Below, in pieces: positions 1 through 64,000 of a DNA stretch of 64,000 bases. How positions within the stretch are numbered: position 1 is the stretch's first letter; the number at the start of each line of letters is the position of its first letter. Below the pieces are notes generated by a model that was not told the DNA's origin, ran no database searches, and saw only the letters and a list, made by a program, of their open reading frames with translations. The position numbers and the translations under genes are program-made. The DNA comes from Mesodorylaimus sp. YZB2_4 (Eukaryota; Nematoda; Enoplea; Dorylaimida; Dorylaimidae): positions 1 through 64,000 of the forward strand of contig JASANH010001141.1 of NCBI GenBank assembly GCA_030248295.1. The letters run 5' to 3'.

Positions 1-886
1 TAGGTGTCATTCGTGGTGTCATCTTCCACATTAAATGGAGAGCGTTAGAGTATTCAGCTTTGGATAGGCTAAAAAATGATACTAACAATCATAACCAATC
101 TGGAGAGCATTGAAGCAAGTCCTGATTCTGAGTTTGATGGAAATGCGAAGGCAGCAGCAGTAGGTCTCAAGGCGCATTTAACTGATTCACGTTTCTACAC
201 AACTATGTAATTTCTGATGGATGTACTTTCAGCCCTGAAGCATTACTCTGAGAGTCTATTAAAAAGAAAGGCTGTCCTAATTGGTCAGGAACACAGCACA
301 GACTTGCTACTGAATGGATTAAGTGCTGCGAAATTTGGTAATTTTAAGCCAAAAACGTCAAAATTGCGCACCAAAAATAGGGAAATTTAGGGCCTGCGCA
401 CCCATTTTGTCAGGTGACTGCGCATTTATAGGCTAACGTTCTAAAGTTCAGACTGTCGGCATGTATGGCGACACCCACGTGCGGAGCTGTGTTCTTGCTT
501 GGCTGTTTCACCTTTGTCAGAATTCCCATGACTCATTATTACCTGTCAAAACAAGAGCAGAAACGCTACTTCTTTAGCTGTCAAACGACAGCTGCCATTG
601 GAACATGGCGATATACATACGCAGTGAAAAAATGAGCAGCATCATTCGCGGTCAGTCGTTTCGCCTAACCGGCTGAATTTTGAGCAAAAACTAGTCTTTG
701 CCGCAGCGCCCAGAGCTGAAGGTACTCGTGCTCGTAACATACTCGTATTCAAACTCTGATTGTGAGTGTATGAATGCCGAAAAATCCTCACACAGTTGCC
801 GTGAGCGCATCACTTTCGCATTTTTTTTCGCTTTGTCATCCTTCGGCTAACGGCTTCAGCAGGACCTTTATAAACTCACGATCAGT
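1..886. other. Unassigned 5' flank
   Basis: No convincing gene, RNA or repeat is seen here. The stretch is presumably intergenic and probably contains the promoter and leader of the ORF that starts near 887. Confidence 0.4.
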
Positions 887-2947
887 TTGGCGACAGGGTC
901 TTTCGCACGAGACTGCAGACTGCGAAAGGGCGATAATTTTGCTACAGCAATGACGGAAACTGCGATCGCCATTAGTAGACCCTTGATTCCAGTAGCCTTC
1001 GCAGGTGTCAGATGGGTCATTGTCACTGCTCTAAAAAAACTAGCCGATTGCTCAACTGGAGATCAACGTTTAATTTTTATGACATTAGCTTCGAAGATCC
1101 AACCAGATGCACAATCAATATTGGATGGCCTAAGTGGAATTCAGTCGAGCAAGCTCACCACTGCTGTTCAGTTTGCACAGAGAGGTATCACTAGTTTAAT
1201 ACTATGGGCCAGCAAAAATGAATTTGGTGATGTCGAATATGAAAATCTAAATACTCTGTTTGATGAGAGAAAATTTAATTTAGCAAGAATTATCGTCAAA
1301 TCGACGAATTTTCACGACGCCATGGAATATTTCAAGACCGCACTAAAAAAATCATCAGGTGTCTTTAATAATCCTCACAATTTACCAAAGACAAGGATTC
1401 AAGCCTTGGAAATTATGATTTTCTGTGTAACTATGCTGTATTGGAACGATCCATTGGGCTTGTTTATTAGATGGCGTCAAGAATTAGAATTCTTATTTCA
1501 AGATCAAGATTTAGCTAAATTAGTATTCTCTCGTCAGAGCATGCTTGCTAGGCTCCTAAAAAGCGGAAAGTCGGCGCGTAAGCAAATGATCGATCTATTA
1601 CGGTCATTGGGCAAAGCCGTCGAACAAATGGCGTCCCAGTACGTTTCTTCAGCCGATTCCATCTTTCTTAATGCGTTGGACTTTTCAAAGTTCTTAGACA
1701 ACAAAAGTGAACAATATCTTCGAAAAATTACTTCGAATGAAGTGACCAGAAATTTTCTTCCCGAATCCTGGTATTTCGAACATCATTCTTGGTTCGACTT
1801 GCCAGACACTTATCGATACAAAATACAGGATGATGAAAAGGGAGGGGGTTTCTTGATGGTTGACCTACCGTGGTTAGAATGGAGACAATACAACATCGCT
1901 TTGTTTAATTCAGGAGAAAAAATTCTCATTACCTCTGAATGTTTAAAGTATCTGGTAAAAGTCGAGCCCGGCCTACTTTGGGCCATCGATCGGGATCGTC
2001 ATGTTGTAGCTATCGAAACGAGGGCTTCTCCAGAAAATCGCCGACTTGTAAATGACGAGTCATCTTGGATAATGATGGGGGCAGCTGAACGAAGGAGCGA
2101 AGCTTACGTGAAGGCCAGAGAGAACAACTATATATCAATATTCGATACGAAAAGTGGCAAGTTGATGGCAGATAAGAAGATTGAGCTCCCCAGCGAGATA
2201 GACGAAGGAATCTTATTTGGCACTGCAGTCTTCGTAGTTGCTCCAAATGGACTGGTGATCTTTTATGACGAAAAAAGCCAAGAAAGGTATGCAATTTTAG
2301 CCCCGTACACAAAACTAGAGCCAGTAAATGCGATCAATCCCTCGCCAGCTGCCGATCTGCTTAATTTCGTTGGTCGTGATGGATCAGGCGTTTATTATTC
2401 TCAGCAATTTGAAACGTCAGTTTCCCAAAGCAAGCATACCTCTCTCTATTTCCCAGCGAGGGAACTGCTACATGCCTTCGCAAATAGCAAATTCATTGTT
2501 GCAAAAACGACCAGTGGTTACGAGTGTGTTATTCGAATTTCTATTGCCTATACCTACGCAGTATTCGGCCTTTTACGAATCGAAACTTGGCTATGGAAAA
2601 AATACAAAAAATTTACATTATTTGCGCAAAACTTTCTCTTGCCATATTCAGGCCCGATTCAAATTATCCATGAAACTGAGAAATTTGGAAAGTTGATTTT
2701 GGACGAAAATAGAAGGAAGAGTCTTTACACCGTCATCACGAGTCTTTTCGAGTATGCGGTACTTAAAACGGAAATAATTCTAAATGAGACTGGAATGATA
2801 TTTTCTACAAATAATATCAAGGATGACCTGGTATCAATTGCTAACATCATGATTCATAAACATGACATGATACATTACTTTGCCGATTCTGATATAATTT
2901 TAATCGCAGCAGAGTGCGTTATAACTAAGTTCTGTCTTATGAATTGA
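887..2947 (+). CDS. Orphan 686-residue protein, single open frame
   Basis: One uninterrupted frame of 686 codons is far too long to be chance, so this is almost certainly coding, but I do not recognise the family. The N-terminal 60 residues are mildly hydrophobic. The middle (about residues 80-330) reads as helical and charged, and residues 330-560 alternate short hydrophobic stretches like a beta-rich fold. No catalytic signature, signal peptide or clear membrane helix stands out. The first ATG is at 887; a second in-frame ATG about 20 codons downstream (near 950) is an equally plausible start, and the first 20 residues look less protein-like. The lack of introns contrasts with most other genes here, so it may be a lineage-specific gene or an old retrocopy. 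An 18-bp perfect hairpin follows about 80 bases after the stop. Confidence 0.75.
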   Translation: MATGSFARDCRLRKGDNFATAMTETAIAISRPLIPVAFAGVRWVIVTALKKLADCSTGDQRLIFMTLASKIQPDAQSILDGLSGIQSSKLTTAVQFAQRGITSLILWASKNEFGDVEYENLNTLFDERKFNLARIIVKSTNFHDAMEYFKTALKKSSGVFNNPHNLPKTRIQALEIMIFCVTMLYWNDPLGLFIRWRQELEFLFQDQDLAKLVFSRQSMLARLLKSGKSARKQMIDLLRSLGKAVEQMASQYVSSADSIFLNALDFSKFLDNKSEQYLRKITSNEVTRNFLPESWYFEHHSWFDLPDTYRYKIQDDEKGGGFLMVDLPWLEWRQYNIALFNSGEKILITSECLKYLVKVEPGLLWAIDRDRHVVAIETRASPENRRLVNDESSWIMMGAAERRSEAYVKARENNYISIFDTKSGKLMADKKIELPSEIDEGILFGTAVFVVAPNGLVIFYDEKSQERYAILAPYTKLEPVNAINPSPAADLLNFVGRDGSGVYYSQQFETSVSQSKHTSLYFPARELLHAFANSKFIVAKTTSGYECVIRISIAYTYAVFGLLRIETWLWKKYKKFTLFAQNFLLPYSGPIQIIHETEKFGKLILDENRRKSLYTVITSLFEYAVLKTEIILNETGMIFSTNNIKDDLVSIANIMIHKHDMIHYFADSDIILIAAECVITKFCLMN

Positions 2948-3023
2948 TAATTACCGCAAGTAGTATGTTGCTTTGATGTACAAACAATACAACAATAATT
3001 GAAGGTCTTCATACCACTTTTAT

Positions 3024-3066
3024 AACGTCCGAAATAGCCCCGTCATCCGGGGCTATTTCGGACGTT
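3024..3066. repeat. Perfect 18-bp-stem hairpin, first of three related sites
   Basis: An 18-base arm at 3024-3041 is perfectly complementary to 3049-3066 across a 7-base loop. The core TCCGAAATAGCCCC recurs as a decayed hairpin at 3231-3266 and as a half-site at 3798-3813. The recurrence suggests a small mobile or regulatory palindrome rather than a chance hairpin. Confidence 0.6.
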
Positions 3067-3230
3067 TTCTCCCTACTGCGTTAGAATTGCTATTGAATAT
3101 CTTACAAAAAATTCATGGAATCTGCAATCTAATGTATCAGTAGAATGCCAAGATGTTGAAGAATCGAAATATTGCGTGAAAAATCTCTTAGACTGCACAA
3201 GGAAGAAGTTTTTTGTAAAAAAACTGCTGG

Positions 3231-3266
3231 CGTCCGAAATTACCCAAGGATGGGGCTATGTCGGAT
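3231..3266. repeat. Decayed second copy of the TCCGAAATAGCCCC hairpin
   Basis: The left arm CGTCCGAAATTACCC pairs imperfectly with a right arm containing GGGGCTATGTCGGA. It is the same palindrome as at 3024-3066 with several substitutions. A lone half-site follows at about 3798. No coding sequence is supported between 2948 and 3910. Confidence 0.45.
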
Positions 3267-3924
3267 GACCAATCTAGACGAAGTGCACTCTCGTGAATCG
3301 ATGTCGGTATATAAAAAACAGTATAATATTGAGATTCAGCACTCGCATTTTGTAGAAAAAGCTAAATTTTTTTACCTTCACCACCTAATTATGAAAGTGA
3401 AAATTCATCTTTGAAAGGGGGGACCCTTGGGAAATAAAAAGTTTGCTTCTCAAATTATTGACATAGGGCTCTCTGGAGAACGTAGGCCAGAAAGACAAGG
3501 AAGCCAAGCAGCTTAGGAGGAAAAGCTGTCAAAAACCTAATTTCATCCAGCACATTCATTCGTGCCCAAACGCGAGAAAAAGTTCGCGACCAGAAAATCC
3601 CCTGAAATTTTTATAAGTTGAGAGTAATTGTGTTTTCTAACTGTATCTGATTTTTAGGTGGTGCACAGCGCTCGGTTTTGATAAAATAGAGTTTTAGCTA
3701 CAGAATGGTATATAAAACGACCAAGCTCAGCGGTGACGCTCTCTGTGGAAGTACTATCATAGTCTACACACAACTAGTTTCCGAAGTTGCCTCACTGGTC
3801 CGAAATAGCCCCAGATGACGGTATCTAGTGGGTTCATCGGCGGGCGTGCCTCAGAAACCGATCGTCGTTTTGTTGTTCTTCGACGCCCAATATAAGATGA
3901 ACAAGGCTTGTCAGTCGCTCGCGA

Positions 3925-4180
3925 ATTCGTCTACCTGGGCAGCAAATGACTGGGCTCGTCCAGGGTTCAAACCCCGGTGACGGAGGTCGGTTTGCGAACT
4001 ACAAACCCTCGATGATAGACAGAAGCCAAACCAACAGACATTCTCGGCCGGTTGTCCAACACCGACAGGGCTCACAACCCACCCGTCATCGTCCAAGGAA
4101 GTCGGTGGGGCGCAGAGGGACGCTGTTGTGCGCGCTGGGCCCGCAAAGCCTTGCTTGGGCTTGGAAAAATTGAAAATTAA
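3925..4180 (+). repeat. tRNA-derived SINE-like repeat, copy A
   Basis: A pol III B-box-like GGTTCAAACCC sits at about 3963. Several blocks are shared with the reverse complement of 24240-24560: the stretch CGGTTTGCGA and the stretches AGACAGAAGCCAAA and CATCGTCC follow in the same order and spacing. Two related dispersed copies with an internal B box support a tRNA-derived SINE family. The downstream end runs into an A-rich stretch near 4170-4200. The A box is not clear, so the 5' end is approximate. Confidence 0.55.
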
Positions 4181-4199
4181 AAGAAAAGATTCTGATCTC

Positions 4200-6717
4200 T
4201 TCACAAAAAAATGTAAAAGGGTGAAAGCCAACAAGAGAGCGACCACCTTTCATTTACTCCTCATCCACACACTGCCGATAGATACGCTTCCTACCAACAC
4301 ACTTAATCACCTCTAGCTCTCATTTGCATTCCCGACGCCTAACCTTTCCTTTCCTTACCTAATCGCGACCTTCGTACATATTCTTTCACTGGCCTTTCTA
4401 CCCGTGTAACCTTCTCGACTAACATACAAAAGTAACGCATGAACAAGATTAGAAGAATATACATAGCATTTACTTTTTGGGGTGGTCAAAAATTTTGTTT
4501 CCTCTCGACTTTGCATTTCCCCGTCTCCAACCAATTTTATAATAACACTTTCCCTGGGTATCAGATAAAAATTAATAAAAACGCCTTGTTGCCCAGCCTT
4601 GCTAAAAAGGTTCGTCGCATCAGAAACGTAGGCGGTAGAGCGAGAAGATGCACTGTGGGAAACGTCCTTTTTCCGTGCTGTGCGCAATGCCATTTCTGCT
4701 TGATGTAGTCAAAAACCGTTGTGACCTTTCCATGGACATTATGTACTGGGTAAAATCAACACGCCGCTGCTTATAAGTAGTTGTCATGAATGTCGTGGAG
4801 AGGTATGGAGGCGTGATCCATCCCTCTCTTCTGGAACCTTCCTCCCTCTGGTGGGCCCAGCTCGATTGCCCCTGAGTTCGGAAGGACGCCTAGCGCGGGA
4901 TTCTTCTGCTATCTTATTGTTTTCGTAATAAGATGCAGAATATTCACATTCACGCCAGGCAATCCATGGAGTCATGGCAGGCGATTTTAGCATTACATGA
5001 AAATTACAAATCACTCGTTGGGTGCTTCTGTACCCAAGGAAGGCAGGCACTATCATGGAACCGATGGCGGATTAGAGAAGTGATAATTGCACAGAGAGCA
5101 TACTGATGACCACTGGGATATAACTGGCGTTTGTTCCTGCTGCGTCTAGTTTCAATTCGTAAGGCAGCGACTCCTTGTTGTAGTATTTATGATCTCCATC
5201 TTGCTAGCCTCATTAAGAAGATTTTCACATTTTAATTTGTATTAGGGGGAAGGAAGTGCAAACTTAAAGCCATTAGGCATTGAGTTCCGGATTAGCTCGA
5301 TAGTCCACGTTTCCCGTAATTGGTTTAGCATATTGATATATTAGCGAGACGTTCGGGCAGAAAATATGCTTGGCGTAAGACACTGTACGTGGGTGAGCAC
5401 AAGTTTATCTTTACCCACGAAAACATGCTAGCTGCATACCAACGACTTGAATGACCTATGATATTTTCTTCAAAACCTTGTTATCATGTTGGGGAAAACA
5501 AGGTGAAGTTATTTTGAGTGTACTGTAGTTATTCCACCTCGTAGCTTTTCATAGCTAGGCCGGCAAGCCATCGAGTCGGATGCATGCACCGAAATTTCAG
5601 TGCCTTCTAGTACGTGAATGGAATATCAGGCATGTGGCATCCGTAAAAGGGCTGCCCTTGAATAAGAGAGGGTAGAAATTAATGAATTAAATTGAAATTA
5701 CGTGAATTCCAATCGGTTTCACGGGGAGTCACGAAGCAGGCGGGCTTGTTTGGAGTGTTGATCAAGATCGCGTGGTTCGTTTAGGCATGAGTGCCACAAG
5801 GGTGGAAATGCACTGGACGGGATGACCAAAAATCCCCTTGCTTCCTGTTCCGGATAAGACTACCCGGTTCTCTGCTGCTAGGTATATCTAGCTCCTTTCC
5901 TCTCCTCTCCACGACTTTCTTGGGCGAGCAAGGCTGATTGGTGTCGGGCTATGTTCTAAGATACGATGCAAGGGATTTCCAAACGAGGCTGTTCTCCTCT
6001 GCATTTAGCACTGACTTGCTTTCATTAGAGAGCATGTTAGCGTGCACGAGTACTATCTGTTTTGTTTCGGAATGTACAGTACACGCGCCACTATGCGGAA
6101 CGTGGAGTGCGTGTATATTTTCAAAGAAAACGGGTTATAGGGCATTATCTCCTCGTTCTGGCCTCTTTTCCTGTAGCGAGGAAGGTAGGAAATGTAAGAC
6201 CTCCTTATCGCAGCCTTGGTCCTCAGGTAATGCTGAGGTAAAAGTTTCCATCTCCGTGTATTTTTTTGCTGTTTCTCACGTAGACTTGTCTAGAAGGTTC
6301 TTTCAGCTGGCGCATGATGTGACGCAGAGCCAGGGGATGTGGCAGCAATAAGTTCCCTGAGAGCTCTGTCAGCTAGTTCTTCGATTTACGTACATCCTTG
6401 CGCATGGATAGTGCAGTGATATTTTATTGCTGGACCAGGAGTAACAGGAGCTGATTTCCGTAAATGTGTAGTTCTCTATCTTATTGTTGTGGACTCGTAG
6501 GTGGTCTCGCGAATAGGCAGTGTCCAGGGCGGTTGATGATAACAAGTGCGCTGCGCCCTGTTGTCTTTAATAGGCGTGACGCCAGCGAACTGTAGTGGAC
6601 ACCCGTTGCGTTGCTTCTCTGACGAGCACAACCTGCCTGCGCAAATATCGCTAATAAAAATGTCTTATCAGCAGCTGGCACATATCCTAGACTTCTTTCA
6701 GGCCATCTCGTCAACGA
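4200..6717. other. Gene-poor stretch
   Basis: No gene is supported. The longest frame (5938-6351, + strand) opens with GTG, has no recognisable composition or splice context, and is treated as chance. An acceptor-like pyrimidine tract ends near 6700, just before the receptor start, so a 5' untranslated exon of that gene may lie here. Confidence 0.4.
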
Positions 6718-7689
6718 ATGTACGCTCAAGCCGTTGGTAACATAGTTTTGGGATCGGTGGCCATCATCACGAATGCTGCCCTGATATGCGCCTTTCTCTC
6801 AAACAGACGACGTCGACGAGCTTACCCCTTGCTTCTAGCATTGGCGGTGGGAGATCTACTCAGCGCACTGTCATTCGTTGGCTATGGTGCCAATCGATTG
6901 CGTAAACAATTGACCAATGATTCGTTGCCTAACAGTCCGACCTTCTGCCTCTGCACTGTCTACCCCATTGTCACACCACTCAGTCAAATCTTGATCGCAT
7001 CGGTCACACTGTTTATCGCTGTCGATCGATTTCTAGGAATGCGTATGCCCCTTTTCTATTTCTGCACAATCAAACCAGTCAAATATTATCCATATTTGGT
7101 GATGATTGTGCTGGCTTCTCTGATATTCACTAGTATTGGCGTGTATCAGTACTTGACTCGATTGAAAACCATGCCGTGGGACTGTGGTACCCCGCAGTCC
7201 GTTAGCGACTCCTACAATAGCGTACGGTTCGGGGTAGCCGGTTTTGGAGGTCTGTTGGCGACGGGTATCTATTGCCTCGCAATGATACCCAGCCGATATC
7301 AATTTCGCGATTGCAGCGAGACGGAATTGAATGGCGAGGCTCGATTGACCAATGAGAAAAAGTCATCAAAGTCGTTGCCCCTCTCGTTCTTGCGCAGGCA
7401 ATCAAAAATCACCAAGGAAGTGTCATTCCTTATGCTAGCGACGTTTATCCTCTACGCCATCCCCATGTTCCAGTACTGGTTGCTGTTCGGCGTAAAACTC
7501 GAGTCGCCAATTCTATTAGCTGTTGCTCCCTACGCTGGCTGGCTCACTCTTGTTCACTCCACGCTCAATGTCATGCTCCTGTGTGCGCTTAGCCAGGATA
7601 TACGTACGATCTTGGTCAAAACTGTACTACCAGGGTTCTGTTGGAAGAAAACGGGAATGGTGATTGCTTCTGCTCCGAGCAGCAAATGA
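6718..7689 (+). CDS. Seven-transmembrane receptor, rhodopsin class, SRSX-like
   Basis: A 323-residue protein with seven hydrophobic helices in GPCR order. TM1 is about residues 6-29, TM2 about 38-62 (contains LALAVGDLLSAL), TM3 about 82-106 ending LFIAVDRFLG, TM4 near 120-142, TM5 near 170-192, TM6 near 236-260, TM7 near 265-290. The TM3 motif is DRF instead of DRY, and TM7 has HSTLNVMLL where NPxxY is expected. Both are usual for the nematode SRSX chemoreceptor-like clade, a family inference. It is intronless apart from a possible 5' leader exon, because a pyrimidine tract and AG precede the ATG by about 20 bases. The divergent relative at 59276-60201 shares the IAxDRxF motif. Ligand unknown; a sensory or peptide role at the plasma membrane is inferred. 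Confidence 0.82.
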   Translation: MYAQAVGNIVLGSVAIITNAALICAFLSNRRRRRAYPLLLALAVGDLLSALSFVGYGANRLRKQLTNDSLPNSPTFCLCTVYPIVTPLSQILIASVTLFIAVDRFLGMRMPLFYFCTIKPVKYYPYLVMIVLASLIFTSIGVYQYLTRLKTMPWDCGTPQSVSDSYNSVRFGVAGFGGLLATGIYCLAMIPSRYQFRDCSETELNGEARLTNEKKSSKSLPLSFLRRQSKITKEVSFLMLATFILYAIPMFQYWLLFGVKLESPILLAVAPYAGWLTLVHSTLNVMLLCALSQDIRTILVKTVLPGFCWKKTGMVIASAPSSK

Positions 7690-10600
7690 TCTACTCAGTG
7701 AAATTACCTGAAATGAGTCTGGCTGGCATGTATTTGCCTGCGCCTAGTTTTTTTTCACAGTACCTACCTTGTTGTTGGTGTCATAGATTTAAGGAGGTAC
7801 TCTTATGCATATATATTTGAGACTAAATACATTCGTGTCTATGATAAACTGGCACAACTCACATTCGATGGGCATTACTTGCACAGAGGACATACTGTAA
7901 TATGCAATCCACAAGGGACAAGAAACAGCGCGCATTTAGTTGTTTGTGATTTCATGGTCCAGTCAGGTGCGTAAGAGGAGAGAATTCAGTCTTGCCAATT
8001 ATACAAGAGAGAGCCTAGTCGGGTAATGCAATTGACAAGAATCGGGACGAGCTACGCGATGGGAAAAATCGCCTGGATGAATAAATCTCGGCTCAGTGTA
8101 TATGCTGGTACGAACACACGCAGATTTGATATACGATAGAGAGTTGCGTGGGCAGATGATTACTTCTAAAGGACCGTCTATGGCAAACTGCAAAATGGGG
8201 TTGACGCCAAATGACGCACAAGATGCTTGAATTATAAATCGTACTTAGTCAGAATGAGCCAAAAGCTGTCTACATGGCTCGGCTCATAAAAATTCTTTGT
8301 TATAATCGGCTTTTGTTCGAAGCTTGGCCGAGGGTTTGTAAGTTATTCCTTCAATTTGAACTTTCGAAAATGTGCGACGTAACCTGAGCACTGCGTTTTG
8401 GTCGGGTATTGAACTTTGTGGAAATCGCTGCCCCTGCAAGCTAGCGGATCTTGGCCTCGTCAGTACTCCAAAAAAACGGAATGCGCTTTGGTCAGGCTTG
8501 TCAAATTGCATGGAAGTTCATGCAATTGACTGAAGTACAGTGCGGTATTCCTCCTGTTCGTAGAATGGGTATGGTACAGAGCGCATCTAGGAGGAATACG
8601 GATGGTTTACCAAGCCAAGCGCATGACCTATACCGCATGGCCGCTATTTCGGCAGACATCATGCAAATCCTCCTCTTGTGTTCCTTCATCGGGGATAAAA
8701 CGTTGTATAAAATATAAGTACTCACGTGTGAATCATAACACATTGTACATTGCTCATTTGGATCACTCAATTTTTGGTTTTTTAAAATCATGTTGTCGAC
8801 TTCGTATTTCTGTATTTTCACAACTGACAAAAGTACCGATAAGGAAAATTGTAGGGAGGACTGTACTCGATTTATTCAAAACAAAATCCTTTAAATTATA
8901 CCTCTTTCATTTCTCCACGGTTAGTCTCTGTGTAACAGTGTACCCACGCTGTCATCGGCAGAGTGCCTAGGCCTGCTCACGCAGCGGGTTTTTTGTCGCA
9001 CAATAAACGCGGTAAAGCGAGGATTTTGGCATGATGTCTAAGCAACATGTACGAGACTAAATTCATGTCCACCCACACAGGCATACGCGTGAAGAACTGT
9101 ACTTGTACTTGTATTTATGTAAAACACATTCTTACAAAAAGCTACCCTAGCACCTGCTACCGCACGACCAAAAAAAACATCCGGTGCAGTTTTGCCAGAA
9201 GCACGCAGAGGCAAAATCTAAATGAAACCCTGCTGACAGCCAGCCATCTGCTGACAGATGTGTTGATGGATTTCCAGTGTCCCTAAAGGGCACCTGACGT
9301 GTACCTGAGATACTGAGAGCGGGTTGTTGGCGCTGCAAGAGGGGGTGGGGGAACTAATGTTCTGCAGTAACGATAAGCAGTCGTTGCTGCAAAATTTAGG
9401 ATGTGAACGATGCATCGTAAGCGCATATCGACGGGCTACGGGCTGCACTACTCTGATCAACGAGGAAATTATGGGAGGGAGAAAGGACTGAAATCTGTTG
9501 CCATTATTGGCCAATAACTCTGTTCTGTAACTGCTGTGCTTTCTCTAAGGACTACAGCTCTTGCGATCATGCTGAATCAGTCGGGCTGAAGAGAAGAACG
9601 GGCCGGCAAGCGGCACTAACACAGAGTGTGTGAAACAGTCATTGCTTGCAAGTAGGACAGTCACGCCCTTGGTCGCATACAGTATACACCTGAGTGTAGT
9701 CCTATCACCTGAGCAACATGGGTTATTCAAACGTCGTGGCGCAAACTCTGATCTCGTTAGAGTGCAACCCAATGTGTTTATGGCCCACTTCAATTCGAAA
9801 ATTGTTGTTTTGTCGCAGGAACGTTTCTGGATCTCAGAAGAGCATTTGACCAGGTCTCACACCCTCTGCTTGCAAACTGTGCACCATATTTCACCGAAAC
9901 AGATCCATTGGTTATCATGCTTTATCGATCTTAGAGGGTCGCCATCGAAGAATTGTTTCATAATATGGCATCATTTAGATCTATCTAGGGTACCACAGGG
10001 TAATACCAGGCGCTGCTTTCTCCGTCGCTTCGTGACTGTCGTACTGGTTTCCGCATCTGCATCTGCAGGCGAACGCTAACTATACGACCCTGTTCATTTC
10101 TTATCAAACTTTGGACGATATCGCTTGGAGGTAGCTTGCTATGTATATTGTACTTATGTACTAATTTTAGAATTCTTTTCCGGCTATGAAAGTATGTCGC
10201 CGAAGCTCAACGGCTTATGCACAAAATGTGCTGGCAGGCGCTAGATATGTCGTCTTCTCGCGCATTGCACCGATGTTTTGTGCCTTACATAATCTGTGGC
10301 GTTGCCTGCACTTCCTTCCCTTTTTGGTATCCGCAATCTCAAGATAACTGCTCTAAAATGTAAGGTCTGTTTCCAGGGGCATATTTTAAGAATAAAACGC
10401 ACCATGGGACTACACCTTCGTTGCTTTTCCTGATCTTATTTATCGTTGCTTTGTGTATTACAGTATAGAATATGTATTTTCGCCTCACCTCTCACTGTAG
10501 GCGTGGCAATCAGTGGCAATTTGCGCTATCGACTATCAGCCACTAAATCTAGATCTTTACTGATTTCCTCTCTTTGTCCTAGATTAAGCACGCCAGAGAG

Positions 10601-11400
10601 CAACAACAGCAAGCCTAGATGGTAGAAATTCACTTTTTTTCGATAAAGGCCTCAAGTAGCATTCAAATACTTGTTTGGCCTTTCAAGGTTCAAGCTCAAA
10701 TCGATGCCGAACCGTAAAAGATGTTTTCCTCCATCAGCAGTCGATACCGCCTACTGTTCTCCTGGCATGATTAGCCACGCGTCCTTGTCGTCATGACCAC
10801 GAATAGCCTTGAAGGTGCGTCACGGCTGTGCCGCACTCTCCGACTAAACGCTGCGCCCATGATTGGATATTTGGTTTTTCACGTTTTGTTATGATTCGAG
10901 CCGTTTCTACGCCAGAGTTGGAAATTTCTGCTAAACGACTTCACGCGAGAAACAGGTAAAGTTTCGAAAATATCAAATCTGACGCCGTATCGGTACGTTG
11001 ACCAAGGAAGACCTTGAGACGAGTATAAAATGAATGAAAGTAGTCGCCAAGACTAATAGACGAGTAGACGACGTGATTGCGACTTAATTGTTATAGGAGT
11101 CTGATGCGGGTGCAGATCACGTATACACCGAATGACTGCAGCCACAACATCCTTGCACTGGTCTTGTAACATGGCCTTCTTTCAGATCCAGAGTATCCTC
11201 ATCAACCAATTCACGGCGTGTCAGCGTCAGAACGGATTTCGAATTCGTTGACGACAGCGGCCTTGTAAGATCGTCGTATAAACTTTTACCAGCCATCACT
11301 TCCTCGTAACTGCTCTTTTCTCAGGATGACAGTACAAATACAGTCAAGCGATGGTCATTCAACCGAAAAAGGCGGGCTAAGACACCGGAAGTGAGGCGAA
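7690..11400. other. Gene-poor stretch
   Basis: No gene is supported over about 3.7 kb. Small frames on both strands lack splice context or family resemblance. Around 9905-10000 the + strand reads FIDLR followed later by RVPQGN, faintly like reverse-transcriptase motifs, but too short to call. Confidence 0.4.
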
Positions 11401-11409
11401 GTCGACGTA

Positions 11410-14400
11410 AGCAGTCTTACTTTTGATAAAGCCGCCAAGAAATTCACGGAACATACTTTTACCTAGCAGCGATAAGTGCAGCTTCAGTGACAAGTTATAA
11501 AAGTGAACCATACGAGCCGAAAACTACCAAAACTGCTCTGCTACGCCAGAAGATCGCTATAGAACAGAAGAGAGCTGCAGAGGCACCGAAAGGAAAAGGA
11601 CCGGGCATGAAGGTGAGGGCGCATTGTTTACTGTAAATCACTTTAATTTCGCGGACCCGAATGGCGCGCTTCTGGGCTTTCGGAAAATTTTGCGAATGCT
11701 AATTTGCACGGTTTTCGCATGTTTTCTGCGTGAAACTTTCGCGGAAGGAAATTTTTGCGGTCAAAACCGCGAGAAGTGATTTACAGTATATAATTCTAGT
11801 GTTAGATGTATAGCAGCCACCTGTGACGGAGAGACAATACGTGATCGGTGAGAATCTACATCTTTCTAGAGACCAACACCGCCACCTCGACGCCGTTCCA
11901 TGGACAAGACTCGTTCATCCAGCGAGGACCAGGATCAAGGCTACTCACGGCAGGCAGATCATGGACATAACACATCAAGTTGGACTAGTGCTACTGTTGA
12001 CAAAAACGCACTAAAGCTGGACTTTCGTGGTCTTAACGACGACGACGATGAAGATCGCGCAGCCATGAAATATGCATCCATGAACCCACTTTCGGAGTCC
12101 GAGAGTCCTGTGGAAGCCATTGCTTCTTCAGCTCGCATATCTGTCGGTGATACACAGCAGATGGAGAACGAGCATGAACTTCGTCAGTCTCCCATCCAAG
12201 CATTGGGAAATATTATGAGCTCAGCAGTGGATTTGGTAACTGGATATAATTCAACTCAGCTGCCTTCTCTGGGAGGTCATGTCCAGCATGTGGAACCCAG
12301 TGATCGTCCAGTTTGGCCACGACTGGAGGAAGAGAGAAGTAATGACCACAAGCCGGTAGGTAATGTATAGCCTGGTGAAATCCTTAGCTCGCCCTACGGC
12401 TATCTAGGGCTGACCAGAGGATGGCTCAAGCCACAAAAACAGTCCCACGCAGTCCACGACGCCTTGCTCTATCGTTTATTAGCCACCACACCACAAGGCC
12501 CGGCTCCCTGAACCAGTGCACGAATAGGCCAGAGGGCATGGTGCATGCCTAGTCCATGCCTACTACACTAGTGACCTGTGTTTTTGCAGCTTAAGGAGTT
12601 TTTAGGTGACTCCTCAAATGAATGAAGCACGTACCAGCCCGGCGACAAACAACACCAGTTCTGGGACACCGTCTCGCAGAATAGCTGCTTACAGTCGGCG
12701 ATCACACTCAGGCAAGGAAAATGAGAATGGTCGAAGTTCTGCTGATCTGCCGAGTGAACCAATGGAAAAGCGATCCAAACCTCCAACACCACCATCGGCA
12801 ACCGGAAGTAACACATCGTCGAAAAAGTTAGCTAGCTACAGGCGGTCCAGATTACAAAGCCTTGAAGACGGGCCGGAAGACACGCAAGCGGCTGGATCAC
12901 GACTGAGGCAAGGAAGACCAATGGAAGAGCAGAGAGACCGCAAAAAAGAATTCGTGAAGGGCGAAAGCCGCGAGTACATTCGGTCCAATCGATCAGATAA
13001 GGATGGCATTCATGGGACGATGGAGCAAAATGTTTCAGCGAGTGGCCAGCAATCACCTGCAGCCAGGAACAAACAAATGCAAGAAGAGTCCTTGTTTGTG
13101 GCGACTGATAGCGATCATGTTTTGTCGAATGCGAGTAGCGCGAAGGCAGAAAAGGCTGTCAACGTACCAACGCATCGCGAGTCAGTAAGAGGTGTTTACG
13201 AACCTCCTGACGAAATCCAGGTACCTGGACCTCAACAGATGAATGAAAACGAGATCAGAAGTGAGCTCATATCGTCCAAAGGCGACTCGATCCATGATCT
13301 TGCCCAAGAATCAGATGCCATCATAAAGTCAAATGCGTCTAGTCGTTCTAAAAATGGCAACGACCTAATTAAGGTTTCTGGGACTGGAAATGAAGATAGC
13401 GATCATTCAGGTGATCAATCCAGGATTGTTCAAGAACATCAGATCGACGAGAATGCGCTTAATGCTAGTAGCCAACCACCAAATGGACATCCAGTTGCTA
13501 CATCCCGCTCAAAAGCTGAAAGTGACCACGCTTCAAAAAACGTAATCCGGAGGAATGATCAAAAGGAAAGTGACATTCCTCAAGATCACAGTCAACTAAG
13601 ACAACAAGCAGATCATAAACCTTCTGCTTCTACTGCTGTCGAGCACAAAGAATTCGACGTTGTTCCTCGAGAGCAGCAGCCTCAGAGTGCCAGGTCTGAT
13701 CAATCAAAGAAGTCGAAATCTGGGAGTTCACGAGGATCTACTAGTCATGGGCATGCAGTGGGCCTGGCACGAGGACTTCTAGAACTTGCTGCAAGTCGCC
13801 AACACAATGGTCACTCGGCAAGAAAAGGCAGTCACGACGGGCAGCATGACATTACTGGAGGTTCCGACTTCCAACATGGAAGACACATGGAGAGTGGAAT
13901 GGCGTATCCAATACAATCAGCCGCCCAGCCAGGTGACCATGTTTATCCCACAGCTCCTAATGCAGAACAGCAACATGGTACGCCAAATCGCACTGCATAT
14001 AACAACCATGCAAGCGACCATGAAACATTCCACGCGGTAGAATCAAGTGCTCGTTCTCCAACTGCTAGCGAACACCCCTCAGCTGATGGAACATCAGCTC
14101 CACAAAGCGGATGTGACGATGTTGGAGACCAGGCCATTTCTAATGGGACGGCACATCGCCAGATTGACACACATCGCCGAATAGCACCTGACACACCCCG
14201 CGCTGTCTCCTACTCAAAAGTGAATGTGAGTGAGATCGGGAATGCCATTGCTCAAAGAGCGACTTCAAGGTCGAACCCGACCAGTTCCAAATCTGTTCGC
14301 ACTTCTAGAAGTGTACCTTGTGCTCATAAGGCTCCATTACACTCCACGCGATCACAGCGACCCCTGGCGACGGCAGAACGCGCTTTGGTTTCTGATCTGA

Positions 14401-17250
14401 TAGAAAGTGCTGCAAAGCTGGACAACCTCGTTCAAGCAATCAAGTCTCCTTCGACGCACGCGGATGGGCACGCTGGAGTCCAAACTTTGAAGTCGGTGCA
14501 AGCTAAGCCTGGTGGTCCTCACAGTACTCCGGTTTCCACGCGTTCTGCTGGAAAAAACCACTCAAGCAAGAATGAAAATAAAACGGCGCGATCGCTGGTT
14601 GAAAATGCAGCAGTGTTGACGCCAGATAAGTTGGATACGATCAGGAAGTACTTGGAGGAACAGGCGAATTTTGACCAGGATCGAATGTCTGATGTGCACG
14701 AAGCTATTGTACGCCGTTTTTAGTCGTATGGGCAGCCTAACCCATGCCAGGTTATTCTCTTTTAGGTCCTCCAGCAATCGAATCGATCAGAAAAAAAGCG
14801 AGACATGGACCCAGTTTACCATTTAACCTTGGTCATTGAAAGAGTATGCGCGAGCCCGAAACTCGTACAGTTTGACAGCACGCTTTACTCTTCTTGTCCT
14901 AGATCACAGATGAAAAACAGCAATTGACGGAGCTGTGCTCCCAGCTCCTGCATCAGATGCAACTGACCACCACAAAACTAATTGAAATCGAAACAAGGTG
15001 CGGCCCGGGTGTTTGTGTTTTCTTGCAGGCAATTTATCACTTTTTTCAGGCAAGAACAAAGCTTACTAGCATTCTTGCCAAAAGAGCCTTATTGGAAGAC
15101 TGAAAATGGCCTTGTAAGTCAATGAAGGATACTCGGAGTCTACGGCACATCTTCGATAGCTGTTTGCAGGGAGCTGAAAGTCGAGTCAGTGTGAAGAACG
15201 CGGGGAAGGATGCTGGGGAAGGACCGCCAGAAAATAAACCGAAATGTCTTCGATGCCAAGAGCTCGAGTCACTACACCAAAAAGACATGCAAAAATTACA
15301 AATAGAATATAAAGTGTGGCCTTTTTATGCCTGTTTATGGAGACTGCTTAGTATTCCTACTTTAGAACCGTCTTGACGCAGTGAAATCGAGTTACGAAGA
15401 GCAAATCGCCGAGCTGAGGAGAACGCTATCATCAAGAGCACAGGTTGGGCCATTAATCGTAAGCTCATCAGTAGCACCGCACGTACGTTTTAGAGTCGCT
15501 TTTGCCGTTTGGTCCCCAGGTAAAGGCTGGTACAAAGCCTGATAGGCTGAAGGCTGAAGCATGATATCAGCTTAAGCATAAGTCTTATACCAGACTAAGC
15601 CTAAGGCTAAGCCTAATCGTAAGGTCAGTCTAAGCCCAAGTCATATGCCAGCCTAGCCTAAGCCCAATACTAACTTAAGCTATGTTGGGACCAAACAGCA
15701 AAAGTGCCGTTTTGGACTAGATTTTTGATACCTAGAATGACCATTTTGTAGTATCTAATACGACAAATGAGGTTATTTTTGGTACCTAGTTAAACAACTT
15801 GCTACTGTATGTGGCGATATTAGGCTGCTTTTAAAAGTGCACTGTAGCTTGGCCGGTATTCCAAGTAACTTCCCCGCCAAGCCAAACGACCAATGACAAA
15901 TCATTCCAAGCTGAATCGAAAATTTTTTCAAACGCTTACCCTCTTTATTAGGTTTATATTTGATTTTATCAAAAAGGCGGGAAATTCAATTTTGATAAAG
16001 TCACTTTAGGTGCCTCCAGCTTCACACAGATCCTGATAGGCAAGTCGACGATCTTTGTAACTGAGGCGAAGATATAACAAGCCACGCAAGAGCTTATGAT
16101 TTTTCTCAGAAGTGGTTAACATATAGGGCGATTTTCAGAATGCGAAGCCAGCAGACCATTATACTGTGCTGCTATGGGAATAATACTAGAGGCAATGGTC
16201 TAGCGGCTGATTTCTCACCAAATAAACCTATCCCGATCCCTTTATTCCTGCCCAGTCCAGAATTATAGTCAAAACGTGCACAAATGCACAAAGTCAAAAG
16301 ATGGGCAGTTTCGAATAAAAAATATTATCAGCTGAATTCTGTTCTTTAAAAATGGCTTCTGTTAGTTCGATGCCGCCATCTTAAAATTACAAAAGTGTCT
16401 GAGTAGCAAAGATTTCAGGTTCACCGAGGCTCTAAAATTTTTGTCAAAGGGTGCCACCTTTACTTGTCACATTCACGAATCTGACTCGTTGGTGTGGGCA
16501 TCTTGGGGCAGGGTTTGTTGGGATTTTCGCTTCAGTTTTTGCTTGAGGTCAAATTAAATGAGTGTGGACCGTTTTAATCAAATCAGAAAGCCTTCTGCTG
16601 CATTTTTTTGTTTGTCAAGGTGGGCACAGTCAAACTCACTTCTGCTTCAGCATTCCTAGGCCTTTCAGCAGTCACCAGATGTTACGTCTCAGCTTTTTTG
16701 GAGTCCTAGTGGTGGCGCACCCAAACCGTTTGTTTATCGGTGTTTGACATCTACAGGCATCCCATGCAGAGACAATGGAGAACAACACTCAAACTTCTCC
16801 GAGCGATCAATCCGAAATGCAGCACTGCGCACAATCTCCTCTTGAACAGCAGATTGATTCGGTTCGGCAAGAAGCTACCAGCGGAAACGAATCTGTTCGT
16901 TCTGATAAAGAGAATTCTCAACAGCAAATAGAAGCCGCTCGGCCCAGTTCTTCTGATCACGTCGCCCACAGCGTTCAGGATGCACAGGTATAGTAAATAG
17001 ACCACTCGGGAAACAGCTGGGACGATCCGTGCTCTATCTTCAGATACCTGACGCATCAAATTCAAAAACACCGCCATCAGATTCCAAGTTCTCTACCCGA
17101 TTTCAAGATTTGGAGCAGGAAAATGGCAACTTAAAGAAACAGCTTGAGTAAGCAGTACGATTGCGTGCGTTTCTGCTCATCATGGGGGCACTTTCTAGGA
17201 ATTTACAACATCGATGCGATGCTTTGACAAAGCTGATAAAATTGGGGTGA
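11410..17250 (+). CDS. Large disordered and coiled-coil protein, at least 11 exons
   Basis: I joined exons by phase: an early exon ending at 11612, then 11870-12355, 12606-14708, a probable small exon 14766-14813, 14903-14997, 15050-15113, 15170-15313, 15366-15443, 16757-16987, 17044-17147 and 17199-17250 with a TGA stop. Every junction has GT...AG and keeps the frame, giving about 1,130 residues plus the first exon. The first part is low-complexity, rich in Ser, Gln, His and basic residues, with many SxR/SRS-type sites. The C-terminal 250 residues carry heptad-like stretches such as YEEQIAELRRTL and FQDLEQENGNLKKQLE, so oligomerisation or a scaffold/cytoskeletal role is likely. It ends LTKLIKLG. 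The 5' exon reads RQKIAIEQKRAAEAPKGKG and may start further upstream. No named family is recognised. Confidence 0.7.
11631..11786. mobile_element. 156-bp MITE flanked by TA
   Basis: The left end CTGTAAATCACTT is the inverse of the right end AAGTGATTTACAG, and TA lies directly outside both ends (11629-11630 and 11787-11788). That is the form of a Tc1/mariner-type non-autonomous element. The interior contains further A/T-rich, TTTTGCG-like palindromic pieces and no coding capacity. It sits inside the intron 11613-11869 of the coiled-coil gene, where it disturbs no exon. Confidence 0.75.
15540..15690. repeat. Degenerate AAGCCTAA tract inside an intron
   Basis: Repeated variants of AGCCTAAG and GGCTAAGCC fill about 150 bases of the large intron 15444-16756. 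The hexamer GCCTAA equals the nematode telomere unit TTAGGC on the other strand, but the spacing here is irregular, so an interstitial telomere relic and a simple decayed satellite are both possible. The rest of the intron shows nothing recognisable. Confidence 0.45.
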
Positions 17251-18785
17251 GAGCACACCGTTTTAAACAATTTTCTTTTGTAAATAAAATGTCTGATTTT
17301 CGTTTATCATTTTTGCAAGTGTAACAACACACTAAAGCAATAAACTGTGTGCCTGAAATGAAGAATAAATTTAATTTGTGTGTTCCGAGTTAAAACAGGC
17401 GAATATAGAAAAAAGCTTCAAATTGACAAAACAAAAAGTCTGTATTCCATGATGCCTAATCGTAAGGTTTACGGGCTACAGTATGCTTCAGCAGAAATCT
17501 ACATACTGTACATCTGAGATAATCAGCAGTCAAGGTGGAGTGCAGAATTCAGGCAGGAGGGAGAATTGTCATAGGTTTAAACCTAAACGGCTCAAGTGAG
17601 CGAGTAATGCCAACGGGTCTCCTTATTACTTATTCGCATTATTATTCCTGCAATGCTTATGTTTTAATTAATCGGCATAAGCTTTGGTGATCAAACAGCA
17701 TCAAAGGCTGATTTTATCTCTATTATACCCGATTTTCGATCAGTGGCATAAGTTCTCGCCGCATCGCAGCGTGCAGTACACATATGACTCGATCCTTAAA
17801 AGGGACATCGATGAGCTCGAGAAGTCTCAGCTATTCGCTGCTCGCACATATTCAATGACTGGAAACTCACAATCAGTTCATCTGACGTTGCTTCGAAATC
17901 CGGTTGACCACTGCTGTCAGATCGGAGGAAATATTTGAAGCTTTTCCAGTTCTACAAATTTTACCACGAATACCCAAACATCAGTTTTGTTCATAATCAA
18001 AATATTGGATAACGTTAAAGTACGGTATTACTGGCAGTCGTCATTTGGCTTCACAGAAACATCGCAATGTGTCTCTTACGCAGTCTCAGAACATTCAACA
18101 ATGTCTTCACAAAATTCGTTATCTGAGGATTTTGTTTTTTATGTTCTCAGTAATTTTTAGTCGACTGATCGTTCGATGACTTTTAACGCATAATTCTTTT
18201 TTCCCACGTCTTCTTATCCAGTTTGTGTCTGCCCTTATCGTCAAGTGCGCTCTTGCTGCTTTGGGTTGAATTGCAGCTTGAAATTAAATCGCATTGATCG
18301 CATCGATGTTTTATTTTACTATTTGAAGGTTTAGTGGTTTTTTTCATGCCGCAAGCCAACCTTAAATTAATTTTACGAGTACCTCGTAGAACACTTTTAG
18401 AACACTACATAGAGCACGTAGGCTCATATCGTAAGTGACGGATGGAGGGGGGGGGGGGGGGGAAATCGGAACGGCAAAATGTGACCGACATCAGTGTGTC
18501 AAAAAGCACGTAGCAAATGACGGGATTTCTTAACCTAGACCCTGATATAAGTACATACTGTATTTAAATCGATGTGACAAACAGGTATCAGACAGATTCC
18601 GAGCAGTTTCCGCTGTAAATGCAGACGCTTTGCTAATCAATAGTAGGTATGTTGCCAGAGGCACTGCATAAGTGACCATTCGTTTATTATATTCCTAGAT
18701 CCTTCAAAAACTGCACCGCTACTCGCATCTTAATTACAGAGCAGCATAGTTAGTATGAAACTTTTTCTCGCAAGATTAGTTCTTA
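17251..18785. other. Intergenic stretch with a 16-base G run
   Basis: No gene is supported between the stop of the coiled-coil gene and the stop of the minus-strand Ig-EGF gene. An uninterrupted run of 16 G lies at 18447-18462. The frame at 17684-17938 has no splice context or family features. Confidence 0.45.
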
Positions 18786-20395
18786 TTAATTTTTGCTACG
18801 CGCGCGTGCCATTTTGTTTCTGGTTTTCTTGTTTTTGGATTTGGCCTTGTTGTTGGCCGTATTAATTTTGTGGACTCCACTGTCCATATATTCGCATCGC
18901 TCTCCAGTATAACCGCTAGCACAACTAGAAGAAGATTTTTATAATAAAATATTCCGGGCGTTATTCCATTTGTTAGTTTTAAATACCAGTTACTTACCCG
19001 CATGAATGAGCCTTAGTATCAGGATGCATGAAGCATTTGCCACCATGTTGGCAATATTTCGATAGCCATTCTGGACAAGGGACAGTGCCGAAGCCGGGGG
19101 ACCGGATTTCTAACGATGACAGACCATATCGCTATCTACCGCAGTATGCCACGCGAGACCTTACCTATATCCTTTTGGATTCTAAAACGGTTGCGGTAGA
19201 GCTGTCCAGTGGCAAGTTTTGCGGAGCATTCATAAAGACCTTCTCTTGCCGCCTGTGCACTGCTTAGTTGTAGGTCAGAGACTTTGCTAGAATGGAAAAC
19301 CAACTGCCCATGTAAAGCGCCTCACAATGTATTTTTGCAGCACCTCACCAAACCTACCGTTTGTCGCAAAAACCAAAAAAACCTGCTTTCCACCTTTTTA
19401 AGCCCAGTCAGAAAGGGCTGCCTAAGCAGCACCTAAGTGGGCCTACACGGACACATTCACGATTTCTAGTTTAGTACACAGTATGGCAATAGCAAGTTCT
19501 AATCGCGGTGAGGACCGACAGTATCCTTACTTGGCGTTATTGGTTAATATTTTTACATCGTTTCCTTGGGAGTGTAATTCTTGCCCGTTGTAAATCCAAT
19601 ATATCCCTTCATTCTTGTCCAGTGCCTGCGCATTCACGACGCAGTGTATTTCAGCGGGCATGCCAGGTTTCACTAGCAATTTCGTCACGGCTGCGTTGGA
19701 CGTTCCTATTGAAATAGAAGAAATATAAAAGCTTTTATGTACAGCAAAACCTAAGCGGCATTACCAGAGTTAACTGCCACATCAAAGCTGGCAACTTTCG
19801 GTTCTTCATACGCGCCATATTTGCCCGTGCTGGAAGAAGCTTTAGTGTCGGCGCAGAATTGGTCGAGGGTTGTGATGGGTCGGAACGCGTGCACATTGCG
19901 CGAGAATGTGTAATTGATCTGGTTTCCTAAAGTAGACACCCCACCCCACAAACTGTTTCGGTGCAGTATAAGGTACGCAGCTGGACGCGAGGGTTCGATC
20001 TTGCTCATATTTGAAGTCGTGACTTGCGGATAGTAGCAGCCCATATTTTTGCACATTGCACTCCATCTCTCGCGCACTGATGGCGAGTCGAGATCAGCGG
20101 CGCTTGCATTGCAGACAACTTCGCCAAATGTCTCCCTTCCGCATATTGCCCTCGTCTTGCATTGACATCTGGCCACCGTCATATTGCACCCGATATTTAT
20201 AGCTGGCTCCAACCAGAGTACTAAATCCCTGTTGCCAGAGCAATGAGAGCAACTTAGTCTTGCTCGCGTTAATTGCATTTCTGTAAAATGAAATGCATAA
20301 AAATATAAAGCTGCATGTATGTGTAAGTAGGCCACGAATGACTCACCACCTACACGCAATAATAATGCAGACATAAGCACTGCGATCCTGATCAT
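18786..20395 (-). CDS. Secreted Ig-EGF growth-factor-like protein 1 (Vein/neuregulin architecture)
   Basis: Six exons join in frame on the minus strand: 20395-20347, 20280-19765, 19705-19531, 19286-19165, 19109-18998, 18924-18786 (370 codons plus stop). Residues 1-16 form a signal peptide (MIRIAVLMSALLLRVG). A novel cysteine-containing domain fills about 20-187, with GEVVCNAS and NMGCYYPQVTTSNMSK. An Ig domain follows (about 195-285; cysteines in AEIHCVV and GLYECSA, with GIYWIYNG between). An EGF domain (about 295-335) has spacing CX7CX5CX10CXCX8C and ends GYTGERCEY, the GxRC form of EGFR/ErbB ligands. The tail is very basic (KSKNKKTRNK), with no transmembrane helix, so a secreted, possibly matrix- or heparan-binding ligand is inferred. 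The order Ig then EGF is that of Drosophila Vein and neuregulin. The paralogue at 21618-23269 is transcribed away from it. Confidence 0.85.
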
Positions 20396-21617
20396 TATTG
20401 CACACTGAAAGTAGCAAAGTGCTTCCAGAAGACTCGTCAGGAAGACCACAGATAAAAGAGAACCAAGATCTATAAGGTTACTTTCCGACGTTAGCTGAAT
20501 CCATTTGCCGCCGCCTGATTAACCCGTCTGTGCTCTATTCGGCCATTCTACAGTCATCATTATGTCTGACTCTGTTGTCTACAGTGGAGCAAGCATGTTA
20601 TTCTACCTGTGCCAAGGGTTCTGCAATGCATACACAAAGATCGCAATACGCCTACGGAGAGGATTGCCTCGTATGCTGTTAAGTGTTAAACCTACAGTAG
20701 GTCATACAGTAATACAGAATAACTTAACTTATACATATATATTCTGCTGTTCTTCTCTGTTAAATAAAGATTCATTGCAACAGCACGTTTGAATGATGAT
20801 TGGTTAATTCAAAAACACCTCAACATATTTCACGCTGAATGTCGGAGCCAGTACGGTACTGAATTTTCTGTGCTTGTCTGCACCATCCTTTCTCCGATTT
20901 CAAAGCAATGCTTGAAATGCTTTTTGGAACAGCCAGCAAAACAAATGCTGGCACTGATTTATGCGCTAACTTGTTGGGGACAAATACGACTGGGGTGGGG
21001 AAAATGTCGTAAGTCGAGGTGGGGCGGGGCTTCAGGGTATACACAGTATGCTCGGACAGTATGTGGAGCGCGGGGAAAACCGATCCTCAGAATTTCAAAA
21101 AATGTGATTATGCAGTGAACTTGAATTGTGCGGGTAAGCATGAATTACTTATACCGTTATACCAACACCGCATGCATAATAATCTACGGCATGAAGGAGC
21201 AGTTAAATCTGCAGCATGTAGTGGGTAGGTACAGGTTCATCTACAGCATCTTGGCGCCTACCCGACGACATGCAAGGCTAACTTAACCTCCTCGGTGTGG
21301 GTGTACATTGCGAGTTTGGTAAATGTCTCGCAAAACTCATGGAAAGTAAGCAGAACGTGGGCGGTGGCGTATTGTGGCCTTGGTTTATGCATTGCAGAAA
21401 CCTAGGTAAGGGCTCGCATAACATAATTGGTCCACTCTTGACTATAAGGCCAGACTCGATAATGACTGCATGCCATGGGAGACAAGAAATGTACCGAGCA
21501 GAACACACATGTTTTAATCTGGCGATTATGCAATGGACTCGTCGCCAGCTAAGACAAAACAATATATTACCTTTACTGCGTCGGTGGTCTTTATTTCACC
21601 ACTTTCGGCTGCCTGTA
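20396..21617. promoter_or_regulatory. Shared divergent promoter interval of the two Ig-EGF genes
   Basis: The 1.2 kb between the two start codons contains no supported coding sequence, so both upstream regions must lie in or near it. No specific promoter element can be assigned from sequence alone; co-regulation is an inference from the head-to-head arrangement. Confidence 0.4.
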
Positions 21618-23269
21618 ATGATGATCGGGATCACAGTCTTCGTGTCTGTTTTACTATTTCATGTTGGTGGTAAGTCAGTCATGGCGTAGATAAGTTTATA
21701 TTTCTATTCTGCTTCTTTTCAGCAGAAGGGCAAGTAACGGAGGGAAGGATAAGTTGCTCTGGTTGCCGCAATAAGGATTTAGTACTTTGGTTGGAGCCAG
21801 CTAAATTTATCACATGCAATATGGCGGTGGTCAGATGTCAATGCAAGACGCGCGCCATATGCGGAAAGCAAACATTCGGAGAAGTTGTCTGCAATGCAAG
21901 CGAGTCCATTAGCTCGCCGTCACAGCGCGACACATGGAGTGAAATGTGCAAAAACAAGGGCTGCTACTATCCGCAGGTCACGACATCAAACATGAGCAAG
22001 TACCAACCCACACGTCCAGCTGCGTATCTGATACTTCACCAAAACCTTTTATGGGGTGGGGTATCTACTTTGGGAAACCAGATAAACCACAAGCACTATC
22101 GAAATATACAGGCATATCGGCCAGTCTCAACCATAGATCAATTCTGCGCAAACATTAAAGCTTCTTCCTGCACGGGCACATACGGCGCGTATGAAGAACC
22201 GAAATTTGCCAGCATTGATATGGCTGTTAGCCGAGGTATTACTGATCGTGAGCTGCTTTGCTTAGGCATTTCTTATTACAACTTTCTTTTATATTATTAT
22301 AGACGCAGACAGCAAGGGTTTGAGCAAGATTGTTATCAAGCCCGGCAAGCCAGTCATACTACAGTGCATCGTTACGGCTGACTTGTTGGACCCAAAAGAT
22401 GGAATATATTGGATATACAATGGACAAATATTAAACTCGCAGGGAGATGATGTAAAAATAATAACTGATAATGCAAAGTAAGGACACAAGTTGCCAAAAG
22501 CATTTTTTACTGACTCTTGCCAACGCAAACTTTAAAGGCTTTGAGTCTTCCATCCTTTGTTTTATTTTGCAAGACACTGTATTTTTCTATCGTAACCTAC
22601 TGCTGCCCACTCGCAATCTTGCTTCTGCCCATTTTATTATGACTAAAATTTCCGTCTTGCCTGTTCCAACTGGCTCTGCAGACATTCGAGCACGGTTGAT
22701 GAAATATTATCAGGTGAAATACTGCACTCGATAGGTAGAAACGGGTAGTCTATTCCATTGTAGCAGGGTCTCGGACGTACAGCTCAGCAGTTCACAAGCG
22801 CAAAAAGAAGGTATTTACGAATGTGCTGCGAAAGTAGCATCCGGACAACACTTCCGCTCACGTATAAAAATTGTACAGGAAACAGGTGAGTTATTTTCAT
22901 CATCACCGCATTAAAATGCATCCTCCATTTTTCATGAAGTATTCGCACCCATTGGCAAGTTTGGTGAGGTGCCTTGTGAAGCACGGTTCGCAAGATATTG
23001 CCAGCATGGTGGGCAATGCATATATAATCCGGGAACTAAAGTTTATTCGTGCATGTAAGTAATTTATCATGGCGCCAAGAAAAATATGCTCGTATCGCAT
23101 CTTTTTGAATATGAAAAATTCTTTCAGGTGTCCCAGGGACTATCACGGACAGCAATGCGAATATTTGGGTACAGATCTCCACATCATTAATGATGGAAAG
23201 AAAAATCAAAAAAAAAACAAGAACAAGAACAAGAGCAAGAGCAAGAAAACCAATAAGGCTCGCGCGTAA
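21618..23269 (+). CDS. Secreted Ig-EGF growth-factor-like protein 2 (Vein/neuregulin architecture)
   Basis: Exons 21618-21669, 21723-22235, 22303-22477, 22764-22885, 22940-23054 and 23128-23269 join in frame to 372 codons plus stop. The third and fourth exons are exactly as long (175 and 122 bases) as in the minus-strand paralogue. Order: signal peptide (MMIGITVFVSVLLFHVG); cysteine-containing N-terminal domain with GEVVCNAS and NKGCYYPQVTTSNMSK; Ig domain with VILQCIV, GIYWIYNG and GIYECAA; EGF domain with cysteine spacing 7-5-10-1-8 ending GQQCEY; and a Lys/Asn tail (KKNKNKNKSKSKK). No membrane helix is seen, so it should be secreted. The EGF loop lacks the Arg before the last Cys (QQC in place of ERC), a residue important for receptor binding in EGF and TGF-alpha, so receptor affinity could differ between the two. 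Function as an EGFR-family ligand is inferred. Confidence 0.85.
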
Positions 23270-23659
23270 AGAATTGAATAAGTGCATAGTCAGTGCGTTG
23301 AAGTCAGCGCGTTTGATGTCAGCAGCCAGAGAATTTTGGGGACCTAGGTGAATAATAAAAGGATGGTTATGCACTAGTCAGCGTAGTTGTGATGTGCAGC
23401 ACAAATGACCCTTTGCGCCAAGTGAAATCGAATTTTCGCGCCCACATTTGTTATAGTGTAGCCAGCAGCCGTAGCGGTCGCGAGAATCGATACCTCCCCT
23501 GGCTGGGAGACGTCAACCACTCGGGTTATGTTTTTCTAGGGCATGTATATAGTCGCGAGACTTTACTAGCCTCCATTCGGAAATTTTTTATCAAAGACTT
23601 CGAGTTCCCGCTTCTCACGCAACCTTGGTGCGCTAGTTACGATAGTAACATTCTGTATT

Positions 23660-24100
23660 AACCATCCATTGTTATGCTGATCGGCGGCTGTGAAACAGGA
23701 AATGGGATCGTCAACAGCAAGACAGAACACTTGAAATACTTGGGATCTTGCGCGGTGGCCGAAACTGGCAGATGTAAGACTCATCGTGTAGCTTTTTAAA
23801 GCGCATGGCACAACTGGATGCGTGACCGGTACAACATACTTCGGGCCGTGGAATGCCAGCATACATGCTGTGCCTATCAAGGGAGTAAAATGCTGGTTAG
23901 GGCAGTTTCTCTGTTCGGATCAGACTGCTGGCCTATAACCAGCAAACACGAGCAGTGGTTGCCTCTATGGAAATGAGAATGCTAGGTACGATGAATTCCT
24001 GGACGCAGTAATGAACACCGATATAAGCAATGATGTATCAATAAACAATAACGCATGGCTACATCGAATTCGATTTGGAGCCACTGCTTACTGCATTGCC
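23660..24100 (+). mobile_element. RTE-type LINE relic, 3' part of the reverse transcriptase ORF
   Basis: Translated pieces in shifting frames recall the conserved C-terminal part of RTE-like elements: SKTEHLKYLGS at about 23720, NWMRVTGT around 23830, then AVSLFGSDCWPITSKHEQ near 23910 and SMEMRML near 23970. The family normally reads KTEYLKYLGS, KWR-TGVLCD, RPVALYGAECWP and MEMRMLRW in this order. Frameshifts and stops show that the copy is long dead. A second relic of the same segment lies at 35490-36280. Confidence 0.65.
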
Positions 24101-24239
24101 TCTGTCGAAAATAAACTGGCCTCAAACACCCTACACCAGTATTCTTTCTATACTGTATATACACCCCTTCAGAAGATTTTTCGTATAAAATTTTGTGGGT
24201 CTTTGTTTTTGTCTGTTATCTGTACGGCCAACAGTCAAA

Positions 24240-24560
24240 CCTTTTAGGCTGTCGGCTGACAAGAAAGACCCCTCTTTGTATCTCCAGTAGAACACCACCA
24301 CCACCACTAGAGGGTCCTGGACCAGACATCGATTTTCTCGGACGATGGCGGGTGGGCTTTGAACCCTTTGGAGTTCGACAGCCGGCTGCCTACTCATTTG
24401 GCTTCTGTCTCTCCACTTGGAGCACATCTTCGACGGTACCAAATGAGTCACCCACGGCTTGGCATGCATGATATCGAAGGTTTATGGCTCGCAAACCGAT
24501 CTCCATCACCGGGAGTCGAACCCAGGGTGAGCCTAGCCACTGGTCACCTTCCAATAAGTA
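24240..24560 (-). repeat. tRNA-derived SINE-like repeat, copy B
   Basis: Read on the minus strand it shows a B-box-like GGTTCGACTCC at about 24520, then CGGTTTGCGA, AGACAGAAGCCAAA and CATCGTCC in the same order as copy A at 3925-4180. It differs by an insertion of about 60 bases between the blocks. A GTG-rich stretch (GTGGTGGTGGTGG) lies near 24300. Confidence 0.55.
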
Positions 24561-24878
24561 ACCCTAATCACCACCGTTGGCTCCACAACATGTCAGTGAC
24601 GTGATAAAGCATGTCCACTTTCACAATACTCTCTCGTAACTGTAACCCGAGAGCTTTACTAGATGAACACACCAAGTCATTTTTGACCAAAGAACAAGCT
24701 AGGATACGTGATGCAAATGTACAATGGCAATACATACAGTAAAGACGCAGTCATCCTCAATAGGGAATCTGTTCAAATTATTCTTGCTAAGAATTTTGCT
24801 CCTTTATCACGCGCTGCAAAAAAGGAAGGTACTGTGAGAGATTCTGAGGTAGTGAGGGACACATGTAGATCGGGAACT

Positions 24879-26756
24879 CTAACCCACGAAATATATCAGA
24901 TCCAAAGAATATGTTCTACAGGGTGCATAGCTCGCACATTCTAAAGATGAGAACAAACTAGAGAAATAACAAGTGCTTGCCTCTCCATCGCACTCATATA
25001 TTCTTCGTATTTTTTCATAATCAAGCGGGTGACCCCTCGGGACGTAGCCTATGATATCTTGATAAGCAGGATCCTTGGTCTCGATTGTTATGTTGCCGTT
25101 TGAGGTGAAGGCAGTCTTGGCGTAATGCATAACACTTTCATAATTGTACGGAACACCATAGACACTGCTTTGCAGTCGAGTCACCTTGTTGAAATTGAAT
25201 TGTTTGCCTGAAGATATTTTTCAAAATTATGCGCTTTTACTGGTTAGGCAAGAACCGTCCCATGGGTGACCAGGGTCACTTTCAGCATCGCAATCAGCGA
25301 GCAATAAGACTCAGCATAAATCGTAATCATCATTTCATACCCGTATCACTGTGACGTGTGCCATGAAAGGATTGTCTTGGCACAGTACTTTGATTTACGT
25401 GTGCCTTCAGCAGAATTAAAAGAAGTTGGAGAAATTAAAGCTTCGTGCACTCCATAGTATCAGCTCTGAGAAAATATTGACAAAACATTAGACTCTGCAT
25501 TTTTTTCGAAAACATGTTTGGTTTTCGTCTGCTAATTTTTTCTGTCATGGTATTATGTTGTCGCCCAATGTAACTCTGAATGCACGGTGCAGTTTTAGCG
25601 CTCTTTTAAGTGCCTGGCCTGAGTAAACAGACAGACAGACCCCTGTTTTTAACTTTTAGAGGTACCGTTTCCTGCAGTACTTCCTACTTTCAGCAAAAAG
25701 TTAAAATCAATAAAAGTTTTTCTCACTTTCTTCCACATTCTCGTAATGAATAACGATAAAATTGTCCCGGTCATATCGTGATTGCTCGTGCCACAAGCCT
25801 ACTGCATGGAGTAACTCGTGCACAATGGTCTTATGGTGCCAGCAATGAGGGGCGTAGCCGCCGGTATCCAGCAGAGACAATACCTGCTCCCCGCCGACTT
25901 TGCCCACGTAAGAATAACAGCTGAAAAGTAGAGTAATCAGTTCCTTGTCATAATTTCCTATCATCCCTCTCCTCCCTCCGCCTTACCCAGTATCATTGAT
26001 GATGTTCACAAAGTTCTTTGCACTCGGGTCAGCCGTCACAAACCGGATGCATGTATTTCTTTCAATTTCTTCCATAGCTGCTATCAACATCTTCACTTTT
26101 TCAAGGTCTGAAAATGCATGGGTGGAAGAACTGAGAGGCGGAAGAAGTATCTTTGAACTCACTCCAAGCAACATTCGTTTTGTAGTGAATTCGAATCAGA
26201 CCGTCCTCTGAACGAGGCCACCGCTGATTTGGTAAAATGCCGTTTCTTAATGATAAGGCATTGGTTTGCTGCAAAGGAAATTTTATTTGTTATAGTGTTT
26301 CTTCACATTCTCCCTGACTTTTGCGACTGCTTAGTCACTTTCAGCCTGCTTACATTGACCTCACCAATTATTATTTACACCTTCCTTCATTCCATTGTAC
26401 GTTTATTGACAATTCTGAACCTATTTATACCACAGGCATCCTAATTCACCCAAACATCCATCATATGTTTTCAAAACAGCTTGTGGCGCCCATACCAACC
26501 CTGGTTTGAAGAACAGCCAGCTTACTTGAGACGTCAGAAGTATATCGCCTTCAAAGTGGTTCGACTTATGCAACTGCAATTCCAAGTTGTCTTTTAATAC
26601 GCTTCTTGCCTAGACAGAAAAAAAGTTATAACCCTGTTCGTGCGGTAGCAATCTCGGCCATTCTCGTACCTGCAAAAAGGGCAGAAGGACCACAAAAACC
26701 AAGGGGAACCTCCAGCTCGAGGTAAGCATAATGAAATTCATAAATGGAACTGTCAT
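24879..26756 (-). CDS. Astacin-family zinc metalloprotease
   Basis: Exons on the minus strand show, in order: a hydrophobic secretion signal (LTSSWRFPLVFVVLLPFLQ, exon near 26756-26670); a prodomain with FEGDILL (about 26540), the FxGD aspartate-switch motif that caps the zinc in the zymogen; the domain start (QRWP...GLIRIHY) and, after a 54-base intron, EKVKMLIAAMEEIERNTCIRF; the zinc site HELLHAVGLWHEQSRYDRD at about 25790 (HExxHxxGxxH); and YNYESVMHYAKTAF, the Met-turn with its zinc-ligand-like Tyr, at about 25130. It ends near DYEKIRRIYEC. All four family cysteines are visible. The open frame runs on to a stop at 24879; a GC-AG donor near 24978 is another possible end. No CUB, EGF or ShK module is seen, so this is a minimal secreted protease. 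Start choice: ATG 26756 or the internal ATGs at 26741 and 26729. Confidence 0.85.
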
Positions 26757-29262
26757 ATTGTGTGTCAGACCACAGCAGCCTTTATATACCAACCAAACTA
26801 ATCTTTGATGAAGTGCCAAGTAAACTTTTTCATGGGTGCGACCAACCTTGTTGGGTGCCCTGCCCTGTGTTCAAATGGGCGTAAATATCGCCAGCCACTG
26901 ATAAGGCCAACGATGAGCGAATGGGTGGGGTTATCGAGGAGATAATACGAGATCTGCGTCACTTAGCTTATCTCAGCTTTATGAAGTGGACAGAAGGCAC
27001 GACTAAAGAAAAAAGCGCACAATAATTACGGCTAAACTAAAGGTTGGCTCAGAGAGTGCATATGAGAGAAGGCTTAATCACCTTTCCGTTTTATCGCGCT
27101 TGTCCTCGGATGTTTCAACGAGCCTCCTCTTCTAACGATAAGAGCCACCCTCGACATAATGTAGATGCTCCTGTGAGGATAAGTTACACAAGGCGATGAT
27201 AGCAGGCAGGTGATATCGCCAGAGACCGCACTATGCTTGTTTGTATAAACTTCGCTATCGATCTATCTTTTTGTCTCGCATTATTCGCTTCTTCAAGAGG
27301 AGCATTGTCGTTGCAGTAGGGAACTGGCTCCATGAAAGACCGTGGTACGTCTAGAGGCACTTATCTTCGCTCAGGATCATTTCCTAGGGCGCCACAGCGT
27401 GTCCGGCCCTGCACGCTCTCTTGGACATTCAGCTTGAGCTTACCTTGTTCAGCTAGCCTTCAACGTAGGGGCTAATCTCGTGTTTCGAGAAAAGAGAGCA
27501 CGAAAACGGATAACAGCAATTTGCGATTCGATCAATTTTTGATTGCCTGACCGACAACAATTCAATTTCATGGAGCAGGTATGAACTCATTTTCTTTTCA
27601 TAACCTCGCCTTCTCAATGTCGGAAAAACTATATACTGTAGTTTCTTCTGAGTCGGGTTAGAATTAGTACAGGGACGTAAGGTGCACTGTTCCGTCAGTG
27701 GTCCATAGGCTTACATAATTTCTCCCGCGAGGACCAAAGAAGTAGTGGGTTCACATTTTCTGGCGCACGTCTCGATTACGACTACTTTAGCAGCTAAAAG
27801 ATTCAACCACTCCAAGTCGGCGCCATATCTTGCGCCGAGCTCGAACCACTCGTCAGAGAGAAACATTTCATGCGGTTACCGTATTAGTCGAACCTGTTTC
27901 ATAATACACCTCCTCCCTGTCTGCTCACGGGCTGACGTGAAAAATGTCCCCAATTGGGTCTTCGACATCAGTTTTTGTTGACAGTTGGAATTAGCAATCC
28001 TCGCAATAGCCGTCAATTGCCTTCTATCCTGCGTTCCCCGCTTCCCCACATAACGTCACGTTTCGCCCTTCTAAAAAGTGTGCGTCAAATGTTGGTTTCG
28101 AACTAGTGCAGTTTCTTTTTGTATGCAAGAACTAGATACTACTGTACGTCAGCCTAGGGTCCAACTTTTTCGATGTCGGATTATGATTCTTAGAACATGT
28201 TCGTATTCTTCTGCCTTTTTTCGACTGTTCGGAGACGATCCCGAAAAACATCGCCTGCTCAAATTTCAGTCCTAGTTTTTGAAAAGGAGAAAACTGGCCT
28301 CATCTGGGAAATCTGTGGGCGAACGAGGCTTATTTAGACGCTCCATTGCCCAGTCAGGGGGTGTTTTCCGAGTATAATTGGAATGAGACACAATAATGAA
28401 GCAGAAAACAAGGCCAACCGCTGGAAAAGTGCGTCATTAGTGACTATGTCAACTCATCGTGTCAAAATCGTCGCCCATTAAGTAAGCTAATTATTTCTTC
28501 GTTCTACGAGTGCAGCACGAGAAGCCCACGCTTTGCTTCCATGTGATAGGCATAAGTACTTTATAAGCCTCTAACGTAAAATCATTTAGGCGCCATTCGT
28601 TAGCCAGTTTTTCTTGTTCATTTTTCATTTTCTTGTGAACATTTTGGTGTTGGCTGGCATTCCCGCTGAGAACCATCTTGACGATTCTAGCTCTCCTGCT
28701 CGCTGGGCCGCATGTCGTCTCCAAGGAGGCCTACTGGGCTGGCCATAAATTTATTTTTCAATAGCTTCCTGGGCGTGCAGACCAGTACTCTTTTATGACA
28801 GTCTTCGAGAGCAATGGTCAGCATCGATATTCCCCATCTGCGACCGGTCTCCTTTTCAGCTTCTTTGCGACAAGTTTACGTCACTGAGAGGATATGAAGG
28901 CCTAAAATAGTATTATTGGTCAGAAGTACATCCCTGTTTTGGTTAATAGCTAGTATGCGGGCGAGGGTTTGATGATGGAATGTCCAGCTCGTGAAAGGTG
29001 CGTTTTCTAGTTTTAGGATAAAATAAATATGGTAGATTCATTTATCACAAACGTCACCCAGTAAGACCTAGGCCGGTTTACCTAGTTGGCTAGAAAGATG
29101 CAAACAGGTTGCTAATGGCTACGATGGTAGAAATGACGCGTGGCATCCTTCATCCATATCATTCTCTCTCACACATAACCCACTAGTCCAACCCAGTCCA
29201 GCCTAGGACTTGTTGGTCTTCCGTAATTCTTACCTTTATTTTCGTTTCAGGCAAGGCTTTTA
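26757..29262. other. Gene-poor stretch
   Basis: No gene is supported. Frames at 27745-27981 and 28491-28724 lack family features. A TTTCGTTTCAG acceptor at 29250 suggests that a 5' leader exon of the next receptor lies somewhere in this interval. Confidence 0.4.
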
Positions 29263-30657
29263 ATGGAAGCAACAAGCTTTCGGAAAAGCGAGTTTTGGCT
29301 TTTAGTTGGTACCAAAAATATAAACGATGTGCAACAAGATTTGGTGCCAGAAAAATTGGACAATTATAAAATTTGTTTGATCGCAGCTTATTGCACTTTA
29401 TTTATGATCGGTGTTTGTGGCAATGCTTGGGTGGCATTCATCATCGGACGACTTCTCGCAGATGGTTCTAAGCACAGAAATGGGCCAACTCGGGGCAGTC
29501 TGGTCAGCTCGAGTACCGTCTACTCGTCCACCTCATCCCATGTACCTGCTCCTAAGCCCATACAGATTTACATATTCGCACTGTGTTCTTGCGACCTGAT
29601 CGTTTTATGTTTTCTACTACTTCTCATTTTGGACTTGATTTATGGACATTGGGTTGTCCCTTCGTCCACATTTCTCTGCCAATTATACTTGGCCAGCGAA
29701 AGCTTGAACAAGTTTTGTGGACCATTCTTTCTGGTTGCACTGAGCGGGTACTGTTACGTGCGTGTGTGCAGGAACGATGCTTGCAGTGCCAACACAAATA
29801 CAGCGGCATCGCCGACTGTCAACCAGCCACTACTCAATGGTCAGCTCACTGGAAGAATTTTCCATCCATCATTCTCTTTGAGTAGAAGTTTCTTGAAGAC
29901 GCGCGCTTGTTTGATCGTCATAGCGATCTGCCTACTGTTGGTCTTTAGTCTGATCACTCCTGTCTACCTGTACGGCGATGTGCATTATTTGATCCTTCAT
30001 AATGAATCGTCCATTTTCTCAATCACTCCTAAGTGTGCTTTTCAACCGGCAGAGAATATTCTCACCGCTTTCACAATCTATAGTTGCATATGTGGCTACG
30101 TGTTGCCAGCCAGTCTATTCACATTCTTTTACGCTAGTATCATGAAAAGAGCTTTTCGGCACGCGGGGCAACGTTCGGAACAAGATCGGCGATCGTCATC
30201 GGGACTTCCTGCCGACATGCCACGACGATCGCCCAAATCGTATTTAGGGCGAGTAGTGAAAACGACATTGGGACTAGTGCTATTCTATTTGCTATGCTGG
30301 ACCCCCTATTGGATTATGGCCATCTGGCAATACACAGTCCCCCACGACGAGCAAGGGCAGACGAGCAATGCCCTGGTTGTATTAAATTATTTCGTCCATA
30401 TCCTCCCATACGTCAATTGTACTGGTTATCCGATCCTCTACACTGTCTTAAACAAAAGCATTAAAGATTCGTACCGAAGAGTCAAATTGAAGAAAGAACT
30501 GAAAAATTCGCAATTGGCTTTTATTGCACGTCAACAGAGTGATAGTAAATTGAATTCGCACACACTTAAGCCCAAGGCCAGCCGATGCGAGAGCAGGTGT
30601 AATTCATTTTTCTTTGTTGACAATGGCTCGCCGAAAATGAGAGATCATATTTTGTAG
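29263..30657 (+). CDS. Class A peptide-type G-protein-coupled receptor
   Basis: A 464-residue, single-exon receptor whose ATG lies 13 bases after a strong acceptor. TM1 contains GVCGNAWV (Asn1.50), TM2 FALCSCDLIV (Asp2.50), TM3 starts at a conserved Cys (FLCQLYLA) and ends ALSGYCYVRVCR, TM4 near 220-245, TM5 near 285-310, TM6 LFYLLCWTPYWIM (the CWxP switch), TM7 YVNCTGYPILYTVLN (an NPxxY variant). The C-terminus is about 65 residues long and basic. CWTPYW and the overall look fit neuropeptide receptors of the somatostatin/allatostatin/FMRFamide-like kind; that grouping is family inference. Unusual: the DRY motif is replaced by a YVR sequence, and the loop before TM2 is long and Ser-rich (about 65-95). 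Coupling may be altered or constitutive. Confidence 0.85.
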   Translation: MEATSFRKSEFWLLVGTKNINDVQQDLVPEKLDNYKICLIAAYCTLFMIGVCGNAWVAFIIGRLLADGSKHRNGPTRGSLVSSSTVYSSTSSHVPAPKPIQIYIFALCSCDLIVLCFLLLLILDLIYGHWVVPSSTFLCQLYLASESLNKFCGPFFLVALSGYCYVRVCRNDACSANTNTAASPTVNQPLLNGQLTGRIFHPSFSLSRSFLKTRACLIVIAICLLLVFSLITPVYLYGDVHYLILHNESSIFSITPKCAFQPAENILTAFTIYSCICGYVLPASLFTFFYASIMKRAFRHAGQRSEQDRRSSSGLPADMPRRSPKSYLGRVVKTTLGLVLFYLLCWTPYWIMAIWQYTVPHDEQGQTSNALVVLNYFVHILPYVNCTGYPILYTVLNKSIKDSYRRVKLKKELKNSQLAFIARQQSDSKLNSHTLKPKASRCESRCNSFFFVDNGSPKMRDHIL

Positions 30658-33207
30658 CCGTGTCCACTGTCTAATATTTGCCTGTTTGCAGACGCTTTTT
30701 CTAATCAGTAATAAAACAGTTGTACAGTTTTGTTCGGCTTGGCAGAAAATTCAAGGGCAGCTACTTATTTATGTGATTTTGTATCCACTATGGACAGAAA
30801 TATTCCGGGAAGGAGAAATCAAAGACTGATTGTGAGTAAAAGCTAAAAAACAGATGCAGAAATTATGAGCAACCTGTTCGTGTCAAAGAAATACCTAAAT
30901 CGCCTGGTTTTGATGTTGCTTGCGGCAAACATAAGAAGCGAAAAAAGTCAGCTATGCATCGATTTTGATGAGGCTGCCTTCAAACTAGTAGACAAAATAT
31001 AGCACATTAGGACTAATGGAAAAAGCGTACAGTAGGTGGGCAAAAAATTATTATGCACACAATTTTTCAAAATTATCTTTAATTCAAGGTCAATTTTAAT
31101 CAAATGTATCTTGAGAAAAAAAATTTTCTTCTCCAAGAAGATCTGAAATTCATATTTGCTCTGCCCATTTACAGTCTGCTTTGACCACGCTCGCTCGTTT
31201 TATTTTTACTGCACCGCACGAGACACAGGTGGCTTATTTGTGAAGAAGCCTAAGGAGCTAAGGTCTCCACTGGCCTGATATTCGCCTGTTTTACTGCAGA
31301 AAGAACATGCACGACGCGCAGCTGGCTCAACAAGATGGGTAGAGTGCCATCACGATCAGTCAAATTATGCAGATGGTTCCAAAGTTCCAGACAGTTTCAT
31401 CGAGTTTTTAACGGCTGTTTTGTTTGACGCTCGTGATTCATGATGATAATGGTGGTCATGATGTGGAAGAGGACAATCCAATGCAATGGTGACAGACCAA
31501 TGACAAGTAGTTCACGTAGGAAAAGCGTATCGACAACAAAGCTAGGCAGCGGAGGATTGAAATAAATCAGACAATGTTTCTCGCGCCCCAAGAACTGAGA
31601 ACATTGATGGGAGACTGAGGACTGTCCTTTGCTATCTTAGAACTGTAACTGGAAGTGAAACTCAGCTTAGCACAATAATGATGACGATATGCCATGAATA
31701 AAGAATCCCTTTTATGCCACGATGCGCCATAGAAGGGATTCGCAATTCCTTGGCTGCTTCAAGCTGACATAGTTTATGATGACAGAAAACGTCGGAAACA
31801 TTAGCAATCGATTTGTAACAGCTACAATAATCAAGGCGTGAAGCGTTAGAGTGGGCCAGTGACGGGATAAAAATGCATTTGAAGTGACACAGCACAAAAT
31901 GCAGTCTTTTACATTGATCGAGCGCGGCAACTATTGTGATATTGTTGCCGGAGCTACTGAAGACCTCTCCTTTTTCCAGTCGGCTGACACCAGTCTGTGG
32001 GAGCTGGAGCTGCATTCACTCCATATTTATTGTATCGTCCAGGTTTGCTCGATGAGTTTTCTCCGCATCTCCAATTGAAGAGGAGCAAAACCACACAACG
32101 GCATCGTGACGCGATGCCATTGTGGTTTCCTGGAGTGACAAGAGACGATGAAATTTGAGGAGCTAACCATTGTTTTAGAGATATCCCACAGGAGTGCGTT
32201 GCCCGCATCGCCTGAGTTGCCAGCACGACACACGAGGCCTTGATTCGCATCACTGGAGCCTATGTTTCGCCAGAAATAAGCACAACTAGTGCACGGCCGC
32301 AGCCGACATTGAAGTCGGGCTATCAGCACATATTCGATTTTATATTGGGTCTAGTAAGCTGATTTTATCGATTTTCCAGGTACCCAAATTTTACTACTGT
32401 ATAAGCTCGGTCGTAAATACAGTACATATACATTATGGAATACTAATGTAAAAATCGACAGATACCATTTTAATGATCAGTGTTTTCTCAAAATCTCTGA
32501 CGAATAAAAGATCGAAGTACATTGTCTTACGATAATATATACTCGAGGCAGCCCGAGGCCATTGCATCCTATTCTAGGACATTGCTCCACCCTCGCGAAG
32601 ATGACTGGGCCGTACTTTTCGTTAGTCGAACTTCCCTGTAGTATCTATAATTCATGCTTTTCAGGTGGTCTGTCAGCTGTTGCTGCTCGATCCTTGTGAT
32701 TCGTCCGAGTTACTCCATGTTGAATGAGCAACAGTGTGTTCGAGAATCTCTGAGCATCAGAGCCTTTGGGTCTTCTGGCTTCAGGCATGACGTGAGCCCT
32801 CAGGTCTTCAGGCTCACGTCAGAAAGTTCAGAGCCTGAGCGTCAACCACAACAAGAGCACTTTGCTCGCGTATCCGACGGGGAGCGGCCTTCCTGAGAGC
32901 TAGGAATGTGCTGATCCAGGAAGAATTTGTCTCTGCAGAACAGACGTCCGCGGGCCGTAAAAACCACCTGTTCCTTCAATCTATTGTCAGTGTGTTTGCG
33001 CAAAAAGAACAGCACTTACGGAATCATGTTGAGGAAATAAATAAAACTAGATTAAATTGAATTAAGTCTAACAAAAGTATGCATCGGAATTCCTGGTCGA
33101 CATATTAAAGTCAGGGCCCGCCTAATTAAATATTTGCGCTCTGCTCACATAATTTTACGGGTTTGAGTAGAAAATGGCATTGTTAGCGTGCGATTCACGT
33201 CTTTTAG
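30658..33207. other. Gene-poor stretch
   Basis: No gene is firmly supported. An acceptor near 32663 opens a frame to 32896 rich in Ser, Glu and Arg that could be an early exon of the EGF/transmembrane gene, but no donor or phase match could be confirmed. Confidence 0.35.
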
Positions 33208-34958
33208 GCTTGTCAATATTCGACAACGTTGAGACCCATTTATCATCGGCACTTGATTGTGTAGTCGCTGGTTTATTGAAGCGCAAGACCATTTCTTTGA
33301 TGCCATTACAAATGAATGTCATCCATTACGTTCGGTCACGCGAATACGTGTTAGATCCTATGGGCAAGGGCAGCGAAGAGTGGATCTAATCACTAAGAAG
33401 CAACTGCCTCGGCCTGTTATGTGCGTGAACAAAATTTTCGCCCTTTTTACCAACATTGGATCAATAATTTCAGGTGGGCTAAGCAAAAAATTCTTTTCCA
33501 TTCCTAGCTGGTTTGTTAGTGAACAAAGTAAGGGCTGTTTCATTTCAAAACTCTTCGCTGACGTTATCTATCGACCCGCCCTTTTTGGCTAGCCGAGTAT
33601 TGCTTTCTGCGAGGCGGCTCGAGGCCTAGTGCCATAAACTTGTTGGTGAGCTGCAATGCGGAATAGCTGTTCGACGCTTTATCCAACCTCCTCTTCATCA
33701 AACGAAGAGCAACCGCCTCGTTTCGACGTCCCTCACCTCGGCTGCATGTGCAATACAGCCGCTGATCAAAACAATCCTGAGCCATGCGAGCTCATATGCA
33801 AAAGAGATGGGGACCTGGCCCATTGCGTCTGCAAAGATTACCACCTCGCTGGTCCCCAATGCAAATACAAAGTATGCCAATTTCGTGGAAGACCCTATTG
33901 TCTGGACAATGATGTCCCTGGTCTTTGCGGTGAGCATGTGAACTACGACGGGCACGAGTCCTGGCAACGTTGTCCCTGTGTGCACGGCTACATGTTCAAC
34001 GGTGCTTGCCGATGTAACAAACACTTCGGGGGTTTATTCTGCCAAACTTACTTCCCTGCATCAACGACTGTCAGGGACACGGAGAGAGGAGAAAGGTACA
34101 AGTTAGTCAAATAGCTGAAAAGGAGAAGAAAGCTAGTTTGGACATTTTAGTTCGCAGCTCGGCCTTAGTCTGGACGTTTCAATTTTCTTGTCCGTGTCAG
34201 TTTCGATAATTCTGCTGGCTGGATTCATTTTGTACTGGCAAGACAGAAAGAGAAGAAAGGCCATTATTGAAGCTACGCGATGGGACATAGAAGGTAAGGA
34301 CAGGTGCTGAAAATTGTATACAGAAAAGTACAAAGTAGGTATAAACAGGGGAGCAAGCATACGCATGCCGTCATTGAAAAGATGGAAAGATGCATGTAGA
34401 GAATGTATAATCTCGGCTTGATTCAGATTCTGCGGGTCGCCATTGTCACAGCAGTATTCTCGAGCGAATATTCATCACAGCATGAATAATCTACTAGCTA
34501 CCTTTTGACCCGAATGCCGTCATAAAAATAAGATAGTGCAATATGCGACTACCCCAGGTAGGCTGGTGTGGGCGAGGTAACAACATAGTCGCCCAAAGAA
34601 TAGCTTTAGTTAGGCACGCTAAGAACTCGTGAATCAGGAACTCAATTCGAGTCACAACTTTTCTGTAGGTGCACCTGCCGCTGAGTCTTCGATGTCGTGT
34701 TCAACAATGTCATTGGATCAGGCTGCGAATGAGTACCCGCCTAGGATATCGTCCGCTTATCTGCAGACGACATCGCGATTACTCCATAAGACAACAACAT
34801 TCGTGCCAGCAAAATTACGATCCACGGTCAGCCCGGATACATCCAGCGTAGCGGGGGATAAAAAAGACAGTTATGCAACTGTCAGGCAACCATTGTGCCA
34901 CGGCACCGATGAAAATGAAAATGCATTGCTTGGTAAAACGGAAATCGATTTTGACTGA
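33208..34958 (+). CDS. Type I membrane protein with EGF-like modules
   Basis: The best-supported exons are about 33656-34095, 34150-34294 and 34670-34958. The extracellular part is cysteine-rich: CMC...CELICKRDGDLAHCVCKDYHLAGPQC, then CPCVHGYMFNGACRCNKHFGGLFC, which are EGF-like. After a GT donor near 34096 and an acceptor near 34150 the next exon encodes one membrane helix (FLSVSVSIILLAGFILYW) with stop-transfer WQDRKRRK. The last exon supplies a Ser/Thr-rich cytoplasmic tail of about 95 residues ending KTEIDFD. An upstream exon at about 33257-33425 with FFDAITNECHPLRSVTRIRV looks coding and probably belongs to the same protein. The signal-peptide exon was not found. Role: cell-surface adhesion or signalling receptor (inferred). 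The family is not recognised. Confidence 0.6.
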
Positions 34959-34961
34959 TAA

Positions 34962-35480
34962 GCTTCCTTTGCTTGTGTGCTGTGTAAGTATCGCCCCATA
35001 TTGTATGTACAAATTTACTGTATATGGTGCTTCTCTCTGTCTCCTTCGTGCTCCGCCACTAGTTAAACGCGACCTGTCGCCTACTGGGCAAAAGGGCCTA
35101 ACAAAGCAGAAAAAGGCTTATCCAGGAGCGACACGCCTGCGCGAACGAGCTGTTCGTGCGTGCTTTAATCAGCGCATGAACCGTGTGAGATATGGGCAAC
35201 GAATAAATGAAAATCGATGGTGTGTTGAAGGAACAATTCCAGAAGCGCTTATTTATTGGGTTTTGCATCCAGTTAGACATGCGTTTCGTGTGTATCCTGT
35301 TCGTAAACATGTAGGTTTGCGACTTCAAATTAGCCGCCATATATAGTAGGTACCGATCTCTGTGAGGAAGACTCACGATCCACTCCATAAATACTCAAAT
35401 ATTCAGCACCCTGAGGTCGCTCAAATATTTGGTACACCCTCAGGTCGCGCAGTGAACCTGAGACCTACGGTATGCAAGAT
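34962..35480. other. Unassigned stretch with a short duplicated motif
   Basis: No gene is supported. CCTCAGGTCGC-like motifs are repeated at about 35412 and 35437. Confidence 0.35.
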
Positions 35481-35489
35481 GGGTGCAAC

Positions 35490-36280
35490 AAGCTCAGTTT
35501 GATGAGCAGCTAGAGTGTCTGATGAGGTCAGTATCAAAGTGGTGTCCACTAAGGCTCAGCGCTTCCCCACTGCTCTTCGCACTGTGCGTGGACAGGCGAT
35601 ATACAAAAAAGCACCCATGACAAAAAAGCACCCATGGACCCTGCTCTTCGCAGAACCCGGCCTTCAAAGGCTGTAAGAAAAGTGGAGGGATCGCCTGGAG
35701 GAAGTAAATCTAGAGAAAACGGAATATCTGGAATGTGGTGCCCAGCCCGATGGCTGTACAGCATGCAATGAGTACAGTGTGACAGTAGATGGGATCGTAT
35801 CCAACAAGATAACACAGCTTAACTACTTGCTATCCCACGTGGCAACCGACCAAGATTCAATGGCGGATGCACAGTAAGACTGACTGCGAGAATTCAAGAG
35901 CATGGCAGATGTACGGGTGTACCGTGTGACCGTATAATGCCGGAATACCTTGAAAGCGCACAACACTGCGGTTACGTCAGTTGCTACAGCCCACAACAAG
36001 GAAACAGGCGCATTATGGAAATGAGAATACTACGATGGACTCTCAACTTGTCAAAGATGCACCACGAAGTAAATATGGATATATGTACAAGCTACTGGGA
36101 CCCTGAACGACAAGATGATGTAATCTCGACTGACAATGAGATGATATGAGCATGTGGCACAGAGACTCGGATTTAGTATTCCGTACGGCAATGAGCCCCG
36201 TCGTTCCCAGAGGGAAGTAGTTAAACGAAAATCCACGAGAATGGACAAATCGGGAAAATGAAGGGAAAATTGTGAAAAGC
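35490..36280 (+). mobile_element. RTE-type LINE relic, second copy
   Basis: Broken frames read RKWRDRLEEVNLEKTEYLECG at about 35680, VDGIVSNKITQLNYL near 35790, RIQEHGRCTGVPCDRIMPEYL near 35890 and RIMEMRILRWTLNLSK near 36015. These match in order the KTEYL, dG, TGVLCDRRMP and MEMRMLRWTLG blocks of RTE-type reverse transcriptases. At least one in-frame stop and frame changes make it a fossil. The N-terminal polymerase and endonuclease are absent, the usual 5' truncation of LINEs. Confidence 0.75.
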
Positions 36281-36848
36281 GGACCCTGCTCCAAGGCAGA
36301 AAATGATGATCCAGCTGTGCATATGTACGTCTCTTTACTCTTAAAATACCTCGCAAAATACGCACAGCTGACCCACGATAAGGTAGACATACCCTATTAT
36401 ATTACCCAAAATGGTTTATTTACATAAGCAGAAATCACATGTTCTTCTGGACTATTCTTGCACTCGACGTGATCCTTCGATAACTAGCAGCGTGAACACA
36501 GCAGATGCAAGGCAGACCTACAGGAGATGACAAACACCACGCACCTTAACTACGAATGGAATGTTGCACCGTGCAACACTTTTTGGCGCTAATTAGCACA
36601 CTAATTAGTGGGGTTATAATGTTGCCAATGCCACAGCGAGATAGCGCAACATTTAATCTCTCGAAATCCTTCAGGAATCCTCTCAAATATGTTCCTGGAA
36701 GGCTCCAGACCCTCTTGATTAGGACCCACTTTTCGCCTATGTTTCGCCATTACGCCTTTTTCTCCGTTCAGGGCGTACCTCGACAGGTGTCGCTGCTGCA
36801 CGGTACTTGGTTTCGGGCACCACGTACATGGGTCGGGGCAAGCCCCTG
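36281..36848. other. Unassigned stretch next to the minisatellite
   Basis: No gene is seen. A diverged, incomplete minisatellite unit begins at about 36800. Confidence 0.35.
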
Positions 36849-37010
36849 GTGAGGGTAGGACGTACATGGATTGGGGCACCGCGTACATGGGTTGGGGCAA
36901 ACCCATGGTGAGGATAGGACGTACTTGGATTGGGGCACCGCGTACATGGGTTGGGGCAAGCCTGTGGTGAGGATAGGACGTACTTGGATTGGGGCCCCGC
37001 TTTGGCAGCA
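36849..37010 (-). repeat. 59-bp minisatellite, left array (about 3 units)
   Basis: The start GTGAGGATAGG recurs at 36849, 36908 and 36967, exactly 59 bases apart. Each unit holds two related halves with the core CCATGTACG on the opposite strand. The same unit, inverted, forms the right array at 42535-42833. Both arrays lie just beyond the 3' end of a piggyBac transposase gene copy. Confidence 0.9.
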
Positions 37011-37158
37011 GCAAGGGAAAATGGTGCTTTTTTTAATTTTTCACGTCAGCCATTTCAAAAAAATTTTTACTCTAGATCACAAAAGGCGAGATCGCTGTCT
37101 AACAAGCGATCATCTACACAGAAAAATACCGATTTTTCCACCAATTATTCATCCCCAA

Positions 37159-40100
37159 CTATTCATTCCCAATGTTCAACGTGGATTCGCCGCTCAAAGT
37201 CGAGATTGACCCGTCAGAAATACTCGCCGACAATGCAGATGCGCCACTCAAATTCGCGATTGAGCTCTGCGTGCTCAATCCACCAACACTACTCATACCC
37301 GACATGTCCATACTGATACCCGACGACGACGGCGTTGCGCTACAACGGTCGCATTCAATTATTCCTGAACTGCCGTATTGGATGCGGTGTGCAGGGCAAG
37401 CGAACCTCGTGCATTGATCACATCGAACTTTTCCGGTTTTTCGGCATCCTTTGACAACTTGACAAAGTTTTCTTCCAAAATCGCGCGGCCGCCCGGCGGA
37501 CGTCGACGTATCAGCATTTTGTAACAACGATCTTTTTACGGTTGATGAGCGAGGACGCTGAGGCGGCTCGATTGCTCGTTTGAGAGCCGACGTTGACACA
37601 GAGTGATCAAGCCGGCCTTTGCGTTTTCTTTCGAACAAACGCAAAGCCAACTGCAATCGCATCACTTTCTTTTGACGTGGCAGGTTCGTCTCGCGACATC
37701 GACGACGCTGCTGGCGCGTCATACGAATCGCCAGGTTGTCCAAAAATTTGCGCCGAAAATGCACGTCCGCCGCCTCGCCAGGATTCGCTAACCGATAGGC
37801 AATGTAGGCTTGGATCGCAGCCACATCCACAACCCAGAAGAAAATGCGCATGGGCCAACGATGGCAGGTTCGTTTCGTCGAGAACGACTTGACCAATTGA
37901 TCGAGCAAGTCGACGCCAAATTTTTTGCTGTTGTAATACAGAACAGCTTCGGGCTTCCCATCTTTCACAGCAACCATCGGCTTGTGATGCAGCGTCGTAA
38001 TCAGGTACACGGGAGGTTTGTTGGCCGCTGGTTCATATTTCACCAAAGTCACTTTTTCGCTGTGCAGAAACCCGGCCATACCTGTTGCCGCTTGTTCTTT
38101 TTCCACCACTTTATTCACCGTCTTTTCGATTCCCGTTAGGCGCGTCTTCGACTTCTTCGTCTTTTTCGACTCCTTCGACTCCTTCGACGAATTTTTCGGA
38201 TGAAGGCTAACCGCGGCGAATTCTTTCAGTATGCCTTTTCGACTAGCTTGAGTCGTTCCAACGAAGTCCAAACCCATTCGATCCAGCGCGTCCATCAGTT
38301 GACACGACGTATAGTAACGATCAGTGACTACGCATCATGCAGTCTTGGCGTAGGGTTTGACACAGTCGAGAACGACTCGCGTATTTTGACCACTTTCGCG
38401 CTGTTCTCCTTCCATACCGACATCAAAAATCGCGTTGAGCATAGCTCCCGATGGCGCATCGCACGCCGTAAAAAACTTCAGACCATATCTGCAAGAAAAA
38501 CCGTTTCAGTTTTGAAAGTAAGCTAGCAGATTTTGCAGATTATCTATATATTGCAGGTTTTGAGGTGCGCACATACAAAAGATGACTTACTTGTCCGGCT
38601 TGTTCGGCAAATACTGAACAAATCCTGCACGACCCTTGAAGGACAGCAAACTTTCATCGACAGTTATGGTGTTTGAAGGAATAATGCCCTTCCGACAATT
38701 CGCGAATATCGGGTCGATGAATTCTTGAATTTTTCTTCGTTTTTTTCTGCGCTTTTTTTCCAGGCTCGACCACGCGATCGTGGAAACGGATGAAATGCAT
38801 GATGGCCATAAATCTAGGTGAAAAGTTGTCATTATCGCACAATACAGTCTGCTCATTTCCACAGGGTTGGTGCAAAAAAGTGAAGCATAATGCTCCCACA
38901 CTGTTCAATCACCCTCTAAGGACAGGACAGAAATTTGAATAATTTACCTGTCCCGCGTAAATGACTGCAGAACGAGCAAATGCGCCGTGCGTCCGTTATG
39001 TCCAAAAATATCCGCCGACGACTTCTTGCCCAGACGCTCGACGCCCATGTAGATCAAAATTCTGAAAAACTGAAAATAACACAATCGATTTCAACAACTA
39101 AAACCTTTGAATCTTCGCACTCTTACAGCCCATATCTCCTTGGCATCCACCGCTTTCCATTTCTTCGGCTCCGGCCCATTCCCGTTCGGGTCATTCATAA
39201 ACTTTTCGAAACGCACGTTGTAATCGTGTTCGGCGGATATGTTCGTATACTTCACCACCCTAAATGCAAGACGCATATATACGATAGGCCAAATTTGTCA
39301 TCACCAAAACGAAAACTGAAGCCACAACTCAAGCCAAATTTGGAAGTACTTGTTTCGTTGCCCCGCGATTAGGGACATGATCGTGAAAACTAAAAGCCAC
39401 TCACAAATCAATCCTGCCTTTCACCAAAAACCTGGGGGTAGACTTTTGTCCGACTCTCTCGCCTTGTAATTACTGGACACGTATAAAGCGGGTTTTTTTG
39501 AACTGCGCGCTGCTCCTATATCTGTCTGACAGTCAAACTGCAAGTAGGCACAACAAAAGGATGACACTCACATTTCGACGATGTCGGGCGTGATTATTTC
39601 CCGCATGAACGCTTCCGGATTATTGTTTCCTTCCAACTTCTTCCAATCATTTGACAAAGTTGGCAAATCGCCAAAGTCGCACGATCGAGTGGAGCCATCG
39701 GAGCGTGGAAGAACGCTCCATTTGATGTCTTTCGGCGTATTCTTGCCGTCTTTCCCAACCGCTTGAAAAGTCGCAGTATACTCCGCAGTGTTCTCGGGCA
39801 TGTGGTTGGGCTCCACTAACTCTGGCAGTGGAGGCATCTCGCCGTTCTAAATACACAGCCAAGATGCATTTGCAATAAACTGTACGAGGGGCTTATCCCT
39901 CTTACATGAAGCTTAGATCAGACCAAGCATGGACAAGGTCGGCTGGGAAATGGTGGGGAGTTGGTCCAGCCCAGGTACAATTTGATCGCTATCGCTTCCT
40001 TCCTTTTCTTTCTTGCTGCTGAACCTGGGGCGGAGAGGGGGAAAACTGAGAAGGTGAGTTCAGTGTCCCGACCGGGACAACAGGGGGACGGCCCCCCTTG

Positions 40101-40747
40101 CCCGTACTTGGATCAGAAGGAAAATAAGAGTCACAGAACCTAATTACCTGTATATTCTCCCATAGATCCTCTGGATCCATATTGGCTAAGTCGTCGAGAT
40201 CGACATCGCCGTCGCTGTCGCCACTGCCAAGATCTGCTAAGCTCTCCACCTCGTCTCCGGAGCTTCCGCCACCCACGTCACTATCGAGGAACGAATCATC
40301 GTCCTCGCCGTCCTGTTCTACCGGATCACGGTCATTCTGGTCTTCCAAATCGGAGAAGTCAGACGCGCCTGGAGAAAATGCCGACGTCGTTTTTTTCGCC
40401 ATTTGTTTTCCTCTTGGCGTAGAAGCTATTGCATTCGCCTTCCACACAGCCAGTTTCCGACCGGCCAATTTTGGTTTCTTTCGAGTCGGTGTTGGTGTTG
40501 GTTGATAATCGTCGTCCGAGTCCGACATAACTTTCTGCAAACGTCTCTTCTTTTTCGATGGCGTTGCAACGACTGGTTTACTCGCGGCAATAGGAGGTTG
40601 TCCAACTCGTCGACCACGGAACGGTTGCAGATTCTCGTTTGCATTCGGCTCATCCCTCTCCTCAGAAGATGAGTCCGAGCCGGCGCTTATGTCGTTGAGA
40701 ACAGTCGCCGCCGGAACAGACCTATTGGGCCGTTGTTTTCTATCCAT
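37159..40747 (-). pseudogene. piggyBac transposase gene, copy 1, with frameshift and stop
   Basis: Exons on the minus strand: 40747-40148 (acidic, Ser/Asp-rich N-terminus), 39847-39572, 39259-39127, 39069-38948, an exon near 38838-38590, then 38488-37159. The catalytic part follows the DDE_Tnp_1_7 pattern: NTITVDESLLSFKGRAG with the first Asp and QYLPNKPDK after it, VVTDRYYTS with the second Asp, and KKFGVDLLDQLVK with the third. The C-terminus has the Cys/His cross-brace domain (GCRKTGKVRCDQCTRFACPAH). Two breaks are visible: a frame change in the A-rich tract at about 38735-38760 (GKKAQKK to RKIQEFID), and an in-frame TGA between AKTA and CVVTDRYY at about 38337. Transposase is therefore probably not made from this copy. 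No TTAA-flanked terminal inverted repeats could be located. Confidence 0.85.
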
Positions 40748-41212
40748 AATCTAAAAAAGAAAAATCACATCAGAAAAACCGAGAACATAGCATGACTCGA
40801 CATATTTTCTCGGCATAATCCCAAAATGGCTTGCCCTAAATAGTGCTAAAGCCGTGCATCTAATCATACATCTAGGTATTTTAGCAACCAGCTACCACGG
40901 GCTAATAATCCAACATATCATGTGCACAGTGTACATTTCCTCAAAATTTTTCAAAATTTTGCGATTATGATTTCGTCAAAATAATTTTCTAAACAAAGAA
41001 TCAAGACCTCTCCCAATTTGCACATTCTCCTAGCCGGGAAACCTGCCTGGACTATACACGCCAACGAGACCCACATTAGAAAAATTCTTTATGAATAAAA
41101 AAACACAGCGTACTTCGTTCAAAATTTATTCACGAATGATAATTGTATCTTGAATATCGAAAACGTAATAATTCGAAAAAACCGCTTCAAAATCGATAAC
41201 GAAATGAATCGT
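40748..41212. other. Spacer between the inverted piggyBac copies
   Basis: AT-rich sequence with no gene. It holds the presumptive 5' flank of copy 1 and the junction at about 41212 where homology of copy 2 begins. Confidence 0.45.
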
Positions 41213-42360
41213 CGTGTCAACTGATGGACGCGCTGGATCGAATGGGTTTGGACTGCGTTGGAACGACTCAAGCTAGTCGAAAAGGCATACCGAAAGAATT
41301 CGCCACGGTTAGCCTTCATCCGAAAAATTCGTCGAAGGAGTCGAAGGAGTCGAAAAAGACGAAGAAGTCGAAGACGCGCCTAACGGGAATCGAAAAGATG
41401 GTGAATAAAGTGGTGGAAAAAGAACAAGCGGCAACAGGTATGGCCGGGTTTCTGCACAGCGAAAAAGTGACTTTGGTGAAATATGAACCAGCGGCCAACA
41501 AACCTCCCGTGTACCTGATTACGACGCTGCATCACAAGCCGATGGTTGCTGTGAAAGATGGGAAGCCCGAAGCTGTTCTGTATTACAACAGCAAAAAATT
41601 TGGCGTCGACTTGCTCGATCAATTGGTCAAGTCGTTCTCGACGAAACGAACCTGCCATCGTTGGCCCATGCGCATTTTCTTCTGGGTTGTGGATGTGGCT
41701 GCGATCCAAGCCTACATTGCCTATCGGTTAGCGAATCCTGGCGAGGCGGCGGACGTGCATTTTCGGCGCAAATTTTTGGACAACCTGGCGATTCGTATGA
41801 CGCGCCAGCAGCGTCGTCGATGTCGCGAGACGAACCTGCCACGTCAAAAGAAAGTGATGCGATTGCAGTTGGCTTTGCGTTTGTTCGAAAGAAAACGCAA
41901 AGGCCGGCTTGATCACTCTGTGTCAACGTCGGCTCTCAAACGAGCAATCGAGCCGCCTCAGCGTCCTCGCTCATCAACCGTAAAAAGATCGTTGTTACAA
42001 AATGCTGATACGTCGACGTCCGCCGGGCGGCCGCGCGATTTTGGAAGAAAACTTTGTCAAGTTGTCAAAGGATGCCGAAAAACCAGAAAAGTTCGATGTG
42101 ATCAATGCACGAGGTTCGCTTGCCCTGCACACCGCATCCAATACGGCAGTTCAGGAATAATTGAATGCTACCGTTGTAGCGCAACGCCGTCGTCGTCGGG
42201 TATCAGTATGGACATGTCGGGTATGAGTAGTGTTGGTGGATTGAGCACGCAGAGCTCAATCGCGAATTTGAGTGGCGCATCTGCATTGTCGGCGAGTATT
42301 TCTGACGGGTCAATCTCGACTTTGAGCGGCGAATCTACGTTGAACATTGGGAATGAATAG
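41213..42360 (+). pseudogene. piggyBac transposase fragment, copy 2 (inverted, 5'-truncated)
   Basis: The 378-codon frame starting MDALDRMG at 41224 is nearly identical to the last 378 codons of copy 1 on the other strand, with only a handful of substitutions (for example FAAVS to FATVS, GCRKTGK to GCRKTRK, ECDRCS to ECYRCS). It keeps the third catalytic Asp (FGVDLLDQ) and the C-terminal Cys/His domain but lacks the first two Asp residues and the N-terminus, so it cannot be an active transposase. Homology begins abruptly at about 41213 and continues through the stop into the 59-bp minisatellite. The ECYRCS change is in the Cys-rich domain but spares the Cys residues. Confidence 0.85.
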
Positions 42361-42534
42361 TTGGGGATGAATAATTGGTGGAAAAATCGGTATTTTTCTG
42401 TGTAGATGATCGCTTGTTAGACAGCGATCTCGCCTTTTGTGATCTAGAGTAAAAATTTTTTTTAAATGGCTGACATGAAAAATTAAAAAAAGCACCATTT
42501 TCCCTTGCTGCTGCCAAAGCGGGGCCCCAATCCA

Positions 42535-42833
42535 TGTACGTCCTATCCTCACCACGGGCTTGCCCAAACCCATGTACGCGGTGCCCCAATCCATGTACGT
42601 CCTATCCTCACCACGGGCTTGCCCCAACCCATGTACGCGGTGCCCCAATCCATGTACGTCCTATCCTCACCACGAGCTTGCCCCAACCCATGTACGCCCT
42701 ATCCTCACCACGAGCTCGCCGCAACCCATGTACGCGGTGCCCCAATCCATGTACGCCCTATCCTCACCACGGGCTTGCCCCAACCCATGTGCGCGGTGCC
42801 CCAATCCATGTACGTCCTATCCTCACCACGGGC
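42535..42833 (+). repeat. 59-bp minisatellite, right array (about 5 units)
   Basis: Units of 59 bases starting GTCCTATCCTCACCACGGG are tandemly repeated, with one shortened unit near 42660-42700. It is the inverse of the left array at 36849-37010. The array ends at about 42835 exactly where homology to the ZNF830 gene begins. Long frames across it are artefacts of a period not divisible by three. Confidence 0.9.
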
Positions 42834-42837
42834 CATG

Positions 42838-44375
42838 GTTCAAAGCCTTACCACTTTAACTTTTTGCATTTCCTTTTGAAACTTGCTCCATTCTTCGGCC
42901 AAAGGATCTTTCAATTCCACACCGCGAACCTACACGCAAAAAAGCAAATCACACCATCGATATACAGAATTTCAGCTGATAAGTGTTACCTTGGCGTCTT
43001 TCTTCCTATCGTCGAAAAATCCCTCTGGTATCTCACCACTCTTCTGTCTCGTGGCATCGACTTGTTTCGGCATTTCAGCAGTGGACGTGTCCATTTGGTC
43101 GGCAGACTGGCCAGCGGATGAACTGGCACCCGAATCAAAGAAATCTGGGACAAATTTAGACAAATGATTGGCGAAAAAATGGAAGAGCTAGCTTTTTACC
43201 AGGAGGCAATGCGGGTGCTGCTACGTTTTTTGGCTTCACTGTTGGACGATCATCGTCTGCTTCAGATTCTGACTCGCTACTACTGGGAGCTGCGACCAGA
43301 GACTTCGTCGATGCCGGAGGCCTTGACACACTGAAAAGAATAAGTTGTCAGATAAACCTTTCACTGATTACGAGTTCCAGGCATCTACAAAACTCGAAGG
43401 CACCCTGCTTACTTAACGTTAGTTGATATCGCCTGTGTTTTTTGCTCGTTCAAGGTCACTGCAACGGAGAAATTCATGGAAATGTGTAAAAAAATTCGTG
43501 ATCAGTTTTACCCTTGGCCTTTTTCGAAATGTCATCACTGCGGCCATTACTTCCGCTAGGAGCTGGTCTTTTCAAATTGACAAGGTCGGTTTTCGTGGAA
43601 GGCGGTTTCTGATTTGGCTGCTGAGGTGGTTTTGTCGTGGTTTTTTTCGCCACATTCTGAAATAGAATGGCAAAACCAAGTCAGATCGTTCGACGAAACG
43701 CAACGGCGGTTTCGATAAGTCAGACCCGCTATTTCAGTCCGTCAGGCCTTTCCCCTCTACGTGCTCGGGACGCCGAATATAAGCGCTTTCGAGGAGTAGT
43801 ACTCTATTTTACCAAAATTTCACGTTCTTTCTTTACATTTTCAGGGAGAAACAGTGAAATAGAAAGTGTGTCCAATGTTAGGCCGTCTCGCTGTAGGTCC
43901 GTGAGAAAAGAAAGAGAAACTTTGGCGTTCTTGTGTACAGAACTCCAGGAGCCCTGTAGTATAAGATGCGAATAAATGGCTTTATAAAGATCCAGAAATC
44001 ACTTCAGTCTGGAGATAATCTGCACCAGATTTCACTTACTTCACGATGTTGTTTTCCATTGACGTGCGCAATCCAAACCTTCGCACTCTTCACAGGTGCG
44101 TTGCATAAGGTGCAAGTGATCTGACCAGCAACTCCTAATTTAGCGTACGGAGAATCAATTTTGAACTGATTCGACATTGCCTCTTTCGGAATCCACAGAT
44201 TAGTTCCGTGAATGAGAAAAATTTGTTTGGTTATGTCGAGCCAAAACCGAAAAGCAATGCTTTCCCGCTTTCTAGCAGACAATATTATTCGTTTGCTATA
44301 AGTAGTCAGAAATTTGATTTGAAATTCTTCACTCGCTCGAAGGTTGAGGAGAGGTTTGCGGCCGCAGAAAGTCAT
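42838..44375 (-). pseudogene. Truncated ZNF830 copy (left arm of inverted duplication)
   Basis: Same exons as the right copy: the zinc-finger exon (LGVAGQITCTLCNAPVKSAK, then WIAHVNGKQHRE) down to the PEGFFDD exon and EWSKFQKEMQKVE. The sequence then ends at about 42838, inside the large intron of the right-hand gene, and the last two exons are missing. All remaining frames are open, with scattered substitutions (for example SNQFK for SSQFK), so truncation is the only clear lesion. A shortened protein lacking the C-terminal acidic coiled coil could still be made. Probably a recent duplicate on its way to decay. Confidence 0.8.
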
Positions 44376-44496
44376 AGTTTATCAACTTCGCAATTGACTA
44401 ATTCTCCACATGAAATAAAAACACAAAAAAGCCATCATTTTATGTCACTCACAGCATAAGAAAGTGTAAATTTGCAATCTTCTCAACAGTTCAAAA

Positions 44497-45207
44497 TCAC
44501 AAAGCATTCTTGCAATCACTTGGTGCCTCGGTAAGAACACCCAACACTTGATAGGAGACAATGCATTGATTCAATGTGATTTTGGTAACTTTAACCGACG
44601 TGTCCGCTATATTCTTGCCACATTTGGCACTGATCGCTGGCATCGTGCACTTGGCCTTGCATTGGAAAAGCCTAGAAAAATCGTCGGGAAAAGCGTCAAA
44701 GACCATGCGTGCTGCTTCTTTTCAAAGAAGACTGGGAGGCCCACTTTCAAGCAGGGACTCAATTTAGAGGTCACAATAATCTCAATCGAGGTTTAGGAGG
44801 GGCTTATTCGAGGGACACATTCGTAGTTAACATTTACCTGCACACATCGGAGATACTTTTGATGACAACGGCACTATCAGCTTCGTAGGAGATGGTACCA
44901 AAGTCGGAATAATGAACTGAACTGAGGATGGATAAGCTTGCATTCCCATATTCTTTGCATTCATGGTCACAAGTTGTGTTGACCGGGGGAAGCACTTGTT
45001 GCAAGCACGAGTAACTCGCAACGTACTCTATACATAATAACAGGCATGAGTGAAGAAGTCAATGAAGTAGAGTCAAGTGTGATAGCATACTTTTCCCTTC
45101 ATCGCTACACATCAATGATGCCATTTCGTGGGTGCTCCGTAGCAGACTTTTCAATTGAGATGATGGGCAATTGTCAAAACAAGCGAAAGCCTGGGTCTGA
45201 GCCCTGA
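44497..45207 (-). pseudogene. Partial CPG4-like gene copy (left arm of inverted duplication)
   Basis: Three 3' exons matching the right-hand gene are present: ACFDNCPSSQLKSLL (about 45200-45095), the SYSCLQQVLPPVNTTCDHEC exon (about 45030-44840) and the last exon FQCKAKCTMPAISAKCG to the stop at 44497. The first exons with the signal peptide and LDDPKDC are absent because homology with 52795 onward stops near 45300. Only unrelated-looking exons lie upstream, and their phase does not fit, so this copy is probably not translated into the normal product. Confidence 0.65.
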
Positions 45208-45432
45208 AAAATAATTATTACACTTAGCAACTGCTTGGTTCTGGTCCATTACAGACACATGCTGTAGACACCCATAATAGAAGCATTTACTCGAAACTAA
45301 TCGACTCGGAAGATCAGTGAAAACTGTACTTGAGCACCACTGGTAGCAATCATCGCGGAAGCAAGCTTAAAAGGGCAACATTCATGTCAAACCTCTGTTT
45401 TGTTTATTCATCAGCATTCTTACCAGCATTCT

Positions 45433-45736
45433 CTGGCCCATATAAATAGATTTCACCTCCAGCAGGGCGGACAGGTGGCAGTGGCGAATATTTTGACGCG
45501 TCTGGCGATGCTAAAAAAGACACAGGCATTATTTAGAAGCAGAATGCGACAGAAACAAGTGGGACACAAAAAGTCCGAAAAAGTGAGAATCTTTTATATA
45601 CTCTACACTTATCCTTCTCCTCATAAGTAGTAAACCTCAAGTTGACGAATCGAAAGGACTTACCCAAAATTTCATACGCTTCTTTATATGACATTGAACT
45701 TTCTCTGGTTCCATAAACTATTGCTGCATGTGCCAT
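45433..45736 (-). CDS. Possible two-exon fragment, unknown protein
   Basis: A start codon at 45736 opens MAHAAIVYGTRESSMSYKEA, donor GTAAGT near 45664. A TTTTTTAG acceptor near 45520 then joins in frame to SPDASKYSPLPPVRPAGGE and YLYGPENA, with a second GTAAGA donor near 45432. Splice sites and the Pro-rich composition suggest real coding sequence, but no further exon with a matching phase was found. It lies just outside the inverted duplication and beside a fold-back element, so it may be a gene cut off by insertion. Confidence 0.35.
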
Positions 45737-45754
45737 CTCGTAATTGATAAAATG

Positions 45755-46876
45755 GTTTTGCCATGGCTACCTAATAGATCTAAAGCAGGCTGGTGCGTCT
45801 AGAAAAAAGGTTATCGATTGACATGTCAGGTAGGAGAAGGGGCGTTGCCTCCGCCTCCTTCGTGCCAACCAGCCTCTTGTAGCCCGACCACACAATCGGT
45901 CGCGGGATTGGGCATCATCGAAGCTAGCAAAAAGATGATTACATATTTTGATTGAGCTCAAAAAGTTATGCGCACGATCTTCTTCACTCCAAAGAAGGGC
46001 ACACTTCTAATACTATTCAAATGGTCCCGCTAAACTGATCTGCAAGTACAAACCAGGTAAAGTCTGCTCTGAGCGGGAATTGTAAGGCAAGCCTGCTGTA
46101 CTCTACAGCATTCATTTTAACAAGCCCTGATCTGTATGTACACCTGTTACATACGAATATAGTTCACACTGCACCACATCCTCACTCTGAGTCCTCGCTG
46201 ACCCTATACTTTGGGCAGGGCAGATAATAAGTCGCCGGCTGGTGGTTTCGAGAGAAGCGGAAAACAAACTGAGAAGAAACCTGCTGTCGAGAAAGATAGC
46301 CTAACAATGCTGTCTGCGGCGTCTGGAGAAAATAGAACTTTTTGCTGCGTTATGTTGAGGCGTTTCAATTGAGTATCTGTCATGTGGCTTTTCCACAGAT
46401 GGCCTTGCCACTAATTCTGTATACTGTAGCCATAAACTTGTGCCGCGTCATTTCGCAAATATAAGGGTGTACCACGCTCTTTAGACCCATGAGATTAGAT
46501 TGCGCATGGAACCAGCCAGTATCAAGTACAAGCAAAACTGATTTGTCGTATTCCCGCTCAGAGCAGACTTTATCTAGTTTGTACTTGCAGATCAGTTTAG
46601 CGGGAACATTTGAATAGTGTTAAAAGTGTGCCCTTTTTTGGAGTAAAGAAGATCGTGCGCATAACTTTTTGAGCTCAATCTAAATATGTAATCATTTTTC
46701 TGCTAGCTTCAATAATGCCCAATCCCGCGACCGATTGTGTGGTTGGGCTACAAGAGGCTGGTTGGCACGGAGGAGGCGGAGCCAACGCCCCCTTCGCCTA
46801 CCTGACATGTCAATCGATAACCTTTTTTCTAGACGCACCAGCCTGCTTTAGATCTATTAGGTAGCCATGGGTTTTG
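45755..46876. mobile_element. Fold-back DNA element with about 315-bp inverted arms
   Basis: The left arm (about 45760-46080) and the right arm (about 46552-46872) are inverse copies with scattered mismatches, around a unique core of about 470 bases without coding capacity. Ends read CCATGGCTACCTAATAG and its inverse. TTTTG occurs immediately outside the left end and one base outside the right end, a candidate 5-bp target duplication. Such long arms resemble fold-back or long-TIR non-autonomous transposons; the superfamily is not determined. Confidence 0.75.
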
Positions 46877-47701
46877 CAATGTGCACAATATGAAGGCCGA
46901 ATTCCGAAAACAAAAACAGCACACGGGAGAGATGCAAACAGCACCGTACTTCCCGCGGGCGCACGCGCACATTTACCGACCACGCACTACAAGACATAAG
47001 CAAATTTTTAGCACACACACGCACGCACGCACTGTTTAGTTTTTACACGCACTCGCAGGCACGCACACGCACAGTTTAGACCCATCCTTCTAAACCAGCG
47101 GCGCTAAAAAAAATTATGTATTCACACCCTAATTAGCACAAATATGAGCGAAACTAGACTGTATTCGCGAAAAAAACAGTACAAATAATTGAGGCACACA
47201 ATTAGACGTAAAAATTTTTATTCGAAACCTCCTAGCTGCGCCGAAAAAAGCTTTACAAAACCCACGAGTTCAAAGGGGAGTTACTGTACAGGGCATCAGG
47301 TACAGAGAGCGAGCAGTTTACAGTACTTTGCTCGATCTGTCTGCTTCACGAGGGCATTTACGGCCGTCGCGAGCCACGAGAATTTTAGAATTTCTGATAG
47401 TCGATTACAGTTCGATTTGCTGAAATCGAACCGTTTGACCTGGAGACTTCAAATTTGGTACGATTATAGAGGATACTATACTGAACAGTATTCCAGCCGT
47501 CCGCTCTCATTGCTTCATTTATTTACCTCTAATTTGCCATTCAAAGTTTTATTGCCGTGGATACTTACCAAACGAATGCGTTGTTACGCTGCGGGATGGG
47601 CCTGCTGCCCGTTTTTTGGGTTTTCGCTATTTCGATGTTTCGCGGCGGGATCGTTCTGTCGCCGGGTGCCCGATTTGATTCGCGCTTCGTTGTCGAAGTG
47701 T
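46877..47701. other. Unassigned stretch with an ACGC microsatellite
   Basis: A CACGCACGCACG-rich tract lies at about 46960-47075. The frame at 47189-47809 overlaps the MITE and lacks family features. Confidence 0.4.
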
Positions 47702-48003
47702 AAGGCCCGTTCAGACTTCGGTGTGTTTGTGTGGTTGTGGAAGTTTTTCTGCTTCCTGCTAGAAGCAGACATCTCCCAATGTCGTTGGGGTTGTGGAGGT
47801 GTATTGTGACAGCAGGGGAGTCTGCGAGAGCAAAATCACGAAAACTTGGGGTGGTGGGGGAAAGTCCTTCCACAACTGGTGTGGTTGGTGTGGTGTGTTG
47901 TGCAGAGATTTCGCAAATCTCTGAATAACCACACCCGGCTTGTTTTCAAGATCCCCCACTTCCACAATCACACAAACACACCACCGAAGTCTGAACAGGC
48001 CTT
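47702..48003. mobile_element. About 300-bp MITE with 40-bp terminal inverted repeats
   Basis: The left end AAGGCCCGTTCAGACTTCGG is the inverse of the right end, which reads CCGAAGTCTGAACAGGCCTT; pairing continues through GTGTGTTTGTGTGGTTGTGG for about 40 bases with a few mismatches. The interior contains further GTTGTGG/CCACAAC inverse pieces. No clear target duplication is seen. Confidence 0.7.
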
Positions 48004-48915
48004 CACAGTTGCGTGATCCCGATGCGCCAGAGTGTGCAAAATATTATACTGTCACTCACACAGAAGTCGTTGCTCCCATCAGGCAAAAAACCAAGAATTT
48101 ATTTCCCACAATTCGTGCCACCACTTTGTTTGTCTCATAATACCAACCAAATCAACCTCTTCAACACAACCTTTTTTACCCTCCACCCCATAAAAAAACA
48201 GCTGGGAATAGGCACTCCGTGCTACGTACATTGGGGAACACTGCTTAAAAAAGGGTTTGCATCATGGGAAACTACTGTACGAGTAAGAGTTTACAGTGCA
48301 CTTAGTGTCATAGACTACCTAACTCACTTGGCACCCTGGCTTATGGCTTGTGCGCGGCTTCAGGGATGGGGATATATGGAAACATCAAGCAATCAGGATA
48401 GGGTCTGGGGACTGGACCTGACCAGGAAGATCGGAGGACTGTGCGAGCCCCTGTACTGGTACATGAGTCCAAAAAATATATCAGGGGAGACTGCATTGGC
48501 GGTCCCTAGATGGCTTTGTTGAACCTCCACAGGTCACTCCGCCTGGTGTGAAGACCCAGAGCAAGGCCAAATTTGCAGCGCGGCATAGTGAGAAGCACTG
48601 TAACCTACAAGGCAGTCCACTTAATAATCGTCCAATTCAATGAAAAAGCACCTTTTTTTTAGCCGTACAAGGTGCAGAAAGGTGAATCAGACCCTCGCTG
48701 CCATTAGTGGTTTATTTATGAAAACACGCTCACGATTACAGCTTCCCCAAGAGACTCAGAAACTACAGGATCAAGACTTGACGTGATTCCTTTTAAGACG
48801 TGAGAAAGTTACATCTTCCGACAGAGTTGCTGTACATGAATGACTTGACCCCAAAACCTGGTCGTCCAAATGTGTAAGGCCTCCAACACCAAGACATCCA
48901 TCATTTGCTCAACCT
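48004..48915. other. Unassigned stretch
   Basis: A 169-codon frame (48013-48522, +) is open, but its composition is low-complexity at the start and no domain is recognised. It is left uncalled. Confidence 0.35.
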
Positions 48916-50474
48916 TTATTTTAAACTTTCACATACATAAACGTGAATGTCTCTTTTATCGTCAAAATGAATTTCATCGACAACAGAAAAACTCTTTTTG
49001 AGCATATTCAAAAACCTCTCGTCCCTATCATAGCGTATTCTCATGGACAGAATAATTTTTGTCGAAACCCCTTTTTCTTTAGACATTTCCACAACTGTTA
49101 ACAAAGTCTGCAGCAGATCATCAAATACTTCCTCGTTGTACACAACGTCAGCACCAATGACCAAGTCGAAGGCTCTGGAAGGGGGTTGGTCCATGAGTGC
49201 CGCAGTGTTCGAGCGACCCCACACAAGCTCTCGAATATCCACTTTTGATAACTGATCACTTTCCAGGTTCAACAATATATTTCGTTTCAATAAGGGGATA
49301 GTAGAGGGCAAGTCAGTGGACGTGACAGAAAGGGCACCTAAAATCACAAACTCGCTGCAATAGGTCACTTTTCAATAATTGAGTAATCATAATCTCTGTC
49401 TGAAGCGCAGTGGAGGCGTCGAAAGGTGTAATTGCAGTATGCACTGAGGTTGAAGCTGATTCACACTTGCCCAAACCCTTCTACCAAAGTTACAGAAAAT
49501 GGTGCACCACTCAGTTTTCGGAGTTTTTAAACTGTCATATTCAAAGTGGCGAAAAAACGGGTCGAATGTCCGCTGCGTACAGTTGAACGAAGAGAGAGTA
49601 AGTGTTATACCTTACCCCACAAGAGGGAGCTCCTTGGCACCCTAGTCGAAAATGTCACCTCGAAAGGTTCCGTCGTTCGCTGAAGGAGTGTCTAGCCTTA
49701 TGTACAAAACACTATGCACACGATACTTGGTCAGTATTCCTGAGATAATGATGGGAATGCTGACAGAAATGTCACAATGATATATATCACTCAACGTAGG
49801 GATGAGTAAAAGATATGTTCGATTATATGAACAATCCCCTTTAAATGTTTGCCTCTCCTGGCTGGACCAATGCGATTTCATTCTTTTCAAGGAGTTTCGA
49901 GGGGTTCTAAGCTGATGGAGTCTGCCGGGACATTGCCCATGGCGATACTAGTCACTGACTGACCTAAGATGACTAGAATGCTTACAGCAAACAAAGCAAA
50001 TGCCCACATTTTCACGAATAACAACATATAACACCTACCCAACTTGACAGCCACAATACTCGGTAGACCAGTGCCGGCCCCCAATTCTAATATGCATTTG
50101 CCCGTGATCAATTCCGGTTGACCACAAATGTACTCAGAAAGGACGATTGCCTGAAACCGTCCATATGTGAAACATTGCTGACACACCAGACTCTCGCTTA
50201 CCGCATCCCACACGACTCCTGCCACTCCGTTCGAAGCCCATCTTTGTCTCAGATTGTATTCTCGCCCGCATATTTCCACAGTTTTTATTTTCTTTGAAAA
50301 GCCATCCAATGGATGACTGGAATGGTCGTTATATATTGCCAATGCTGTGCAAGTGTTCAAGGCGACCTGGTCACCGGGAGGTGATGGACAGAGGAGATCA
50401 TCACCAGCAGACATGACGCTGACATATAGCAGATGTAGCAGAGCGTAAAAAAAAGTCGACTGATGAAGTATCAT
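48916..50474 (-). CDS. METTL21-like (family 16) protein methyltransferase
   Basis: Exons 50474-50202, 50150-50039 and 49337-48916 join in frame on the minus strand. The SAM-binding motif I is CILELGAGTGLPSIVAVKLG. It is preceded across a short intron by GVVWDA-AIVLSEYI, the usual G-x-VWxAA element. STDLPSTIPLLKRNI follows as motif II, then ELVWG and DLVIGADVVYNEEVFDDLLQTL, which contains the D-x-x-Y motif typical of this lysine methyltransferase family (METTL21A-D, eEF2KMT, CaMKMT). The protein ends HVYVCESLK. The substrate cannot be inferred. The N-terminal 25 residues are hydrophobic (FFYALLHLLYVSV), odd for a normally cytosolic enzyme. A downstream ATG (MSAGDDLL) about 20 codons later would avoid it and is the likelier start. 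The second intron is about 700 bases and holds no other gene. Confidence 0.85.
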
Positions 50475-52310
50475 AGGGTACTGTCTTACGAGGTGCGAAA
50501 CCTAAGGTAACTAAAAAATAAAACGTATTCGCAACAAGGAGTCAGCTTCGCTTCGAGATCTCTAGCACTCACGGTTCCAACTTTGTTGGCTGCGACTCAC
50601 GATCAGAGCCTGTGACTGGGGATCACAGTCTTCTGTATTGATGTCAACGAATTATTTAACTTATTAGTTATTACAGCATTGAAAATAATTACAGCCAGTA
50701 AATCTCACGCATCGTACGAAACCGGCCGCTACTTGCAGACAAACTGAAAGACTTGTGAAACTTTCTGACCGTGGCACCGCCAACTCAATTCATAGCGGAC
50801 ATGAAATGTGAAACAGCACAAAAGATTCAGACAACATAAATGTAACTATTTTAAGTTGGCGATAAAAGCAGAGTGTTTCTTTTTCCATCAATCACACTTG
50901 TTTCATGTTTGCATCTCCTTCATTATGTCCTTTGGGCAAGACAACTTGTAATTGACGCAACGTACAATACATGAGATACCCTACATGGCACGCTAGTAAA
51001 TATAACGTGTGACTGCAGGAATAGCGCTATTCCAAAGTATTGAAATGTGGGAACTAATTAAATGATAAATATGAACGGAGGCTGGAAATGGAAGAGGTTA
51101 TACTTATTAGTGAATCCCGTGTTCAACTATATGACAGTTCATTGTTCTGCAGAGCGTCGACGCTTTTTTTAGATGATAGAATGCCTTGCAAAATGTTATT
51201 TTCCTATCGCATAGCTCCCTTCGTCGCCCTCATCTAGAATTTGAGGGATCTCCTGCCTACTTGATTCTGATTCTGCCTATGTCCCACCCAGAACAACAAG
51301 TCAGTTGTGTCAACAAAGTCAACAAAGTTGTTTTGACTTTTTCGTTCATTTTTCAATGTTTCCAGTTCGCCGTTGTCGATGAGTACCTACTCTTTTTCTG
51401 AGCTTTTCCAACTGGGTGGGGATTATTATGGGGTAAAAGCGCCATGAAAACTCGGCATTTTTATTTCCTTGCGCAATTTAACTTTATGTCACTGATATGG
51501 GCTTTATGATGACTTGAGGAAGAACAGTTTTTGAATAACCGTTTGATTCTGCATCAATTTTGGACAACCACATTAAAATGTATTTCTAGAAAACCCGGTT
51601 TTTCACATATCTCCAGAAAACATGATCAGGAAAAGAAAACCAATATTGCGTATATATGTAATACTCCCGGCACTAAAAATATTCTGCGACAGAAGCCATT
51701 TTTACAACCAGCAACAGAAGCGACCCCGCACCACTGACTTGTGAGATCGCTGGTTAGATGCGGGTTCGATTCTCGCTGTAGGTATATGCTTTTAGTTATT
51801 CATTTTCCTTGATAACTCTGTCGATAAGCCATTCCTACTTTCTTGACTTTGTGAAATTTCTTAGACACTTGAATATTTGTGGGAAGATGCATCTGGGAGT
51901 AGCCTGACCCTGAGAAGCACTAAGCAAACACAGTGCTGTCGCGAATCGTACAAAACAGCAGAAGAGCCATCTTCCAGCCAACAAAGGCCGTTGTTCTTTT
52001 CGCTGAACGCATCCATATGGCCCGCGTGACTCACACCAGCATACACAGTACATAGTACCTGCCAATTTTCAAATCTGTGAAAAATCCAGTTTGGCCGCTG
52101 GAGCTGCCTCTCCTCTCGTACAGAGCCCTGTCTTGCATGTAGGTGTGCTCGAAATTTAAAGTGGCCATTTGAACAGAGAAGGTCTGAAACTGTACGTGCT
52201 GCCTGCAAGTTCCAAATTTCAAATATGGGTTTGGTTTTGTTTGTGGGTAAGCAGGATGCCTTTCCAGTTTTGTTCTTGATTGTCTTGGAAATAAAGCATA
52301 TTTGTTTTAG
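50475..52310. other. Gene-poor stretch
   Basis: No gene is supported. Minus-strand frames at 51835-52319 overlap one another and lack family features. The first exon (start codon) of the next CPG4-like gene should lie here, because its second exon opens at an acceptor at 52310. Confidence 0.4.
51735..51790 (+). repeat. tRNA-like fragment with B box
   Basis: The stretch GCTGGTTAGATGCGGGTTCG is followed by ATTCTCGC and resembles a D-arm joined directly to a T-arm. It cannot fold as a full tRNA because the anticodon arm is missing, so it is read as a decayed tRNA or SINE head. Confidence 0.35.
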
Positions 52311-53601
52311 AAATCGCATGTTTACTCGCTGTTGGAAATTGCTTTTTTATTGACCCAATTTCTATATTTCGGCATCAATCTAGAACTAAAAGGTAAGAGG
52401 GAGGTACCAATGTGCCAGCGGCCACCACGTTGGCAAAGTCGAAGATACCCTTATTTTAGAGATGCTAATGTGACTCATTTGGACGACCCGAAAGATTGCT
52501 TATTGAAGTGCAATAACGCCTTGTTAGATGCGCTGTGGAAGGAAGCTGCAGCCAACCACACTTCTGGCGATGGCAATTGCAGGTGCGTTGTTTGGAAGGC
52601 TTGTTCTGACAATTACGCAGTAATGTTGTAGCTGAACCATAGGAAGACCATACAACACCTACTGTACGTGTGCAGTAAAATACACCACACCATAACAAGT
52701 TGTAGATAGACTGAAAACCATGCATAAGGGGTCGCAAAATGAGATGCCACTTAACCCCTGCATATCATAGAACGCTGCTGTACAGTAGGCACGGTAGTTC
52801 CGAGTAAATGCTTTTATTATTGGTTTCTACAGCATGTGTCTGTAATGGACCAGAACCAAGCAGTTGCTAAGTGTAATAATTATTTTTCAGGGCTCAGACC
52901 GAGGCTTTCGCTTGTTTTGACAATTGCCCATCATCTCAATTGAAAAGTCTGCTACGGAGCTCCCACGAAATGGCATCATTGATGTGTAGCGATGAAGGGA
53001 AAAGTATGCTATCATACTTTACTCTACTTCATTGACTTCTTCACTCATGCCTGTTATTATGTATAGAGTACGTTGCGAGTTACTCGTGCTTGCAACAAGT
53101 GCTTCCCCCGGTCAACACAACTTGTGACCATGAATGCAAAGAATATGGGAATGCAAGCTTATCCATCCTCAGTTCAGTTCATTATTCCGACTTTGGTACC
53201 ATCTCCTACGAAGCTGATAGTGCCGTTGTCATCAAAAGTATCTCCGATGTGTGCAGGTAAATGTTAACTACGAATGTGTCCCTCGAATACTGTGAGCCCT
53301 TCCTAGACCTCGATTGAGATTATTGTGACCTCTCAATTGAGTCCCTGCTTGAAGTGGGCATCCCAGTCTTCTTTGAAAAAAAGCAGCACGCATGGTCTTT
53401 GACGCTTTTCCCGACGATTTTTCTAGGCTTTTCCAATGCAAGGCCAAGTGCACGATGCCAGCGATCAGTGCCAAATGTGGCAAGAATATTGCGGACACGT
53501 CGGTTAAAGTTACCAAAATCACATTGAATCAATGCATTGTCTCCTATCAAGTGTTGGGTGTTCTTACCGAGGCACCAAGTGATTGCAAGAATGCTTTGTG
53601 A
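52311..53601 (+). CDS. Secreted cysteine-rich protein, CPG4-like (complete 3' part)
   Basis: Exons 52311-52392, 52462-52582, 52891-53003, 53067-53256 and 53427-53601 keep frame. A hydrophobic run (LLEIAFLLTQFLYFGINL) acts as signal peptide. The cysteine pattern is LDDPKDCLLKC, then ACFDNCPSS...LMC, then SYSCLQQVL...NTTCDHEC...VCR, then FQCKAKCTMPAISAKCG...DCKNAL at the stop. The same order of exons and cysteines is seen in the gene at 62769-63672. The pattern recalls the chondroitin-proteoglycan-4 family described in nematodes; I give this as a tentative family match, not a firm one. The upstream exon with the start codon was not identified. The stop is only about 120 bases before the ZNF830 start on the same strand, an operon-like spacing. 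The 3' half is duplicated in inverse orientation at 44497-45207. Confidence 0.6.
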
Positions 53602-55264
53602 TTTTGAACTGTTGAGAAGATTGCAAATTTACACTTTCTTATGCTGTGAGTGACATAAAATGATGGCTTTTTTGTGTTTTCATTTCATGTGGAGAATTAG
53701 TCAATTGCGAAGTTGATAAGCTATGACTTTCTGCGGCCGCAAACGTTTCCTCAACGTTCGAGCGAGTGAAGAATTACAAATCAAATTTTTGACTACTTAT
53801 AGCAAACGAATAATATTGTCTGCTAGAAAGCGGGAAAGCATTGCTTTTCGGTTTTGGCTGGACCTAACTAAGCAAATTTCTCTCATTCAAGGAACTAATT
53901 TGTGGATTCCGAAAGAGGCAATGTCAAGTCAGTTCAAAATTGATTCTCCGTACGCTAAATTAGGAGTTGCTGGTCAGATCACTTGCACCTTATGCAACGC
54001 ACCTGTGAAGAGTGCGAAGGTTTGGATTGCGCACGTCAATGGAAAACAACATCGTGAAGTAAGTGAAATCTGGTGCAGATTATCTCCAGACTGAAGTGAT
54101 TTCTGGATCTTTATAAAGCCATTTATTCGCATCTTATACTACAGGGCTCCTGGAGTTCTGTACACAAGAACGGCAAAGTTTCTCTTTTTTTTCTCACGGA
54201 CCTACAGCGAGACGGCCTAACATTGAACACACTTTCGTATTTCACTGTTTCTCCCTGAAAATGTAAAGAAAGAACGTGAAATTTTGTTAAAATAGAGTAC
54301 TACTCCTCGAAAGCGTTTATATTCGGCGTCCCGAGCACGTACAGAGGGGGAAAGGCCTGACGGACTGAAATAACGGGTCTGACTTATCGAAACCGCCGTT
54401 GCGTTTCGTCGAACGATCTGACTTGGTTTTGCCATTCTATTTCAGAATGTGTGGAAAAAAACCACGACAAAACCACCCCAGCAGCCAAATCAGAAACCGC
54501 CTTCCACGAAAACCGACCTTGTCAATTTAAAGAGACCAGCTCCTAGCGGGAGTAATGGCCGCAGTGATGACATTTCGAAAAAGGCCAAGGGTAAAACTGA
54601 TCACGAATTTTTTTACACATTTCCATGAATTTCTCCGTTGCAGTGACCTTGAACGAGCAAAAAACACAGGCGATATCAACTAACGTTAAGTAAGCAGGGT
54701 GCCTTCGAGTTTTGTAGATGCCTGGAATTTGTCATCAGTGAAAGGTTTATCTGACAACTTATTCTTTTCAGTGCGTCAAGGCCTCCGGCATCGACGAAGT
54801 CTCTGGTCGCAGCTGCCAGTAGTAGCGAGTCAGAATCTGAAGCAGACGATGATCGTCCAACAGTGAAGCCAAAAAACGTAGCAGCACCCGCATTGCCTCC
54901 TGGTAAAAAGCTAGCTCTTCCATTTTTTTGCCAATCATTTGTCTAAATTTGTCCCAGATTTCTTTGATTCGGGTGCCAGTTCATCCGCTGGCCAGTCTGC
55001 CGACCAAATGGACACGTCCACTGCTGAAATGCCGAAACAAGTCGATGCCACGAGACAGAAGAGTGGTGAGATACCAGAGGGATTTTTCGACGATAGGAAG
55101 AAAGACGCCAAGGTAACACTTATTAGCTGAAATTCTGTATATCGATGGTGTGATTTGCTTTTTTGCGTGTAGGTTCGCGGTGTGGAATTGAAAGATCCTT
55201 TGGACGAAGAATGGAGCAAGTTTCAAAAGGAAATGCAAAAAGTGGAAGTGGTAAGGCTTTGAAC
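52795..55264. repeat. Right arm of a 2.45-kb inverted duplication
   Basis: This arm equals the reverse complement of 42838-45300 with few substitutions, over exons and introns alike. The boundary on one side is near CGAGTAAATGCTT and on the other at TTTGAACCATG, after which the arms diverge at once. The right arm is the ancestral site because both genes continue intact beyond it. Confidence 0.85.
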
Positions 55265-56861
55265 CATGCGTATTTGTCTGTCATAAATAGTCAGTCCAGC
55301 ATCGACCGACTCGGGTGTGAGGTCACCAAACCGACCCGATCCGACCGACCCGACCCAAACCGACCCGATCCACCTGACCCAACGTTGTATTGCGCCCACT
55401 CATTTGTTTTCTTGCATGATGCACATTCTGTCTTCGATCGGTAACCATCGATAACAGACACCCACAGTCAGGAAGAAGGGGCTGACGGATTTCGGACAAA
55501 AACGGACAGGGGTGGAGAACTTTAGGACTAACTAAGTTAACGTGCTCGTCCCTTGCCTCATGCTGTCTGAGGCGACAGCGTAGAATTTCACAAATTTTTA
55601 TTGTCGAACAGCACCTGCAATATCCCGTTTCGCTTCTAGACTTGACTTCTTAGAGTGGGAGGTGGCCGGTATGAGGACAGCTTTTTAAATGTTTTTGGGC
55701 TGGGCCCCCACCTACCCCAATTTCCTATGGGTTTTGCCAGTTGCCAGCTAGCAGTCATAGTGACGGGTGCGGCAGTGTGTGAGGCGATTAACTCACATGG
55801 CAGGTTCCCCCTGCCATGGGTGGACTGCCTCACTTGTAGCTACTCCGCTGGAGCATCACCGCCGAGGGCATCCTGCGCCAGAATCAGCGTTTCCGGATGA
55901 TAGAGGGGAAGAACGGAGGGCCACGACTGGCTATTAGGACCAGATTTCTCAACCTAGGGCACCACTTCCACCTCCAATTGAATTCCTGGTGAATCGCCCA
56001 CATCCAGTTCTCTGAGAACGGGTTTCCTAAACGTCTTCAGCCGGAATAGAACTGAGGCGTTTTAGTCAGGGGTGCCCTAATCAGCCTCTCACAAGCCAAA
56101 TGAGCCCCCGCGCTCCCATGTGGACAGAAGGTGGATGGGGTCGAAACTTGCAAAAAAAACGTCGATGTCATGCATGGGCGGCCAGTCCAGTGGGTTGAAG
56201 CGTCGATCCGAGCTGCCTGCATGAAGACATGACTGGGCGCCAGAGAAGATATTTTGGCGGGAATTCAAAATTTCCATCCGGCCGACCCACAGCTTGGGTC
56301 GGTTCCCCCAAACCGATCCGGCCCGGATCGGTGGGTCGGTCGATGCTGGAGTCAGATATAGTGACCATTTTTGGTGGATATTTCGGACAGTACTTATTCG
56401 AGAGGTCTTTTAGGGTGTTTCCTGTTTCAGTTTAGAGTCTGCCAAAAACAAAAAACTAAAGAAAGTCTATCTCTTAATCAGGTCTCAAACGGGACATATT
56501 TGGGCCTAACAATAAGATTCTTGTTCCAGGTTAGTGAACAAATCATTGAAGAAGATGAGGACGAGATGACGCTTGCCAGAGACTTGGAGGAAGTTGAAGA
56601 ACAAATGTAAGTGACTGCCATATGTGCTTGTTATGTGCACCCTTCCATGCCTTTTTATACATGGCGTTTAGACGGGAATGGTCTCGTGTTCGTGAATTGG
56701 AGAAGCGGAAAGAGACTATTGCGGCACCTGACATCGAGGATACAAACGTAGCCGTTGCGAGAGAATCTGATCACTCGAGCAAAGAGCCCACTGACGATGA
56801 AGCGGACGATGTAAGTTTGGAAAATGTCATGGATTGGCGTTCAAAAGTTGTGTGGAAATAG
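53723..56861 (+). CDS. ZNF830: ZNF830 (CCDC16) orthologue, splicing-associated zinc-finger protein
   Basis: Exons 53723-54060, 54446-54591 and further small exons join in frame to a stop at 56861. Diagnostic regions match vertebrate ZNF830 in order: SPYAKLG then TCTLCNAPVKSAKVWIAHVN and GKQHRE (one C2H2 finger, N-terminal); a Ser/acidic middle part with SESESEADDD; IPEGFFDDRKKDAK; LDEEWSKFQKEMQKVEVVSE; and a C-terminal acidic/coiled-coil part (EEDEDEMTLARDLEEVEEQ, then REWSRVRELEKRKE) ending near DWRSKVVWK. ZNF830 is a nuclear protein linked to the spliceosome/XAB2 complex and genome stability. The N-terminal 70 residues before MSSQFKIDSPYAK are not in the vertebrate protein, so the start may be at about 53923. 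The last large intron contains a 1.06-kb transposon. Confidence 0.9.
55295..56350. mobile_element. 1.06-kb non-autonomous DNA transposon in a ZNF830 intron
   Basis: Ends are inverted repeats TCCAGCATCGACCGAC, flanked on both sides by the same 5 bases GTCAG (55290-55294 and 56351-56355). Just inside the ends lie repeated GACCCGATCC/CCGACC blocks (about 55330-55375) and inverse ones (about 56280-56340). No transposase frame is present. An internal segment (about 55840-56100) shares CGCCGAGGGCA and ATAGAACTG with the repeat at 62200-62600. It splits the intron between the EMQKVEV exon and the VSEQIIEE exon. Confidence 0.8.
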
Positions 56862-57147
56862 TCTGAGTAATGTCTAATACTTTTCTATAGAATTGAATTG
56901 TTTGACTTGACTGAAAGAGGTGTGCTTAGGTGCAGTACATCGTTACACACTTATTTGTACTGACTAGATTCTTGTCCTGGTTGGTAATCACACGATTGAG
57001 AAACCAGGGAGTGATACCTTATTATGGGAACGATCAAAGGGCACGTTGACAATGCGCAGCTCTTTGATAATACTGTACTCATAATACACTGAAAAGGAGG
57101 TACAATACGGGCCAGGAGGTGAGATACACAACTATGACTTATTACAG

Positions 57148-57347
57148 TCATCCGCAGGCACTGATCTCATCAGACTTCCAGACTTTTTGAAGAGAAAGTG
57201 CCAGTACGAGTATTATGACTCAACCAAGTGGTCCCTGAAGACATTGCTATGTGAGGCTATGAGTGAGTTCGCGAAGGACAGTTTGTACCGCATTCAGGCA
57301 CCATACAAGGACAGAGGCCAGAGAGTACTGCCTCAGAACTTTGCTCC
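57148..57347 (+). CDS. Orphan coding exon, unknown protein
   Basis: An acceptor (TTATTACAG) at 57147 opens 66 codons plus 2 bases, closed by a GTAAGA donor. The translation includes LPDFLKRKCQYEYYDSTKW and LCEAMSEFAKDSLYRIQAPY, then RGQRVLPQNFAP. Composition is clearly protein-like, but I do not recognise the family. No flanking exons with a matching phase were identified within 2 kb, so it may be part of a long-intron gene or a gene fragment. It starts about 290 bases after the ZNF830 stop, on the same strand. Confidence 0.5.
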
Positions 57348-59275
57348 GTAAGATTTTTTTTTAAGCCCCAGTGAGCAAAGACGAGTACGTAAATCATAGG
57401 TTTTGACCAACCACTTTTTGTTTGAACTTTCACAGTTCTGCCCTCCGTAAGCATTTGCTGTGACGCAGTTTATTTTGATTTCCCGCTCAAGCTGATCGTC
57501 AGTCTTCATAGCCTGGCGAGACCGACAGCTGTAACCAACTCATGTTTCTCTATCCAAGATGCCTAGGCCATGTATGAGACTCCCTATTTCGTGTACTGTA
57601 AAACAAGCCTTCCTCGCCTATGCCTGTTTTGCATCCATAATGTTGAGAGCCCTGGTTTACACAGCTGTTATTTCGAGCCTGCTAGATTCTATTATGTTCT
57701 TCTCATGATCAGCTATGGTTCGCATACGCCTTGAAACGTTTTAGGCAAGGCCCCGCTACTGTTAAAAATCAGCATATTTTTGCAGATGTGCCAGGTGAGC
57801 AAATACAAAACAGAAAGTTCGTGGTCTTGTAGTGTAGCCTTTGCGATGCATCTGGGACAGAATGACCGATGGTACTTTGCAACACAATATTGGACAGCCA
57901 ATCAAGATGCCAGCTTCGCTTTGAGAATCGATTTCCAGACCAATCAATCAGTCTTTACTTTTGATCAAACACACAAGAGTGCATTCGAGGATCAAAAGAC
58001 ATACTGTAGTCACAAAACGAGGTTTCACGTCTTTGTTTCGTATAAATCATCGCTCAAACAATGCGGTAGGATATTCAAATACACCGTACTGCATTTACTG
58101 CGAAAAAAGTCATGGTGCCTCAGTAAAAGCACAGAAACAACTGAATCGATCACGTGGGTGCACTATCGGGTATCAGGCTTGTGCTACTCTTGTTGCAGAT
58201 ACAGTGTAGTCGTAACCGTTTGTGTGCTGTCACAGATAACCATCAAACTCTGGTCTTGGACACTATATAAAATGCAAGGTTTCATTTTCCTACTGCGTTT
58301 ATGCAAAAGCTTTTATGAAACATGCTGCCTGTCGGACTAAAACTGATCTACCAAGTCTTCCCACAAGAGTCCACCTCTACTCTACATGCGTCATGGGCAC
58401 ATTAGATTTGCAGGACATTAAGTCTCAAATACGTCATACTGAGCGAGGAAAAGCTTGAGAGACATCTAGGCTTAATTGTTTTTATTGCCTCATACAACGT
58501 ATCCAGTGTATGTGAGCATCATTCTGCATGGCGGCAACGATGTTAACTCATGTTCTGAGGGCGCAGTCTCATAAAATGTATAAAACAGCATACACTCATA
58601 TTATGTGCTGTATACTATATATGTATTCATAGTCACATGGATATATACATATCATATATTTTTTATTAGTGGATACACAGATGAACTGTATCAACTTCTT
58701 TGAGATACGGATAGTATTTTCGCAAATGTGACCATGGAGATTAATATTTTCAAGCATCACCCAGGCCAGGCGGGAATGCTTATTCGGGAGGGGGCTCTTA
58801 TTGCCACTGTAGCCCTTCAATTGAACACAAACATCGTATAGTAATTGCCTCTCCGCGCACCACAGTCGTACTGTGAAATACCTTTCTAGTTCAGGTTTAG
58901 AAACCTATTGTTGGCAACTGGGATTGGCAAACAGGTGAATTCCATCCAAACACGACAGCCCAAAACGAGAACCTTAGGGCTTATGTTTTTAATTGCTGTC
59001 CTGTGGGGAAGGGTCTATTTTATTCGAATTGAGTATTCACGACATATTTATGTACTGCATCTGCATCCATACCTTGTATAGATGAACAGGATGCAAACGG
59101 GTTTTTTGGTCACCATGTACAGTAGATTTTTTAGTTCAGTTACACTTAACCTCATGCTAGAAATTGTTAGAGATGAATTTTGGACGGAAGGTCAGGGACC
59201 TTACACTTTTCCTACATAATGATTTTGAAATCGGAAAAAGTGAATCATTGACTTTCAGACTTTTTTTTTCTTGAA
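57348..59275. other. Gene-poor stretch
   Basis: Nothing firm is seen. The frame at 57780-58340 (186 codons) is open but unrecognised and has no splice-supported continuation. Confidence 0.35.
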
Positions 59276-60321
59276 TCATTGAGTATCTTTTCCAAATAAG
59301 CGAGAAATGCCGAGGCGACATTGTTTACTTTTTAAAGTTAAAGAAACAATTTCCGCCAAACAACTGGCAACTTTGAATTGTTCAGCGACGCTGTTAATAG
59401 TTTCGCTAGTTGGCCGATCTAGTTTTGATAAAATGCTGTACAATATTTCTGGAGCTATTCCGAAAATTGTGTACAGTGCCACAAGCAACTTAGCAGCGGG
59501 CATAACGGCTTTGTGTTGCTTTATGTGAATCTGCTTATCAGCCGCTGAGATGAATTCGCCAGATCCGCTTTGCGGTTCAACTTTTCCCTGTTTTTTGTGA
59601 AGGTCCACGAGCAGGGTCATGTACCCTAGCAGGCAAAACCCGAAAAAACCAGGTTACTCATGGCGAAAACTTGTATGAATGTGGGCCCATTTACAAGTGC
59701 CCCACTCGAGCGCGATGGCACGAGCTCTTGCGGTGGACCGCCACTGGCGACCATCAGCACAATGCCGTACAGGGAACACGTGGCTAAGCCGATAGCCACA
59801 TACCATTTCTCACGTTGACGGTACTTGATAGGGGCCATGGTACTGAACAGTCGATCGATGGCAATCAGAAATGTCACCTGGCTTTGAAATGGGATCGAGG
59901 TGGTTTTGAGTATAAATCCAGATAACTACTGACAAACGATTCTTCTTTGATTCGTGTACGGCCAGCCTCCGAGGCGGCTTAAAGCTGACAGGGAATAACC
60001 CAGACCCATGAAGAATGAAGTAACAGAATCGCCAGTTATGAGGATAAAACAGGGCGAGTGAAGTCTCTTGTCAGTCACGATGACCAGCAAAAGTAAGGTG
60101 TTTGCAAACAGACTCAGGGCGGATATTGTCAGCGAAATAGTTGGAGCTATCAGGCTCACACTGATGGGCGTAGTTGTGAAATTGGAACAACAGCAATTCA
60201 TCGCTGGATTGGTTATGGAAGAAATGCGATGTACATGCGCTAAAAAGTAATAAAGGTCGCGTGTGACGATAGTTATGCTTATGGAACTAAAACGAAGTTG
60301 CTTCAGACCATTTTCATGCAT
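59276..60321 (-). CDS. Second SRSX-like seven-transmembrane receptor, probable frameshift
   Basis: Three blocks on the minus strand form one receptor. Block 1 (to 59928) holds TM1 (ISALSLFANTLLLLVIV) and TM2 (FILITGDSVTSFFMGLGYSL). An intron of about 45 bases follows. Block 2 (59883-59626) holds TM3 QVTFLIAIDRLFSTMAPIKY with the DRL motif, TM4 and TM5. Block 3 (59650-59276) reads FFGFCLLGYMTLLVDLHKK at the end of TM5, then TM6 LLVALYTIFGIAPEILYSI and TM7 near VASCLAEIVSLTL. Blocks 2 and 3 are in different frames and meet at a run of six T with no room for an intron, so a one-base indel (mutation or sequencing error) is likely. The better start is MNCCCSNFTT at 60201, not the ATG at 60321. Related to the gene at 6718-7689 by the IAxDRxF motif. 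Confidence 0.7.
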
Positions 60322-62168
60322 ACTTTTAGGAGCTTCCGATTATACTTTCATCAACGGAACTCCTTGCTATACATTCTCCTCCTTCTAATGTAAAAAGGTT
60401 AAAAATGGATGCACTCGCTAAGCATGCTCGCCCAAAAGAGTCACATTGTTCTCTTGTGACAAGGTTTGCGACTGAAATTGACATATTCTACACGAACATG
60501 CCCCATGCCAGCAGCAGAGACATTTCTCTTGTCTCACAGGCATGATAGAAAAAGGCGATGGTGTACTCAAACAGCTGAGCAATCCAATTGGAGCATCTTC
60601 CTCCCCCATTAGAATCTTGATGTTCTCTTCGTAGAATCTAGCCGCTTCGACAAGCTTCTACTTTGATATGTTGATGTCCATTGGATCAACAACATCTCTA
60701 GCGCCATCTTAGATACACAACACGGAGCTGTGAGAACAAGCATTAGTGGATTTGGAACATATTCGTAATTTATCACGATGATGCGATAAAGAAAATAGAT
60801 CAAAAGAAGGTCTCTGGCTTGATAATCTGCGGCTGACCATGCTCCTCGGTTAGGTTCAAGAGGTTTCGATGTGCAGATAGGTTCCCTAGTCGCGCAAGAC
60901 TAAAGTTATCCCGCTGATTATCTGGCTATACCATTCAACGTTTTAGCCTTATCCTGAAGTTGTGAGGAAATAGTGAGCGAGCGTAGCTTATCAGTATCTA
61001 TGAGGATATTTCACAGTAGGCGGCCATTATCCGCTGCGGTAATTGCGCGGGCAGCTCTTTGCTTTGTCGTGTGTCTTACAATCAGTGTTGTCAGGAAAGA
61101 CTTCCTAGAGTCCTATAAACGTAATACCTAGGCGGTATGTTGTGTTTGAGCCCAGGTCTATGTTTAGCTTGCGTCTCTATGGGGAAGATCAACATCCGAT
61201 AAGCCACAAAGGTAAGTTCTTTGGCTCGCTTTCTTCTTTGTGCTGTAAAAAGGTTAAGCCGTTTCTTACAGGTTTTAACAATTCTGTTTAGCGCACTTTT
61301 ATCATCCCGCACGCCTACGATATATTTGAGCTTCCGTCTGCCACGATCACAGCGAGTATCTCTCATGAGTCGCATCCTTGTCAACGGAATGTGTGCACAC
61401 TGTGCACTACACAATGTTAGACATGCTTCCTTGCCATAAAATTGACTGCCTTTTACAGGTCTGCAGTGAAATGCAGAAACAAACCGAGACTATTTTACAA
61501 AAGAACTAGAGCTTTCAAAATCTTTGTAATTCATGAATATATGTAAGCCTGAAACTTTTGGGAGGCCTGCTGACTGTCAGCTATTTTATGACAGATACGA
61601 TCGGGATCTGAATTTTAAACGAGAAGCTTGCTGTTATAAGCATTCTCAGTAATGGACAAGGATTGAAAAACTATTGCAATCATCGATGATGCATATAAGC
61701 GAAGTTGAGCCTGTAGACCTGTGAAAGGGTGGTTAATTTCCTCAGTTAGATATTCACAGTACCAAAAAGATGTGAAACCTTCTTCACACATTGAGCACGT
61801 GTATGCTAGCGCGCAACCATGACGAATACATTTTAAAATTTCTGTTGGTTTCGGCTGTGCTGCCCCAGTTTCCTCACAGGACTTGCAACCCGATTGGTCT
61901 TGTAGGCGGTCAGCTCAACAGCACGTGCAGTACGGATATGTGCGATACACATATGTACAGCTATACATTACCTTGTTCGCTAAGCGTTGCATGAAGTCAT
62001 ATGAGCCCGCTGACATCACAGGTGATGAACGTGTGGTCTAATTTTTTCACATGTGATCCAAATACCTTTAAGCGCATGTTCTTACGAGGACCTGCTGCCC
62101 CACATGACGCCCATGTCGTCTTACATCAAAGCCACGTGCGCTGATTTCTGCTCCCACCTTGGATATTG
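60322..62168. other. Gene-poor stretch
   Basis: No gene is firmly supported. On the minus strand around 60580-60690 the pieces VVDPMDINISK and LVEAARFYEENIKILMGEED look coding but are separated by a TAG, so a decayed gene fragment is possible. Confidence 0.35.
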
Positions 62169-62199
62169 AGGGATATCAGTCCCATATTGGCTTATAATA

Positions 62200-62600
62200 G
62201 GGGTCTGCAGGACAGGGAATCTGAACTATCATGGTGATCCTCCGCCGAGGGCAACCTGCCAGCACCAGAGTCGCGATATGATAGGACGAAAAGTCAGCGT
62301 CAGAGTCGGTGTCCGACACGTGTTCAAGGACCGGTTTCCAGATCCGCCCGTTTGCCCCATGGACCATTAAGTGGCCCACCAGTTGATCGTACCGTCTGAC
62401 TTGTGATTCACCCAGATCCAAGGTGTGCCAGGTCAGCGACCGACTATGCAGTGGCCGCCGATGACCATGGCTCCCACGCCGCGAGCAGGCTTCCTAAGCT
62501 GCCGTTCCACGCCAAAATAGAACTGCGGTCTCCCAGTCAGGGTTGCTGGCACAAAGAATGCAGGACAAGTGCCTACCAACTGATGTGGCTCTTTCCGTAA
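62200..62600. repeat. Dispersed repeat related to the core of the ZNF830-intron transposon
   Basis: Blocks CGCCGAGGGCA, GGTTTCC-like and AAAATAGAACTGCGG followed by CAGTCAGGG recur in the same order as in 55840-56100, with diverged spacing. Terminal repeats were not found here, so it is called only as a related dispersed repeat. Confidence 0.45.
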
Positions 62601-62768
62601 GGGTTATGCATATTTTCATTTGATGACTGCTTGTCTGTGTACCTAAAAAATTCTTTTATAAAACCTTGATTTTATGTCTTTTCAATCAATGAAATGGTGT
62701 ACGCTGTGCACACACAAAATTTTCCATCTTGATTCCACTGTGCCACAAGTAAAATTTTCAGAGCAGTT

Positions 62769-63672
62769 CTAAATCTCACTCAACTCGTATCTCTTGCATT
62801 CTTGGGGCTCTTTGTAAACTGCATTCAAATCTCTGAATAATGCAGTCAACGCTCGCACGATTGTCGTGATTAATTTGTTCTGAACTCGTACAGCTTGGTG
62901 ACCACAGGCTTCCTTGATAATAGGGTCGTCGCAGTCGTCGACACAGGATAAGTATCTGATGACAAAAGAATAATGCAGCTAGAAGTAATTTTGAAGCATC
63001 CTTAAAGTGGCATACCTGCATACTATCTCGAAATTTACTGTATTCTGTGTCTTGTTATCATCATAAACCACAAAATTAGGCAGCAGGTTAACGTGGATTG
63101 TGGATTGATTCTTTTCTGATGCTTTATTATCCGAAATTGAGCTCAGTGCTGAATCGAGATCTCCAACTTGATGTAGGCGATCACATTTCTTGTTGCAGGT
63201 GTCGTCGATGATTTTCTTGATTTTGGTAATGCATGTTAGACTGTTCAGCAGCTCTAAAACATGCGTCTGATATTCAGAGATGGGGTGGTAATCCTTGCGC
63301 ATGTGCACTGACCTGGATAATTCTGATCGCCCAAATTACAAATCAAGTTCATGACTGGCAAAAAGTCTTCGACCAGACTTTCCAGTTGCGAAACGGGGCA
63401 TGAATGAAAACAAGGTGCGGCAGGCGCATATGCTCTAAAAATCGAGGAAAAAAGGTTAGTACGATTTAAAAGTGCGTTTCCTGGCCGCCCTACTGGCATA
63501 AAAGTTGAAGTTTAGTTGCGTCGGTGCCATTAGATGCAAAGGTCGCGTCAAGTTGAAGTTCAGTGAGCCGAGTGTTCAGTTGCGTTGCACATGTGCTGAT
63601 GCAATTGTTCGGGTCGTCCAGGGACTTTGTCACGGTTGAACTGTAAAGGAAACAGAGCATTTCGTTGGGCAT
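62769..63672 (-). CDS. Secreted cysteine-rich protein, CPG4-like, second gene
   Basis: Four exons on the minus strand keep frame: SLDDPNNCISTCATQL (about 63640-63490), AYAPAAPCFHSCPVSQLESL (about 63435-63312), LLNSLTCITKIKKIIDDTC to the VNFEIVCR donor (about 63256-63020), and YLSCVDDCDDPIIKEACG to the stop at 62769. Exon order, cysteine spacing and intron phases parallel the gene at 52311-53601, but residues have diverged widely, so this is an old paralogue. Shared landmarks are LDDPxxC, CPxSQLxSL and CxxxCxxPxIxxxCG. It should be secreted; a hydrophobic stretch (LGFVVLI) just upstream near 63690 may be the signal peptide, but the start codon is not settled. Family assignment (nematode CPG4) is tentative. 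Confidence 0.6.
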
Positions 63673-63699
63673 AGACGAATCAGAACCACGAATCCTAGT

Positions 63700-64000
63700 C
63701 GAACTGCCAAATGGGAGAGGATGCTGTCATGCCATAGAAAACCAAATACGTACGAGTCAGTGCATTGGTCTCAGGGGGAGTTTATGTCGAAAAAGAATAA
63801 TTATGGCATTTTACAGTTGCAATTAAAATGTGGTCGGGCTACGAACTTTTTGAACTTCCCTCGCAAGCGGGGACACGACAGTGCGTTGTGGATGAAATCC
63901 TTGCCCGCTATATCTACTCTTGCTACAGTTTACATGGACAGAACGTGATCTTTGATGACGCACGATAAATAGCGGCTGCGAACTTAACTGATACAATGCT
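63700..64000. other. Window end, unassigned
   Basis: No gene is supported. The 5' exon of the minus-strand CPG4-like gene probably lies in or beyond this stretch. Confidence 0.35.

Follow-up and report, generated by a model that had tools for sequence, protein, structure and literature searches.

A head-to-head pair of nematode Ig-EGF genes of probable EGFR-ligand type with an uncatalogued N-terminal cysteine domain

The closest described systems are the Ig-EGF ligands of C. elegans, Drosophila, and vertebrates. According to PMC12485627, C. elegans SISS-1 and IGEG-2 are Ig-EGF ligands of EGFR with one Ig and one EGF domain, predicted to be transmembrane proteins that are shed; IGEG-2 also carries an intron between EGF cysteines 4 and 5, and the worm is shown there to signal through Ig-EGF to its own receptor. 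In Drosophila, the Ig-EGF ligand Vein is secreted, and its gene has the Cys4/Cys5 intron (PMC1618406); the vertebrate neuregulins 1 and 2 share the Ig-EGF order (PMC4914847). The Cys4/Cys5 intron is regarded as a marker of EGFR ligands (PMC1618406, PMC12485627). Location of the EGF module near a transmembrane domain is one of two ligand criteria in PMC1618406, where secreted Vein is still treated as a ligand. Neuregulin (NRG)-type ligands are defined by an I-set Ig domain N-terminal to the EGF domain and by a transmembrane region, and Vein is counted among them despite the latter (PMC4914847).

Here, we describe two divergent genes, A and B, in a 64,000-nucleotide stretch of DNA (the window) from Mesodorylaimus sp. 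YZB2_4. The initial annotation had made a nematode host a condition; as the genome yields 133 cuticle-collagen matches, the host is a nematode. The accompanying proposal that an Ig-EGF ligand from a nematode would represent an undescribed family does not hold, since SISS-1 and IGEG-2 are already ligands of this kind. Compared by description, A and B have the Ig and EGF domains in common with these two, the Ig-EGF order with neuregulins 1 and 2, and the Ig-EGF architecture, the apparently secreted nature, and the Cys4/Cys5 intron with Vein. They differ from SISS-1 and IGEG-2, again by description and as far as the accessible part of that source goes, by a signal peptide, a basic tail, and the lack of a detectable transmembrane segment, and no domain resembling their N-terminal cysteine domain (N-domain) is described there for the C. 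elegans proteins. Neuregulins are mostly transmembrane proteins with a cytoplasmic part, and neither they nor Vein are known to carry a comparable cysteine domain.

Structure and divergence of the gene pair

The initial annotation had reported a head-to-head pair, and both genes were recovered at their expected positions, with splicing yielding proteins of the predicted lengths (Table 1). We confirmed the pair as two divergent genes that both encode, in this order, a signal peptide, a cysteine domain, an Ig domain, an EGF domain, and a basic tail. The start of exon 4 in gene B was set at 22764 (AA/C) and not at 22767, because gene A and the paralogue on contig C1 share that junction. As the models are based on genomic DNA only, with ten inferred splice junctions, one might suspect a gene-model artefact or decaying copies. 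This is extremely unlikely, as all ten introns are of the GT-AG type (10/10), intron phases are identical between the two copies, internal stops are absent, and dN/dS is ~0.37.

Table 1. Coordinates and characteristics of the gene pair and its anchored relatives.
Feature	Position	Strand	Characteristics
Gene A	18786..20395	-	six exons, 370 aa; spliced model, GT-AG introns, phases 1,1,2,1,2
Gene A exons	20395-20347, 20280-19765, 19705-19531, 19286-19165, 19109-18998, 18924-18786	-	last exon includes stop
Gene A signal-peptide exon	20347..20395	-	N-terminal stretch with highest KD19 window of the protein; phase-1 end
Gene A N-terminal cysteine domain	19765..20280	-	one symmetrical phase 1-1 exon, 10 Cys; 72% identity to that of B
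Gene A Ig domain	19165..19705	-	two exons, phase-2 intron between; Pfam I-set 24 bits (cut-off 23.7)
Gene A EGF domain and tail	18786..19109	-	7-5-10-1-8; phase-2 intron between Cys4/Cys5; Pfam EGF 24.5 bits (cut-off 21.5)
Block upstream of A	20551..20652	-	74% match to block of B over 103 columns
Divergent intergenic region	20396..21617	.	1,222 bp between both start codons
Block upstream of B	21366..21468	+	matches block upstream of A
Gene B	21618..23269	+	six exons, 372 aa; spliced model, GT-AG introns, phases 1,1,2,1,2
Gene B exons	21618-21669, 21723-22235, 22303-22477, 22764-22885, 22940-23054, 23128-23269	+	last exon includes stop
Gene B signal-peptide exon	21618..21669	+	N-terminal stretch with highest KD19 window of the protein; phase-1 end
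Gene B N-terminal cysteine domain	21723..22235	+	one symmetrical phase 1-1 exon, 11 Cys; member of genome-wide family
Gene B Ig domain	22303..22885	+	two exons, phase-2 intron between; Pfam I-set 27.5 bits (cut-off 23.7)
Gene B EGF domain and tail	22940..23269	+	7-5-10-1-8; phase-2 intron between Cys4/Cys5; Pfam EGF 20.2 bits (cut-off 21.5)
Membrane-anchored Ig-EGF genes	C1:~270k and C11:~852k		same intron phases as A and B from Ig through EGF end

The two proteins are 61% identical, and the values for the entire genes (dN 0.29, dS 0.78) suggest that both copies are selectively maintained. Chance is a poor explanation of the pair, because all six exons are common to both copies, dN is well below dS, and the Ig-EGF exon structure recurs at two other loci of this genome. 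Synonymous divergence was not uniform: 14/55 fourfold sites differed in the N-domain exon versus 18/32 in Ig plus EGF (Fisher p 0.006; small numbers), a difference that suggests gene conversion. Scans of the window for Rfam families (gathering cut-offs) and tRNAs returned nothing, and an exact search for SL1 gave 0 copies, with repeats possibly missing from the assembly.

Signal peptides were predicted by hydropathy and position only; that of gene A contains an Arg near its C-terminal end. Beyond the signal peptide, no KD19 window exceeded 1.3 in either protein. The tails following the EGF domain comprise 35 residues with 11 K/R in gene A and 36 residues with 12 K/R in gene B. Furthermore, no transmembrane segment was found within ~2.2 kb 3' of either stop (21-residue stretches, mean KD ≥1.9, all coding-strand frames). 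By hydropathy over this range, the lack of a transmembrane exon agrees with the secreted architecture initially suggested. The I-set Ig domain N-terminal to the EGF domain, as in neuregulin-type ligands (PMC4914847), scores above the Pfam cut-off in both proteins; the transmembrane region of that definition was not found, and hence no transmembrane domain close to the EGF module, as expected of ErbB ligands (PMC1618406). A and B are therefore filed as secreted derivatives and not as canonical NRG-type ligands.

EGF domain, anchored paralogues, and receptors

Each protein contains a single six-cysteine EGF domain with the exact pattern C-x7-C-x5-C-x10-C-x1-C-x8-C, so the ErbB-ligand spacing noted in the initial annotation is borne out in both genes. 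The phase-2 intron between Cys4 and Cys5, as inferred from genomic DNA, is present in A, B, and both membrane-anchored paralogues. Among the PDB chains matching the EGF region (E up to 0.1), ErbB ligands made up 26/32 for gene A (best E 1.3e-5) and 18/23 for gene B (best E 7e-4), although most of these matches are weak and ErbB ligands are abundantly represented in the PDB, which favors such an outcome; the best PDB match of gene B overall was an Ig chain. Best matches to non-ligand EGF proteins, which would have spoken against the earlier proposal, were thus not obtained. Judged by its sequence, the EGF domain of A and B is ErbB-ligand-like. The following observations count against reading A and B as exon-shuffled ligands: the EGF domain does not lie beside a transmembrane domain, gene B scores slightly under the Pfam EGF cut-off (20.2 vs 21.5 bits, gene A being above it) and lacks the Arg before Cys6, the PDB matches carry the limits given above, and the similarity of the N-domain to its family is remote.

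Only four Ig-EGF loci were found in the genome (gene B EGF as query, E up to 0.01), and of these four only the window pair has the N-domain; contigs C1 and C11, which harbor the other two genes, gave no N-domain match. These two genes share with A and B the Ig-EGF architecture and intron phases, whereas a transmembrane exon, which follows the EGF and places it close to a transmembrane domain, is found only in them. Their proteins are 36% (C1) and 34% (C11) identical to gene B in alignments that include the tails, and the C11 model starts with a short leader and has no signal peptide. Each has two alternative second-half EGF exons, a likeness to NRG1 alpha/beta, which is known for alternative exons at this place. 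The last EGF exon of gene B matched the second alternative exon of C1 and C11 with E 2.0e-5 and 2.7e-5, and the first less well, with 0.006 and 1.3e-4.

The residue before Cys6 is Arg in gene A (GERC) and Gln in gene B (GQQC). Arg at this position is conserved in ligands, while tomoregulins lack it (PMC1618406). Gene B could therefore be a competitor whose EGF domain binds the receptor weakly or without activation, the pair co-expressing an agonist (A) and an antagonist (B), to which the divergent arrangement with its matching upstream blocks would be suited. We consider this unlikely: Gln before Cys6 is not peculiar to gene B, since it is also encoded by the second of the two alternative EGF exons of the C1 paralogue, and the EGF domain of gene B is under purifying selection relative to that of A (dN 0.37, dS 1.03). 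A rather doubtful extension would be a divergent agonist/antagonist cassette, a new, exon-shuffled type of growth factor, in which the N-domain binds a partner of its own in the matrix or on the cell surface and aims the EGF signal, with A activating and B, lacking the Arg, tempering from the same promoter region.

The genome also contains two EGFR-type receptor loci (C3 and C119). These bear on the idea that the worm is parasitic and that A and B target the EGFR of a host animal and not its own receptors. The secreted, duplicated architecture would suit such a role, as would the presence of U-myrmeciitoxin (7r6p), an ant venom peptide, among the EGF-region PDB matches of both proteins. Given the worm's own receptor loci, the action of C. 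elegans Ig-EGF on its own receptor (PMC12485627), and one literature search in which no such case appeared, this is very unlikely.

The N-terminal domain and its genome-wide family

The N-domains of A and B had no match in Pfam (E up to 1), in line with the initial description of this region as unrecognized. The claim of novelty holds insofar as no Pfam family covers it; the domain is, however, not confined to the pair, as a hand tally of genome searches gave ~54 copies. A and B belong to this family by cysteine pattern and by single-sequence and profile similarity, which is remote (identity ≤33%, best E 1.5e-6 outside the pair). Seven cysteines are invariant in 32/32 aligned sequences, and shared motifs include a CxxC start, a C-x-C pair, a CNxS-like motif, WxxxC, and CxxxQ. 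In both window genes the domain occupies a single phase 1-1 exon. Across the family, a scan with a simple score, using 30/35 stretches, revealed phase 1 for 24/30 acceptors and 20/25 donors, and on both sides for 16/25 exons; other phases were seen in 6/30 acceptors and 5/25 donors. Five stretches were dropped from phase count and alignment, i.e., a truncated copy, a near-duplicate partial, two halves of a split domain, and a long-insert copy.

Searches of the 32 N-domains against Pfam (E up to 1) returned 19 families, each with one or two of the members (Elicitin 2/32, 18 others 1/32 each; best BUD31, 0.004), which we attribute to chance, and eight longer frames gave only E >0.08. A ribonuclease-like identity was likewise rejected, since the profile retrieved only two Ribonuclease 7 sequences from the PDB (E 0.07 and 0.08), also taken as chance. 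Outside this genome, 1215 candidates for the 32 N-domains included 0 at E up to 0.01, and 2976 candidates for A and B included 0 at E up to 0.001; the database is suspected to be poor in animals, and neither result proves uniqueness. With no Pfam model and no public name found, the family is, on these searches, large and uncatalogued.

The other family members are arranged as tandem clusters, and some of them end in long tails rich in lysine. Such tails, seen by eye in 4/18 family frames, would fit a reading of A and B as extracellular matrix or structural members of the N-domain family, using Ig and EGF for adhesion and not for receptor signaling; both modules are common in matrix proteins. 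The single EGF domain with ErbB-ligand spacing and Cys4/Cys5 intron and the homology to the two neuregulin-like membrane genes make this improbable.

Proposed origin and significance

In our view, A and B are probably secreted, neuregulin-type (Ig-EGF) ligands of the EGFR family that arose by exon shuffling and head-to-head duplication. For the order of events and the direction of shuffling, we infer that the ancestor was a membrane-anchored Ig-EGF gene resembling those on C1 and C11, whose 5' end may have been swapped at a phase-1 intron for a signal-peptide exon and the phase 1-1 N-domain exon. The transmembrane exon would then have been lost, with a basic tail in its place, and the chimeric gene duplicated head to head. 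The proteins would probably be secreted with no need for a sheddase; they may be retained close to their source by the Ig domain together with the basic tail, and perhaps by the N-domain as well, and the EGF loop may act on one or both EGFR-type receptors.

The fusion of the N-domain with Ig-EGF looks new, and the signaling half looks to be of a known kind. What is new in the pair is that no transmembrane exon was found and that the N-domain comes from a family without a Pfam model. Nematode Ig-EGF ligands (SISS-1 and IGEG-2) are a recent topic, and the role of the parts outside the EGF domain is a question in those papers. In this lineage, a ligand of this sort seems to have been remodeled by loss of the anchor and gain of a new module, and the module marks a sizeable uncatalogued domain family. 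The genome offers anchored relatives and two receptor loci for comparison, so that what anchoring and added modules do becomes testable.

Structure and divergence of the gene pair

The start codons of the divergently transcribed genes A and B are separated by 1,222 bp (Table). Spliced models of six exons each predict proteins of 370 (A) and 372 (B) residues, which comprise a signal peptide, an N-terminal cysteine domain (N-domain), an Ig domain, an EGF domain, and a basic tail. All introns have GT-AG borders, and the intron phases 1,1,2,1,2 are common to both genes. For the fourth exon of gene B, we prefer a predicted start at 22764 over the alternative 22767, because the resulting AA|C junction is also found in gene A and in the paralogue on contig C1. 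Protein identity between A and B was 61% over the aligned parts and 72% in the N-domain. Nonsynonymous divergence was 0.29 versus a synonymous divergence of 0.78, and both genes therefore look to be kept by selection. A 103-column block 5' of each start matched at 74%. Fourfold sites differed at 14/55 positions in the N-domain exons versus 18/32 in the Ig and EGF exons (p 0.006); gene conversion between the inverted N-domain exon copies is possible.

Elsewhere in the window, two near-identical open frames in opposite orientation look like piggyBac-type transposase by eye, and mutually similar 59-bp tandem repeats lie near them. Visual inspection further revealed exon-like frames with an astacin-type HELLHAVGLWHEQSR motif adjoining gene B, and two long open frames resembling seven-transmembrane receptors.

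Table. Coordinates of the described features
Feature	Location	Details
Gene A	window 18786-20395 (-)	N-domain exon 19765-20280
Gene B	window 21618-23269 (+)	N-domain exon 21723-22235
Astacin-type frames	window 24882-25982 (-)	
Transposase-like frame	window 37162-38334 (-)	391 codons
Transposase-like frame	window 41200-42357 (+)	386 codons
Seven-transmembrane-like frames	window 6691-7686 (+), 29227-30654 (+)	
Membrane-anchored Ig-EGF genes	C1:~270k; C11:~852k	
Alternative exons, EGF second half	L018:1684-2109; L024:6889-7175	phase 2 to 1 each
EGFR-type receptor	C3:~945.8-948.4k (L046)	receptor L domain, GF_recep_IV below cut-off, kinase motifs
EGFR-type receptor	C119:~122-125k (L044)	receptor L domain, GF_recep_IV above cut-off, kinase motifs
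N-domain clusters	C15, C23, C41, C73, C451	
N-domain copies, one or two each	C89, C107, C154, C320	
Equal-score N-domain matches	C23:278.9-285k vs 292-301k	281508/296719; 282162/297373; 282578/297789
N-domain copy with stop	C23:292257	

Ig-EGF features, paralogues and receptors

Both proteins contain an I-set Ig domain above the Pfam cut-off, and the Pfam EGF model scored above cut-off in A and slightly under it in B. The EGF cysteine spacing is 7-5-10-1-8 in both. Among the PDB chains matching the EGF region at E up to 0.1, ErbB ligands made up 26/32 for gene A (remainder: five Notch, one U-myrmeciitoxin) and 18/23 for gene B (remainder: two named EGF(+), Notch, urokinase, and U-myrmeciitoxin), many of these matches being weak and ErbB ligands being abundant in PDB. 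Two matches of gene A beyond the 32 chains covered the Ig domain only, as did ten of gene B, including its best match overall.

According to Stein and Staros (PMC1618406), the hallmarks of EGFR ligands are a splice site that separates cysteine 4 from cysteine 5 and a nearby transmembrane domain, and an Arg preceding cysteine 6 is conserved; the secreted Vein is still counted as a ligand there. In A and B, the splice site is present, and no transmembrane segment was found in the proteins or in the ~2.2 kb past either stop. The residue preceding cysteine 6 is Arg in A and Gln in B. Gene B may thus encode a weaker ligand or competitor; however, the second alternative EGF exon of the C1 paralogue likewise lacks this Arg.

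The genome holds 133 Col_cuticle_N matches, and the host is therefore a nematode. The initial annotation regarded a nematode Ig-EGF ligand as undescribed, which is contradicted by SISS-1 and IGEG-2 as described for C. elegans (PMC12485627, PMC12593006). A genome search with the gene B EGF at E up to 0.01 identified four loci, i.e., A, B, and two membrane-anchored paralogues on contigs C1 and C11. The latter comprise an Ig exon pair, an EGF exon, and a transmembrane exon in the same phases as in A and B, and the C11 model begins with a short leader that lacks a signal peptide. In both, the second half of the EGF is encoded by either of two alternative exons, which resemble those that distinguish NRG1 alpha and beta. 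The last EGF exon of gene B was closer to the second alternative of each paralogue, with E-values of 2.0e-5 versus 0.006 for the first in C11, and 2.7e-5 versus 1.3e-4 in C1.

Regarding receptors, two EGFR-type loci were found, in contrast to the one EGFR reported for C. elegans (PMC12485627). With an E-value limit of 1e-20, joined kinase fragment pairs from C3 and C119 had 99 and 114 PDB matches, respectively, and the best 60 of each were all EGFR, erbB-2 or erbB-4.

The N-domain family

In A and in B, the N-domain is encoded by a single whole exon of phase 1-1. No Pfam model matched either copy, and none was consistent over 32 family members, for which 19 families appeared at E up to 1 in one or two members each (best: BUD31, 0.004). 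The closest relative in the genome beyond A and B is remote (33% identity, E 1.5e-6). A profile matched 35 stretches in eight regions of the genome, two of which were taken as halves of one domain, and two single-domain searches added 18 places beyond these regions, one at E 0.012 only. By hand tally, the family has ~54 copies including A and B, a few truncated or with a stop. Genome searches revealed no N-domain match on C1 or C11.

Seven cysteines are invariant among the 32 aligned sequences. A simple splice-site scan, covering 30 of the 35 stretches with five lacking a scored donor, assigned phase 1 to 24/30 acceptors, 20/25 donors, and both sides of 16/25 exons. Long lysine-rich tails continue from the N-domain in 4 of 18 frames inspected by eye. 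In one family gene (L028), an upstream exon begins like a signal peptide and has a phase 1 donor, as read from the sequence; a scripted check of this exon failed. On C23, equal-score matches recur ~15 kb apart and point to a segmental duplication within the cluster, where one copy holds a stop.

Origin and proposed action

No natural secreted nematode Ig-EGF protein with an added N-terminal domain was found among the best-ranked results in the open-access literature. On sequence grounds, we call A and B Ig-EGF ligands by descent and EGF features, in which no transmembrane domain was found near the EGF and which are joined to a module of an uncatalogued domain family. A phase-1 intron precedes the Ig exon in the C11 gene and in A and B alike, and a swap of the 5' end at this position would therefore be frame-neutral. 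The products would be secreted without shedding, and their basic tail, together with the Ig domain, would hold them back; heparan-sulphate anchoring by the Ig domain of neuregulin 1 is cited in PMC12593006. Their EGF domain would then activate one or both EGFR-type receptors, and the simplest guess is that the N-domain binds a partner and thereby aims the ligand.
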